In this document: one piece after another, positions 1 to 64,000 of the stretch
Layout: each line of letters begins with the position of its first letter
How positions within the stretch are numbered: position 1 is the stretch's first letter
DNA from: Stagnimonas aquatica
Lineage (GTDB): Bacteria > Pseudomonadota > Gammaproteobacteria > Nevskiales > Nevskiaceae
Length of the DNA stretch: 64,000 bases
NCBI RefSeq assembly: GCF_003730135.1
Contig: NZ_RJVO01000004.1
Coordinates: 248,001-312,000 of the forward strand
Direction: 5' to 3'
Position numbers and translations under genes: made by a program
The notes under the pieces: model-generated
Databases searched by the model: none
Told to the model about the DNA's origin: nothing
Seen by the model: the letters and a program-made list of their open reading frames with translations, nothing else

Positions 1-354
1 GCCGGCGTTGATGCCCACCAGACCGCCCGGCACCGCGAAGGCATTGATGCGCGGATCGCCGATGACATAGAACTTGAACGGTACCGGTGCGGCGGCGCCC
101 TTGGCCGCCAGCTTCCAGCCCACCGAGTTGATGTAGTCGGAGACCTCCGGGTCTTCGACCAGATAGTCGCCGCCGTACAGCTCGGCGGCCACCTCGGCGC
201 CGATCTTGGCCTCCTGTGCCGGAGACAGCGTCAGGTCGGCGGGCTCGCCCATCTGCGGCAGGTCGAGCGCGGCCGGCGTGCCCTGGGCCTGGGCGCCCAG
301 GGCGGTGGTCAGGGTCAGTGCGGCAAGCAGGTGCAGGGCAGGGTAGGTGCGCAA
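1..354 (-). CDS. bepA: BepA/YfgC-like M48 metalloprotease, N-terminal part (runs off the left edge)
   Basis: Translating the minus strand gives 118 residues: a signal peptide (hydrophobic stretch ending AQAQ at about residue 24), then a segment with LSPAQEAKIG and FYVIGDPRINAFAVPGG, which match the region just before the zinc HExxH site of periplasmic BepA proteases. These degrade or assist misassembled outer-membrane proteins. The catalytic motif itself lies beyond the window edge. A TTG at 354 was chosen as start because no ATG or GTG lies upstream in frame within the short leader; there is no clear ribosome site, so the start is uncertain. It is transcribed away from cvpA. Confidence 0.75.
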   Translation of the reverse strand, partial: MRTYPALHLLAALTLTTALGAQAQGTPAALDLPQMGEPADLTLSPAQEAKIGAEVAAELYGGDYLVEDPEVSDYINSVGWKLAAKGAAAPVPFKFYVIGDPRINAFAVPGGLVGINAG

Positions 355-454
355 GGAAGGAGTCCGGTAGCCGGCTGAATGCCGGGTGCTGCTGCCTATA
401 GTGTGATGCAAAAGGAGATTGGTTCGTCGCAACTGCGGAGTCGCGATGCCGCAA

Positions 455-463
455 TGATAAAAT
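455..463 (+). promoter_or_regulatory. Candidate extended -10 promoter for cvpA-purF
   Basis: TGATAAAAT reads as an extended -10 (TGn followed by TAAAAT), 28 bases upstream of the cvpA start, in the divergent gap between the protease gene and cvpA. No convincing -35 is present 17 bases upstream, which fits an extended -10 promoter. Inference only. Confidence 0.35.
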
Positions 464-490
464 GCCACTTCACCACGGTCGGCAGCACGC

Positions 491-1027
491 ATGAATTGGG
501 CGGATTACGCGATCCTCACGATAGTCCTGGTTTCCATCCTGGTGGGGATTTTCCGTGGGCTGACCCGTGAGCTGCTGGGCCTGGTCGGCTGGGTGCTGGC
601 GTTCTGGCTGGCGTTCCACTTCCTCGACCCGGTCGCCGCCTGGCTCGACGGTCGCATCGCCACTCCGTCGGTGCGGCGGGCGGTGGCCTTCGGCGGCATT
701 TTCCTGATCACCTTGCTGCTGTCGTCGATCGCCGCCTTCCTGCTGGCTTCGATGATCCGCGACAGCCAGTTTTCCGGTGTTGACCGGACCCTCGGTGGCG
801 GTTTCGGCTTCCTGCGTGGTCTGCTGCTGATCGCCGCCCTGCTGATGGTCGCCGGCACCACTACCGCACGCCAGGATCTCTGGTGGCGCCAGTCGCTGCT
901 GGTGCCCGAGCTGGAATGGCTGGCCGACGCCCTACACTCCGTGTTACCCGAGAGCTGGATTCGGGCACTGGAGTCCCCACATTCCCCTTCCGAACCTGCC
1001 GTTCCACGGCAGGGCCGGTTTTCCTGA
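491..1027 (+). CDS. cvpA: CvpA family inner-membrane protein
   Basis: 178 residues, mostly hydrophobic, starting MNWADYAILTIVLVSILVGI, with about four predicted membrane segments (roughly residues 5-22, 30-50, 65-88 and 103-122) and a polar tail. This is the usual CvpA topology. CvpA proteins are linked to colicin V export and to envelope stress tolerance, but the molecular function is not settled. It lies 44 bases before purF, an arrangement widely conserved in gammaproteobacteria, and is probably cotranscribed with it. Confidence 0.9.
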   Translation: MNWADYAILTIVLVSILVGIFRGLTRELLGLVGWVLAFWLAFHFLDPVAAWLDGRIATPSVRRAVAFGGIFLITLLLSSIAAFLLASMIRDSQFSGVDRTLGGGFGFLRGLLLIAALLMVAGTTTARQDLWWRQSLLVPELEWLADALHSVLPESWIRALESPHSPSEPAVPRQGRFS

Positions 1028-1071
1028 GCCGTTCTCAGAACAGCCTTTCGTCTCTAGGAGCTTCCTGACCC

Positions 1072-2586
1072 ATGTGCGGCATCGCCGGCCTCGTCTCCAA
1101 ATCGCCCGTCAATCAGGAACTGTTTGACGCCCTGACCATGCTGCAGCACCGGGGCCAGGACGCCGCCGGCATCATCACCGCCGATGGCGACCGCCTGCAC
1201 CTGCGCAAGGAAAACGGTCTGGTGCGCGATGTCTTCCACGCCGACGAGCACATGAACAAGCTGCGCGGCCTGATGGGCATCGGTCACGTCCGCTACCCGA
1301 CCGCCGGCTGCGCCACCTCGGCGGAAGCCCAGCCCTTCTACACCAACATGCCGTTCGGCATTTCCCTGGCGCACAACGGCAATCTGACCAATACCGAGGA
1401 GCTCAAGCAGGCCCTGTTCGAGGAGGACCGCCGGCACATCAACACCGAGTCCGACTCCGAGGTGCTGCTCAACGTCTTCGCCCACGAGCTGATGCAGCAG
1501 AACACCCTGCGGCTGACGCCGGAGGACATCTTCGCCGCCGTTGCCCGCGTGCATCGCCGGGTGCGCGGGGCCTACGCGGTGGTGGCGATGATCACCGGCT
1601 ACGGCATCGTCGGTTTCCGCGATCCCTACGGCATCCGTCCGGCGGTGGTTGGCCGTCGCGACGGCCCGCATGGCCCGGACTTCCTGATCGCCTCCGAGTC
1701 GGTGGCGCTCGACGCGCTCGGTTTCACGGTGCTCGGCGACATCGAGCCCGGCGAGGCGGTGATCGTCACCGAGGACGGCCGCCTGTTCCGCCAGCAGTGC
1801 GCCGCCAAGCCGATGTACTCGCCCTGCATCTTCGAGTACGTCTATCTGGCCCGCCCGGACTCGATGATGAACAACATCTCGGTGCACAAGGCGCGCCTGC
1901 GCATGGGCGTGAAGCTGGCCGAGAAGATCCAGCGCATCTGGCCAGACCACGACATCGACGTGGTCATCCCGATCCCCGATACCTCGCGGGTGCCGGCCTC
2001 CGAGCTGGCGCAGGTGCTGGGCGTGCCCTACCGCGAGGGTTACATCAAGAACCGCTACATCGGCCGCACCTTCATCATGCCCGGCCAGGCGCAGCGCAAG
2101 AAGAGTGTGCGCCAGAAGCTCAACCCGGTGGATGTCGAGTTCCGTGGCAAGAACGTGCTGCTGGTGGACGACTCCATCGTCCGTGGCACCACGTCGAAGG
2201 AAATCATCCAGATGGCGCGCGACGCCGGCGCCCGCAAGGTCTACTTCGCCTCCGCCGCGCCGCCGGTGCGCTATCCCAACGTCTACGGCATCGACATGCC
2301 GACCACCGCCGAGCTGGTCGCCCACGGCCGCACCGAGGAAGAGCTGTGCACCCTGCTCGGCGCCGACCGCTTGGTGTTCCAGGATCTCGAAGACCTGATC
2401 GACGCGGTCAAGCACAAGCACGCCAACATCGAGCGCTTCGACTGCTCGGTGTTCACCGGCGAGTACGTCACCCAGGACGTCGACGCCAAGTACCTCAATC
2501 AGTTGGAGCTGTTCCGCAACGACGCCGCCAAGGAGACCCGCAAAGCTGGGGCCTCGGGCACGCTCGATCTGCAGAACGCCGCCTGA
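1072..2586 (+). CDS. purF: Amidophosphoribosyltransferase
   Basis: 504 residues, full length. It catalyses the first committed step of purine synthesis: PRPP plus glutamine gives phosphoribosylamine. The N-terminal nucleophile Cys2 is present ([11 protein letters not shown]; Met1 is removed in the family), and the glutaminase domain covers about residues 2-235. The phosphoribosyltransferase domain carries the PRPP loop [15 protein letters not shown] near residue 363. It is cytoplasmic. It sits between cvpA and metZ, with only 9 bases to metZ, so the genes form one operon. Confidence 0.97.
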
Positions 2587-2595
2587 AGTCCGGTC

Positions 2596-3780
2596 ATGGC
2601 TGACTTCGACCCGGACTGGGGTTTCGCCACCCTCGGCGTGCGGGCCTTCGAGCCCGCGCGCGGCGTCGGCGAACATTCGGCGGCGATTCACCCGACCTCG
2701 TCCTTCGTGTTCGGCAGCGCGGCGGAAGCGGCGGCGGTGTTCGCCGGCGAGGCGCCGGGCTATGTCTACTCGCGCTTCACCAATCCCACGGTTCAAGCCT
2801 TCGAGCGGCGGCTGGCGGCGATGGAGGGGGGCGAGGCCTGCGTGGCCACCGCCAGCGGCATGGCGGCAATCCTCTCGCTGTGCCTGGCGACCCTGAAGAC
2901 CGGCGACGAGGTGATCGCCTCCACCAGCCTGTTCGGGGCGACCGTCAATCTGTTCAACAACGTGCTGTCGCGTTTCGGCATCGTCACCCGCTGGGTGAGT
3001 CTGACCGACCTCGACGCCTGGCGGCAGGCGCTCACGCCCAAGACCCGGCTGCTGTTCGTGGAGACCCCCTCCAACCCGCTTTCGGAGGTGGCCGACATCG
3101 CCGCCCTGGCGGAACTGGCGCATGCCCACGGCGCCAAGCTGGCGGTCGACAACTGCTTCCTGACGCCGGTGCTGCAGCAGCCGCTCAAGCTCGGCGCCGA
3201 TTATGTGATCCACTCCGCTACCAAGTATCTGGACGGGCAGGGCCGCTGCCTGGGCGGCGCGGTGGTCGGCGACGCGCAGTCTGTGGGCAAGGACGTGTTC
3301 AGCTTCCTGCGCACAGCGGGCCCCTCGATGAGCCCGTTCAACGCCTGGGTATTCCTCAAGGGCCTGGAGACCCTGGCGCTGCGCATGCAGGCGCACGGCG
3401 ACAACGCCATGCAGCTGGCGCGCTGGCTGGAGCAGCAGCCGCAGGTGCAGCGGGTCTACTACAGCGGCCTGGAAAGTCACCCCGGGCACGCCCTGGCCAA
3501 GCGCCAGCAGCGGGGTTTCGGCGGCGTACTGAGCTTCGAGTTGCGCGGCGGCCGCGAGCAGGCCTGGAAGCTGATCGACGCCACCCGCCTACTGTCGATC
3601 ACCGCCAACCTGGGCGATACCCGCACCACCATCACCCATCCCGCCACCACCACCCACGGCCGGGTTTCGGCCGAGGCGCGGGCCAAGGCCGGCATCGGCG
3701 AGAACCTGGTGCGCATCGCCGTCGGGCTGGAAGACGTCAAGGATCTGATCGCCGATCTGCGGCAAGCCCTGACGGCATGA
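2596..3780 (+). CDS. metZ: O-succinylhomoserine sulfhydrylase
   Basis: 394 residues of the Cys/Met-metabolism PLP-dependent family. The PLP lysine is K210 in HSATKYLDGQGRCLGG, and the SRFTNPT and ETPSNP motifs are present. The MetZ call, rather than MetB or MetC, rests on the GQGRCLGG signature and the purF neighbour, as in Pseudomonas. It makes homocysteine directly from O-succinylhomoserine and sulfide. Its stop codon overlaps the start of the next gene, suggesting translational coupling. Confidence 0.9.
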   Translation: MADFDPDWGFATLGVRAFEPARGVGEHSAAIHPTSSFVFGSAAEAAAVFAGEAPGYVYSRFTNPTVQAFERRLAAMEGGEACVATASGMAAILSLCLATLKTGDEVIASTSLFGATVNLFNNVLSRFGIVTRWVSLTDLDAWRQALTPKTRLLFVETPSNPLSEVADIAALAELAHAHGAKLAVDNCFLTPVLQQPLKLGADYVIHSATKYLDGQGRCLGGAVVGDAQSVGKDVFSFLRTAGPSMSPFNAWVFLKGLETLALRMQAHGDNAMQLARWLEQQPQVQRVYYSGLESHPGHALAKRQQRGFGGVLSFELRGGREQAWKLIDATRLLSITANLGDTRTTITHPATTTHGRVSAEARAKAGIGENLVRIAVGLEDVKDLIADLRQALTA

Positions 3781-4406
3781 CCGCCGCCAGCGAGGCCCTG
3801 CTGCGGGCGAGTCTGGCCGGCAGCGACGAGCAGGGCCCCAGGCCGATGGTCGATCTGGACATGCCGGCGGTGATGCGCAAGGCCTTGTTGCCGGCTTTGC
3901 CGCTGCTCAAGCCGGCAGCGGTGCTGGTGCCCTTGCTGCGACGCCCCGAGGGGCTGACGGTGCTGCTGACCCGCCGCGCCGAGACCCTGCGCAACCACAA
4001 GGGCCAGGTCAGCTTTCCTGGTGGTCGCCGTGATCCTGGCGATCCCAGCTTTGCCGCCTGCGCGCTGCGCGAGGCCGAGGAGGAGGTGGCGCTGCCGCCG
4101 GAGAATGCCGAGGTGATCGGCTATCTCGACGACTACCCGACCATCAGTCGTTACCGCATCACGCCGGTGGTGGCGCTGGTGCAGCCGCCGGCGCAGTTCC
4201 GGGTTGATCCGGGCGAAGTGGCGGAAGTCTTCGAGCTGCCGCTGGCGGTGGCGCTGGATCCCGGAAGCTTCGAGCGCGGGCTGCTGAGCCGCGACGGCTT
4301 CAAGCTGCCGTTTCTGGAGATCAACTACCACGAGCGTCGCATCTGGGGCGCGACCGCCGGCATGCTCTGGGAGCTGTGCCGCAAGGTAAATTCGCACCGC
4401 GCTTGA
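3777..4406 (+). CDS. CoA pyrophosphatase-type Nudix hydrolase
   Basis: 209 residues. ATG at 3777 overlaps the metZ stop (ATGA). The segment before the Nudix box, LRNHKGQVSFPGG, is the hallmark of the NudL/PCD1 coenzyme A diphosphatase group. The box follows with CALREAEEEVAL, near residue 100. The family cleaves CoA and its derivatives to phosphopantetheine and 3',5'-ADP. The first Nudix glutamate is replaced by Asp/Pro residues, which is common in this subgroup. Substrate is inferred from family; the link to metZ looks positional. Confidence 0.85.
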   Translation: MTAASEALLRASLAGSDEQGPRPMVDLDMPAVMRKALLPALPLLKPAAVLVPLLRRPEGLTVLLTRRAETLRNHKGQVSFPGGRRDPGDPSFAACALREAEEEVALPPENAEVIGYLDDYPTISRYRITPVVALVQPPAQFRVDPGEVAEVFELPLAVALDPGSFERGLLSRDGFKLPFLEINYHERRIWGATAGMLWELCRKVNSHRA

Positions 4407-4483
4407 GGCGTCTTCGGCAGCCCGGCTATGAAGACCGGCCCGTCATGTTTATGATCCCTTGATAAACCTTTAAAGGGGGAGAC

Positions 4484-5425
4484 ATGAGAATTGGCATCGT
4501 GGTGGATTCCGCGTGCGATCTGCCGCAATCCTTCATCGACGAAAACAAGATCGTCATTCTGCCGATCACGCTGCATCTCGATGGGCAGACGATGTTGGAC
4601 GACCGCAATGCGGCGACCACCATCGAGTTCTACCGCAAGCACGTCACCGACGCGGCGCGGGCGGAGACCTCGGCGTTCACCGTCGAGCAGATCAAGAAAC
4701 TGTTTCTCGAGCGGCTGGTCCTCGACTACGACCTGGTGTTCTGCTTCACCATCGCCAGCTCGCGCAGCCCGATGTTCGACAACGCCAATCGCGCGGCGCT
4801 GCAGATCTTGAACGAGTACAAGCCGATCCGCGCCGCCGCCGGTATCCCCACGCCGTTCGGCCTGCGCATCATCGACACCCAGAACTGCTTCGGCGGTCAG
4901 GCGATTCCGGTGATCGAGTGCGTGCGCATGATCAAGGCCGGCGAGAGCCACAACAAGATTCGCGAGCGCCTGGAATTCCTCACCCAGAACACTTACGGCT
5001 ACCTGCTGCCGCGCGACCTGAAACAGTTGCGCGCCCGCGCCCACAAGAAGGGCGACAAGAGCGTCGGGCTATTGCAGTACGTGCTGGGCTCGGCGCTGGA
5101 CGTGAAGCCCCTGGTGCGCGGCTACCGCAACACCACCCAGCCGGTGACCCGGCTGCGGCATTTCGACGAGGGCATCGCCAAGGTCTTCAAGTACGTCGAA
5201 GGCCAGATCCGCAAGGGCCTGCTGACGCCGAGCCTGTTGGTCGAGTACGGCGGCGATCCGCGTCTGCTTGAGGCGCTCCCTGGCTACGCGCAACTGGTGA
5301 ACACCGCCCACGCGCATGGCGTCGAGGTGTTCGTGGCGATGATGAGCATGGTCGCCGGCATCCATGTCGGCGAGGGCGCGGTGGGTGTGGCCTTTGCCGC
5401 CGCCGAGCACGAAGTGGACCTGTAG
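4484..5425 (+). CDS. DegV family fatty acid-binding protein
   Basis: 313 residues beginning IGIVVDSACDLPQSFI, the DegV N-terminal signature, with a second conserved patch FCFTIASSRSPMFDNA near residue 87. DegV (FakB-like) proteins bind a single fatty acid; in Firmicutes they present it to a fatty acid kinase. No FakA partner is seen here, so the role is open. A strong ribosome site (AGGGGGAG) lies 5-12 bases before the ATG. It converges with the XRE gene; the two stop codons are 3 bases apart. Confidence 0.85.
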   Translation: MRIGIVVDSACDLPQSFIDENKIVILPITLHLDGQTMLDDRNAATTIEFYRKHVTDAARAETSAFTVEQIKKLFLERLVLDYDLVFCFTIASSRSPMFDNANRAALQILNEYKPIRAAAGIPTPFGLRIIDTQNCFGGQAIPVIECVRMIKAGESHNKIRERLEFLTQNTYGYLLPRDLKQLRARAHKKGDKSVGLLQYVLGSALDVKPLVRGYRNTTQPVTRLRHFDEGIAKVFKYVEGQIRKGLLTPSLLVEYGGDPRLLEALPGYAQLVNTAHAHGVEVFVAMMSMVAGIHVGEGAVGVAFAAAEHEVDL

Positions 5426-5428
5426 AGG

Positions 5429-5683
5429 TTAGTCTGGAGCGCGCGAGGCCTGATAGCGGCGGACGAAATCCAGCAAGTCCACGCCGATGGCTTCACAGAT
5501 TTCTTCGAGTTCGACCAGGTCGATCTTTCGCTCGCCGCTCTCACTCTTGCTGACATAGCTCTGAGGGCGGGAGCGCAGGCGTGCCGCCATCTCCATCTGA
5601 GTGAGCCCTGTCTCTAGGCGCACCGATTTAAGCAGGACTCTCAAGTCCTGCCTGCGGGTCTCCCAGTTACGCCTGCTCGCCAT
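5429..5683 (-). CDS. Small XRE-family helix-turn-helix regulator
   Basis: 84 residues, essentially one HTH_3 domain: VRLETGLTQMEMAARLRSRP followed by the recognition helix region SYVSKSESGERKIDLVELEEICEAI. It is a stand-alone cytoplasmic DNA-binding protein of the kind found in toxin-antitoxin, phage or restriction-control contexts. No toxin or phage partner is recognisable beside it. A pair of CGGGATAA repeats about 25 bases upstream of its start may be its own operator. The surrounding DNA is visibly less GC-rich than the housekeeping genes. Confidence 0.85.
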   Translation of the reverse strand: MASRRNWETRRQDLRVLLKSVRLETGLTQMEMAARLRSRPQSYVSKSESGERKIDLVELEEICEAIGVDLLDFVRRYQASRAPD

Positions 5684-5708
5684 AGTGCAAGCACGCTAAA
5701 ACCTGTTG

Positions 5709-5731
5709 CGGGATAACCCGAAACGGGATAA
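5709..5731. promoter_or_regulatory. Candidate operator: two CGGGATAA direct repeats upstream of the XRE gene
   Basis: CGGGATAA occurs at 5709-5716 and again at 5724-5731, 15 bases apart. The first copy is followed by CCCG, making the palindrome CGGGATAACCCG. The position, 26-48 bases upstream of the regulator start codon on the minus strand, fits autoregulation. No experimental support. Confidence 0.4.
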
Positions 5732-5947
5732 TCTGGCCAGCGTCTTGAGATGCTTGGCGGACAGCAGAATTTATACGGACACCTTGTTCCGGGATGCGTC
5801 TGGTTCCTGGTCGGGGTGCTATTGGGAAACTCGGGTGCCACATTCCTGGCTGGGGAGCCGGAATAGTGCCGAGTGAATGGGAAAAATCATGAAAAGAGCG
5901 ATCATCATTTTTACTTGGCCGGTCTTGCGCTGCCGGGGCGCGGTGTC

Positions 5948-6145
5948 ATGACGCGCGAAGGTTTGCGACATGCGTTGACGATTCCAACGGAGTACAGCCT
6001 GACCCAGCTACGTTCACTGCTTCATGGTGCCTTGGAGAATGCCAGTGGGCGCGGGGACGGCGAGTATGTCGAGCACTTGATGTTGCTCATGCTCGGAGTC
6101 GCCAAGCGTGCAAGCCAGATACGAAAAGACTTAAGTGCCAGATGA
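5948..6145 (+). CDS. Small unknown protein
   Basis: 65 residues from ATG 5948 (MTREGLRHALTIPTEYSLTQ). An alternative GTG at 5873 in the same frame gives 90 residues, but neither start has a good ribosome site. The chain is polar, with Leu-rich helices (RSLLHGALENA, LMLLMLGVAKRASQI) and no membrane segment or recognisable domain. It lies in the lower-GC islet with the XRE regulator, oriented away from it. Not recognised; it could be a chance ORF. Confidence 0.4.
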   Translation: MTREGLRHALTIPTEYSLTQLRSLLHGALENASGRGDGEYVEHLMLLMLGVAKRASQIRKDLSAR

Positions 6146-6286
6146 ACTGGTCAGGTATGGGGCAATCTTCCCGTGGAACCCGCATGCACGGGTGAGGCTG
6201 TCGCCAACGGGATGGCAGTGGAGAAAATCTCTGTCGTTCTCTGAGTAGCGGAATAGCCTCCGATAACCCTGCACCCAGCCCGGCAG

Positions 6287-6352
6287 GTAGACCGGATGCA
6301 ATCCGGGGCATTTCTCCGCTGAGGGCGCAATCCCGGATTTCATCGGGGCTAC
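6287..6352. repeat. REP-like intergenic inverted repeat
   Basis: GTAGACCGGATGCAATCCGGGG (6287-6308, two short palindromic halves) faces CCCGGATTTCATCGGGGCTAC (6332-6352). The ends are imperfect inverted repeats of the GTAGcCCGGATgaAATCCGGG type that is scattered between genes in many gammaproteobacteria. It lies just past the sthA stop and could stabilise the mRNA end. The rest of the gap between 6146 and 6371 shows nothing else. Confidence 0.65.
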
Positions 6353-6371
6353 AGGAATCAGGTCTTTACCC

Positions 6372-7760
6372 TTACGCGAGGCGATTCAAACCGTTATGCG
6401 CAGCTACCCGGTAGGCCTCGGCCATCGTCGGATAGTTGAAGGTGGTGTTAATGAAGTAGCGCAGATTGTTGAGCGTGGGGCTGGCCATCGCGGTCTGGCC
6501 GATGTGGACGATCTCCGAGGCGCGGTCGCCGAAGCAGTGCACGCCCAGGATTTCCAGCGTCTCGGCATGGAACAGGATCTTCAGCATGCCAACGGTTTCG
6601 CCGGTCATCTGCGCGCGCGCCAGGCTCTTGAACTGGGCGTGGCCCATTTCGTAGGGCACGCCGGCTTCCTGTAACTCGCGTTCGGTCTTGCCGACGCTGC
6701 TGATCTCGGGGATGGTGTAGATGCCAGAGGGCAGCAGTCGGAAGCGCTCGGAGCTGCCGCCGCCGGTCAGGATGTGCTCGACCGCGAAGCGGCCCTGGTC
6801 GTAGGCGGCGGAGGCGAGGGCGGGTGGGCCGGCGATGTCGCCGACGGCGTAAATCTGCGGTTGGCTGGTCTGGTAATGCTCATTGACCGCCAGCTGCCCC
6901 CGCGAGTTGGGCTTCAAGCCCAGCGCCTCCAGTCCCAGGCCGTCGGAATTACCGGTGCGGCCGTTGGCCCAGAGCAGCAGGTCGGACTTGATCCGGCGTC
7001 CCGACTTCAGGTGCAGCACCACGTCGTCGGCCCGCGCCTCGATGCGGGCGTACTGCTCGTTGTTGCGGACGATCACGCCCTGCTCGCGCAAATGGTAGGA
7101 CAGGGCCTCGGCGATCTCGTCGTCGAGGAAGGACAGCAGGCGGTCCTGGGTGTTGACCAGGTTCACCTTGCAGCCCAATTTGACGAAGATCGACGCGTAT
7201 TCGCAGCCGATCACACCGGCGCCGTAGATGGTGATGGCGTGCGGACTGTCGGCCAGTTGCAGGATGGTGTCGCTGTCGCGTACCCGCGGATGATTGAAGT
7301 CGACGTCCGGCGGCCGGTAGGGGCGGGATCCTGCGGCGACCACGAAATGCTTGGCGCGCAGCTTCTGCGAACTGCCCAGGCTGCTGTCCACTTCCAGGGT
7401 CTGGGCGTCGACGAAGCGGGCGCTGCCGGCCAGCACCGGCACCCGGTTGCGCTCGTAGAAGCGGCGGCGCAGCGCCACTTGCTGTTCGATCACCCGCCCG
7501 GCGCGGGTCAGCAATTGCGGGAAGGACAGACGCAGGGAGCTGCGGAACTCGCTCAGCAGGGGCTCGTTCTGGAAGTCGCTGAGGGTTTTCACCGCGTGCC
7601 GCAGCGCCTTGCTGGGAATGGTGCCCCAGTGGGTGCAGCCACCGCCTACGTCGAAATGGCGCTCGATCACGACCGCCTTCAGGCCATTCTTGGCGGCCAT
7701 CATCGCGGCGCCTTCGCCGCCGGGCCCGCTACCGATCACCGCCAGGTCGTAATGCTTCAT
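6372..7760 (-). CDS. sthA: Soluble pyridine nucleotide transhydrogenase
   Basis: 462 residues. A flavoprotein of the disulfide reductase superfamily that interconverts NADPH and NADH in the cytoplasm. The FAD fold is [15 protein letters not shown] at the N-terminus. The active-site region reads [19 protein letters not shown], with Thr in place of the second redox cysteine, which is diagnostic for SthA against lipoamide or mercury reductases. A second nucleotide fold is [17 protein letters not shown] near residue 177. It is monocistronic and divergent from the cellulose operon. Confidence 0.95.
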
Positions 7761-7894
7761 GTCGATATTTCTTACTACGGTAGGGGTTGCGTGGCTTTTG
7801 CAGGGATGATGACCGGCCGGCTTGCCTGACTGTCCGTACAGAAATTTATCCGTCCGGGCGAATGCTGTAAAAAAAGCTCATTGAAATCAGGTAG

Positions 7895-7923
7895 TTCAAA
7901 GTTTACCTTAAGGTAGATAATAA
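7895..7923 (+). promoter_or_regulatory. Candidate promoter with embedded palindrome upstream of the cellulose operon
   Basis: The 250-base sthA/bcsD gap is AT-rich. TTCAAA (7895-7900) and TAATAA (7918-7923) have 17-base spacing. The perfect 12-base palindrome TACCTTAAGGTA (7904-7915) lies between them, where a repressor or activator could act. Inference from sequence pattern only. Confidence 0.35.
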
Positions 7924-8010
7924 GCTTTAAACAAACCTCGGTTTCGTGGCCACGACCAAAGTTGCAGGGGTGCTTTGAAGGTCGGGTCGACAATTTCTGG
8001 AGCGTGGGCG

Positions 8011-8493
8011 ATGAGCGATCTCGAGCAGGGCAGTCTGGCCTATTTCCTATCCAAGCCGGTCAGCCCGCAGTGGGCGGATTTTCTGCGGGTGCTGGGCGAG
8101 GAACTGAGCGAGCAGATGAGTCCGGAGGAAATCCGGGCCTTCTTCCTGCTGCTGGGCCGCCGCATCGCCCGGCGTAATCCGCTGATCGCCGGTGAGACTC
8201 TGCAAGACCTCGAGCAGGCCGCGAACGAGCAGCTGCGCAACATGGGCTGGGGCTGGATGCGGGTGCGGGATCTGAACACCAGCCTGGAGTTCCTGCATTC
8301 CTGTGCGCCGCTGCGGCAGGCTTTCGGCGATGCCGCCATGGAATGGGCTCCGGGTTTGCTCGAAGGACTCTACAGCGACTGGCTCAAGCAGCTGGGGGCC
8401 GAGGAGACGCTGGTACTACAGCAACTGGGCAAGCCGGAGGGTGTGCAGGACACCCTGCGTTTTCGGTTGGCGCACCCGAGTCAGTTCCTCTAA
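8011..8493 (+). CDS. bcsD: Cellulose synthase subunit D
   Basis: 160 residues; ATG 8011 was chosen because GGAG lies 8 bases upstream. Features agree with BcsD: FLRVLGEELSEQMSPEEIRA, RNPLIAGETLQDLE, GWGWMRVRD and the C-terminal LRFRLAHPSQFL. In Komagataeibacter, BcsD forms octameric cylinders in the periplasm or cytosolic scaffold (reports differ by study) and promotes ordered, crystalline cellulose export. Usual family length is about 156. It is first in the operon here, 12 bases before the proline-rich gene, instead of last as in acetic acid bacteria. Confidence 0.88.
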   Translation: MSDLEQGSLAYFLSKPVSPQWADFLRVLGEELSEQMSPEEIRAFFLLLGRRIARRNPLIAGETLQDLEQAANEQLRNMGWGWMRVRDLNTSLEFLHSCAPLRQAFGDAAMEWAPGLLEGLYSDWLKQLGAEETLVLQQLGKPEGVQDTLRFRLAHPSQFL

Positions 8494-8505
8494 GGGAGGA
8501 TCGTC

Positions 8506-9462
8506 ATGTCGGAAAAAAGCGATGACATCAAGCAGCTGTTCTCCCATCTGGGGTTGAACCCCAGCGACTACCAGGAGATCCGCAGTGCGCCGAGCGCCAA
8601 TGCCACCGTGACCGAAGCGCCCCGGCGCTGGTCGCTGCTGCAGGCGACTAGCAAACAGCCGTTGCCGACCAAGGTCGCCCCCATCCTCAGCACTCCGCCT
8701 GCCGCCGTTCCGGCGGCGGTGCCGCGTGCGCCGGCCCCGGCCACGCCTTCGCAATGGGCCGAGTTGCTGCCGCGCGCCACCACGGCGCCGGCCGCTGTGC
8801 CGACCGTGGCCGTACCGACCGTTGCGGCGCCGGCGCCAGTGGCCGACCAGCCGCTGGCCGAGGGCCTGCGCTCGCTGTTCCAGTCGGTGCGCGAGCCGGT
8901 TCCGGTCGCGCCGCTGCCGACCGCTCCGACCCTGGCCGTGCCGCCGCCAGCGGAAGCTGCTGCCGAGCAGGTATACCGGGAACTGCGCGGCGGCGCGGCG
9001 ATCCCGCCGGCCCCCTTGCCGCCGCCGGCCTGGGCGGGCTACGACGCCGAGCAGGAAACCCGCTACGCCGTTCCGCCCGCCGCGAGCAAGCCGGCGGTCG
9101 TGCCGACCGCGCCGCTTGCTCCGGCGCCGATTCCGGCCCGTGTTGCTTCCACCATGCCACCGGCCGCCAGCCGGCCGGAGCCGCAACGCGCGGAATCTCC
9201 GGTGCCTGCCAAGAACCGCCAGCCGCCGCGCCCAGCGCCGCCGCCGGTGGCGGAGGCCGGTGCCGGGGTTGCGGAGCTGGGCGGCGATCTGCAAGCGGCG
9301 TTCCGTCGGTTGGCCGAACCCGAGCCGCCGCGCGCGGCCGCCAGCGGTCGGCTGCGTCTGCGTACCCCTGCCACGCCGCAGGTGCAGGGCAGCGCCAGTC
9401 GCGAGGCGCGGCTGGATGATGTACTGCGCCGCATCTCGGGCCACAATGGGCCGTCAAAATAG
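8506..9462 (+). CDS. Proline/alanine-rich cellulose biosynthesis protein with BcsR-like N-terminus (BcsP/BcsO-like)
   Basis: 318 residues. Residues 1-50 (DDIKQLFSHLGLNPSDYQEI then RRWSLLQATS) match the pattern of the small BcsR family, which in E. coli partners BcsQ. Residues 55-300 are low-complexity Ala/Pro/Val with no membrane segment or signal peptide, so it is probably cytoplasmic and disordered. A short conserved-looking tail RLDDVLRRISG ends it. Proline-rich BcsP/BcsO proteins are known in bcs operons, and the proline-rich BcsH scaffolds BcsD in Gluconacetobacter. The exact family name is uncertain. GGAGG precedes the ATG. Confidence 0.7.
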   Translation: MSEKSDDIKQLFSHLGLNPSDYQEIRSAPSANATVTEAPRRWSLLQATSKQPLPTKVAPILSTPPAAVPAAVPRAPAPATPSQWAELLPRATTAPAAVPTVAVPTVAAPAPVADQPLAEGLRSLFQSVREPVPVAPLPTAPTLAVPPPAEAAAEQVYRELRGGAAIPPAPLPPPAWAGYDAEQETRYAVPPAASKPAVVPTAPLAPAPIPARVASTMPPAASRPEPQRAESPVPAKNRQPPRPAPPPVAEAGAGVAELGGDLQAAFRRLAEPEPPRAAASGRLRLRTPATPQVQGSASREARLDDVLRRISGHNGPSK

Positions 9463-9486
9463 CGGACCGGCCGGCATACAAGGCGC

Positions 9487-10260
9487 ATGAATCCGAACAC
9501 CAACCGACTGATCGTTTCGATCGTGTCGCCGAAAGGCGGCGTCGGCAAAACCACCATCGCGGCCAACCTGGCGACGGCCCTGGCCGCGCGCGGGCAGGCC
9601 TCGCTGCTGGTGGATCTCGACTCCCAGAACAGCCTGCGCCTGCATCACCAGATGCCGCTGGACGATACCTCCGGCCTCGCGGTGCAGACCCTGCGCGGCC
9701 TGCCCTGGGCGGACTGTGTCTATCGCAGCCCCTATGGCATTGATTGTCTGCCGTTCGGACTGATTTCCGAATCGGATCGCCGGGAATTCGAGCGCCGGCT
9801 CGACAGCGATCCGACCTGGCTGGTGCGCAACCTCGACGCCCTGCGGCTGTCGCCCGGCAGCTATGTGATCGTCGACACCCCGCCGGGGGGCTCTGCTTAC
9901 CTGACCCAGGCGCTGCTGGCCGCCGATGTCGCGGTCTGCGTGCTGCTGCCGGACGCCGCCTCGTTCATCACCATCCCCTCGATGGAACGCTGGCTGGACG
10001 AGTACAGCCGCCCGCGCCCGGACTTTCAGGGCGGTTATTACCTGCTCAACCGCATGAACAATGCCCGGGTGCTGTGCCGTGACGTCGCCTCGGCGCTCGA
10101 GCGCGATCTCGGCGAGCGGCTGATTCCGGTGGAAGTGCATTTCGACTCCGCCGTCGAGGAAGCCCTGGCCTCGCAGACGCCGATCCTCAAGTACGCCCCG
10201 GAGTCGCCGGCCACCCGCGACATCACCGCGCTGGCGGACTGGCTGCTCAAGCTGCCATGA
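9487..10260 (+). CDS. bcsQ: Cellulose biosynthesis protein BcsQ (ParA/MinD-like ATPase)
   Basis: 257 residues. The deviant Walker A motif SPKGGVGKTTIAANLA sits near residue 15, and switch residues VDLDSQNSLR and VIVDTPPGGSAYL follow. BcsQ is a cytoplasmic MinD-family ATPase that locates or assembles the cellulose synthase and works with BcsR. Here the BcsR-like motif is on the preceding gene, 24 bases upstream. Its stop overlaps the BcsAB start (ATGA), so translation is probably coupled. Confidence 0.92.
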   Translation: MNPNTNRLIVSIVSPKGGVGKTTIAANLATALAARGQASLLVDLDSQNSLRLHHQMPLDDTSGLAVQTLRGLPWADCVYRSPYGIDCLPFGLISESDRREFERRLDSDPTWLVRNLDALRLSPGSYVIVDTPPGGSAYLTQALLAADVAVCVLLPDAASFITIPSMERWLDEYSRPRPDFQGGYYLLNRMNNARVLCRDVASALERDLGERLIPVEVHFDSAVEEALASQTPILKYAPESPATRDITALADWLLKLP

Positions 10261-13200
10261 GCGAACGCAATCCCAGTTATGTGCTGAGCAACGCCGCGCG
10301 GGTGGGACAGCCCTGGTCGCGGGTGCTGATCAACCAGAACTGGGACCGCCGCATCGAGCGGCTGATCGAACTGGGGGTCTGGGACTGGCGCTGGATGCTG
10401 CCGCTGAGCCTGCTGCTGTGCGCGATTCCGGCGGTGATGGTGGTGACCACGCCGCTATCGTTCGGCGGGCAGGTGCTGTTCGCGATCTGCACCTTCCTGC
10501 TGGCGGTGTGGCTGAACCGCATTGAAGGGCGCCTGGTCTCGCACATCCTCATGCTGCTGTCGGTGCTGGTCAGCACCCGCTACATGTACTGGCGGCTCAC
10601 CGAGTCGCTGGGCTCGATCTATTCGAGCGACCGCTACGGCGACATGTTCTTCTCCAGCGGCCTGCTGGCGGCGGAGTTCTACGCCTACGTGGTGCTGCTG
10701 CTCGGTTACTTCCAGGTGCTCTGGCCGCTCAATCGCAAGCCGACGCCGCTGCCCCGGGACCTCAAGGAATGGCCGGTGGTGGACATCTACATCCCCACCT
10801 ACAACGAGCCGCTGAAGGTGGTGCGGCCAACCATCCTCGCCGCGCTCGATGTCGACTGGCCGAAGGACAAGCTCAACGTCTACGTGCTCGACGACGGCAA
10901 GCGCCAGCAGTTCCGGGAGTTTTGCGAGCAGGTGGGTGCGATCCACATCACCCGCAACAACTCGCGGCATGCCAAGGCCGGCAATCTCAACGCCGCCATG
11001 CAGAAGACCCATGGCGAGTACATCGCCATCTTCGACTGCGACCACATTCCGACCCGCTCCTTCCTGCAGGTGACCATCGGGGGCTTCCTGCACGACCCCA
11101 AGCTGGCGATGGTGCAGACGCCCCACCATTTCTTTTCGCCCGACCCCTTCGAGCGCAATCTGGGCACCTTCCGCCAGGTGCCCAACGAGGGTGAGCTGTT
11201 CTACGGCCTGTTGCAGGACGGCAACGACTTCTGGGACGCCACCTTCTTCTGCGGCTCCTGCGCGGTCTTGCGGCGCACCGCGCTGGAGGAAGTCGGCGGC
11301 ATCGCCGTCGAGACCGTCACCGAGGACGCCCACACGGCGCTGAAGATGCACCGGCGTGGCTGGAGCACCGCCTATCTGAACATCGCCCAGGCCGCCGGTC
11401 TGGCGACCGAATCGCTGTCGGCGCACGTCGGTCAGCGCATCCGCTGGGCGCGCGGCATGGCGCAGATCTTCCGCACCGACAATCCCTTGCTCGGGCGCGG
11501 TCTGCACTTCGGCCAGCGGCTCTGCTACGCCAATGCCATGCTGCACTTCTTCTACGGATTGCCGCGCCTGGTGTTCATGACCGCGCCGCTGTCCTATCTG
11601 TTCTTCGAGGCACACATCATCAGCGCCGGCGCGCTGGTGATCGCCGCCTACGCGCTGCCGCACATCGCCCACGGCAACCTCACCAACTCGCGTATCCAGG
11701 GGCCGTACCGGCACTCGTTCTGGGCCGAGGTCTACGAGACGGTGCTGGCCACCTACATCATGTGGCCGACGCTGCTGGCGATGATCAACCCCAAGCTGGG
11801 TTCGTTCAACGTGACCGCCAAGGGCGGCATCAACGAGCGGACCTACTTCGACTCCGACATCGCCAAGCCCTACCTCTGGCTGCTGGTGCTGAATCTCGCC
11901 GGCGTCGCGGTGGGTATCGCCCGGGCGCTGAAGTTCAACACCCACGAGGTCGATACCGTGGTGCTGAACATCCTCTGGAGCGTCTACAACCTGATCATCA
12001 TCAGCGCCGCGCTGGCGGTGGCCTGGGAGTCCAAGCAGGTGCGCCGCTCGATCCGCGTCGACACCACCATCAACGCCCGGCTGCGGGTGCCGGACGGACC
12101 GATGATCGAGGCGGTGACCACCGATCTTTCCGAAGGCGGTGTCGGCCTCAAGCTGTCGCAGCCCTATCCCTTGCCCCAGGGCGCGGAAGTGCAGGTCGCC
12201 CTGGTGCCGGAGCGCAGCCTGGTCTGGACCCCGGTACGGGTGGTGCGCTCGCGCGGCGAGATGCTGACCCTGGAATTCCAGCCGCTGGACGTGGCACAGG
12301 AGCGGCAACTGGTCTACGCGCTGTTCGGCCGCGCCGACGCCTGGGTGGACTGGTCGGCCACCCGTCCGGTGGATCGCATCGGCGAAAGCTTCCGCACCAT
12401 TCTCGACTTCGGCCTGGCCGGGGCGATACACCTCACCAAATTCACTGCTCAGAACCTGAAGAGTTCCCTTATGGAAGCCCTGAATCGGATCTTTCCCAAA
12501 CTGAAGGCCGGCCGTGCCGCCGCTGTGCTGCTGCCGGCGCTGCTGGCCGCAGCTCTGCTGGGCCTGCCGCACCCGGCGCGCGCCCAGCAGGCCGACGCCG
12601 CCTCCGCACCCGCTGGAGACAACGCGCTCAGCGGCAGTCGGGTGGAATCGCGACTGCTGACCTTCCAGTCGATGGGCGCCCAGAAGCCGATCCGCCTGCG
12701 CGGTGTCACCGGCGAGATGACGCTGCCGGTGGCGGTGCGTGACGACGAGGTGGTGACCAAGGCGCGCCTGCGCCTGAAGTTTGCGCACTCGCCCTCGCTG
12801 ATCATGCCGCTCTCGCACATGAACGTGCTGGTCAACAACGAGCTGGCGGCGACCATCCAGTATTCGTCGGAGTCCGCCGGTGGTTCCGAGCGGATCATCG
12901 ACATCGACCCGCGCCTGTTCGTGGAATACAACCAGATCGGCCTGCAGGCGATCATGTCCTACACCATGGACTGCGAGAACCCGCTCGGCACCGGCCTGTG
13001 GACCATCGTCAGCAACAAGTCGACGCTGGAGATCGAGACCAAGCCGCTGGCGCTGCCGCAGGATCTCAATCTGCTGCCCAAGCCCTTCTTCGACGCCCGT
13101 GATTCCCGCAAGCTGACGCTGCCCTTCGTGTTCAGCGGCTCGCCGGGCCTGGAAGAACTGGACTCGGCGGCAGTGGTTTCGTCCTGGTTCGGCGCCCTGG

Positions 13201-14774
13201 CCGACTACCGTGGCGCCAGCTTCCCGGTCTATCTCGACCGCCTGCCGATGGGCCATGCGGTGGTGTTCGTGAACGGCAACCGCGCGCCGGCCGGCCTCAA
13301 CCTGCCCAGCGACGGCAGCAATGCCAAGATCATGCTGGTCGCCAATCCGCGCGATCCGATGTCCAGCCTGCTGGTCATCCGGGGCAGCACCGGTGAAGGT
13401 CTGAAGGCCGCCGCGCGCAGTCTTGCTCTGGGCGCCCAGGGCCTGTCCGGTGCCGAGGCGGTGATCCGCGAGTTCAAGGATCCGGGCGCACGCAAGCCCT
13501 ACGACGCGCCGCGCTGGATTCCCACCGACCGCCCGGTGCAGGTCGGCGAGCTGGCCCAGCCTTGGCAGCTGGAAGCGGCGGGTCTGTACCCCGATACCAT
13601 CCGCGTGCCCTTCCACGCGCCGCCGGATCTGTTCACCTGGCGCAGCAAGGGCATGAAGCTGGCGCTGAAGTACCGCTACACGCCCACCGTCGGCTCCAAG
13701 TCGACGCTCAACATCAGCATCAACAACGAGTTCGTCGAGGCCATCGCGCTGTCCTACAGCGGCGAGGACAAGGCGGCCGAGCAGCGCATCAAGCTGCCGT
13801 TCGTGTCGCAGTACGAGTCGGTCAACAGCGGCACCGTCTACGTGCCGGACTACAAGTTCAGCGCCGACAACACCCTGCAGTTCCAGTACTACTTCGAGCG
13901 CAAGAAGGAAGGCGCCTGCAAGGACGTGGTGCTCGACAATCTGCGCGGCGCCATCGACCAGGATTCGACCATCGACCTGTCGGCCTTCCCGCACTACACC
14001 GCGCTGCCGGAGCTGACCCTGTTCGCCAACGGCGGCTTCCCGTTCACCAAGTACGCGGACCTCAGCCAGACCGCGATTGTGATGCCGGACAACATCAACG
14101 CCGAGGAGATCGAGGCCTTCCTGACCGTGATGGGCCGCATCGGCAACGCTACCGGCTACCCGGCGCACCGCTTCGCGCTGGTTCGCGCCGCCGAGATCGA
14201 CGCCTACGACGACCACGACATCCTGATCCTGGGCAGCGCCGGCAACCAGCCGCTGCTGGAACGCTGGGCGAGCGCGATGCCGGTGGCGGTTGCCGACGGC
14301 GCGGTCAGCCTCAATGTGCTGGGTCCGATCGAGCGTCTGCGCGCGCGCTGGGAGGGTCGCGACCTCAGCGGCGCCATCGACCATGCCGGCCGGGTGGTGC
14401 TGGAAGCCGGGCGCTCCCTGGGGCTGATCATGAGCTTCGAGTCGCCGCTGTCGTCCAAGCGCACGGTGGTGGTGATGACCGCCGGTACGCCCAAGCGGCT
14501 GACCGAGGTCGCCAACCTGTTCACCGATGCCGGCAAGGCGCAGTTCGTGCGCGGCGACCTGGTGCTGTTCAACGGCGACCAGGTCAACAACTACCTGCTC
14601 GGGCCGCAGTACAACGTCGGCAGCCTGCCGCTGCTCACCCATCTGCGCTGGTGGGCTTCGCGTCAGCCGCTGGTGCTGGTGATGCTCTGCCTGCTGGCGG
14701 CGCTGCTGCTGGCGACGGTGCTGTACCGCTCGCTGCGGCGGATGGCGATGCGCCGCAAGCAGGTCGGTCATTGA
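10257..14774 (+). CDS. bcsAB: Fused cellulose synthase catalytic subunit BcsA and periplasmic subunit BcsB
   Basis: 1505 residues in one uninterrupted frame. Residues 1-738 are BcsA: membrane segments, GT2 catalytic residues D212/D213, D260xD262, TED (355-357) and QRIRW (393-397), then a PilZ domain with RxxxR (R596-R600) and D623xSxGG for c-di-GMP. Residues 739-1505 are BcsB: it opens with a typical signal peptide ending ARA at about 774, then jelly-roll/ferredoxin-like domains, with a C-terminal membrane anchor near 1475-1495. It polymerises UDP-glucose and guides the chain into the periplasm. Similar fusions are known in Komagataeibacter (AcsAB). An ATG at 12471 with GAAGAG upstream could start BcsB separately. 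Confidence 0.93.
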   Translation: MSERNPSYVLSNAARVGQPWSRVLINQNWDRRIERLIELGVWDWRWMLPLSLLLCAIPAVMVVTTPLSFGGQVLFAICTFLLAVWLNRIEGRLVSHILMLLSVLVSTRYMYWRLTESLGSIYSSDRYGDMFFSSGLLAAEFYAYVVLLLGYFQVLWPLNRKPTPLPRDLKEWPVVDIYIPTYNEPLKVVRPTILAALDVDWPKDKLNVYVLDDGKRQQFREFCEQVGAIHITRNNSRHAKAGNLNAAMQKTHGEYIAIFDCDHIPTRSFLQVTIGGFLHDPKLAMVQTPHHFFSPDPFERNLGTFRQVPNEGELFYGLLQDGNDFWDATFFCGSCAVLRRTALEEVGGIAVETVTEDAHTALKMHRRGWSTAYLNIAQAAGLATESLSAHVGQRIRWARGMAQIFRTDNPLLGRGLHFGQRLCYANAMLHFFYGLPRLVFMTAPLSYLFFEAHIISAGALVIAAYALPHIAHGNLTNSRIQGPYRHSFWAEVYETVLATYIMWPTLLAMINPKLGSFNVTAKGGINERTYFDSDIAKPYLWLLVLNLAGVAVGIARALKFNTHEVDTVVLNILWSVYNLIIISAALAVAWESKQVRRSIRVDTTINARLRVPDGPMIEAVTTDLSEGGVGLKLSQPYPLPQGAEVQVALVPERSLVWTPVRVVRSRGEMLTLEFQPLDVAQERQLVYALFGRADAWVDWSATRPVDRIGESFRTILDFGLAGAIHLTKFTAQNLKSSLMEALNRIFPKLKAGRAAAVLLPALLAAALLGLPHPARAQQADAASAPAGDNALSGSRVESRLLTFQSMGAQKPIRLRGVTGEMTLPVAVRDDEVVTKARLRLKFAHSPSLIMPLSHMNVLVNNELAATIQYSSESAGGSERIIDIDPRLFVEYNQIGLQAIMSYTMDCENPLGTGLWTIVSNKSTLEIETKPLALPQDLNLLPKPFFDARDSRKLTLPFVFSGSPGLEELDSAAVVSSWFGALADYRGASFPVYLDRLPMGHAVVFVNGNRAPAGLNLPSDGSNAKIMLVANPRDPMSSLLVIRGSTGEGLKAAARSLALGAQGLSGAEAVIREFKDPGARKPYDAPRWIPTDRPVQVGELAQPWQLEAAGLYPDTIRVPFHAPPDLFTWRSKGMKLALKYRYTPTVGSKSTLNISINNEFVEAIALSYSGEDKAAEQRIKLPFVSQYESVNSGTVYVPDYKFSADNTLQFQYYFERKKEGACKDVVLDNLRGAIDQDSTIDLSAFPHYTALPELTLFANGGFPFTKYADLSQTAIVMPDNINAEEIEAFLTVMGRIGNATGYPAHRFALVRAAEIDAYDDHDILILGSAGNQPLLERWASAMPVAVADGAVSLNVLGPIERLRARWEGRDLSGAIDHAGRVVLEAGRSLGLIMSFESPLSSKRTVVVMTAGTPKRLTEVANLFTDAGKAQFVRGDLVLFNGDQVNNYLLGPQYNVGSLPLLTHLRWWASRQPLVLVMLCLLAALLLATVLYRSLRRMAMRRKQVGH

Positions 14775-14792
14775 GCGAGGTCTGCTCCTGAC

Positions 14793-15959
14793 ATGCGTTA
14801 TGCGATCACGGCGGTCGCTGCCGCGATCACCGTCGTGGTGGCGGTGACGGCCTACAGCTACTGGCAGTGGAGCCGCCCCTGGCGCGCCTGGCAGTCGTAC
14901 CGCACGGTGTTCGTGCAGAACGACGGCCGGGTGATCGACCGCACCGCCGGCGACCGCAGTACTTCCGAGGGACAGGCCTACAGCCTGTTCTTCGCGCTGG
15001 TCGCCAATGACCGGCCGCTGTTTGACCGCATACTCGGCTGGACCGAAGCCAACCTCAGCGGCGGGCCTCTGGAACAGCGGCTGCCGGCCTGGCTCTGGGG
15101 CCTGCGCGAGGACGGCAGCTGGGGCGTCAAGGATCCCAACCCGGCCAGCGACGCCGATCTCTGGATCGCCTACAGCCTGATGGAGGCGGCGCGGCTCTGG
15201 CAGGCGCCGGCCTACGGCCGCAAGGGCAGGGCGCTGTTGAACCTCATCCGTGCCCAGGAGCTGGCGGAGGTGCCAGGGGTCGGCGTCATGCTGCTACCGG
15301 CGCCGCAGGGCTTCCAGCTTGAGGACGGCCGCTGGCGCCTGAACCCCAGCTACCTGCCGGAATTCCAGCTGCGCTACTTCGCCGGGATCGACCCCTACGG
15401 GCCCTGGAAGTCGGTCTGGAGCAATCACCTCACCCAGATGCAGCGCCTGTTGCGGAGCGGCATTGCTCCCGACTGGTATCAGGTCGATGCCGCCGGCAAG
15501 CCGCTGCTGGATGCGGTCAGTGGCGAGCGCAGCAGTTACGACGCCATCCGCGTCTACCTGTGGGCGGGGATCAGTGCGGTCGCCAGCGGCGAGCGTGCCG
15601 CCGCGCCGCTGCTACAACTACTTGCCCCCTACGCCGCTCTGGTCCGTGCCCAGGGCCAGCCGCCGGAGGTGGTCGATGCCGCCACTGGCCGGAGTTCCGG
15701 CGGTGCCCCCATTGGCTACTCTGCGGCCGTGTTGCCTTTCCTCGCAGTAGTGGATGAAGATACTGCTGCAACCCAGCGTGTCCGCTTGAAAAACAGTCGG
15801 CAGGAGGGGGGCGACGGCAACCTCGGAACGCCACCCCATTACTACGACCAGGTGCTCGCCCTGTTCGGAGAGGGGTGGGCCGAGCAGCGTTATCGCATTG
15901 ATACCCAGGGTCAGGTCATTCCACGATGGTCAAAGACATGTTGCGGCTGGCCCTACTGA
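14793..15959 (+). CDS. bcsZ: Periplasmic cellulase BcsZ (GH8 endoglucanase)
   Basis: 388 residues with an N-terminal signal or anchor segment (about 5-22). The GH8 general acid glutamate lies in STSEGQAYSLFFALVAND near residue 58, and PAWLWGLREDGSWGVKD and SSYDAIRVYLW (containing the conserved Asp) follow. It hydrolyses beta-1,4 glucan in the periplasm and is required for normal cellulose assembly in several species. Its 3' end overlaps the bcsC start by 34 bases. Confidence 0.95.
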   Translation: MRYAITAVAAAITVVVAVTAYSYWQWSRPWRAWQSYRTVFVQNDGRVIDRTAGDRSTSEGQAYSLFFALVANDRPLFDRILGWTEANLSGGPLEQRLPAWLWGLREDGSWGVKDPNPASDADLWIAYSLMEAARLWQAPAYGRKGRALLNLIRAQELAEVPGVGVMLLPAPQGFQLEDGRWRLNPSYLPEFQLRYFAGIDPYGPWKSVWSNHLTQMQRLLRSGIAPDWYQVDAAGKPLLDAVSGERSSYDAIRVYLWAGISAVASGERAAAPLLQLLAPYAALVRAQGQPPEVVDAATGRSSGGAPIGYSAAVLPFLAVVDEDTAATQRVRLKNSRQEGGDGNLGTPPHYYDQVLALFGEGWAEQRYRIDTQGQVIPRWSKTCCGWPY

Positions 15960-18900
15960 GTCTCGCGCTGGCCTGCGCCGCCGCGACGGCTCAGGCACAG
16001 CCGCCGACCGCAGCCGCGACCACCGACCAGCTTGCCACCCAGGCGCGCTACTGGGAGGGCAAGGGCCGCTATGACCTCGCCCGCGAGAACTGGCTGAAGC
16101 TGCTGCGGGTCTCGCCCGACAATCCCACGGCGCTATCCGGCCTGGCCAATGCCGAGGCAGTGAGTGGCCGTGGCGCCGCCGCCCAGGTGTATCTCGACCG
16201 GCTGCGGGAAGCACACCCCAATCACCCCGACCTGCGCCGCCTGGAAGCCGCGATCCGCGCCGGCAGCTACGATCCGGACAAGCTGGCGCAGCCGCGCGGT
16301 CTGGCCCGCCAGGGCAAGTACCAGCAGGCGGTGGAGGCCTACCGCAGCGTCTTCAACAACGACATCCCGGGTGGCCGTCTGGGCCTGGAGTACTACCAGA
16401 CCCTGGCCGGCACCGATAACGGCTGGCAGCCGGCCTATGCCGGCATCCAGAAGCTGGCGCAGGACAACCCGGGCGAGCCGATCTACCGGCTGGCGCTGGC
16501 CCAGCACCTCACCTACCAGGAACCGACCCGCCGCGAAGGCATCCGCAGCCTCGCCGAGCTGAGCAAGGACAGCACGCTGGCCAGCCCGGCCCGTCAGGCT
16601 TGGCGTCAGGCGCTGCTCTGGCTGGGCGCGAAGGCCGGAGACGAGAACCTGTACCAGGACTATCTGCGCCAGGGCGGCGACGACAGCCAGATCAGCGCCA
16701 AGCTCAACTCCCTGCGCGAGGCCCGCAGCAGCGCCGTGGTTGCTGCGCGCAGCGAGCCGGTCGATCAGCCGCCGAGCGCCGAGGAACTGCGCGGCCAGCT
16801 GGTCAAGCAGGGCTTCGACAGCCTCAACGACGGTCGTCTGGAGCTGGCCGAGGCGCAGTTCAACCAGGCTCTCAAGAACTACGGCGAGTCCGCCGACGTG
16901 CTCGGCGGTCTGGGCATCATCCGACTGCGCCAGGAGGCCTACGGCGAGGCCGCCGATCTGCTGGCACGGGCCTCCAATCTCAACAAGGCGCGCGCCAGCC
17001 GCTGGAAGGATGCCCTGGATACCGCCCGCTTCTGGCAGCTGGTGCGCGCTGCCGAGGCGGCGCGCAAGGCCGGCGACAACGCCCTGGCGGTGCGCGAACT
17101 GCGCCGGGCGCTGAGCCAGGATCCGCAGCGGGCCGCCGAACAGCCCACCGTGCGCATCAGCCTCGCCGACCTGCTGGTCGAGGAAGAGCAGCTGCCGGAG
17201 GCGGAGAAGATCTACCGCGACATCCTGCGCAGCCAGCCCGACAACGCCGATGCCCTGCGCAGCTTGATGGCGCTGCTGGCGCGCGACCGGCGGCTGCCGG
17301 AGGCCATCGCCCTGGGCGAGCGGGCGTCGCCGGAAGTGCGTGCCCAGCTGGGCGGTTTCGGGGTGCTCAAGGCCCAGAGCTTGCGCGACCAGGCTGGTGA
17401 GGCGCTCAAGGCCAAGGACGATGCCCGCGCCGAAGTCCTGCTCAAGGAAGCGCTGCTGGTCGACCCGGAGAGCCCCTGGACCCGTCTCGACCTGGCGCGC
17501 ATCTACCAGCGCCAGCAGCGCAGCCGCGAGGCCAGCACGCTGATCGACGGCCTGCTGGCGCCGGGCAGCGGCAATGTCCAGGCCGAGGCCCTGTACATCA
17601 AGGCGCTGCTGCTCGCCGAGCAACAGAACTGGTACGAGGGGCTGCAACTGCTGGAGCGGATCGAGCCCGGCGCGCGCAACGCCGGCATGACCGAGCTGCA
17701 GAAGCGGCTGTGGGTGCGCTACCAGACCCAGCGTGCCGGCGTGTATTCGCACCTGGGGCAGCCGGGCGTCGCCAGCCAGATCCTGGCCGAGGTCGAGCCC
17801 TATGCCGCCGACCAGCCGGAGTTGCTGGGTGCGCTGGCCACCGCCTATGCCGATGTCGGCGACGAGAGTCGCGCGCTGGCCTACATCCGGCAGGCCCTGA
17901 CCCGGACCAGCAACCCCGGGTCCGGCCTGCGTCTGCAATACGCCGGCCTGCTGTTCAAGCTGCGTCAGGACGCCGAGTTCGAAGTGGTGATGGAAGACCT
18001 GCTGCGCAAGGGCGACCTCGACGCCGAGCAGAGCCAGGGCCTGGCCAATTTGCGCATCGCCTACCGTCTGCGTCAGGCCGATCTGGTACGCGAAGAGGGC
18101 GACCTCGCCCGCGCCTACGAGTACCTGGAACCCCTGCTGCGCCTGAACCCCAAGGACCCGCGCCTGATGATGGCGCTGGCGAGGCTCTACAACGACTCCA
18201 AGGACTACGATCAGGCCTCTCGTCTGTATCGGCAGGTGCTGGCGCAGAACGATCAGGATCTTGATGCCTACAAGGGCGCGATCAATGCCGCGCTCTCGCT
18301 CTCGCAGTGGGACGAGGCCGATGCCCTGCTGGAGCGGGCCTTCGCACTCGATCCCGAGAACCCGCGCCTGTACGCGATGGCCGGTCGCTCGGCACGTGGC
18401 CGTGGCGACGACGGTCGCGCCCTGCAGCTGTTCCAGCAGGCGCTGCGCATCGACGCCCAGCGGGCCGGCGAAGGCGGCAACCCGTTCAGCAAGAGCAATG
18501 CCCAGCCGCTGCTGCAACTGATCGACCCCGCTGCCGCCGGCAGCCGGGTGCCGTATTCGCCGCAGGTGTTGGGTGCGCTCGCCCCGGTGCCGGCGGTGGC
18601 GGCCGTGAAGCCGGCCTCCGCCAGCCAAACACCGCAGCAGACCGCCGTGCTGGCCGTCGCCCGGTCCTCGTCCGCCAAGTCGATCCCGGCAGTCCGCGCC
18701 AAGCTGGCTCCGGCCGCAGTGCCGGTGCAGCTGGCCATGGGAAACGGATCGCGGCGGGCCGCCGTTCCGCTGCCGGCAGCGCGTCTCATGCGCGCCGCCT
18801 GGACCCGGGGCGATGTTTCGATCCCGGCCCGCCACACGGCAGGGCGGCTCTGGAAAGTGTCCACACCGCCTGAGAGCGGCCAGAGCAAGGCTGCCAGCGC

Positions 18901-20656
18901 TACCGTCAGCCGTCCCAGCGGCTACTGGGCGGAGGAGCTGCGCAGTAGCGGTGACAGCGCCGCCTATCGCTACGTCGAAGGCGCCAGCGGCGCCACGATG
19001 GCGCCAGCAGCGCCAGCGGCCACTGCTCCGGTTTATCGCAGCGTCCCCGCCAGCAGCCCGGCGCCGACCCCGATCACGCCGACGCGCAGCGAGTTTCCCG
19101 CGCCCCGTCGCGCCAACGGCACTGGCTTGCAGACCACCCTGAGCCGGCCGCAGCCCAGCCTGCGCGAAGAGTTGCTCGGCGACATCGCGGAGTTGCAGCC
19201 ACCGGCGGCGGGCGCGGCAGCCAAGGCAGCGCCGCAGATCTATTACGGCGACAGCTACGGCGTCTACGAGGTGCCGAGGCAGAGTGGTGGCTACTCCGCA
19301 CCGGTCGCCGCACCGCGCTACAGCCTGCCGCCACCGCCGCCCGCCCGCGTCGCCGGCCCGGCAATGGATTTCAAGCTCAGCCGTCCCGAGGTCGTGCTCA
19401 GCCAGGAGAGCAGCAGCCCGGAGGACCGCCGGCAGTTGCTGCGCGAGATCGGCGATCTGCGCGCCAAGCGCAGTCCCTACGGACAGATCGGCCTGAGCCT
19501 GCGCTCGCGCGACGGCGTCGAGGGCCTGGACCGGCTCGACGGCATCGAGGCGCCGGTGGAGATCGGGTTCCCGGCCACCGAGGCTGGCCGCTTCAAGTTT
19601 CGTGCGGTGCCGGTGTCGCTGGAGGCGGGCACCCTCTCCGGTCGCAGCCTGCCACTGTTCGGCACCCTGGGGCTGGCGACCGCCCTGGCCTCGGCCAACG
19701 GCGAGGACCCCACCACCATCACCAGCCGCCGCATCAGCCAGAGCGAGTCGGGCGTTGCCCTCGGGCTGGGTTACGAAGTGGGCGATTTTCGCGCCGACTT
19801 CGGTACCTCGCCGCTGGGCTTCCCGGTGGAAACCCTGGTCGGTGGCGTCAACTGGCGCCCCAGCGTCGGCCAGACCAGCTTCAAGATCGACGTCGCCCGC
19901 CGCTCGGTGACCGACAGCCTGCTGTCCTACGCCGGCGCCCGCGATCCCGGCACCGGTCTGGTCTGGGGCGGCGTGACCAAGACCGGCGGGCGCCTGGATG
20001 TCGCCTACGACCTCGGCCGCTATGGCGTCTATGGCAACGGCAGCTACTACCTGCTGGATGGCCAGCACCTGCCGGAGAACTCGGTGGTGGAGATCGGTGG
20101 TGGCCTTTATGCCCGCGCGGTCGAGCGTCGCAGCATGCGCCTCACCTACGGCCTCAACCTGACTGCCTTCGGCTACGACAAGAACCTGCGCCGGTTCAGC
20201 TTCGGGCACGGCGGCTACTTCAGCCCACAGTCCTACTTCGCGGTGAGCGTGCCGGTGGAGTGGGAGGGCTACTACAACCGCTTCAGCTACCGCATCGGCG
20301 GCGCCATCGGTATCCAGGCCTTCCGCGAGGACGGCGCCGGTTACTACCCCTCGGATGTTGGTCTCGCCGACGCTTACACGGCAGCGTTGGAACTGGCCGA
20401 CCCGGAGCTGCAGCTACAGGGCGGCTACAGCTCCAAGCAGTCCACTGGCATCGGCTTCAGCTTTGGCGGCCAGTTCGAATACCTGCTTGATCCCAATCTG
20501 TCCGCTGGCGCGCGGCTGTCCATCGACAATGCCCGCGACTACCAGGAAGGCAGCGCGCTGGGCTATCTGCGTTACAGCTTCTATCCGCAGAGCCGCGTCT
20601 CCAACCCGCCGGCCTTGCTGCTGCCTTACTTCAATTTCGGAGACCCCCGCCTATGA
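15926..20656 (+). CDS. bcsC: Cellulose export outer-membrane protein BcsC
   Basis: 1576 residues, longer than the approximately 1160 of the E. coli protein. A signal peptide (cleavage near AQAQ, residue 25) is followed by a long TPR superhelix to about residue 870, an Ala/Pro/Ser-rich low-complexity linker (about 880-1180), and a C-terminal beta-barrel domain (about 1230-1576) ending in aromatic FNFGDPRL. The TPR part scaffolds peptidoglycan and synthase contacts while the barrel lets cellulose cross the outer membrane. The start overlaps bcsZ; ATG 15938 is an equally good start that shortens the leader by four residues. Confidence 0.93.
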   Translation: MVKDMLRLALLSLALACAAATAQAQPPTAAATTDQLATQARYWEGKGRYDLARENWLKLLRVSPDNPTALSGLANAEAVSGRGAAAQVYLDRLREAHPNHPDLRRLEAAIRAGSYDPDKLAQPRGLARQGKYQQAVEAYRSVFNNDIPGGRLGLEYYQTLAGTDNGWQPAYAGIQKLAQDNPGEPIYRLALAQHLTYQEPTRREGIRSLAELSKDSTLASPARQAWRQALLWLGAKAGDENLYQDYLRQGGDDSQISAKLNSLREARSSAVVAARSEPVDQPPSAEELRGQLVKQGFDSLNDGRLELAEAQFNQALKNYGESADVLGGLGIIRLRQEAYGEAADLLARASNLNKARASRWKDALDTARFWQLVRAAEAARKAGDNALAVRELRRALSQDPQRAAEQPTVRISLADLLVEEEQLPEAEKIYRDILRSQPDNADALRSLMALLARDRRLPEAIALGERASPEVRAQLGGFGVLKAQSLRDQAGEALKAKDDARAEVLLKEALLVDPESPWTRLDLARIYQRQQRSREASTLIDGLLAPGSGNVQAEALYIKALLLAEQQNWYEGLQLLERIEPGARNAGMTELQKRLWVRYQTQRAGVYSHLGQPGVASQILAEVEPYAADQPELLGALATAYADVGDESRALAYIRQALTRTSNPGSGLRLQYAGLLFKLRQDAEFEVVMEDLLRKGDLDAEQSQGLANLRIAYRLRQADLVREEGDLARAYEYLEPLLRLNPKDPRLMMALARLYNDSKDYDQASRLYRQVLAQNDQDLDAYKGAINAALSLSQWDEADALLERAFALDPENPRLYAMAGRSARGRGDDGRALQLFQQALRIDAQRAGEGGNPFSKSNAQPLLQLIDPAAAGSRVPYSPQVLGALAPVPAVAAVKPASASQTPQQTAVLAVARSSSAKSIPAVRAKLAPAAVPVQLAMGNGSRRAAVPLPAARLMRAAWTRGDVSIPARHTAGRLWKVSTPPESGQSKAASATVSRPSGYWAEELRSSGDSAAYRYVEGASGATMAPAAPAATAPVYRSVPASSPAPTPITPTRSEFPAPRRANGTGLQTTLSRPQPSLREELLGDIAELQPPAAGAAAKAAPQIYYGDSYGVYEVPRQSGGYSAPVAAPRYSLPPPPPARVAGPAMDFKLSRPEVVLSQESSSPEDRRQLLREIGDLRAKRSPYGQIGLSLRSRDGVEGLDRLDGIEAPVEIGFPATEAGRFKFRAVPVSLEAGTLSGRSLPLFGTLGLATALASANGEDPTTITSRRISQSESGVALGLGYEVGDFRADFGTSPLGFPVETLVGGVNWRPSVGQTSFKIDVARRSVTDSLLSYAGARDPGTGLVWGGVTKTGGRLDVAYDLGRYGVYGNGSYYLLDGQHLPENSVVEIGGGLYARAVERRSMRLTYGLNLTAFGYDKNLRRFSFGHGGYFSPQSYFAVSVPVEWEGYYNRFSYRIGGAIGIQAFREDGAGYYPSDVGLADAYTAALELADPELQLQGGYSSKQSTGIGFSFGGQFEYLLDPNLSAGARLSIDNARDYQEGSALGYLRYSFYPQSRVSNPPALLLPYFNFGDPRL

Positions 20657-21474
20657 GCCGCCGCGACCTGCTGAAGGCGCTGCCGCTGCTGGCCTGCGTC
20701 GCCTGCGCTTCCGCGCCGCCGCAGAGCCCGGTGCCGGCCCCGGCCGGGATGGCCGGAGTCGCCTATCCAGGTGCCTACGGCGCCAGGGCGGATCAGCGCT
20801 ACCTGGCGCAGCCGCCGACGCTGGGGCAGCCGATCCGCCCACCGGCTGCGGCGATGCCAACGGCCAAGTTCGGCGAGGCCGATGCCGGTCTGCAAGGCAT
20901 GGCCGAGGGCGAGACCGAGCGCGCCGAGCAGAGCTTCGAGCGGGCGCTGGAGGTCAATCCTTTCGATCCGGTCGCGCTCAACAATCTCGCCGTCGCCAAG
21001 GCCGAGCAGGGCCAGTTTCACGAGGCCGCCGCGATGCTGGAACGCGCCGCCAAACTGCAACCGGACAATGCCGAGATCGCCGCCAACCTGGCGCGTCTAC
21101 GCGGCTATGTGCAGGGCTATGCGATGGCCGGTGTCGAACCGGCCGGCCAGAGTCCCGCCGCGATCAATGGCAGCCTGCCGCCCGCGCCGCCGGCTCTATG
21201 GGGTAGCCGCCGGGTCAGCCAGCCCAGCTATGGTGCTGCGGTGCTGGTGGACGACGGCGGTTTGGCCCTGCCGGCCTCGGTCCCGTCCGCCAGTGCAGCG
21301 AGCCGGGTGTCGAACGCGGCGGCGGGATCGTTCGCCACTGGCGACGGCAGCGGCTACTACATCTCCGAGGCCTGCCGCGAACCGAGCGCCGCCGCGCCGG
21401 CGAAGAAGAAGAGCAAACCGAAAACCGTCAGTCGCAGCGGTCCCAGTAGCGGCTGCCCCACTCCTGCGCCCTGA
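20653..21474 (+). CDS. TPR-repeat lipoprotein-like gene at the end of the cellulose operon
   Basis: 273 residues, coupled to bcsC by ATGA overlap. The N-terminus MSRRDLLKALPLLACVACAS has a charged start, a short hydrophobic core and cysteines at 15 and 18, consistent with a lipoprotein signal, although neither lipobox is textbook. Residues about 73-155 hold two TPR units (AEQSFERALEVNPFDPVALN; FHEAAAMLERAAKLQPDNAE). The remainder is Ala/Ser/Pro-rich, ending in a Lys-rich patch. Not a standard bcs gene that I recognise. Likely periplasmic or outer-membrane anchored and possibly a partner of the BcsC TPR domain; that role is inference. Confidence 0.75.
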   Translation: MSRRDLLKALPLLACVACASAPPQSPVPAPAGMAGVAYPGAYGARADQRYLAQPPTLGQPIRPPAAAMPTAKFGEADAGLQGMAEGETERAEQSFERALEVNPFDPVALNNLAVAKAEQGQFHEAAAMLERAAKLQPDNAEIAANLARLRGYVQGYAMAGVEPAGQSPAAINGSLPPAPPALWGSRRVSQPSYGAAVLVDDGGLALPASVPSASAASRVSNAAAGSFATGDGSGYYISEACREPSAAAPAKKKSKPKTVSRSGPSSGCPTPAP

Positions 21475-21492
21475 CGGGTGGTTGTTGAAACC

Positions 21493-21520
21493 AAAAGGCC
21501 TCGCGATGCGAGGCCTTTCT
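21493..21520. terminator. Rho-independent terminator closing the cellulose operon (bidirectional)
   Basis: Perfect 9-bp stem AGGCCTCGC/GCGAGGCCT (21496-21504 and 21508-21516) with loop GAT, followed by TTTCT and preceded by AAAA. It lies between the convergent cellulose operon and the ParA gene, so it can serve both strands. Confidence 0.85.
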
Positions 21521-21541
21521 GCTGGCGGCTTGCGGCGCCAC

Positions 21542-22309
21542 TCAGCCGGCAATCGACTCATACAGCGCCAGATACTCCTGGGTAATGCGGTGCGAGCGCT
21601 CCAGGTGCACCAGCGGCAGATGGCGGTCGTGGGATTCCTTCACCTTCACCGAGCTGCCGATGGTCTGTTCCAGCACCGGTCGGCCTTCCGCCTTCAGCTC
21701 GTTGACCAGGCGCTGCGGCAGATTGGAGCGGGCCTGGAACTGGTTGACGACGATCCCCTCGATGGCGAGGTCGTCGTTATGGTCGGCGCGGATTTCCTGG
21801 ATGTTGTCGAGCAGGGTGTAGAGCGCCTGGCGCGCGAACTCGTCGCAATCGAAGGGGATCAGCACCCGGTCGGCGGCGATCAGCGCCGAGCGCGAGTAGA
21901 AGTTGAGCGCCGGCGGGGTGTCGATGAACACCGCGTCGTAGCCTTTCAGCTTCTTCAGCGCGTCGCGCAGCTTGTAGATCTTCTGCTTGGCTTCCAGTTT
22001 GACGATCAGCTCCTCCAGCTTGGGGCTGGAAGCCACCACGTCGAGGTTCTCGAACGGGGTATTGGTGGCGAAGCTCATCAGCGGCGGCATCTGCAGGGTG
22101 AAGCTGAGCGTCGCCTCGAAGAAGTCGGCGATGCTGCGGTCGGCCTTGAGTCCGCCGGAGCCCAGCAGGTACTGGGTGGAGTTGCCCTGGGTGTCGAGGT
22201 CGATCACCAGGGTACGCAGGCCGGAAGCCGCCGCGATGGCGGCGAGATTGCAGACGATGGTGGTCTTGCCGACCCCGCCTTTCTGGTTGAAGACAACGCG
22301 CTTGATCAT
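21542..22309 (-). CDS. Orphan ParA family ATPase
   Basis: 255 residues. Deviant Walker A VFNQKGGVGKTTIVCNLAAI at the N-terminus, Walker A' VIDLDTQGNSTQYLL and FIDTPPALNFYSRSALIAAD follow. This is the Soj/ParA type of partition ATPase, but no parB, plasmid replication gene or parS-like array is adjacent. Chromosomal orphan ParAs can position other cargo such as chemoreceptors or secretion machines. It converges on the cellulose operon and is preceded by 130 bases with no clear signal. Cargo unknown. Confidence 0.88.
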   Translation of the reverse strand: MIKRVVFNQKGGVGKTTIVCNLAAIAAASGLRTLVIDLDTQGNSTQYLLGSGGLKADRSIADFFEATLSFTLQMPPLMSFATNTPFENLDVVASSPKLEELIVKLEAKQKIYKLRDALKKLKGYDAVFIDTPPALNFYSRSALIAADRVLIPFDCDEFARQALYTLLDNIQEIRADHNDDLAIEGIVVNQFQARSNLPQRLVNELKAEGRPVLEQTIGSSVKVKESHDRHLPLVHLERSHRITQEYLALYESIAG

Positions 22310-22439
22310 GTCGGAACCGCTGGAAGTGGTGTTGGATGCCTTTCCATTATCGCCAGAATCGGGCCATCACCGGCGATTCCGAATCCGTCTCGACGGTTTT
22401 GGAATCGCCACGCGACGGGCGGTGATCGACGCGCCGGTC

Positions 22440-23474
22440 CTAATCGGCCAGCAGCGCGGCTGCCGCTGGCGAGCTGTAGAAGGGCTCCAGCCAGCGCCGG
22501 ATCAGCGGTTCCAGCAGCTTCTTCTTCTTGAGTGCGGCCAGCGCCGGCGGCGCGAAGCGCATCAGGTCGGTGAGGATCATCTTGCGGCTGATGCCCATTT
22601 CATCGAGCAGTTCGGCCAAGTGGGTCTTGCCGTACTTGTCGAAGAAGGCCTCGATGCCGGCGTCGATCACCGCCGAGTACCACTCGGTCTTGCGCAGGCT
22701 GCGCCAGTGCTCGTAGCCGACCACGAACAGCTCCTCGACATCGCCGGTGCTGACCGTGGCGCGCGCCTCGGCCAGACTCTGGTGCTTGAGACCGGCCCAG
22801 ATCTCCAGCGCCGATTCGCGCAGCAGATGGTCGTCGAGCAGGGTTTGCAGCGAGCTTTCGCTCTCGCGCAAGGTTGCGTCCAGGCTCTGCTGGATGTACT
22901 TGCGCAGGGTGCTTTCGATGGCGGCGTCGAGCTTGGGCGTGGCCTTGGACAGCACCGACTTGCCCAGCTTCAGCATCGACGAGGCGCCGGGGATGCTCTT
23001 GGTCAGGCTGTTCTGCGCCAGGTAGCCGCTGATGCCGCGATAGATCAGATCGCCAGCGACGGTGTGCACCACCGGATTGGAGAGGCCGGCGTGGATCAGC
23101 GCTGCACGCGCCTCCTTCAGTTCCAGGAGCTTGTCCAGCCAGTGGCGGAAGTGGCGGTCGGGCAGCAACTCACCGAGCTTGGTCTTGCGCTGGATCGGGT
23201 GCGCCTGCACCGCCTGCGCGATCTCGCCGACCAGCTCCGGGATGGCGCCGTGCGGCTCCATTTCGGCGGCGTAGTGGCGGGCGATTTCCTGCACGGTCTT
23301 GCGGCTGACCACTTCCTCCAGCTTCAGCTTGCTGGCGTCGTGCAGCAGGGCGTCGACCTCGGCCTCCAGCCAGGGCTCCAGGGCCTTGGCATCCAGGCGC
23401 GCCAGCCACCACTCGACTTGGGCATCGAGCAGGGCGCTGGCCTTGCTGGAGAGTTTCGCGGCTTTCTTGGCCAT
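22440..23474 (-). CDS. Conserved-looking protein of unknown function
   Basis: 344 residues from ATG 23474, chosen over longer in-frame starts because GAGGAG stands 10-15 bases upstream. The chain opens with a Lys/Ala-rich helix (MAKKAAKLSSKASALLDAQV) and is largely helical and charged. A central stretch around GLSNPVVHTVAGDLIYRGIS and the moderately hydrophobic ISGYLAQNSLTKSIPGASSM could touch membrane, but there is no true transmembrane segment. No catalytic motif was recognised. It is on the same strand as the orphan ParA, 130 bases upstream of it, so the two could share a transcript. Confidence 0.7.
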   Translation of the reverse strand: MAKKAAKLSSKASALLDAQVEWWLARLDAKALEPWLEAEVDALLHDASKLKLEEVVSRKTVQEIARHYAAEMEPHGAIPELVGEIAQAVQAHPIQRKTKLGELLPDRHFRHWLDKLLELKEARAALIHAGLSNPVVHTVAGDLIYRGISGYLAQNSLTKSIPGASSMLKLGKSVLSKATPKLDAAIESTLRKYIQQSLDATLRESESSLQTLLDDHLLRESALEIWAGLKHQSLAEARATVSTGDVEELFVVGYEHWRSLRKTEWYSAVIDAGIEAFFDKYGKTHLAELLDEMGISRKMILTDLMRFAPPALAALKKKKLLEPLIRRWLEPFYSSPAAAALLAD

Positions 23475-23609
23475 CTTGAATGGGCTCCTCGGGAGGACAG
23501 GTTGCCGCTGCGGCGGCGGCTGGGTAGACAGGGCCAGGCAGTATGCCCGCTTCGCCGTGGCGCAGGCAGGCGTCGCCGCAAACCCCGGCCCGCGGGCTGG
23601 GGCTCGGGC

Positions 23610-23640
23610 AAAAAAAACCCGGGCCAGGCCCGGGTCTTTT
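23610..23640 (-). terminator. Rho-independent terminator after acnA
   Basis: A stem built from ACCCGGGCC and GGCCCGGGT (23617-23625 and 23627-23635) is followed on the minus strand by eight T residues (complement of 23610-23617). It lies 14 bases past the acnA stop. Confidence 0.85.
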
Positions 23641-23653
23641 CCGCGACGGCGGT

Positions 23654-26317
<2,664 letters not shown>

Positions 26318-26412
26318 GGCGTGCTCGCTCCCGGGAGGTGGCTGGAATCGTGAGGCTGTGCGCCGCCCGCTGGTCCGGGCCCAATGTCCGGCCTGGCGGT
26401 GCGCAGCTCGCA

Positions 26413-26418
26413 ATTATA
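26413..26418 (-). promoter_or_regulatory. Candidate -10 element for acnA
   Basis: A perfect TATAAT on the minus strand, about 95 bases upstream of the acnA start, in the 251-base divergent gap. The -35 region is weak (no close TTGACA match at 17 bases). Nothing else definite was seen in this gap. Confidence 0.4.
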
Positions 26419-26568
26419 CTGATCGTCGACCGCTTGAGCCCGACCACTTTGGTCTGAGGCGCGCGCGTTCCGGCGGCCGCCGATCCTTCGATTCTTCCAC
26501 CACCACAGGCTTGCCAAGGCTTTGACTCCCGCTTCCGCCGACTCGCTGACCTCCGCCGGAGTTGCGGC

Positions 26569-31667
<5,099 letters not shown>

Positions 31668-31671
<4 letters not shown>

Positions 31672-32813
31672 CCCCATCAGCCTCCGCCGACCGCGCCGTC
31701 GGCAGCGCTATCGGCTACAGCAGCCCGGAGTCAGGCAAACCGCTGAGCCGCCCAGTAGTGCTGCTGGTCGACGACACGCCCTTCAACATCGACGTGTTGC
31801 GCGGCGTGCTGGCCGGCGCTTACACCCTGAAGGTGGCAACCAATGGCGAAAAGGCGCTGGCGCTGGCGCAGATGCAGCCGCAACCCGACCTGATCCTGCT
31901 CGACGTGATGATGCCGGGCATGGACGGCTACGAGGTCTGCCGGCGGCTGAAGGCCAATCCGCAGACCCGTGGCATCCCGGTGATCTTCGTCACCAGCATG
32001 AACGAGGTCGAGGACGAACAGCACGGCTTCGAGGTTGGCGGGGTCGACTACATCACCAAGCCGGTGAGCCCACCGCTGGTGCAGGCGCGGGTCGCCACCC
32101 ATCTGCGCCTCTACGCCCACGAAAGAAACCTCAGCGAGCTGGTGGCGGCGCGCACCCGCGAGCTGGAAAGCACCCGCCTGGAGATCATCCGCCGGCTCGG
32201 GCGCGCCGCCGAATTCAAGGACGACGAGACCGGCCAGCACATCATCCGCATGAGCCACTACGCCCGCATCCTCGCCGAGGCCTCGGGGATGAGCGCGGAG
32301 GATGTCGAGGTGCTGTTCAATGCCGCGCCGATGCACGACGTCGGCAAGATCGGCATTCCGGAAGCGATCCTGATGAAGCCGGGCATGCTCACCGAGGAGG
32401 AATGGAAGGTGATGCGCAAGCACCCGAGCATCGGTGCCGGCATCATCGGCAAGCACGACCACCCGCTGCTGGAAACCGCCCGCATCGTCGCCCTGACCCA
32501 TCACGAAAAATGGGACGGCAGCGGTTATCCGCGTGGCCTCAAGGGCGAGAAGATTCCCATCGGCGGGCGCATTGTCGCCATCGCCGACGTGTTCGACGCG
32601 CTGACTTCGGAGCGGCCCTACAAGCCGGCCTGGTCGGAAGCCGATTCGGTGGCCTTCCTGCGCCGCGAGAGCGGCCGCCACTTCGAGCCGAGGCTGGTGG
32701 AGCTGTTCATCCAGCACCTGCCGGAGATCCGCCACATCCGGGAGCTGTATGCCGACCAGGGACCGCAGCCGGCGCCCGGGACCGCAGCCTGGGAGCAGTT
32801 GCCGGAGGCCTGA
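31668..32813 (+). CDS. Response regulator with HD-GYP c-di-GMP phosphodiesterase domain
   Basis: 381 residues. The receiver (about 28-150) has D35, D36, phosphoacceptor D79 (LILLDVMMPGMDGYEV) and K131. A short coiled linker leads to the HD-GYP domain (about 165-360) with H223-D224 in HDVGKIGIPE, H278-H279, and GSGYP at 284-288. All metal and signature residues are present, so hydrolysis of c-di-GMP to pGpG/GMP is expected. Translationally coupled to the hybrid kinase. Since BcsA here keeps its PilZ site, control of cellulose output is a plausible but unproven role. Confidence 0.93.
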
Positions 32814-32829
32814 GCGAGGCCACCTGAAG

Positions 32830-33200
32830 CTAGGGTGTGTCATCAATTACCTGCTCGCTGCGTTGCGAGTCAAAACCGCGCAGTGCGAGGCGCGAGACGT
32901 AGCGCAGGTTGGAACCTGAGCAAGTCTCGCAACGACGCAATGCGCGGTTTTGGCCGCAACCCTGTGGGGCCGGCTCGCGACACGGTGCCCGAGCGTAGCG
33001 AGGCGGGTGCGGGAGCGAGCCCCGCCGGCGCCTCCCGCACCCCTTGCTGCGCAAACACCGTGTCGGCGCCGGACTGTTTTGGGGCATTGCGGCGTCAGCC
33101 AGAGAGGGAAATAGAACCACTATTCCCCTCCCTGGCTTCCTTGCACTGCCCCAAAACAGCCTTCGGCCGCAGCGACCAGGTAATTGATGACACACCCTAG
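32830..33200. mobile_element. MITE-like palindromic element with three internal hairpins
   Basis: The ends 32830-32853 and 33177-33200 are perfect 24-base inverted repeats starting CTAGGGTGTGTCATCAATTA. With one mismatch the match extends to 33 bases (to 32862 and 33168). Inside are three long hairpins: 32871-32882 with 32941-32952; 32978-32987 with 33056-33065 (plus 33005-33015 with 33032-33042); and 33074-33086 with 33147-33159. No transposase is encoded; the 121-codon ORFs on both strands are by-products of the symmetry. CTAG at each end could be the target site. This accounts for the whole gap between the HD-GYP gene and the next CDS. Confidence 0.75.
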
Positions 33201-33484
33201 GGCGTCTTGGGTCCGCGCGGATGACGATCTTCGACCGTGCCGGTCAGCACCGTGTTCATCATCTGCGGATCGCAGCGCTCGACGCAGAGCCGCTGTTCGT
33301 CGCCGCACAGACCGGGTTCGCCATCGGCACCGAGCAGACAGATCTCGTGTTCGCTCAGGCAGGTCTGCACGCAGGCATCTTCGGCGCCGGGCACCGGGTA
33401 GAGATAGCGTCTTGGCGCCTCGGCCGCGACGGAGGCAGTGGCGACCAGGCACAGCACAAAGCCACAGAGTTGCAGACGGCGCAT
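33197..33484 (-). CDS. Small secreted cysteine-rich protein
   Basis: 95 residues. A signal peptide (MRRLQLCGFVLCLVATASVA, cleavage near residue 20-21) precedes a mature part with six cysteines in a CVQTCLSEHEIC...CGDEQRLCVERC pattern, suggesting disulfides or metal binding in the periplasm. No family was recognised. Its TAG stop is formed by the CTAG at the right end of the palindromic element, so the element was inserted exactly at, or has altered, its 3' end. Confidence 0.6.
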   Translation of the reverse strand: MRRLQLCGFVLCLVATASVAAEAPRRYLYPVPGAEDACVQTCLSEHEICLLGADGEPGLCGDEQRLCVERCDPQMMNTVLTGTVEDRHPRGPKTP

Positions 33485-33582
33485 GTCGGTGTCCTCCGGT
33501 TCACGGGCCTGTTATCGACCCTGGAACCCTAGTCCTCCGACGCGCGGGGGGAACGCCGTCAAAACATCTGTAGAGAAAATCC

Positions 33583-34662
33583 CTAGGCCGGTCCGGCCGC
33601 CGCGATTTCCCCGCAGCCGAGGCAGGTTCTGCCCTGGTATAGCGCCAGATACTGACCCGGAGTGACCGCCCGCTGCGCCTGCTCGAACTCCACCCGCAGC
33701 GCGCCGTCGGCGGTCTCGACGAGGCGACAGGCGGCGAGTGGCTGGCGGTGGCGCAAGCGCCCGAACAGCGGTTCCCGCGCGCACAGCGGCGCCAGCCAGT
33801 GAAAGCGCCCGGTATGCAAAGTGCGGCGGAACAGCCGTGGATGCTCGGCCTGCTGGGAGACGATCAGGGCCTTGCGGGCGAGATCCTTGTCGACCACGTA
33901 CCAGGGCGCCTCGCTGGCGCCGCGCCGGCCGCCGATGCCAACGCCCTTGCGCTGGCCGAGGGTGAAGAACTGCAGGCCCCGGTGTTCGCCGAGCACCTCG
34001 CCCTGATCGGACTCGATCGGGCCGGGGTCCGGTGGCAGGTGCTCGGCGAGGAAGTCGGCGAACGGCCGCTCACCGATGAAGCAGATGCCGGTGGAGTCCT
34101 TGCGGCGGTGGTTGGGCAGCCCGGCGCGGGCGGCGAGGGCGCGCACCTCCGGCTTGCTCAGGCCGCCGAGCGGGAACAGCACATTCTCGAACTGCGCGCG
34201 CGGCACCCCGGCCAGGAAATAGCTCTGGTCCTTGTTCTCGTCGGCGGCGCGCAGCAGCAGCGGACCTTCGGCGGAGGCCGCCAGATCGGCGTAGTGGCCG
34301 GTGGCGACCAACTCGGCGCCGAGCCGGCGGGCATGCTCGACGAAGGGCTGGAACTTGATCTCGCGGTTACAGAGCACGTCCGGGTTGGGGGTCTTGCCCT
34401 CGCGCAACTGGCGCAGGAAGCTGGCGAACACCCGCTCGCGGTATTCGACGGAGAAGTCCACCCGGTGCAGCGGGATGCCCAGTTCCTCGGCCACCGCGCG
34501 CGCGCTCTGGTAGTCCTCGGCGGCGGTGCAGTAGCCGGACTCGTCCTCGGCCCAGTTCTGCATGAACAGCCCGGACACCCGGTAGCCCTGCTCCTTCAGC
34601 AGCCAGGCGGAAACCGCCGAATCGACCCCGCCGGAGAGGCCGACCATGACGTGCCGGCTCAT
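33583..34662 (-). CDS. mnmA: tRNA-specific 2-thiouridylase MnmA
   Basis: 359 residues. It thiolates U34 of tRNA Lys, Glu and Gln using sulfur relayed to its cysteine. The PP-loop ATP site GLSGGVDSAVSAWLLKEQGY is at the N-terminus; the catalytic cysteines are in PDVLCNREIKF and DSTGICFIGER. Cytoplasmic. It lies 13 bases downstream of a NudJ-type gene, the same pairing as in E. coli, and may be cotranscribed with the type II secretion operon upstream. Confidence 0.96.
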   Translation of the reverse strand: MSRHVMVGLSGGVDSAVSAWLLKEQGYRVSGLFMQNWAEDESGYCTAAEDYQSARAVAEELGIPLHRVDFSVEYRERVFASFLRQLREGKTPNPDVLCNREIKFQPFVEHARRLGAELVATGHYADLAASAEGPLLLRAADENKDQSYFLAGVPRAQFENVLFPLGGLSKPEVRALAARAGLPNHRRKDSTGICFIGERPFADFLAEHLPPDPGPIESDQGEVLGEHRGLQFFTLGQRKGVGIGGRRGASEAPWYVVDKDLARKALIVSQQAEHPRLFRRTLHTGRFHWLAPLCAREPLFGRLRHRQPLAACRLVETADGALRVEFEQAQRAVTPGQYLALYQGRTCLGCGEIAAAGPA

Positions 34663-34675
34663 GACCCGCCTCGTC

Positions 34676-35224
34676 CTAGAGTTCGTCGGGCAGGGTCAGC
34701 GAGCCACTGCCGGGGATCGATTGCGCCAGCGGCGCTTCCTCGTCGTCCGGCACCGGCGCGCCGCCCAGCGGCGTCAGATGGGTGAGCACGCGCAGCGGAT
34801 AGCGCTTCGCGGTCCAGTAGTCCTCCACGCACTGCTGCACCATCGGGCTGCGGTGGCGGTAGATCTCGTCCTGCAATTCGTACTGATCCATCCAGAACCA
34901 GCGGCGGATGCCGGTATCCAGCGGTCGGGAGGCGTCGTGCTCCAGCGGCTTGGCGGAAAACGCGAAGCGCAGGAAGGCGTAGTCGAGGTCGGGCGGCTGG
35001 TATTCGTAGACGCCGACCAGGCCGGTGATCTCGACGTGCCAGCCGGTCTCCTCCAGGGTTTCGCGCACCGCGCCCTGCATCAGGGTCTCGCCCTGCTCCC
35101 AGTGGCCGGCGGGCTGGTTGATGACCAGCTCCTCGCCGACCTGCTCCTCCACCAGCAGGAAGCGGCCGTTGCGCTCCACCACGGTGGCGACCGTGACATG
35201 CGGCATCCACGTACGCAGGCTCAT
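34676..35224 (-). CDS. NudJ-like Nudix phosphatase
   Basis: 182 residues. The Nudix box is complete: GHWEQGETLMQGAVRETLEE followed by TGW, near residues 41-63. Position directly before mnmA and the N-terminal WMPHVTVATVVERNGRFLLV match the E. coli NudJ (YmfB) group, which acts on thiamine (hydroxymethyl)pyrimidine pyrophosphate and nucleoside di/triphosphates. Substrate here is inferred. It is about 25 residues longer than NudJ. Its start codon overlaps the gspN stop. Confidence 0.85.
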   Translation of the reverse strand: MSLRTWMPHVTVATVVERNGRFLLVEEQVGEELVINQPAGHWEQGETLMQGAVRETLEETGWHVEITGLVGVYEYQPPDLDYAFLRFAFSAKPLEHDASRPLDTGIRRWFWMDQYELQDEIYRHRSPMVQQCVEDYWTAKRYPLRVLTHLTPLGGAPVPDDEEAPLAQSIPGSGSLTLPDEL

Positions 35225-35976
35225 TTCAGCTGGCCCTTCTGGCGCAGGTGCTGGTAGCCCTCCGGGTCGGCCGGGCCCAGCGAGCGCAGGTAGTTCTTCA
35301 GCATTTCGCTGGCGCCGGGCTTGGGCCGGACGCGGATGTCGGTTTCGTAGCGCTGGTCGGGGAACAGCCGCGCCTCGCCGTCGGCCTCCAGCGGCCCGGA
35401 AGGCGAGCTGACCTTGGCGATCAGCGCCTCCGGTGTGGTCAGCAGCTCGATCTGGAAGTCGCCCAGCGCCAGCGGTTCGCGCGCCAGGGTCCAGGCCAGA
35501 CCGCGCAGCTCAATGCGGCCGGTGACGGTGTCGATGCCGGTTTTCTTGACGATCAGGCTGTCAATCTGGGCGCCAGCCTGGCCGCTGACCGGTAGGTAGC
35601 TGAAATTGGCCAGCGCGGCGAGGCGCTTGACCTCGCCAGCGATGCGGAAGTCGCTGAGCCGCAGCGCCAGTGGCGAAGCGGAGGCACGGCCTTGCAGGGT
35701 TGCCAGCCCGCCGCCACCCTCCACCCAGACCGAAGCGCGGCCCAGCAGCAGCCACCAGGGCTGGAAGTGCCAGCGCAGGTCCTGAGCCACCAGGCGGTTG
35801 TTGACGGTGATGCCGGAGAGCTGTCCGGCCGCCCAGGGGCCCTGCAGGCCATAAACCTGCACCGGCGAGGCTTGGGGCTTGAAGGCGGCGTACAGCAGCG
35901 CCGCCGGGATGTTGGCGATCAGTGTCAGCAGGAATACCGCGCCGGCTGCCCAGAGGATGTGCTTGCGGGCGATCAC
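35221..35976 (-). CDS. gspN: Type II secretion protein N
   Basis: 251 residues: an N-terminal membrane anchor (about 8-28, WAAGAVFLLTLIANIPAALL) followed by a periplasmic domain with the GspN-type YGLQGPWAAGQLSGITVNNR and repeated beta-strand pattern. GspN is an accessory bitopic inner-membrane protein of unsettled function, usually last in gsp operons, as here. Start overlaps the gspM stop. Confidence 0.85.
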   Translation of the reverse strand: MIARKHILWAAGAVFLLTLIANIPAALLYAAFKPQASPVQVYGLQGPWAAGQLSGITVNNRLVAQDLRWHFQPWWLLLGRASVWVEGGGGLATLQGRASASPLALRLSDFRIAGEVKRLAALANFSYLPVSGQAGAQIDSLIVKKTGIDTVTGRIELRGLAWTLAREPLALGDFQIELLTTPEALIAKVSSPSGPLEADGEARLFPDQRYETDIRVRPKPGASEMLKNYLRSLGPADPEGYQHLRQKGQLK

Positions 35977-36539
35977 GGACGTACCAGGCTCAGGCGGGCG
36001 TTGACCAGGCCGGCGCTGGCGCGGCGCTCGATCTCGGCGCCGCTGACGCTGACCCCGTAGCGACTCTGGAGGATGCCGATCCAGCGCGCCAGATTGTCGA
36101 AAGGCACGTCCTCGAACCAGATCTTCACCTCGGTCTCGCCGTCCGGCTGCAGCCGGGTTGGCGCCTTGCCCAGTTCCGGCAGCCGCGCGGCCTGGTCGAC
36201 CAGGGTCAGCAACGATTGGCCGCCGCCCTGCACGGCCCCCAGGCCGGAGGCGCGGGCCCGCTGCACCACTACGCCGATGGTTTCCAGGCGCTCGGCGAGG
36301 GCGCGTTGTTCGGTCAGCGCCGCCTGCTGGCGCTCATGTGCCTTGGCGAAAGGCTCCCAGAGCAGCAGGTAGATCAGGGTCAGCGCCAGCACGGCGGCGC
36401 CGAGCGCGACGATCAGACGTTCGCGCGGTTGCAGCTCGCGGTAGCGCGCCATGAGCGGCGCCAGATGCGGCTCGGCCTGGGTCGCCAGGGTCGACAACCG
36501 GGTCTGGACGGCGGTGGAGATGTGATCGAGGGCGCTCAT
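35973..36539 (-). CDS. gspM: Type II secretion protein M
   Basis: 188 residues. Cytoplasmic N-terminus, one membrane helix (LIVALGAAVLALTLIYLLLW, about residues 43-62), then a periplasmic ferredoxin-like domain. GspM partners GspL in the inner-membrane platform. The YRELQPRERLIVALGA lead-in is typical. Overlaps gspL and gspN by four bases each. Confidence 0.9.
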   Translation of the reverse strand: MSALDHISTAVQTRLSTLATQAEPHLAPLMARYRELQPRERLIVALGAAVLALTLIYLLLWEPFAKAHERQQAALTEQRALAERLETIGVVVQRARASGLGAVQGGGQSLLTLVDQAARLPELGKAPTRLQPDGETEVKIWFEDVPFDNLARWIGILQSRYGVSVSGAEIERRASAGLVNARLSLVRP

Positions 36540-37744
36540 GCGGGCGACAGCTTGATGCGGATTTTCAGGCCCTCTTCGCCGCTGTTGGCGGACTGCACGT
36601 CGAGGTGGGCCCCGCTGGCTGGGGTGTAGTAGGCGCGCAACTGGTCGAGGGCGGCCAGATCGCTGCCGCTCAGGCTCAGGAACAAGGCGCCTTCGCGGAA
36701 TTGCAGACCGTCGAGTTGCAGGCTGGGCGCGGCTTTCAGGCCGGCGGCCAGGGCATCCAGCAGCGGCAGCAGGCCGGCGCCCTTGGCATTGCCCTGGGCG
36801 AGGGCGAACTGCTGCTCGGCCTGCGCCTGCAGATTCACCACCCGCTGCTCATTGGGGAACAGCTCGCGGAAGCGTGCTTCGTTGGCGGCCTGCTGGCGGT
36901 TGGCCTGGTGCTTGAGCGCCAGTGCGCTCAGGCCGTTGCCGGCGGCGCCGAGCAGGAAGGCGAGGGCGAGCAGGCCGGCGCTGAGTTTCCAGGCCTGCCA
37001 TTGCTTGCTGAAGCCCCGCTGCTGGGCATAGGCGCCCTGCAGCAGGTTGATGCTCTGCGCCGGCCGGTAATGGCGGGCGAAGGCTTCCAGCGGATGTTCC
37101 AGGCCGGGCAGCAGCTCGACATCGCGCTCCAGGCGGGTGAAGTCGGTTTCGACCTCGCGGCCGACCAGGATGCGCAGGGCGTGCTTCTGGCCGCCTTCGG
37201 CGAGGTCGAGGAACAGCTCGAAGTCCTCGGCCAGGCAGCCGAAACCGGCGTAGGGGCCGGTGCGCACGCTGAGCTTTCCGGGCTCGGCCAGCACGGTCCA
37301 GCGGGCGTCGTCGCGCCAGGGCAGGGCCAGGGTTTCCGGCACCAGGGCGTCGGGCGCCAGACCGCGCGCCAGCAAGGGTTGCAGCCAGGCGCGCAACTGT
37401 TCCTCGGCGACCACCGCGACCGGCCATTCGTTGTTGGCCAATGGCTGCGGCGCGACCGCGAAATGCAGGGTCTCGACGTCCTCGGCGAACTGGTCTTCCA
37501 GCGCATAGGGCGCCGCCAGCAGGGCCTTGGCGGCCTGACGCACCGGCAGATTGGCACTCAGCAGGCGCACATCCTCGCCGGGCACGTAGAGCACCAGGCG
37601 ACGCTGTGGCGCGAGTTCCAGCACCTCGGTCAGCGGCGCTTCACGGACCAGCACGCTGACCGGGTTGTCGCTGCTGGTCAGGGCGTAGGCAACGGGGGCT
37701 TCCGAGCCAGGCTCGCGAAGGCGGATATGCAGCGTCTCGCGCAT
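36536..37744 (-). CDS. gspL: Type II secretion protein L
   Basis: 402 residues. An actin-like cytoplasmic domain (about 1-235, with LVLYVPGEDVRLLSANLP and ALLAAPYALEDQ) is followed by a membrane helix (about 252-272) and a periplasmic ferredoxin-like domain. GspL recruits the secretion ATPase GspE to the membrane; gspE, gspF, gspC and gspD are not in this window. Ten bases separate it from gspK upstream. Confidence 0.92.
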   Translation of the reverse strand: MRETLHIRLREPGSEAPVAYALTSSDNPVSVLVREAPLTEVLELAPQRRLVLYVPGEDVRLLSANLPVRQAAKALLAAPYALEDQFAEDVETLHFAVAPQPLANNEWPVAVVAEEQLRAWLQPLLARGLAPDALVPETLALPWRDDARWTVLAEPGKLSVRTGPYAGFGCLAEDFELFLDLAEGGQKHALRILVGREVETDFTRLERDVELLPGLEHPLEAFARHYRPAQSINLLQGAYAQQRGFSKQWQAWKLSAGLLALAFLLGAAGNGLSALALKHQANRQQAANEARFRELFPNEQRVVNLQAQAEQQFALAQGNAKGAGLLPLLDALAAGLKAAPSLQLDGLQFREGALFLSLSGSDLAALDQLRAYYTPASGAHLDVQSANSGEEGLKIRIKLSPA

Positions 37745-37753
37745 GGGGCTGGC

Positions 37754-38710
37754 TTATTCGGTATCGAGGCTGCGGCTGATGATAGTGGGCGTACCCGAAC
37801 CGGGCCGCAGCACCACACTATAGAGGGCGACACGACCGCTGCCAATGAAGGCTTCCGCGACCATCAGGAAGTAGCTGGTCTTGGCCGAGACCAAGTCGGC
37901 GGTGACATCGGCGGGCAGGGTGCCGTCGCTCTGCAACTTCTGCGGGTTGTCCACCGGCTCGGACTTCCGCTTCTGTAGCCACTGATCCATCTTCTGTTTG
38001 TCGATCTGATCCGAGAGCGAATACAGAACCTCGGGCTTGGCGGTGTTGACATTGACCGGCGTCGGCGCGCCGCCGCCGCCCAGGGGCAAGGCGGTCACGA
38101 ACGGGGCCAGCGCCCGGTAGATCTCGGGAGTGACGCCCTTGATCGCCAGCAGTTCCGTGGGGCTGCGCAGCGGCTGGTCGGCGCTGCGGTAGGGCTGGGC
38201 CAGACTCTGGTAGTCGCTGTCCTCGGCGCCGCCGCTGCCACCGGGAACCTGGTTGCTGTCGATCCAGTCGCGGATCGCTTCGGCGATGGCGCTGGCCTGA
38301 CTGGCGTCGAGGCCTGGCACCTGCCCGAACAGACTCTGGAACTGCTTCACGAACACCAGCGGCTTGTTGGAGCCGAGATTGTTGAGGTTGAAGCGGCCTT
38401 GCAGGTCTTCGAGATGGCCGCGCAGCGCGCCCTGTTCCACCGGCAGGTAGTCCACCGGGCGCGCCCAGTCCTCGTCCAGGGAGTCGATGTTGTTCTTCTG
38501 CAGGTCGCGCTTGAGCACCGACAGCACCCAGGACTCCAGGCCGTCGGCGTACCACCAGGCGCGTTCGCCGTCGATCAGGGTGGCGGTGCGCCGGATCGCG
38601 GCATTGGCCGAGCCGAGCACGGCGGCAGTAGCGATGGTGGCGAGCGCCATCACCAGCATGGCGGTGATCAGGGCGATGCCGCGGGATCGCAGTCGGGACG
38701 AACGCTTCAT
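37754..38710 (-). CDS. gspK: Type II secretion minor pseudopilin K
   Basis: 318 residues, the large minor pseudopilin that caps the pseudopilus tip with GspI and GspJ. The N-terminus SRGIALITAMLVMALATIAT has the prepilin-type leader and hydrophobic helix, and lacks Glu at +5 as is normal for GspK. LEDLQGRFNLNNL and the later VNVNTAKPEVLYSL are conserved GspK motifs. Overlaps the gspJ stop. Confidence 0.94.
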   Translation of the reverse strand: MKRSSRLRSRGIALITAMLVMALATIATAAVLGSANAAIRRTATLIDGERAWWYADGLESWVLSVLKRDLQKNNIDSLDEDWARPVDYLPVEQGALRGHLEDLQGRFNLNNLGSNKPLVFVKQFQSLFGQVPGLDASQASAIAEAIRDWIDSNQVPGGSGGAEDSDYQSLAQPYRSADQPLRSPTELLAIKGVTPEIYRALAPFVTALPLGGGGAPTPVNVNTAKPEVLYSLSDQIDKQKMDQWLQKRKSEPVDNPQKLQSDGTLPADVTADLVSAKTSYFLMVAEAFIGSGRVALYSVVLRPGSGTPTIISRSLDTE

Positions 38711-39456
38711 TCGCCACCGCTGCCGGAAGAGCTGCCGCTGCTACCACTGCTGCCGGAACCGGAACCCGAGCCGGAACCCGAGCCGGAACTGGACCCGGAA
38801 CCGGAGGAACCGCTGCCGCTGCTGGCGGGGATGGGATCGACGCCGATGCGGAACAGCCAGCGCACCTCCTCGTAATCCTTGCTCTTCAGTGTCAGCTCCA
38901 CCGCCCGTGGCGGTGGGCTGCTGCTGGCGCCGGTCGCAGCCGCCAGGCCGCCGGCTCCGGCCGGCCAGCGCTCGCGCCACTCGCGATCACGGTCGAGAAA
39001 GCGCCAGCGCACCTCGTCGAGCTTGCTCAGCACCACCAGACGCACCGGGTCGCGGTCCTCGGCGCGGTCCAGCACCCGCCAGGTTTCGCGCAGCAGTTCG
39101 TCGGTCTTTTCGTCGTAGCGATAGGCGATACGTTCCAGGCTGGAGCGCGGCTGGTACAGCGGGTTGCGCCAGCCGCCATGGGTGAACTCCACGCGCTGCT
39201 GGTATTCCTCGAACTCCAGCGCCGGGCGGTTCTGGCCGAAGCCGTCGCGCACGCCGCGGGTGGAGGCGAGCTGAAAATCGTTACGCAGACGCTGGAAGGC
39301 CTTCTGCCACTCGGCCGTGCGGTCCAGCCGGCTTTCCAGTTCGCGACGGGTGTTGAGCACATAGTTGAGACCGCCATAGGCCATGGCGGCAAACACCGAG
39401 AAGATCGCCAGCACGACGACCAGTTCCAGCAACGTGAATCCGCGGTTGGCTTTCAT
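38707..39456 (-). CDS. gspJ: Type II secretion minor pseudopilin J with Ser/Gly tail
   Basis: 249 residues from ATG 39456. Prepilin leader MKANRG|FTLLELVVVLAIFSVFA with the usual Gly/Phe cleavage site and Glu at +5. The body with LRNDFQLASTRGVRD matches GspJ. The last 38 residues or so are almost purely Ser and Gly, encoded by tandem short repeats (about 38710-38825); this is not part of the usual GspJ fold. No hydrophobic segment follows the tail. Confidence 0.92.
   Translation of the reverse strand: MKANRGFTLLELVVVLAIFSVFAAMAYGGLNYVLNTRRELESRLDRTAEWQKAFQRLRNDFQLASTRGVRDGFGQNRPALEFEEYQQRVEFTHGGWRNPLYQPRSSLERIAYRYDEKTDELLRETWRVLDRAEDRDPVRLVVLSKLDEVRWRFLDRDREWRERWPAGAGGLAAATGASSSPPPRAVELTLKSKDYEEVRWLFRIGVDPIPASSGSGSSGSGSSSGSGSGSGSGSGSSGSSGSSSGSGGE
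38710..38825. repeat. Short tandem repeats encoding the GspJ Ser/Gly tail
   Basis: Variations of a six-base CCGGAA/CCCGAG/CTGCCG unit are iterated, with a 12-base unit CCGGAACCCGAG in direct copies near 38755-38785. On the minus strand this reads as Ser-Gly repeats at the C-terminus of gspJ. Such tracts can change length by slippage; only in-frame units are present. Confidence 0.7.
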
Positions 39457-39851
39457 CGCTGACTCATGAAGGCGGTGAGGTCGGCGCTGCTGGCGGCATC
39501 GGCGCTGTCGGCATCCTTGGCGCTGGGCGAGATCACCTTGAGATCCAGGCGGCGCAGATCCGGGTCGTCGGTGCTGCGCACTTCCAGCCGCCACTTCCAT
39601 TCGACGCCGGCCATCTCGGTCTTGCCCTCGCGGCTGCCGGTCGATGGCCAGGATGGCTCCAGCTCAATCTCGGTCAGGCGGTTGTGGGCCACCCAGGTGG
39701 CGATGCTGCGTTCGCGCAGATAGCCGGCCTGGGAGGCGTAGCGGGCGAAGCCGGAGAGCATGGCGCCCAGGGCGATGGCCAGTATCGCCACGGCCACCAG
39801 CAGCTCCAGCAGGGTGAAACCGCGCTGCCTGAGGTGGCGGGGCAGGTTCAT
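39453..39851 (-). CDS. gspI: Type II secretion minor pseudopilin I
   Basis: 132 residues. Prepilin signal MNLPRHLRQRG|FTLLELLVAVAILAIALGA, Glu at +5. The GspI pattern SIATWVAHNRLTEIEL follows near residue 48. It forms the pseudopilus tip with GspJ and GspK and is processed by the prepilin peptidase, which is not encoded here. Starts and stops overlap its neighbours by four bases. Confidence 0.93.
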   Translation of the reverse strand: MNLPRHLRQRGFTLLELLVAVAILAIALGAMLSGFARYASQAGYLRERSIATWVAHNRLTEIELEPSWPSTGSREGKTEMAGVEWKWRLEVRSTDDPDLRRLDLKVISPSAKDADSADAASSADLTAFMSQR

Positions 39852-40480
39852 TCGCGTGGCACCGCGACACGGTTGAGTTGCAGCCGGCCGAGCACATCGC
39901 CTTCCAGGCGGTAGAAGAAGCCCAGGCCCGGCGCGCCGAGGTCAAGCGCGAACGGCGTCAGTTCGCCGCTGGACAGCAATAGCACCTGGGGCTCCATCTT
40001 CTTCACTGCGGCGGTCATCGACGGGGACTTGGCCTGCTTTTGCAGCTCTGCCTCGGACGGGTCGTTGGCGGGCAGTACCACGCGACGGCCGTCGACACTC
40101 AGACTCACCGCCAACGGCGGCGGAATCTGGCGCCGGCGCAGGCTGCCGGTCTTCTCCAGATCGGCCCACTTGCGGTCCTCGTCCAGCACCAGCAGGCGAA
40201 ACTCACTTTCGGTGAAGCGCAGGCCGATCTCGACACCCTTGGCCTCGGCTTCCTCGGCCGCCAGTTGCACCAGGGCTTTCATCCGCCGGGCCTCGTTTTC
40301 CAGCCGGTCCTCCTGCACGCGGTTGCCGACCGACAGCATCGCGAAGGTGGCAAGCACGCCGATGATCAAAATGACAACGGCGAGTTCGAGCAGGGTGAAG
40401 CCGCCGGAGGCTGCGCGCTTCGCGACTGCAGCGAATTTCACTCGCTCTGGTCTGCCAAGGCTGGCCTGATTTCTAGCCAT
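39848..40480 (-). CDS. gspH: Type II secretion pseudopilin H with repeat-derived leader
   Basis: 210 residues from ATG 40480. The conserved part begins GG|FTLLELAVVILIIGVLATFA, a normal type IV pilin-like signal with Glu at +5. The leader is unusual: about 27 residues from this ATG, 13 from a GTG at 40441, or 86 from a GTG at 40657 that overlaps the gspG stop. The segments LAAVANAS, LAAVANAS and FAAVAKRA in this frame are successive copies of one DNA repeat. The 13-residue version is most like other prepilin leaders. True start unresolved. Confidence 0.85.
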   Translation of the reverse strand: MARNQASLGRPERVKFAAVAKRAASGGFTLLELAVVILIIGVLATFAMLSVGNRVQEDRLENEARRMKALVQLAAEEAEAKGVEIGLRFTESEFRLLVLDEDRKWADLEKTGSLRRRQIPPPLAVSLSVDGRRVVLPANDPSEAELQKQAKSPSMTAAVKKMEPQVLLLSSGELTPFALDLGAPGLGFFYRLEGDVLGRLQLNRVAVPRE

Positions 40481-40525
40481 CACTGACGAAGCGTTCGCGA
40501 CCGCCGCGAGCGGTGCTCGCAACGG
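40476..40525. repeat. Palindromic repeat, copy A (gspH 5' end)
   Basis: A 50-base sequence starting GCCATCACTGACGAAGCGTT that aligns with copy B 120 bases away, with roughly 42 of 50 positions the same. It contains GCGAGC...GCTCGC hairpin arms and covers the candidate ATG start of gspH (minus strand). Confidence 0.7.
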
Positions 40526-40595
40526 TTCAGGGTGATGGACTGGTGTTGTTGCGATCCCTGACGCGGCCTGGCACTTCGTATCTGGCCCCGGCCTC

Positions 40596-40645
40596 GCCAT
40601 CCCTGGCGAGGCGTTCGCCACCGCCGCGAGCTTCGCTCGCGAAGC
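40596..40645. repeat. Palindromic repeat, copy B (gspG-gspH gap)
   Basis: Starts GCCATCCCTGGCGAGGCGTT and is the partner of copy A. It carries hairpin CGCGAGC/GCTCGCG (40625-40631 and 40635-40641) and overlaps hairpin GCCTCGCCA/TGGCGAGGC (40591-40599 and 40604-40612). A degenerate third copy lies inside gspH near 40410-40450. Confidence 0.7.
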
Positions 40646-40653
40646 GCGGTGGC

Positions 40654-41100
40654 TCACCCACCCAGATCCCAGTTGCCGATGTCGCCGGCGGCGCCTTCGC
40701 CGCCCGGCTTGTTGTCGGAGCCCAGGCTGAACAGGTCGAACTCGCCCTTGGTGCCGGGTTGCAGGTACTGGTAGGGATTGCCCCAGGGGTCGTTGGGCAG
40801 CTTCTGCACATAGCCGCCCGGTTTCCAGTTCTTGGCCGGCGGGTCGCCTTGCGGCGGCGCGATCAGCGCTTCGAGGCCCTGCTGGGTCGAGGGGTAGTAG
40901 AAGTTGTCGAGCTTGTAGAGGTTGAGCGAGGACTCCAGCACGCGGATGTCCTGCTTGGCCTTGGCGATACGGGCGTCATCCGGGCGATCCATAATGCGCG
41001 GCACCACGACGGCGGCCAGGATGCCGAGAATCACCACCACCACCATGATCTCGATGAGGGTGAAGCCGCGTTGGCGGGTCGGGTGCTTCGATGTGGGCAT
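40654..41100 (-). CDS. gspG: Type II secretion major pseudopilin G
   Basis: 148 residues. Prepilin leader then RG|FTLIEIMVVVVILGILAAVV, followed by the GspG core: YKLDNFYYPSTQQGLEAL and the C-terminal calcium-binding loop region (DPWGNPYQYLQPG, FDLFSLGSDNKPGGEG). It polymerises into the pseudopilus that pushes folded cargo through the secretin. AAGGA precedes the start. First of eight minus-strand gsp genes here (G-H-I-J-K-L-M-N); the usual upstream gspC-F are absent from this locus. Confidence 0.96.
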   Translation of the reverse strand: MPTSKHPTRQRGFTLIEIMVVVVILGILAAVVVPRIMDRPDDARIAKAKQDIRVLESSLNLYKLDNFYYPSTQQGLEALIAPPQGDPPAKNWKPGGYVQKLPNDPWGNPYQYLQPGTKGEFDLFSLGSDNKPGGEGAAGDIGNWDLGG

Positions 41101-41153
41101 CGTAAAAATCCTTGATTTGCTTAGACTTCGTGAACACTGCTGGAACGCTGCGG

Positions 41154-41834
41154 ATGATAACAAACGCGTCTGACAACACCGCGACGACGGCACTGAAAAA
41201 TCCCTGGACCGACTTCGCCGTCTGGTCCTCGCCGCTGCTGCTGATGGCTCTGATCGCCCTGCTGGCCCTGGGCGGCGAGCCCTGGATCAACGCCCTGCGC
41301 TACGACCGCGTCGCGATCGCCGGCGGAGAGTGGTGGCGTCTGCTGACCGGCAACCTCGTGCATTTGCCGGGCAATACGATTGTCTGGGAGGGCTTCCGGT
41401 TCCACGGCCCCTGGCATCTGTTCCTCAATGAACTGGGCGTGCTGGTGCTGGTGCTGCTCTGCCCGGAGCGACTGTCGGCGGCGGTGTGGGCGCGGCGGGT
41501 GATTCTCCTCGGCCTCGGCATGAGCGCCGGCCTCTACTTCTACGCGCCGGACCTGCGCTGGTACGTGGGTCTGTCCGGGGTGATGCACGGCCTGTTCCTG
41601 CTCGGCCTGATGCCACAGGCGCTGAAGAAGGACATCGTCGCCCTCGGCTGCATCCTCTATCTGCTCGGCAAGCTCGGCTACGAGCTGTATGCCGGCGCGC
41701 CGGTGTCCGACGAGCACGCCATCGGCGGCAAGGTGGCGCTGGACTCGCATCTCTGGGGCGCGATCTCCGGTCTGGTCTACGGCCTGGTGTTCCGGTCGTT
41801 CTGGAAGCCGGAACGCTGGGCGTTCTGGCGCTGA
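41154..41834 (+). CDS. rrtA: Rhombosortase (rhomboid family GlyGly-CTERM serine protease)
   Basis: 226 residues from ATG 41154 (a TTG at 41112 also is in frame). About six membrane segments. GGEWWRLLTGNLVHLPGN and HGPWHLFLNELGVLVLVLL match the rhombosortase family, with Ser in YVGLSGVMHG and His in LDSHLWGAISG as the rhomboid catalytic pair. Rhombosortases cleave proteins bearing a C-terminal GlyGly-CTERM tag after type II secretion. It stands divergent from gspG with a 53-base gap, a supportive context. No tagged substrate was found in the window. Confidence 0.85.
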   Translation: MITNASDNTATTALKNPWTDFAVWSSPLLLMALIALLALGGEPWINALRYDRVAIAGGEWWRLLTGNLVHLPGNTIVWEGFRFHGPWHLFLNELGVLVLVLLCPERLSAAVWARRVILLGLGMSAGLYFYAPDLRWYVGLSGVMHGLFLLGLMPQALKKDIVALGCILYLLGKLGYELYAGAPVSDEHAIGGKVALDSHLWGAISGLVYGLVFRSFWKPERWAFWR

Positions 41835-41922
41835 GGCCCTCCACCAATTGGGAGTAGGTCGGCGCGCCGGCCTTTGTGTAGAGTCGGCGCCGCTTCCAAT
41901 CCACCTTCATTTCGAGGACCCG

Positions 41923-42876
41923 ATGTCCGAAGCCCATGCGCACGCCTTCCTGTTCCCCGGGCAAGGCTCCCAGTCGGTCGGGATGCTCCAGGCCCTGGCC
42001 GGCACCCAGCCGGCGATTGCCGAAACCTACGCCGAAGCCTCCGAGGTGCTCGGATTCGACCTCGCCGGCTTGGTCCGGGCGGGCCCCAAGGAAGAGCTTG
42101 ATCGCACCGAGAACACCCAGCCGGCACTGCTGGCGGCGGCGGTGGCGGTGTGGCGCGCCTGGCAGGCGCGGTCGGGCGCGCGGCCGCTGGCGCTGGCCGG
42201 CCACAGCCTCGGCGAGTACAGCGCCCTGGTGGCCGCTGAATCCATCAGCTTCGCCGACGCGCTGCGTCTGGTGCGCCTGCGCGGCCAGTTGATGCAGGCC
42301 GCCGTGCCCGAGGGCCAGGGCGGCATGGCGGCAGTGATCGGCCTCGACGACGAGGCGGTGGCGCGGCTCTGCGCCGAGTATCCCGGCCACGAGCTGTTGA
42401 CGCCGGCCAACTACAACAGCCCCGGCCAGGTGGTGGTGGCCGGTGAAACCCCGGCGCTCGACTGGCTGCTCGCCAACGGCAAGGCCAAGGGCGCGCGCAT
42501 GGTGATGCGGGTGGGCATGTCGGTGCCCTCGCACTGCGCCCTGCTGAAGGACGCCGCCGCGCAACTCGCCGAAGCCCTGGCCGCGACCGCCGTGCAGGCG
42601 CCGAAGATTCCGGTGCTGCACAACCTCGACGCCGCGCCGCGCCAGGACCCGCAGGAGATCCGCGCCGCGCTCGCTGCGCAGTTGCACCAGCCGGTGCAGT
42701 GGACGCGCAGCATCCAGGCGCTGGCCGGGCAGGGTGTCGGGCACTGGCTGGAATGTGGCCCCGGCAAGGTGCTCACCGGCCTGGTCAAGCGCAGCGTCGA
42801 TGGCGCCAGGCTCTACGCGCTGGAGGATCCGGCGCAGTTCGATGCCGCCCTGCAAACCCTCAAGGGAGTGAACTGA
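41923..42876 (+). CDS. fabD: Malonyl-CoA:ACP transacylase
   Basis: 317 residues. FLFPGQGSQSVGML at the N-terminus and the nucleophile serine in LAGHSLGEYSALVAAESI near residue 92; GQVVVAGE and VPSHCALLKDAA follow. It loads malonyl onto the acyl carrier protein encoded two genes downstream. Two bases separate it from fabG. The plsX-fabH genes that usually precede fabD are not present here. Confidence 0.96.
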   Translation: MSEAHAHAFLFPGQGSQSVGMLQALAGTQPAIAETYAEASEVLGFDLAGLVRAGPKEELDRTENTQPALLAAAVAVWRAWQARSGARPLALAGHSLGEYSALVAAESISFADALRLVRLRGQLMQAAVPEGQGGMAAVIGLDDEAVARLCAEYPGHELLTPANYNSPGQVVVAGETPALDWLLANGKAKGARMVMRVGMSVPSHCALLKDAAAQLAEALAATAVQAPKIPVLHNLDAAPRQDPQEIRAALAAQLHQPVQWTRSIQALAGQGVGHWLECGPGKVLTGLVKRSVDGARLYALEDPAQFDAALQTLKGVN

Positions 42877-42878
42877 AC

Positions 42879-43622
42879 ATGCAGATTTCCTATCAAGGCC
42901 AGGTCGCCCTGGTCACCGGCGCCTCGCGTGGTATCGGCCGCGCCATCGCGCTCGCGCTGGCGCAGGCAGGCGCCACGGTGATCGGCACCGCCACCAGCGA
43001 ATCCGGCGCGGCGGCGATCAGCGAGGCGCTGGCGCCCTACGGCGGCGAAGGCCGCGTGCTGGACGTGCGCGACGGCGCCGCCACCGAGGGATTGGTGGAG
43101 GCCATTGCCAAGGACAAGGGCGCCATCGCCATCCTGGTCAACAACGCCGGCGTCACCCGCGACACTCTGCTGATGCGGATGAAGGACGAGGACTGGGCGC
43201 AGGTGATCGACACCGACCTCAGCGCGGTGTTCCGGCTCAGCCGCGCGGTGCTGCGCGGGATGATGAAGGCGCGCTACGGCCGCATCGTCTCCGTGGGTTC
43301 GGTGGTGGGCCTGATGGGCAATGCCGGCCAGGCCAACTACTGCGCGGCCAAGGCCGGTCTGATCGGCTTCTCGAAGTCGCTGGCGCGCGAGATCGGCTCA
43401 CGTGGCATCACCGTCAACGTCGTCGCGCCCGGCTTCATCGACACCGACATGACCAAGGCCCTGCCCGAGGCCGCGCGCGGCGCGCTGCTGGAGCAGGTGC
43501 CGGCCGGTCGTCTCGGCGCGCCGGAAGACATCGCGGCGGCGGTCTGCTTCCTGGCCTCGCCGGCCGCCAGCTACATCACCGGCGAAACCCTGCAGGTGAA
43601 CGGCGGCATGTACATGCAATAG
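42879..43622 (+). CDS. fabG: 3-oxoacyl-ACP reductase
   Basis: 247 residues, short-chain dehydrogenase/reductase fold. NADPH site VTGASRGIGRAIALAL, NNAGVTRD, catalytic Ser in VSVGSVVG and YxxxK in YCAAKAGLIGF. C-terminal GETLQVNGGMYMQ is typical of FabG. Reduces 3-oxoacyl-ACP in fatty acid elongation. GGGAG in the fabD end serves as ribosome site. Confidence 0.96.
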   Translation: MQISYQGQVALVTGASRGIGRAIALALAQAGATVIGTATSESGAAAISEALAPYGGEGRVLDVRDGAATEGLVEAIAKDKGAIAILVNNAGVTRDTLLMRMKDEDWAQVIDTDLSAVFRLSRAVLRGMMKARYGRIVSVGSVVGLMGNAGQANYCAAKAGLIGFSKSLAREIGSRGITVNVVAPGFIDTDMTKALPEAARGALLEQVPAGRLGAPEDIAAAVCFLASPAASYITGETLQVNGGMYMQ

Positions 43623-43768
43623 TTTCGCCGGGGCCGTCGTCGGCCGCGCGTTTGCCCCTATAGTGGATGCTGCATTGCAACAGCTGTACCCGGACCTGGG
43701 TGGCGACCGTCACAAACCATCGCTTAGAATCCGCCCGCCACAACGAACCGAGGCTTTAAGGAGCCGAC

Positions 43769-44014
43769 ATGAGTAGCTTGGAAGAAAAAGTCAAGAAGAT
43801 CATCGCTGAACAGCTCTCCGTGAGCGAAGACCAGATCAAGCCGGAATCCGCTTTTGTGGAAGACCTCGGCGCCGATTCCCTCGACACCGTCGAGCTGGTG
43901 ATGGCGCTGGAAGAAGAGTTTGAAATCGACATCCCCGACGAAGAAGCGGAAAAGATCCGCACCTTCCAGGACGTGCTGAACTACATCAAGACCCACGCCA
44001 GCTCGGCGTCCTGA
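43769..44014 (+). CDS. acpP: Acyl carrier protein
   Basis: 81 residues, strongly acidic. The phosphopantetheine serine is in [20 protein letters not shown] near residue 37. Carries growing acyl chains for fatty acid synthesis. AAGGAG precedes the ATG. Its codon usage looks that of a highly expressed gene. The 146-base gap after fabG probably holds its own promoter, but no clear box is assigned. Confidence 0.98.
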
Positions 44015-44063
44015 GGCTCCCCGGCCTCGCTGTACTCCCTCCCCGATTTCACGGACTGCACGC

Positions 44064-45305
44064 ATGACGCGCCGCCGCGTGGTGGTGACGGGTCTTGGTG
44101 TTGTTTCCCCGGTCGGGTCCTCCGTGGACCTGGCCTGGGCCAACATCCTTGCCGGTAAATCCGGCATTGTCCCGATCACCCATTACGATGTTTCCGCCTA
44201 CACCACCAAGTTCGCGGGTCTGGTCTCGCCGGACTTCAAGGCGGAGGAATGGATGGGAGTGAAGGAACTCCGCAAGACGGATCCCTTCATTCATTACGGA
44301 GTCGCGGCGGCCAAACAGGCCCTGCGCGACTCCGGACTTGAAATTACCGACGCCAATCGTGAGCGCATCGCGGTCACGATTGGCTCTGGCATCGGCGGCA
44401 TCGGTTCCATCGAGGACGAATGCCGCGCGCTGCACGAGAAGGGGCCGAAGCGGGTATCGCCGTTCTTCGTCCCCAGCTCGATCATCAACATGGTCGCCGG
44501 CTACGTCTCCATCGAGATGGGCATCACCGGCGGCAGTTTCGCCACTGTCTCCGCCTGCACCACCGCCGCGCATTCCATCGGCATGGCGCACCGGATGATC
44601 AGCTACGGCGACGCCGAGGTGGTGGTCGCCGGTGGCGCCGAGTGCGGCTCCGCGCCGGCCGGCATGGCCGGCTTCTGCCAGGCGCGGGCGCTGTCCACCC
44701 GCAACGACGATCCCACCCGCGCCAGCCGGCCGTTCGACAAGGACCGCGATGGTTTCGTGCTCGGCGACGGTGCCGGCGTGCTGGTGCTGGAGGAATACGA
44801 GTTCGCCAAGGCCCGTGGTGCCCGCATCTACGCGGAGCTGATCGGCTTTGGCATGTCTTCCGATGCTTACCACATCACCCTGCCACCGGAAGACGGCAAC
44901 GGCGCCCGTCGCGCCATGCAGGGCGCGATGAAGGATGCCGGCCTCAACCCCGAGCAGGTCGATTACGTCAATGCCCATGGCACCTCGACGCCGGCCGGCG
45001 ACGGCGCCGAGACCACGGCGGTGAAGGCGGCCTTCGGCGACCATGCCCGCAAGCTGCCGGTGTCCTCGACCAAGTCGATGACCGGGCACCTGCTCGGCGC
45101 TGCTGGCGGCATCGAGGCGGTGTTCTCGATCCTCGCCATCCGCGATCAGGTGCTACCGCCGACCATCAACCTCGACAACCCCAGCGAGGGTTGCGACCTG
45201 GACTACGTGCCGCACACGGCGCGCCCGGCCAAGGTCGAGGTGGTGCTTTCCAACTCCTTCGGGTTCGGCGGCACCAACGGCACCCTGGCGTTCCGTCGGC
45301 TCTAG
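44064..45305 (+). CDS. fabF: 3-oxoacyl-ACP synthase II
   Basis: 413 residues. Condensing enzyme with catalytic Cys in [12 protein letters not shown] near residue 164, and His residues in [11 protein letters not shown] and [12 protein letters not shown]. It extends acyl-ACP with malonyl-ACP, including palmitoleoyl to vaccenoyl. Its stop overlaps the GTG start of pabB by one base. Confidence 0.97.
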
Positions 45306-46639
45306 TGGCGCAACACGCCGAGCTTCCAGGAACGCCCGATCTTCTAGCCCTGCACGAGCGGAACCCGGAGCGGTATCCCTTCCTGCTCGAAAGCGTCGCC
45401 GGCCATCCCACCTCCGGCCGCTACGATCTGCTGTTCGCGTTTCCGCAGTGGCAATCGGCCGAGACGCTGGAGGACAGTCCGGACTTCTTCCGCAAACTTT
45501 CGGAACTCAGCGCCGCCGTTGGCGAGGATGCCGAGGATCACGGCCTGCCGTTCGCCGGCGGCTGGTTCCTGTTCCTGGCCTACGAGGCAGCGCGCTACAT
45601 CGAGCCGGGCCTGCGCCTGCCGTCGGCACCACAGGCCCTGCCGACCGCGCTGGCGGTGCGCTGCCCGGCGGCGATCATCGTGGATCGCGAGCGCGGCATC
45701 AGCCACTGCCTGAGCGAAAGCGGCGCCGAACTGGCGACCTTGCTCGCCGACCTGCGGGTGCCGGAGCCGGTCGCGGCGCTGCCCGAGGGAGCGCTGGTCG
45801 AGACGGTGCGCGAGGAAGACCCCGAGCGGCATTTGTCCGGAGTCCGCCGGGTGCTCGACTATCTGCGCGCCGGCGATACCTTCCAGATCAATCTGTCCCG
45901 CGCCTGGCGAGCCCGACTGAAGCCGGGCGTCGGCATTGGCCAGCTCTATCGCAGCCTGCGCAGCCGCAACCCGGCGCCGTTCGCCGGCCTGGCGCGCATG
46001 GGCTCCAGCACCGTGCTGAGTTCCTCGCCGGAGCGCTTGATCGCCATCGAGAACGTGGACGGCAGGCGGCGTGCGCAGACGCGCCCGATTGCCGGCACCC
46101 GGCCGCGCTCCGAGCGGGCCGGCGAGGACGCAGCCCTGCGCCAGCAACTGATCGGCAGCCTCAAGGAGCGCGCCGAGCACGTGATGCTGATCGACCTCGA
46201 ACGCAACGATCTCGGGCGCGTCTGCGAGCCGGGCAGCATCGAGGTCAGCGAGCTGATGACCGTGGAGAGCTATGCCCACGTCCACCACATCGTCTCCAAT
46301 GTGCGCGGCTGGCTGCGTCCGGACGTCGGCCCCGGCGAGGCGATTGCTGCGGTGTTTCCCGGCGGCACCATCACCGGCTGCCCGAAGGTGCGCTCGATGG
46401 AGATCATCGCCGAGCTGGAGGGCGAGGGGCGTGGCGCCTACACCGGTGCGATGGGCTATCTGTCGCGCTCCGGCCGGCTCGATCTCAACATCCTGATCCG
46501 CAGCCTGGTGGTCGCCGATGGCGAGGTGAGCCTGCGCGCCGGTGGCGGCATCGTCGCCGACTCCACGCCGGAGGCCGAACTGGCCGAGACCCGTGCCAAG
46601 GCCAAGGGCCTGCTGCGCGCGCTGGGGGTGGCGGCATGA
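45305..46639 (+). CDS. pabB: Aminodeoxychorismate synthase component I
   Basis: 444 residues from a GTG that overlaps the fabF stop. The chorismate-binding C-terminal domain is complete: SSSPERLIAIE, HVMLIDLERNDLGRV, FPGGTITGCPKVRSMEII and YTGAMGYLSRSG. It makes 4-amino-4-deoxychorismate for folate. The motif at 261-265 is PIAGT, whereas E. coli PabB has PIKGT with its catalytic lysine; PIAGT is the TrpE version, so TrpE-like activity is an alternative. The coupled pabC downstream favours PabB. No glutaminase subunit (PabA) is adjacent. Confidence 0.85.
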   Translation: MAQHAELPGTPDLLALHERNPERYPFLLESVAGHPTSGRYDLLFAFPQWQSAETLEDSPDFFRKLSELSAAVGEDAEDHGLPFAGGWFLFLAYEAARYIEPGLRLPSAPQALPTALAVRCPAAIIVDRERGISHCLSESGAELATLLADLRVPEPVAALPEGALVETVREEDPERHLSGVRRVLDYLRAGDTFQINLSRAWRARLKPGVGIGQLYRSLRSRNPAPFAGLARMGSSTVLSSSPERLIAIENVDGRRRAQTRPIAGTRPRSERAGEDAALRQQLIGSLKERAEHVMLIDLERNDLGRVCEPGSIEVSELMTVESYAHVHHIVSNVRGWLRPDVGPGEAIAAVFPGGTITGCPKVRSMEIIAELEGEGRGAYTGAMGYLSRSGRLDLNILIRSLVVADGEVSLRAGGGIVADSTPEAELAETRAKAKGLLRALGVAA

Positions 46640-47487
46640 CGCCCGACCTGCCGCGCGAGGTGGTGGCCCTGGTCAACGGCGGGCCGCCGGGCACCGCCAT
46701 CCTCACCAGCCGGGCGCTGCATTACGGCGACGGTGTGTTCCGCACCCTGCTGCGCCACGAAGGCCGCTGGCTGGACTTCGACCGCCACTACGTGAAGCTG
46801 GTGCACGACTGCCGGGCACTGGAACTCGATCCGCCGCATGTCGGCCAGCTGGAAGCCGAGCTGGAGGCGCTGGGCGGTGGCCGCGCGCAGCCGGTGGTCG
46901 GCAAGATCATCCTCGCCCGTGCCGGCGGTGGCCGTGGCTACACGCCGACCACCCGCCAGTGCGACCGCATCCTGCTGCGCTATCCGGCGCCGCGTTTCCC
47001 GGCCAGCCACTGGAGCGAGGGCGTCAACGCCATCCGCTCGACCGTGATGCTGGCGGCGCAGCCCCGGCTGGCCGGGGTCAAGCACCTCAACCGGCTGGAG
47101 AACGTCCTCGCCGCGCGCGGCTGGCCGTCCGGCGTGCAGGAGGCCTTGATGTGCGATGCCGCCGGCAATCTCGTCTGCGGCACCCGCAGCAACCTGTTCT
47201 GGGTGGAGCCGGGCCGTCTGTGCACGCCCAAGCTCGCTCACTGCGGCGTCAGCGGCCTGATGCGGGCGCGGGTGCTGGAACTGGCGCGCAGCCTGGGCCT
47301 GCCGGTGGACAGCGTCGAGGCGCCGGTCGAACGCCTGCGCGCGGCGCGCGAGGCCTTCATCACCAACAGCCTGATCGGGCTCTGGCCGCTGCGCCGGTTC
47401 GACGATCACGACTTCGGGGCGCCGGGGACGGTCAGCCTGCGCCTGCAGCAGGGGCTGGCGCACCCGGCGCTGCTGGACAGCCCCTGA
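46636..47487 (+). CDS. pabC: Aminodeoxychorismate lyase
   Basis: 283 residues, fold type IV PLP enzyme. ALHYGDGVFRTLL at the N-terminus, PLP lysine in VKHLNRLENVLA near residue 155, and TRSNLFWV and FITNSLIGLWPL at the C-terminus. It releases pyruvate from aminodeoxychorismate to give p-aminobenzoate for folate. Start overlaps the pabB stop (ATGA). Confidence 0.93.
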   Translation: MTPDLPREVVALVNGGPPGTAILTSRALHYGDGVFRTLLRHEGRWLDFDRHYVKLVHDCRALELDPPHVGQLEAELEALGGGRAQPVVGKIILARAGGGRGYTPTTRQCDRILLRYPAPRFPASHWSEGVNAIRSTVMLAAQPRLAGVKHLNRLENVLAARGWPSGVQEALMCDAAGNLVCGTRSNLFWVEPGRLCTPKLAHCGVSGLMRARVLELARSLGLPVDSVEAPVERLRAAREAFITNSLIGLWPLRRFDDHDFGAPGTVSLRLQQGLAHPALLDSP

Positions 47488-47527
47488 TGCTGTCGTTTTC
47501 CGCCCACCTCCTGCTAAGGTTTGCCGC

Positions 47528-50204
<2,677 letters not shown>

Positions 50205-50248
50205 TCTCGAATCACATCTCGCAGCAACGACCAGAAATCTCCTCCCCA

Positions 50249-50608
50249 ATGAGCACCCCCGCGCGACCTGGCGGCCAGCCCGGCATCCTCACGCTCAACA
50301 TCAAGGACAAGAGCGCGCTCTACGTCGCCTACATGCCCTTCGTGAAGAACGGCGGCCTGTTCATCCCCACCGAGAAGCAATACAAGCTCGGCGACGAGGT
50401 GTTCATCCTGCTGACGCTGATGGATTCCGCCGAGCGCCTGCCGGTGGCCGGCAAGGTGGTCTGGGTGACGCCGCGCGGTGCCCAGAACAAGCGTCAGCAG
50501 GGCATCGGCGTGCAGTTCTCCAGCCAGGACGCCGGCGCCACCCAGAAGAAGATCGAGGCCCTGCTGGCCGGCGCCCTGGGCGCCGATAGGCCGACCCACA
50601 CGATGTGA
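50249..50608 (+). CDS. pilZ: PilZ-domain type IV pilus assembly protein
   Basis: 119 residues. ILTLNIKDKSALYVAYMPFV and NGGLFIPTEKQYKLGDEVFI match the canonical PilZ of Pseudomonas and Xanthomonas. The RxxxR arm for c-di-GMP binding is missing, as in that subgroup, where PilZ acts in pilus biogenesis by contacting PilB and FimX. It follows holB in its usual position. No tatD follows; it converges on the cNMP/rhodanese gene 25 bases away. Confidence 0.9.
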   Translation: MSTPARPGGQPGILTLNIKDKSALYVAYMPFVKNGGLFIPTEKQYKLGDEVFILLTLMDSAERLPVAGKVVWVTPRGAQNKRQQGIGVQFSSQDAGATQKKIEALLAGALGADRPTHTM

Positions 50609-50633
50609 TCGGTGGCCCGGACCGCCGCCAGGC

Positions 50634-51674
50634 TCAGAGCCTGGGCGGCAGGCCGCCGTCGAGGGTGTAGGCGTTGTAGCCCTTCTGGGTGAGCACGAAC
50701 ACCGCTACCGAGGAGCGGCGACCGGAATCGCAGCAGGTGATGTAGCAGCGGTTGCGGTCCAGTAGCGCCAGCTTCATGCGCAGCATGAACAAGGGGATGT
50801 TCAGCGCTCCGGGCAGGGGCTGGGCCTGCACTTCGCTGGGCATGCGCACGTCCAGCCACTGCGCCTCTCCGGCGGCGACCATGCGCTGGGCCTGGTCGAA
50901 CTTCAGCTTGCGCGACAAGGGCTCGTTGAGCAGGGCGCGGAAATCGCTCTTCGAGAGTCGCGTGAGCTTGCCGCCGGTGAGCATGGTGACGGTGGCATTG
51001 CGTGGGTCGTCGGAGATCAGCGCCTCCTCGCCGAAGCAGGAGCCGGCCTCCAGCTCGGCCAGTCGCACAGGCTTCTGGTTGGGCGCCTCGCGGGTGACCA
51101 TGCAGCGGCCTTCGGTGATGACGTAGAAGTAGTCGCCCGCTTCACCCTGCTTGAGCACCACCTGGCCAGCCTCGACCTCGACCGGCTGCATGCGCAGGAA
51201 CATCGCCTGCAAGTTGGCCGGCGGCACGCTCTGGAAGATCGGCATCTGCAGCAGCCGGGTCATCCAGTCGCCTGCGTCGTCCGGCTGGCTGCCGAGTTCC
51301 TCGACCTCGAACTTGCCGGTCTGATCCCAGGTCAGCATTACGTCCAGCAGGCTGGCATCGACCGCCAGCAGACGGGCGTTGCCGAGCGCGCGCGCCGCCA
51401 CCTTGCGCGGCGACTGATGGGCGATACGGTGGGCGGCTTCGGGGCTGCCGGCGACCAGACGGGCGAGTGGCCGGCCGCTGGCGTCTTCCAGTTGCACTTC
51501 GCCGGAGAGCAGGTACAGCGCCTTGCTGGCGCTTTCGCCGACCCGGAACAGCAGATCTCCGGCGGCGACCTCGCCGATGCTGGCAGTCTTCGCCAGTCGT
51601 GACTGGCTGTCCGACTTCAAGGCATTGAGCGGCACCAGCGTGGCGAACAGGGCTGGGCTGACAAGCTCCGACAT
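50634..51674 (-). CDS. Double cyclic-nucleotide-binding domain and rhodanese protein
   Basis: 346 residues from ATG 51674. Residues about 10-120 form a first cNMP-like barrel without a good phosphate cassette. Residues about 130-245 form a second with an intact cassette GSCFGEEALISDDPRNATVT. Residues about 250-346 are a rhodanese domain with active-site loop CCDSGRRSS. There is no HTH, membrane segment or kinase. It presumably links nucleotide binding to sulfur transfer or to a persulfide/phosphatase-like loop; the role is unknown. Monocistronic. Confidence 0.85.
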   Translation of the reverse strand: MSELVSPALFATLVPLNALKSDSQSRLAKTASIGEVAAGDLLFRVGESASKALYLLSGEVQLEDASGRPLARLVAGSPEAAHRIAHQSPRKVAARALGNARLLAVDASLLDVMLTWDQTGKFEVEELGSQPDDAGDWMTRLLQMPIFQSVPPANLQAMFLRMQPVEVEAGQVVLKQGEAGDYFYVITEGRCMVTREAPNQKPVRLAELEAGSCFGEEALISDDPRNATVTMLTGGKLTRLSKSDFRALLNEPLSRKLKFDQAQRMVAAGEAQWLDVRMPSEVQAQPLPGALNIPLFMLRMKLALLDRNRCYITCCDSGRRSSVAVFVLTQKGYNAYTLDGGLPPRL

Positions 51675-51751
51675 CGTGCGATCCCTAGTCTCTATTGGGT
51701 CCCTGCGGGTTGGTCGGAACGATAACACGCCGACCTAGTGCGGCTGGACCC

Positions 51752-52204
51752 TTATTCGATCACCCGCCGGGCGCCGGCATAGCGCTTCTGGAACCAGGGC
51801 ACGTCGATGCGGGTGGCGCGTACCGCGCCGCCGCTGACGGGTGCGTGTACGGCCTCACCGTCGCCGAGATAGATCACCACATGGCTGGGATCGCGCTTGC
51901 CATCCTCGAAGCGGTAGAACAGCAGGTCGCCGCTGCGGGCCTCGTCGCGGTCGATGGCATCGCCGCTGCGGTAGAGGTCGAGCGTGCTGCGCGGCAGCTT
52001 GATGCCGGCGCGGCCGTAGACATAGCCGACCAGTCCGGAGCAGTCGAAAGCGTCCGGCCCCCGGCCGCCGTAGCGGTAGGGCTTGCCGACCTGCGCCAGG
52101 GCATCGACGCGGATTGCCTGCCTGAGCGCGCGTTCCTCGCCGGGTGGCCGCGAGGCGCAAGCGGTCAGCAAGGCGAGCAGCAGCAGAGGCCAGGCGGCTC
52201 GCAT
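51752..52204 (-). CDS. NlpC/P60 family cell-wall peptidase, lipoprotein
   Basis: 150 residues. Lipoprotein signal with lipobox LLTAC (Cys near residue 16). NlpC/P60 catalytic residues are present: Cys in AFDCSGLVGYVY, His in SHVVIYLG, third position His in AVHAP. Such enzymes cut gamma-D-Glu-DAP bonds in murein peptides, in line with E. coli MepS/NlpC. Its ATG overlaps the stop of the GST gene upstream. Confidence 0.93.
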   Translation of the reverse strand: MRAAWPLLLLALLTACASRPPGEERALRQAIRVDALAQVGKPYRYGGRGPDAFDCSGLVGYVYGRAGIKLPRSTLDLYRSGDAIDRDEARSGDLLFYRFEDGKRDPSHVVIYLGDGEAVHAPVSGGAVRATRIDVPWFQKRYAGARRVIE

Positions 52205-52821
52205 CAGATCGTGCTGCCGGGTGGTGCGGTGCGCTGCATGGAGGGGCGCTGGCTGAAGCCGGCATACCAGGCGGCGAGGGCGGGGCGGCCCTCACGCCAT
52301 TGCAGTTCGGGGAAGCGGAAGTCGAGATAGCCCAGGGCGCAGCCGACGCTGATCTCGGTGGTGCTGGGTTGCTCGCTGAGCAGGCCGGCGGCGTCCCGTT
52401 CGAGCCCGTCCAGACCGCGCAGCACGGCGGCGCGCTTGCGCTCGGTCCAGGGCTGGTGTTGCCGTTCGGGCGGACGGCGTGATTCCAGCAGCATCGCTAC
52501 CGCCGCCTCGGTGACGCCATCGGCCAGCGTCGCCCGCCGCAGCGCCGCCCAGCGCTGGCTGCCGCGCGGCAGCGAGGCGAGACCACGGCTGCGACCCATC
52601 AGGTACTCGATGATCAGATCGGAGCCGGGCAGGCATTCCCCCTTCTCGGTGACCAGGGCGGGGATCTGCGCCAGTGGATTAGCGGCCAGGAATTCCTCCG
52701 GAGGATTGAAGGGGTCCACGCCGACACGCTCTACCAGGCTGCCCAGCGCCAGTTCCTCGATGGCGACCAGCACCTTGCGCGAGAACGGCGAGGTCTTGGA
52801 GCCGTACAGCTTCATCTTCAT
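52204..52821 (-). CDS. Glutathione S-transferase family protein
   Basis: 205 residues from ATG 52821. N-terminal thioredoxin-like domain MKLYGSKTSPFSRKVLVAIE, with cis-Pro region NPLAQIPALV and GSDLIIEYL, followed by the helical C-terminal domain. The likely catalytic residue is Ser in KTSPFSRKV, as in beta/zeta or YfcF/YibF-like bacterial GSTs. Substrate unknown. Coupled with the NlpC gene, which has no evident functional link. Confidence 0.88.
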   Translation of the reverse strand: MKMKLYGSKTSPFSRKVLVAIEELALGSLVERVGVDPFNPPEEFLAANPLAQIPALVTEKGECLPGSDLIIEYLMGRSRGLASLPRGSQRWAALRRATLADGVTEAAVAMLLESRRPPERQHQPWTERKRAAVLRGLDGLERDAAGLLSEQPSTTEISVGCALGYLDFRFPELQWREGRPALAAWYAGFSQRPSMQRTAPPGSTI

Positions 52822-52925
52822 GCCGATCCGGCCTCCCTCGGCCGTGCTGTGTTGATCCTCACGCATAGTACGGCGCCCGAGGGGCTGCTCGCCTCGCCGG
52901 TTCAGGGGGGGCTTGCCGTATGCGA

Positions 52926-52955
52926 CAAAACGCCCGCCAGGGGGCTGGCGGGCGT
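52926..52955 (-). terminator. Rho-independent terminator after trxB
   Basis: Perfect 11-bp stem ACGCCCGCCAG/CTGGCGGGCGT (52930-52940 and 52945-52955), loop of four G, followed on the minus strand by TTTTG. It lies 22 bases past the trxB stop. Confidence 0.85.
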
Positions 52956-52977
52956 GGTCTTGTCGCGAAAAACCGCT

Positions 52978-54006
<1,029 letters not shown>

Positions 54007-54029
54007 TTACGGCCGACGGCCAGTCAGCC

Positions 54030-54626
54030 CTACAGCTTGCCGGCGTTCTCGGCGAGATAGCTGGCAACGCCCTCGGCGGTGGCCTTCATGCCCTGGTCGC
54101 CCTTCTTCCAGCCGGCCGGGCAGACCTCGCCGTACTCCTCGTGGAATTGCAGGGCGTCGACCAGACGCAGCATCTCGTCGACATTGCGGCCGAGCGGCAG
54201 GTTGTTGACCGTCTGGTGCTGGACGATGCCGTTCTTGTCGATCAGGAAGGAGGCGCGGAAGGCGACGCCGTCCTGGTGCTCGACGCCGTAGGCGCGGACG
54301 ATGTCGTGGTTGATGTCGGCGACGATGGGGAAGCCGACCGGGCCGATGCCGCCCTGGTTGATCGGGGTGTTGCGCCAGGCGAAATGGGTGAACTGGCTGT
54401 CGATGGAAACGCCGACCAGCTGCACGCCGCGCTCCTGGAACTCCTTCAGGCGGTGGTCATGGGCGATGATCTCGCTGGGACAGACGAAGGTGAAGTCCAG
54501 CGGCCAGAAGAACAGCACCACCGGCTTGCCGCGCAGTTCGGAAAGCCGGAACTCGCCCAGGCTGCCGTCGCCGAGCACGGCGGCGGACTTGAAGTCGGGG
54601 GCGGGACGGTTGACGAGTACGCTCAT
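54030..54626 (-). CDS. Typical 2-Cys peroxiredoxin (Prx1/AhpC type)
   Basis: 198 residues. Peroxidatic Cys in PLDFTFVCPSEIIAHDHR near residue 50 and resolving Cys in GEVCPAGWKKGD near residue 168. Distinct from the E. coli-like AhpC encoded at 57841: it is longer and of the Prx1 group usually reduced by thioredoxin, which agrees with the trxB neighbour. Degrades H2O2 and organic peroxides. The 289 bases to sppA are divergent and show no definite signal. Confidence 0.93.
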   Translation of the reverse strand: MSVLVNRPAPDFKSAAVLGDGSLGEFRLSELRGKPVVLFFWPLDFTFVCPSEIIAHDHRLKEFQERGVQLVGVSIDSQFTHFAWRNTPINQGGIGPVGFPIVADINHDIVRAYGVEHQDGVAFRASFLIDKNGIVQHQTVNNLPLGRNVDEMLRLVDALQFHEEYGEVCPAGWKKGDQGMKATAEGVASYLAENAGKL

Positions 54627-54915
54627 GGCTGGATTCCTTGGTGCGAATGCGGGTTGGCGACGGCGGTGGATCGGCGCGGGGCGGCGACTCTAGCGGACGC
54701 CGGGCAGTCTAGGAATGGGTGCCGCGACGGTCAAAGCAAGAGCGCGTATCCGCCGCATAGCGCGAGACTATGGCGTGAAGGGCTGGTTCCGCCGCGTTTG
54801 GCCCCGGCGCGAAGCCCGTTGATCCGCCCATCCCGCATAGAGCACAGCGGGCCGATTAGAACGTTCACCGGAACTCGCGTGTCATACTTTCCACTCAACT
54901 CTCCGTGATGCCTCC

Positions 54916-56778
54916 ATGAGCGAACCCGTCCGCCGCCCCTTGTTCGTGCGTCTTTTCCAGGGTGTCTGGAATCTGGTGGTCTGGGCCTACCGGCTGGTGG
55001 TGATCCTGCTGCTGATCACCTCGCTGAGTCTGCTCTGGGTCAGCACCCGCGGCGGCCCGCCGGTGGTGGTGGAGGACAATGTCGCCCTGGTGGTGGCGCC
55101 GTCCGGCGCCCTGGTCGAGCAGATCGACCTGGAGCCGGCGCAACGCCTGGCCGAGCAGTTCGGCGGCGAGCTGCCCTCGCAGACCCTGTTGCGCGACCTG
55201 ATCGACGCCCTCGACGCGGCCCGTATTGATCCGCGCGTGAGCATGGCGGTGGTCAAGCTCGACGGTCTGCACAGCGCCGGTCTGGCGCAGCTGGAAGAGC
55301 TGAACGCCGCCATCGACCGCTTCAAGGCATCCGGCAAGCCGGTGCACGCCTACGCGCCCAGCTACGAGCAGAGCCATTACTTCGTCGCCGCCCACGCCAA
55401 CGACATCTCCATCGACCCGCTGGGCATGGTCGCGGTCGAGGGTCTGTCCAGCCAGCAGATGTATTTCAAGGACGCGCTCGACAAGCTCGGGGTGGTGGTC
55501 AATGTGTTCCGGGTCGGCGAGTACAAGTCGGCGGTGGAGCCGTTCATCCGCAACGACATGTCGGCGGAGGCCAAGACCGCCAACCTCGACTGGCTGGGCG
55601 ATCTCTGGAGCCGCTACGGCAGCCTCACCTCGGTGGCGCGGCAGCTGCCCACCGACAGCATCGACCAGTACGTGAATGGCATGGCCGACGGCATGCAGCG
55701 CCTGCAGGGCGACGCCGCCGCCTACGCCAAGGAAGCCAAGCTGGTCACCCACATCGAGACGCTCAGCGAATTCCGCCAGCGCATGGCCGAGACCGTCGGC
55801 ATGGACGAGGACCTCGGCAGCTTCCGCCAGATCTGGTCGGAGGATTACCTGCGCGCCGTGCATTCCAGCCGCAAGGCCCCGCCGGCGGCCAGCAAGATCG
55901 CCCTCGTGGTGGTGCAGGGCGAGATCGTCGACGGCCCGGGCGAGCCCGGCTATGCCGGTGGCGACACCATCGCCGACCTGCTCGACGAGGCGCGCCGCGA
56001 CGATCAGGTGGCGGCCGTGGTGCTGCGGGTGGACTCGCCCGGCGGCAGCGTCTACGCCTCCGAGCAGATCCGTCGCGCGGTGCAGGCGCTGAAGGCCGAC
56101 GGCAAGCCGGTGGTGGCCTCGATGTCCTCGGTGGCGGCCAGCGGCGGCTACTGGGTGAGCATGGCGGCGGACAAGATCATCGCCCACGAGAGCACCATCA
56201 CCGGTTCGATCGGCATCTTCGGGCTGGTGCCGACCATCGACAAGCCGCTGGAAAAGCTGGGTATCCATACCGACGGTGTTGGTACGACGCCGCTGGCGGG
56301 CGCCATGCGTATCGACCGGCCGCTGACGCCGGAGGTGAAGGCGATCATCCAGAGCAGCATCGAGAAGGGTTATCGCGACTTCATCAACGGGGTGGCCGAG
56401 GGGCGCTCGCTGCAGCCGGAGGCGGTGGACCGCATCGCCCGCGGCCGGGTCTGGAGCGGTCTGAAGGCCAAGGATCTGGGGCTGGTCGACAGCTTCGGTG
56501 GGCTGGACGCGGCGGTGACCACCGCCGCCGAGCTGGCGCAACTCGACAGCGGCAGCTACGAGTTGGACGAGCGTCATCCGGGCATGTCCACGCCGTTCCA
56601 GGCGCTACTGCATTTCTTCGGTCAGGCGGCGGTGCGGTCACAGGCGCTGGGCAGCCTTTCCGGCCTGGTCCGTCAGCTCAGCCAGGCCCCGGAACTGCGC
56701 TCCTCGCTAGGCTGGATCAACGATCCCCGTGGCGCCTACGCCCGCTGCTTCTGCGCGGTGAACCTGGGCCGGCCCTGA
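54916..56778 (+). CDS. sppA: Signal peptide peptidase SppA, protease IV (67 kDa type)
   Basis: 620 residues, the long duplicated form. One N-terminal membrane helix (about 20-40). Catalytic Ser is S409 in SVAASGGYWVSMAADK and the general-base Lys is K204 in VGEYKSAVEPF. It degrades cleaved signal peptides in the inner membrane facing the periplasm. Followed after 15 bases by an alpha/beta hydrolase. Confidence 0.95.
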   Translation: MSEPVRRPLFVRLFQGVWNLVVWAYRLVVILLLITSLSLLWVSTRGGPPVVVEDNVALVVAPSGALVEQIDLEPAQRLAEQFGGELPSQTLLRDLIDALDAARIDPRVSMAVVKLDGLHSAGLAQLEELNAAIDRFKASGKPVHAYAPSYEQSHYFVAAHANDISIDPLGMVAVEGLSSQQMYFKDALDKLGVVVNVFRVGEYKSAVEPFIRNDMSAEAKTANLDWLGDLWSRYGSLTSVARQLPTDSIDQYVNGMADGMQRLQGDAAAYAKEAKLVTHIETLSEFRQRMAETVGMDEDLGSFRQIWSEDYLRAVHSSRKAPPAASKIALVVVQGEIVDGPGEPGYAGGDTIADLLDEARRDDQVAAVVLRVDSPGGSVYASEQIRRAVQALKADGKPVVASMSSVAASGGYWVSMAADKIIAHESTITGSIGIFGLVPTIDKPLEKLGIHTDGVGTTPLAGAMRIDRPLTPEVKAIIQSSIEKGYRDFINGVAEGRSLQPEAVDRIARGRVWSGLKAKDLGLVDSFGGLDAAVTTAAELAQLDSGSYELDERHPGMSTPFQALLHFFGQAAVRSQALGSLSGLVRQLSQAPELRSSLGWINDPRGAYARCFCAVNLGRP

Positions 56779-56793
56779 TGGCGGAGCGGTGAG

Positions 56794-57693
56794 GTGAACA
56801 GCGAACCCGCCCCGATCCGCCAGGCCCTGGTTAACGGCGCGCGGCTGGCCTATGTCGACCAGGGCCAGGGTCCGCCGCTGCTGCTGATCCACGGCCTGGG
56901 CGCCAGCCACGGCGACTGGGAGGCGCAGATCGCCCATTTCTCGCGCATCTTCCGGGTCATCGCCCCCGATCTGCGCGGCCATGGCGACAGCGATGACATC
57001 GGTCCCTATTCGGTAGAGCGCTTCGCTACCGATCTGCTGCAACTGGTTGAACAGCTGCAACTCGGCAGTCATGCCGTGGTTGGCCATTCCCTGGGTGGCG
57101 CGGTGGCCATGCAGATGGCCATCCTGCGGCCCGAGCGCATCGTCAAGCTGGTGCTGAGCAACACCCTGCCGGAGTTCCGGCCGCGCACCTTCAAGCAGCG
57201 GCAGATGCTCTGGTACCGCCTGCTGATGGTGCGTCTGATCGGTATCCCGGCACTGTCGCGCCGGACCGCCGCAGCAATGTTCCCCCGGCCGGAGCAGGCC
57301 GAGCTGCGTGCCCAGGTTGCGCTGCGCAACGGCCGGGTTCCGAAGTCGGTGTACCTGGCCAGCCTGCGTGCCCTGTCCGGCTGGTCGGTGCAGGACAAGC
57401 TGCAGTGGCTGCGCATGCCCACCCTGGTGCTGGCCTCGGAACTCGACTACTTCGAGCCCCGGCTGGCACAGAACTTCACCGAAGCCCTGCCGGACGGCCG
57501 TTGCCGGCTGTTCCAGGCTGCCCATCACGGTCTGCCGATGGAGTTTCCGGACGAGTTCAATCGCGCGGTGATGGACTTCCTGATGCCCGGCGGCGCGCTG
57601 TCGGCCAAGGCGGAGAGCACGCTCAGCTGGCTGCGCGTCGACACCCAGGCCATGCCCAAGATCGACGTACGCGAATTGCTCAAGAAGTCCTGA
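56794..57693 (+). CDS. Alpha/beta hydrolase
   Basis: 299 residues from GTG 56794. Oxyanion loop [15 protein letters not shown], nucleophile elbow [18 protein letters not shown], acid Asp in the VLASELDYF region and His in [14 protein letters not shown]. Canonical catalytic triad; substrate unknown (esterase, lipase or haloperoxidase-like). Probably cotranscribed with sppA. Confidence 0.88.
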
Positions 57694-57840
57694 CGCCAGC
57701 ACCGCCCCACGGCGGTACCGACGATTTGCTCCACCAATGGCGGCCATGGCAGCAATCAATTTCAGGTATGCCGCCGCCGCCCCTAAGATGCCCGCATCGA
57801 AATCTGGTTTGTTCCCTTAGCCCCCCAACAGGAGTTGCCG

Positions 57841-58404
57841 ATGTCCCTGATCAACACCGCTGTCCCGCCGTTCAAGACCACCGCCTTCCACAACGGCAAG
57901 TTTGTCGAGGTCTCCGACGCCAGCCTCAAGGGCAAGTGGTCGGTGCTGATCTTCATGCCGGCCGCCTTCACCTTCAACTGCCCGACCGAGGTCGAGGACG
58001 CCGCCAACAGCTACGCCGAGTTCCAGAAGGCCAACGCCGAGGTCTACATCGTCACCACCGACACCCACTTCTCGCACAAGGTCTGGCACGAGACCTCGCC
58101 GGCGGTCGGCAAGGCGCAGTTCCCGCTGGTCGGCGACCCGACCCACACGCTGACCAAGGCGTTCGATGTGCATATCGACGCCGAGGGCCTGGCCCTGCGC
58201 GGTACCTTCGTCATCAACCCGGAAGGCATCATCAAGACCGCCGAGGTCCACTCCAACGAGATCGCCCGCGACGTGTCGGAGACCCTGCGCAAGCTCAAGG
58301 CGGCCCAGTACACCGCCGCCAACCCTGGCCAGGTCTGCCCGGCCAAGTGGAAGGAAGGTGCGAAGACCATTGCCCCCTCGCTGGATCTGGTCGGCAAGAT
58401 CTAA
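57841..58404 (+). CDS. ahpC: Alkyl hydroperoxide reductase subunit C
   Basis: 187 residues, the same length as E. coli AhpC. Peroxidatic Cys in [18 protein letters not shown] and resolving Cys in [17 protein letters not shown] lies 7-11 bases before ATG 57841. It reduces peroxides using electrons from AhpF, encoded 125 bases downstream. OxyR control would be expected from family knowledge, but no convincing OxyR box was identified. Confidence 0.97.
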
Positions 58405-58529
58405 GTCGTACCGCTGCAAGGCTGGCCGCCCGCCTGGGGCGGTCGGTCAGTCACTCTCAAATCGCAAGGTTTCGCCGGCCGGGTGTTCCGGACGGGGAAA
58501 TCTTGCCCAAAATTCACGGAGCCGCCGTC

Positions 58530-60113
58530 ATGTTGGACACCGATCTCAAAACCCAGTTGAAGACCTATCTCGAACGGGTCACGCGGCCCATCGAGATCGT
58601 CGCCCACCTTGACGCCGGCGACAGCTCGCAGGAACTGCGGGCCCTGCTGCAAGACCTCAAGGAAGCTTCGCCGCAGATCAGCGTCAGCGAACGCGGCGCC
58701 GAGGGCGCGCGGGTGCCGTCCTTCAGTCTCGGCTCGCCGGGTGAGCAGATCGCCCTGAGCTTCGCCGGCCTGCCGATGGGGCACGAGTTCACCTCGCTGG
58801 TGCTGGCCCTGCTGCAGGTGGGCGGCTATCCCTCGAAGCTGTCGCCGGAAGTCATCGAGCAGATCAAGGCTCTCGACGGCGACTACCAGTTCGAGACCTA
58901 TTTCTCGCTGAGCTGCCAGAACTGCCCCGACGTGGTGCAGGCGCTCAATCTGATGGCGGTGCTGAATCCGCGCATCCGCCACACCGCCATCGACGGAGCC
59001 CTGTTCCAGGCCGAGGTCGAGCAGCGTCAGGTAATGGCGGTGCCCAGCGTCTATCTCAACGGCCAGCCCTTCGCCAACGGCCGCATGGGCGTGGAGGAAA
59101 TCCTCGCCAAGCTCGACACCGGTGCTACTGCCCGCGAGGCCGAGAAGCTCAAGACCAAGGCAGCCTTTGATGTGCTGGTGGTGGGTGGTGGCCCGGCCGG
59201 CGCGGCGGCGGCGATCTATGCCGCCCGCAAGGGCATCCGCACCGGCGTCGCCGCCGAGCGTTTCGGCGGCCAGGTGCTCGACACCATGGGCATCGAGAAC
59301 TTCATCTCGGTGCCGGAAACCGAAGGCCCCAAGCTGGCCGCCGCGCTGGAGCAGCACGTCAAGGCCTATGACGTGGACGTGATGAATCTGCAGCGCGCCG
59401 AGAAGCTGATTCCGGCCGGCGCCGATGGCCTGATCGAGGTGCAGCTGGCCAGCGGTGCCTCGCTCAAGGCCAAGACCGTGGTGGTTTCCACCGGCGCCCG
59501 CTGGCGGCAGATGAACGTGCCCGGCGAGAACGAGTACCGCAACAAGGGCGTGGCCTACTGCCCGCACTGCGATGGCCCGCTGTTCAAGGGCAAGCGGGTG
59601 GCGGTGATCGGCGGCGGTAACTCCGGCGTCGAAGCGGCGATTGATCTCGCCGGCATCGTCAGCCAGGTCACCCTGATCGAGTTCGATGCCCAGCTGCGCG
59701 CCGACGCGGTGTTGCAGCGAAAGCTCTACAGCCTGCCCAACGTCAAGGTCATCACCTCGGCTCAGACTACCGAAGTGACCGGCGATGGCCAGAAGGTGAA
59801 CGGTCTGATCTACAAGAACCGGGCGACCGGCGAGCTGAGCACGGTGGAGCTGGAAGGCATCTTCGTGCAGATCGGCCTGCTGCCGAACAGCGAGTGGCTC
59901 AAGGGCACGCTGGCACTGTCGCCGCGCGGCGAGATCGAGGTCGATGCCCGTGGTCAGACCTCGCTGCCGGGGGTGTTCGCCGCTGGCGACGTCACCACGG
60001 TGCCCTACAAGCAGATCGTGATTGCGATCGGCGAGGGCTCCAAGGCGGCGCTCAGCGCCTTCGATCATCTGATCCGCAGCTCGGCGCCGGAGGCGCAGAA
60101 GGCGGCGGCCTGA
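58530..60113 (+). CDS. ahpF: Alkyl hydroperoxide reductase subunit F
   Basis: 527 residues. N-terminal tandem thioredoxin-fold domain with CQNC ([12 protein letters not shown]) near residue 128, then a TrxB-like flavoprotein with FAD site [20 protein letters not shown] and CPHC ([12 protein letters not shown]) near 348. It transfers electrons from NADH to AhpC. GGAG precedes the ATG. Confidence 0.97.
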
Positions 60114-60121
60114 GGCTTCAG

Positions 60122-60290
60122 TATTGTCTCCCCTGCTTGCAGGGGAGATGTCGCGCCAGCGACAGAGGGGTCTGCGCGGGTCGTCGAGTGTGCGGACCCC
60201 TCCGTCGCCTTCGGGTGTTCGGCCATGCCGGACGCGCCACAGGCGCCTCCGGCAGACCGCCGAACACCGTCCCCTGCACGCAGGGGAGGC
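60122..60290. repeat. Palindromic multi-hairpin intergenic element
   Basis: Ends CTCCCCTGC/GCAGGGGAG (60128-60147) and CCCCTGCACGCAGGGG (60271-60286) are each self-complementary and also mutually inverted. Between them are hairpins GAGGGGTC/GACCCCTC (60165-60172 and 60195-60202) and GGTGTTCGGC/GCCGAACACC (60214-60223 and 60259-60268). It fills the gap between the convergent ahpF and nadC genes; there is no ORF of note. Probably a non-autonomous repeat also acting as a transcript end. Confidence 0.6.
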
Positions 60291-60301
60291 ATGGCGCTTC
60301 C

Positions 60302-61165
60302 CTAGACGAAGCGCATCGACAGATCGACGGCGCGCAGGTGCTTGGTGATGCCGCCCACCGAGATGCGATCAACGCCGGTCTCCGCCAGCCGACGGATGTT
60401 GTCCAGGTTGGCGCCGCCGGAATACTCGATCACGGTCTTCCCGCCCGCCGCCCGGTGGGCGCGGGTGAGGCGCACGGCTTCGCGGATTTCGTCATCCGGC
60501 AGCTCGTCGACCAGCAGCAGATCGACGTTCTCGGCCAGCGCGGCGCGCACCTCGTCGAGGTCCTCGGCCTCGGTCATCAGCGGCACGCCGGCATTCAGCG
60601 CACGGGCGGCGGCCAGCGCGGCGGCGATGCCTCCGGCGGCGGCGATGTGGTTTTCCTTGATCAGGATGCCGTCGTAGAGACCGATGCGGTGGTTGATGCC
60701 ACCGCCCATCAGCACCGCGTACTTCTGGGCGTTGCGCAGGCCGGGCAGGGTCTTGCGGGTGTCGGCGATGGCGCAGCCGGTGCCGGCGACCGCCGCCACG
60801 TAGGTGGCGACGGCGGTGGCGGTGCCGGACAGGGTCTGCAGGAAGTTCAGGGCGCTGCGCTCGCCACTGAGCAGGGCGCGCGCCGGACCGGCGAGGGTGA
60901 ACAGCACCTGGTCGGCGGCCACGCGCTCGCCTTCGCCGACCAGCCAGTCCACCGCGATTTCCGGGTCGAGCTGGCGGAACACCTCGTCCACCCAGGGGCG
61001 GCCGCAGATCACCGCCGGTTCGCGGCAGATCACCCGCGCCTGCGCCGGGCGGTCCGGACTGAGCCGAGCGGTGTGGTCGCCGGCGGTGCCGAGGTCTTCG
61101 GCCAGCGCGGCGCGCACCGAGGCTTCCACATTGTTGACGTAGCCGGGCAGCCGGATTTCGTTCAT
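60302..61165 (-). CDS. nadC: Nicotinate-nucleotide pyrophosphorylase (quinolinate phosphoribosyltransferase)
   Basis: 287 residues. DTRKTLPGLRNAQKYAVLMG and INHRIGLYDGILIKENH are the family signatures, with IEYSGGANLDNIRR and RISVGGITKHLRAVDLSMRF at the C-terminus. It makes nicotinate mononucleotide from quinolinate and PRPP for NAD. It lies 22 bases downstream of argF on the same strand. Confidence 0.96.
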   Translation of the reverse strand: MNEIRLPGYVNNVEASVRAALAEDLGTAGDHTARLSPDRPAQARVICREPAVICGRPWVDEVFRQLDPEIAVDWLVGEGERVAADQVLFTLAGPARALLSGERSALNFLQTLSGTATAVATYVAAVAGTGCAIADTRKTLPGLRNAQKYAVLMGGGINHRIGLYDGILIKENHIAAAGGIAAALAAARALNAGVPLMTEAEDLDEVRAALAENVDLLLVDELPDDEIREAVRLTRAHRAAGGKTVIEYSGGANLDNIRRLAETGVDRISVGGITKHLRAVDLSMRFV

Positions 61166-61187
61166 GGCCGTGTACCTCGCGTGGGCC

Positions 61188-62084
61188 TTAGGCGGCGAGC
61201 AGGAATTCGAGCAGCGCCATCTGCGCCCAGAGGCGGTTCTCGGCCTCGTCCCAGATCACGCTTTGCGGGCCGTCGATGACCTCGGCGCTCACTTCCTCGC
61301 CACGGTGCGCGGGCAGGCAGTGCTGGAAGATCGCTTCCGGCTTGGCCAGCGCCATCAGCTCGGCGTTGACCGTGTAGGCAGCGAAGGCGGCGAGGCGCTG
61401 CGCTTCCTCCTTCTCCTGGCCCATGCTGGTCCAGGTATCGGTGACCACCAGGTCGGCGTCGCGCACCGCGCTGGCGGCGTCGGCGCAACTTTCCACGGCG
61501 TTGCCGGCCCAGGCCAGCAAGTCGGCCTCGGGCGTGAAGCCGGCCGGGCAGGCCAGGCGCAGCTTGAAGCCGAGCAGCTTGGCGGCCTCGATCCAGGAGT
61601 GGCAGACATTGTTGCCGTCGCCGACCCAGGCGGCGGTCTTGCCGGCCAGGGGACCGCGATGCTCGATCCAGGTCTGCAGGTCGGCGAGCAACTGGCAGGG
61701 GTGGTGCAGATTGCACAGGCCGTTGATGACCGGCACCGAGGCATTGCGCGCCAGCTCCTGCTGATCGCGGTGCGAGTCGTTGCGGATCATGATCGCGTCG
61801 ACCATCCGCGACAGTACCCGCGCGGTGTCGGCGATTGGCTCGTTGCGGCCAAGCTGGGTGGCGTCGCCGTGCAGGAATAGCGCGTGCCCGCCGAGCTTGG
61901 CCATGCCGGCCTCGAAGCTCACCCGGGTGCGGGTCGAGTTCTTGGTGAAGATCATCGCCAGGGTCTTGCCGGCGAAGGGCTGGGGCAGGGCCGCTTTCTG
62001 GGCTTTCAGCGCCCGCGCCCGGTCAATGACCCGGTTGATCTCGGCGGCGGAAAGGTCGGAAAGCTTGAGGAAATGACGCGGCAT
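61188..62084 (-). CDS. argF: Ornithine carbamoyltransferase
   Basis: 298 residues from ATG 62084. Carbamoyl phosphate site KNSTRTRVSFEAGMAKLGG, HHPCQLLADLQT, ornithine-specific motifs WVGDGNNVCHSW and FQHCLPAHRGEE. It forms citrulline in arginine synthesis. A longer in-frame ORF extends upstream but the conserved protein begins at MPRHFLKLSDL. Confidence 0.96.
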   Translation of the reverse strand: MPRHFLKLSDLSAAEINRVIDRARALKAQKAALPQPFAGKTLAMIFTKNSTRTRVSFEAGMAKLGGHALFLHGDATQLGRNEPIADTARVLSRMVDAIMIRNDSHRDQQELARNASVPVINGLCNLHHPCQLLADLQTWIEHRGPLAGKTAAWVGDGNNVCHSWIEAAKLLGFKLRLACPAGFTPEADLLAWAGNAVESCADAASAVRDADLVVTDTWTSMGQEKEEAQRLAAFAAYTVNAELMALAKPEAIFQHCLPAHRGEEVSAEVIDGPQSVIWDEAENRLWAQMALLEFLLAA

Positions 62085-62093
62085 GGCAGGGCA

Positions 62094-62127
62094 CTCAAAA
62101 GAGAAGGGCCGCCTGGTTGGGCGGCCC
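62094..62127 (-). terminator. Rho-independent terminator after sodB
   Basis: Perfect 8-bp stem GGGCCGCC/GGCGGCCC (62106-62113 and 62120-62127), followed on the minus strand by TTCTCTTTTGAG. It lies between the sodB stop and argF start, separating their transcripts. Confidence 0.75.
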
Positions 62128-62149
62128 GGGTGCGGCGGCGGAGCGAATC

Positions 62150-62725
62150 TCAGGCGAGATTCTGTTCCACGAACTCCCAGTTCACCAGCGCCCAGAAGTG
62201 TTCCAGGTAGGTGGGACGGGCATTGCGGTAGTCGATGTAGTAGGCGTGTTCCCAGACATCGGCGGTGAGCAGCGGCTTCTGGCCGGCGGTCATCGGGTTG
62301 CCGGCGCCCTGGGTGGAGACGATGGCCAGCGAGCCGTCGGCGTTCTGCACCAGCCAGGCCCAGCCGGAGCCGAAGGTGTTGATCGCGGCTTCGGTGAAGG
62401 CCTTCTTGAAGTCCTCGACGCCGCCGAACTGCTTGACCAGCGCATCGGTGAGCTTCTTTCCGGGCGGGGTCTGCTTGGGCGTCAGGCAGTGCCAGAAGAA
62501 AGTGTGGTTCCAGATTTGGGCGACGTTGTTGAAGATCTTGCCGGAAGACTTCTTGATCACGTCCTCGATCGACAGGTTCTCGAACTCGGTGCCGGCGACC
62601 AGCTTGTTGGCGTTGTCGACGTAGGCCTTGTGGTGCTTGGCGTAGTGGTAGTCGAAGGTCTCGGCCGACATGTGCGGCACGAGGGCGTCCTTCGCGTAGG
62701 GCAGTTCTGGGAGGGTAAAGGCCAT
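62150..62725 (-). CDS. sodB: Iron superoxide dismutase
   Basis: 191 residues. N-terminus MAFTLPELPYAKDALVPHMS; metal ligands in ETFDYHYAKHHKAYVDN, WNHTFFWHCLTP and VWEHAYYIDYRN. FWHCLTP and the FGSGWAWLV context favour the Fe form over Mn. Cytoplasmic superoxide defence. Divergent from grxD. Confidence 0.96.
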   Translation of the reverse strand: MAFTLPELPYAKDALVPHMSAETFDYHYAKHHKAYVDNANKLVAGTEFENLSIEDVIKKSSGKIFNNVAQIWNHTFFWHCLTPKQTPPGKKLTDALVKQFGGVEDFKKAFTEAAINTFGSGWAWLVQNADGSLAIVSTQGAGNPMTAGQKPLLTADVWEHAYYIDYRNARPTYLEHFWALVNWEFVEQNLA

Positions 62726-62891
62726 GGCGTTTTCCTGAAAACAGGTCCTCGTGGGCTGGGATGGAACCTAGCGGGGTGCAAAAGCGGATGGGCAACATAG
62801 GCGAGCGACCCTGCAAATTCAACCTTGCCGGTCGGCGTCGAGCTGCCTACCGATCAACTTCGCGCAGGTGGGTGGCGGCCGGTGTTCATTT

Positions 62892-62916
62892 TTGGCACGG
62901 AACTCGCGCGTATAAT
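62892..62916 (+). promoter_or_regulatory. Candidate promoter region upstream of grxD
   Basis: A TATAAT hexamer stands at 62911-62916, about 90 bases before the ATG, without a good -35 at 17 bases. Just upstream, TTGGCACGGAACTCGC (62892-62907) matches the sigma-54 -24/-12 pattern except for one base in the TTGC half. Which one is used, if either, cannot be told from the sequence. Confidence 0.35.
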
Positions 62917-63003
62917 CCGCCGCCTTACGAGGCACCGTATCAGTCAGCAAGGGATTCAAGGCCGGGTTTCCCGGGTCTGAAGAATCCGAACAAGGAGTTC
63001 CAG

Positions 63004-63333
63004 ATGGACGCGCTAGAGCGCATCAAGCAGCAGGTCAGCGAAAACCCCGTCATCGTCTACATGAAGGGCAGCCCGGACTTCCCTCAGTGCGGCTTTTCCG
63101 CGCGCACCGTGCAGGCGCTCAACGCCTGCGGTGTGGAGTACGCCTATGTGAACATCTACGAGGACGAAGAGGTCTATCGCGCGCTGCCGAAGTTCGCCAA
63201 CTGGCCGACGTTCCCGCAGCTCTACGTCAAGGGCGAACTGGTCGGCGGCTGCGACATCACCCTCGACCTCTACCAGACCGGTGAGCTGAAGAAGATGCTG
63301 GAAGAGGCGGTCGGTCGCAAAGCCGCCGCCTGA
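63004..63333 (+). CDS. grxD: Monothiol glutaredoxin (Grx4 type)
   Basis: 109 residues. Active site CGFS in GSPDFPQCGFSARTVQAL near residue 29; WPTFPQLYVKGELVGGCDIT holds the glutathione-binding TFPQLYV and GGCDI motifs. Such proteins carry 2Fe-2S clusters for iron-sulfur delivery and iron sensing. CAAGGAG precedes the start. Confidence 0.97.
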   Translation: MDALERIKQQVSENPVIVYMKGSPDFPQCGFSARTVQALNACGVEYAYVNIYEDEEVYRALPKFANWPTFPQLYVKGELVGGCDITLDLYQTGELKKMLEEAVGRKAAA

Positions 63334-63351
63334 CGCCCGCCTTGCTGGACG

Positions 63352-63379
63352 AAAAACCCGCCCCGATGGCGGGTTTTTT
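63352..63379 (+). terminator. Rho-independent terminator after grxD
   Basis: Stem AAAAACCCGCC/GGCGGGTTTTT (63352-63362 and 63368-63378), loop CCGAT, ending in a run of six T. It lies 18 bases past the grxD stop. Confidence 0.92.
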
Positions 63380-63533
63380 CTTGTCCGGGTTCCAGAACGC
63401 TGACATTGGCGTCAAATTTATGTGAACAAACTGTCAACCGGTGTTTCCGTGGGGCGTTCATTCGGAGTCATCCCGCCATCCGCGCGCTGTCGCGCTGGCG
63501 GCGTCCTCCACAGAACTCCGCTCGTCCTCATCC

Positions 63534-64000
63534 ATGGAAATCAAACGCTGGCCCGCCTGGCTGCTCGGCTTCGGTCGTGCCCCGGTATTCGCATTCGCCG
63601 CCTCCGCCCTGCTGGTCGGACTGATCGCGCTGGACATGCCGGCACAGCGGCTGGCCCAGGAGGACGGCAAGCATACCTTTAATTGTCCCGCTGGCTACGA
63701 GTGGCGTGATCCGGCCGAGGTCGCCCGGCAGTTCGGCACCGTGAGCGAGTCCCACGCCGCCCGCCTGCGCCAGCACTACGGCAACCAGGCCTGCGTCTGG
63801 CGCAAGTTGCCGGAGTCGCTGCTGGAGGCCGGTGAATTCCAGAAGGCGCGTGCCGAGGCGGCTGGCGACATCCCCACCGGCCTGCTGCGCAAGGCCACCG
63901 AACAGAAGGCGGCGATGATGTCGCGCCAGAAAGCGGTGGCCAATGCCAGCGGCAGCTGGAGCGAGTACGGCAAGGGCCCGCAGATCTACAAGGAGGAGTT
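63534..64000 (+). CDS. Unrecognised exported or membrane-anchored protein, N-terminal part (runs off the right edge)
   Basis: From ATG 63534 the frame stays open to the window end: 155 residues. A hydrophobic segment (about 16-33, VFAFAASALLVGLIALD) follows a basic start, so it is a signal or anchor. The exposed part has two cysteines (FNCPAGYEW, NQACVWRK) and ends SGSWSEYGKGPQIYKEE. No domain was recognised in what is visible. The start lacks an obvious ribosome site and other in-frame starts were not excluded. Confidence 0.6.
   Translation, partial: MEIKRWPAWLLGFGRAPVFAFAASALLVGLIALDMPAQRLAQEDGKHTFNCPAGYEWRDPAEVARQFGTVSESHAARLRQHYGNQACVWRKLPESLLEAGEFQKARAEAAGDIPTGLLRKATEQKAAMMSRQKAVANASGSWSEYGKGPQIYKEE

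Follow-up and report, generated by a model that had tools for sequence, protein, structure and literature searches.

A BcsP adaptor with three predicted partner sockets in a BcsD-type cellulose operon of Stagnimonas aquatica

Described BcsR, BcsP and BcsH systems

The alignment of cellulose synthases by BcsD and their activation by small cytosolic partners are still being worked out. In the closest described system, beta-proteobacterial BcsP is a proline-rich protein with an N-terminus homologous to BcsR; it recruits BcsD into cytoskeletal assemblies and appears to be enhanced by co-expressed BcsQ (PMC11470070, section 9, citing Sana 2024). In E. coli, an N-terminal hairpin of BcsR (D21, L25, F29, L31 and Y36 among others) plugs into BcsA, and the BcsQ dimer is bound by the C-terminal BcsR helices. 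The same section of PMC11470070 models the BcsP N-terminus on BcsA, describes BcsH as a proline-rich partner that organises BcsD, and reports bcsE in operons with E. coli-type BcsR.

The gene studied here lies in a 64,000-nucleotide stretch of DNA from Stagnimonas aquatica (the window). It is bcsP, belongs to a cellulose operon of the BcsD type, and adds a Nevskiaceae member to the BcsP adaptors already described. Its product resembles the BcsP of bcsPDQ clusters in being proline-rich, in its BcsR-like N-terminus and in its place beside bcsD and bcsQ, and has a C-terminal F-x-R-L-like box in common with the sampled Burkholderiales BcsP. It differs from beta-proteobacterial BcsP in its Nevskiaceae host, its two C-terminal boxes and a score below the NCBIfam BcsP cut-off, and is longer (318 aa; for the 30 Burkholderiales BcsP sampled from loci with bcsQ, the median is 219). 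With E. coli type II BcsR (YhjR) it shares the plug residues in identical spacing and an RWxLL box; E. coli BcsR is 62 aa long (6yar_C) and, unlike window BcsP, has neither tail nor C-module. To our knowledge, bcsD is absent from E. coli type II BcsR operons. Gluconacetobacter BcsH (CcpAx), which was set beside window BcsP by description only, is likewise a proline-rich BcsD partner, but no BcsR-like part is mentioned for it in section 9 of PMC11470070.

Plasmid records with bcsD from alphaproteobacteria and Enterobacter list no BcsP, and the alphaproteobacterial bcsD records list no BcsH gene; the gene tables of these records are incomplete. A literature search at title level, with the contents of Sana 2024 and Abidi 2022 outside its scope, returned nothing on the C-module or on BcsP from loci lacking bcsQ.

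Operon, gene product and sampled relatives

The operon runs in the order bcsD, bcsP, bcsQ, fused bcsA-bcsB, bcsZ, bcsC:

8011..8493, + strand: bcsD, scaffold subunit, 160 aa (Pfam Cellsynth_D, 75.4 bits, cut-off 23)
8506..9462, + strand: bcsP, adaptor protein, 318 aa (Pfam CBP_BcsR, 33.6 bits, cut-off 25.2; neighbours; dN/dS)
9487..10260, + strand: bcsQ, MinD-like ATPase, 257 aa (TIGR03371, 233.5 bits, cut-off 157.85)
10257..14774, + strand: fused bcsA-bcsB, cellulose synthase, 1505 aa (Pfam glycosyltransferase, PilZ and BcsB domains in a single ORF)
14793..15959, + strand: bcsZ, family 8 endoglucanase (Pfam Glyco_hydro_8)
15926..20656, + strand: bcsC, TPR and outer-membrane export protein (Pfam BCSC_C, 346 bits; TPRs)

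BcsD assembles as an octamer. The window bcsD product was matched in the PDB to the BcsD chains 8pkd (E 1.3e-25), 8poc, 8pog and 3a8e. bcsP starts with an ATG preceded by a GGAGG-like site. Since the source genome (3.8 Mb, 15 contigs) contains a single match to PF10945, a single BcsD and a single BcsQ above the family cut-off, one such system was found in it.

BcsP residues 5–47 matched Pfam CBP_BcsR (PF10945) with 33.6 bits (E 3e-8), and the first 51 residues alone reached 40 bits (E 3e-10). On NCBIfam NF040718 (BcsP_of_Ic), the whole protein scored 33.0 bits and the N-terminal piece 37.2 bits, below the cut-off of 55, and a Caballeronia BcsP scored 86.8 bits; the window protein was therefore filed as BcsP in the wider sense only, outside the narrow model. 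With NF040717 (BcsR_only) 22.2 bits were obtained (cut-off 46), and a protein of 318 aa with a long tail is not the stand-alone form of ~60 aa. The BcsR-like N-terminus, the place beside bcsD and bcsQ and the proline-rich disordered remainder are those of BcsP. A PDB search with BcsP matched no chain up to E 1.

Of the 318 residues, 60 are Pro and 64 are Ala. An AlphaFold model (13-row alignment, mean pLDDT 54) was used for helix positions only and placed helices at 4–14, 19–27, 151–161, 181–186, 260–270 and 299–311. From its pLDDT and helix pattern, the tail is mostly disordered yet finishes in a conserved module. Compared with the nearest relative (L078), dN/dS was ~0.007 for residues 1–50, where 20 of 21 differing codons were synonymous, 0.27 for residues 51–255 and 0.19 for residues 256–318; because of this pattern, bcsP is a real gene. 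An ORF arising as an artefact of GC-rich DNA was rejected on the substitution pattern and conservation.

An earlier note, made from this DNA alone, had placed the gene at 8506 between bcsD and bcsQ, and these coordinates (8011–8493, 8506–9462 and 9487–10260) hold. The BcsR-like N-terminal motif proposed there is borne out by the CBP_BcsR score. The profile comparison that it suggested for residues 1–50 came out positive with Pfam (40 bits) and below the cut-off with the NCBIfam BcsP model. Its long disordered Ala/Pro tail is retained in part: the tail is mostly disordered, but residues ~259–312 form a conserved C-terminal module with two predicted helices.

For comparison, 77 BcsD loci were collected in a first sample and 72 were scored. 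In the order of the source genome, BcsD was found in 40 of 85 genomes, and 39 besides the window were taken; in the family of a Curvibacter MAG it was found in 35 of 399 genomes, and three named plasmid records were added. Four loci ending within or beside bcsP (L081, L094, L163, L179) and one cut inside bcsQ (L100) were left out, and counts of the C-terminal box also exclude L149, in which the frame runs on. The second sample comprised 47 loci, of which 45 were counted (L210 and L211, which yielded no ORF with an N-module, were left out); it was drawn partly from the genera of two bcsQ-less genomes and was not used for setting the Trp pattern. One draw gave 30 BcsD genomes, of which G1434 and G1440 were left out. 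The nearest named relatives by BcsD identity (14 loci) were a Nevskiaceae MAG (91%) and a Stagnimonas MAG (80%); Hydrocarboniphaga, Solimonas, Nevskia, Sinimarinibacterium, a Sinobacteraceae MAG and one Curvibacter MAG were the other named relatives. A class-wide draw of 369 genomes yielded BcsD in the source genome and one genome of the same order and in nothing else, and so provided no outgroup.

Modules of BcsP and their distribution

Within bcsP, four parts were distinguished:

8521..8580, + strand: N-module, residues ~6–25, predicted BcsA plug (pattern; E. coli BcsR spacing; helices 4–14 and 19–27)
8626..8640, + strand: Trp box R41-W-S-L-L45, predicted BcsQ socket (matches E. coli BcsR; tracks bcsQ)
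8641..9279, + strand: Ala/Pro-rich linker, mostly disordered, residues 46–258 (low pLDDT; helices only at 151–161 and 181–186; composition; dN/dS 0.27 over 51–255)
9280..9441, + strand: C-module, residues 259–312, predicted BcsD socket (box conservation; profile comparison; helices 260–270 and 299–311)

In window BcsP, D7, L11, L15, L17 and Y22 repeat the 4-4-2-5 spacing of D21, L25, F29, L31 and Y36 in E. coli BcsR (sequence of 6yar_C); the N-module matches the plug region of BcsR and is the predicted BcsA plug. A pattern of about this spacing was found in 63 of 72 BcsP loci and missed 9. Scored with a profile built from the N-terminal 30 residues of long Nevskiales BcsP, 32 of 34 Burkholderiales BcsP, 14 of 22 short BcsP and 4 of 9 BcsR-only proteins passed the 1% shuffle threshold; the profile is therefore weak in the latter two groups.

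The Trp box, which is not folded as a helix in the AlphaFold model, has its counterpart in R51-W52-P-L-L55 of E. coli BcsR (6yar_C). In the sampled loci it comes and goes with bcsQ. Over both samples, all 86 scored loci in which bcsQ follows directly downstream have the box (83 recognised by pattern and 3 by eye), and none of 31 bcsD loci without bcsQ has it. The strict pattern matched 45 of 46 first-sample loci with bcsQ, the exception reading GWPLL, and 0 of 26 without, where a looser pattern also found none; 23 of these 26 proteins contain no Trp at all. In the second sample, the script found the box in 38 of 40 loci with bcsQ and in 0 of 5 without. Its two misses were L198, for which a wrong ORF had been chosen (RWPLL stands in the ORF after bcsD), and L217, which reads WRLL; the label "box present" was assigned manually to L174, L198 and L217. 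Shuffled BcsP sequences yielded the box in 306 of 14400 cases. The distribution and the E. coli match make the box the predicted BcsQ socket. In B. multivorans (L100), an annotated BcsP has the Trp box and bcsQ is not intact; the operon is cut inside bcsQ, so that the loss looks recent.

At 22 Nevskiales loci without bcsQ, the gene after bcsD encodes a protein of 120–196 aa and bcsA comes next; nine Burkholderiales loci (four in the first sample, five in the second) have the same gene order. These proteins, named short bcsQ-less BcsP here, resemble window BcsP in their N-module, proline-rich middle, C-terminal box and place beside bcsD, and differ in lacking the Trp box and a bcsQ at the locus. 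Four of them were tested and all fell below the Pfam and NCBIfam cut-offs. For BcsQ encoded elsewhere, 27 genomes without bcsQ at the locus were searched (22 Nevskiales, 4 Burkholderiales and G031), all from outside the five bcsQ-less genomes of the second sample. No BcsQ above the TIGR03371 cut-off was found anywhere in 24 of the 27, for which a displaced bcsQ was rejected. In the other three (G040, G041, G049), a BcsQ above the cut-off lies ~2 kb from a separate BcsR-only gene. Weaker ParA/MinD-like matches occurred in all 27 and likewise in most control genomes. G031 encodes a small protein with an N-module only, a short distance upstream of bcsA, and its genome contains no BcsD and no BcsQ above the cut-off.

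In window BcsP, the C-module consists of box A265-F-R-R-L269, a short L-x-L stretch and box V306-L-R-R-I310. Within their final 90 residues, 68 of 71 BcsP match the pattern [VAILTMS][FL]x[RK][LMI] (5.3 expected from shuffles), the three exceptions all being Burkholderiales. Long and short Nevskiales BcsP have the module in common (profile comparison: probability 90, E 1.4e-6, 55 columns), and a looser pattern, applied without shuffle control, placed two boxes 36–50 residues apart in 29 of 37 Nevskiales proteins. Scored with the C-module profile, 11 of 22 short BcsP and 19 of 34 Burkholderiales BcsP passed the 1% shuffle threshold, whereas 0 of 9 BcsR-only proteins did. The bare box (LLxRL, LLxKL) also stands directly behind the Trp box in 3 of the 9 BcsR-only proteins and is therefore by itself not specific to bcsD loci. 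These counts fit a C-module typical of proteins from bcsD loci. Its distribution and the published link between BcsP and BcsD point to it as the probable BcsD site.

A proposed three-socket adaptor and its alternatives

In the preferred reading, to which a probability of about 0.77 was assigned, the bcsP product is a mostly disordered adaptor with three short sockets for BcsA, BcsQ and BcsD. A BcsR-type hairpin made of residues ~4–27 would insert into BcsA, the catalytic subunit, and favour the active state of BcsA. Directly behind this hairpin, the RWSLL box would bind the BcsQ dimer in its ATP-bound form, in the manner of the C-terminal BcsR helices of E. coli, and the C-module, with its two F-x-R-L-like helices and the short L-x-L stretch between them, would bind BcsD. 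A single chain would thus connect BcsD scaffolds with both BcsQ and the synthase, and synthases would be lined up for secretion. We infer that all three contacts hold in S. aquatica. The earlier note had proposed, as a hypothesis, that the protein bridges BcsQ and BcsD. BcsR-like and BcsD-recruiting parts in one chain are published for BcsP relatives in PMC11470070, and the idea is accordingly supported, but published in essence and not new; BcsA was missing from it.

For the C-module, a different partner such as BcsA, BcsB or the protein itself has to be considered, with the proline-rich linker holding BcsD. What connects the module with BcsD is co-occurrence only, drawn from BcsP beside bcsD and nine BcsR-only proteins of a different operon type; three of these nine match the bare box pattern, and a homotypic helix pair is possible. 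The middle region, however, evolves faster and has no conserved box (found in 1 of 33 against 0.9 expected), and the C-module is found in BcsP of both lengths, long and short, whose genes have bcsD and bcsA as neighbours in common; this leaves the alternative rather unlikely. That the BcsR-like part is vestigial and the protein merely a proline-rich BcsD partner of the BcsH kind would agree with its mostly disordered chain and with relatives lacking bcsQ that manage without the BcsQ half. It is nevertheless very improbable: residues 1–50 are the most constrained part of BcsP (dN/dS ~0.007), the Trp box is kept in the sampled bcsQ loci, and the N-module spacing matches that of E. coli.

The association of the Trp box with bcsQ might also reflect shared descent, if three old lineages happen to differ in both. 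A Fisher value of 1e-18 for the first sample ignores relatedness and is not to be leaned on. A tree of BcsA was built with 114 rows, the window among them; the partial BcsA of L178 and L180 were left out by hand, and no BcsA was obtained for L181 and L215. On this tree, bcsQ presence and the Trp box each need three changes, and the rows without bcsQ form three clades (22, 6 and 2 rows), all without the box. In a tree-aware sign test all three independent pairs agreed (p 0.25), and with only three independent joint losses significance cannot be reached, which is what speaks for descent. However, both traits change on the same three supported clades, one of which is the pair L170 and L222 inside a sampled genus; the 26 other members fetched from this genus keep bcsQ and the box (L217 by eye). 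The E. coli homologue of the box, moreover, lies in the C-terminal BcsR half that binds BcsQ. Coincident descent is thus distinctly unlikely, and a BcsQ socket is preferred.

Beyond the window, it seems slightly better than an even bet that BcsP and BcsR are one modular family of linear adaptors, in which sockets are gained, lost or re-spaced together with their partners, short BcsP links the synthase directly to BcsD without BcsQ, and the two halves work on a tether of 66–160 residues. With such a tether, the BcsA plug and the BcsQ clamp would be mechanically independent. This modular reading, with its three joint losses and split spacing, is the part that deserves specialist attention. With no need for mutagenesis, the natural variants pull apart the three roles presumed for BcsP. 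They offer a short testable box for each partner, which opens the way in which BcsA activation, BcsQ binding and BcsD scaffolding are divided to direct tests. They also predict BcsQ-independent cellulose systems, with an adaptor that the Pfam and NCBIfam models missed in the four tested cases.

The Trp lies 16 residues after the N-module Tyr in E. coli BcsR and 15–16 residues after it in 29 scored Burkholderiales BcsP, versus 20 in window BcsP. Among 14 scored Nevskiales proteins, this distance is 19–20 in 5 and 66–160 in 9. N-module and Trp box, contiguous in BcsR, are thus set apart by a linker in most scored Nevskiales relatives, which suggests that the two halves work as separate tethered sockets.

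Fused genes of the window operon and its downstream neighbourhood

BcsA and BcsB were encoded in a single reading frame, and the genes from bcsC onward were arranged as follows:

10257-14774: BcsA-BcsB fusion, one reading frame of 1505 aa
15926-20656: bcsC
20653-21474: TPR protein gene, overlapping the end of bcsC
21542-22309, minus strand: ParA-like gene, adjoining the TPR protein gene

The TPR protein gene may be a further member of the operon. The TPRs of BcsC were separated from its C-terminal barrel by an extended region rich in Ala and Pro, spanning approximately residues 880-1200, within which similar short Leu-rich segments occurred.

Loci with altered bcsQ content

Among the sampled bcsD loci of Nevskiales and Burkholderiales, bcsQ was absent and a short BcsP-like protein was encoded between bcsD and bcsA in two groups of loci: L058-L077, L095 and L182; and L148, L151, L167, L170, L213-L216 and L222. 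These short proteins scored below the Pfam and NCBIfam cut-offs in all four cases tested. Three genomes (G040, G041 and G049) each carried two cellulose loci, a bcsQ-less bcsD locus and a separate BcsR-BcsQ locus. At loci L199 and L200, bcsD was flanked by two BcsQ-like genes: the first lay upstream of the bcsD-bcsP pair and the second downstream of it.

Stand-alone N-module and an interrupted operon

In genome G031 (loci L026 and L097), a stand-alone protein in which the BcsR-like N-module was the only module present was encoded upstream of bcsA; neither BcsD nor a BcsQ above the family cut-off was found in this genome. On a Burkholderia multivorans plasmid record (locus L100, 6444-7493), bcsD and bcsP were intact, and the operon was interrupted near the start of bcsQ, where it led into a sugar transporter gene.
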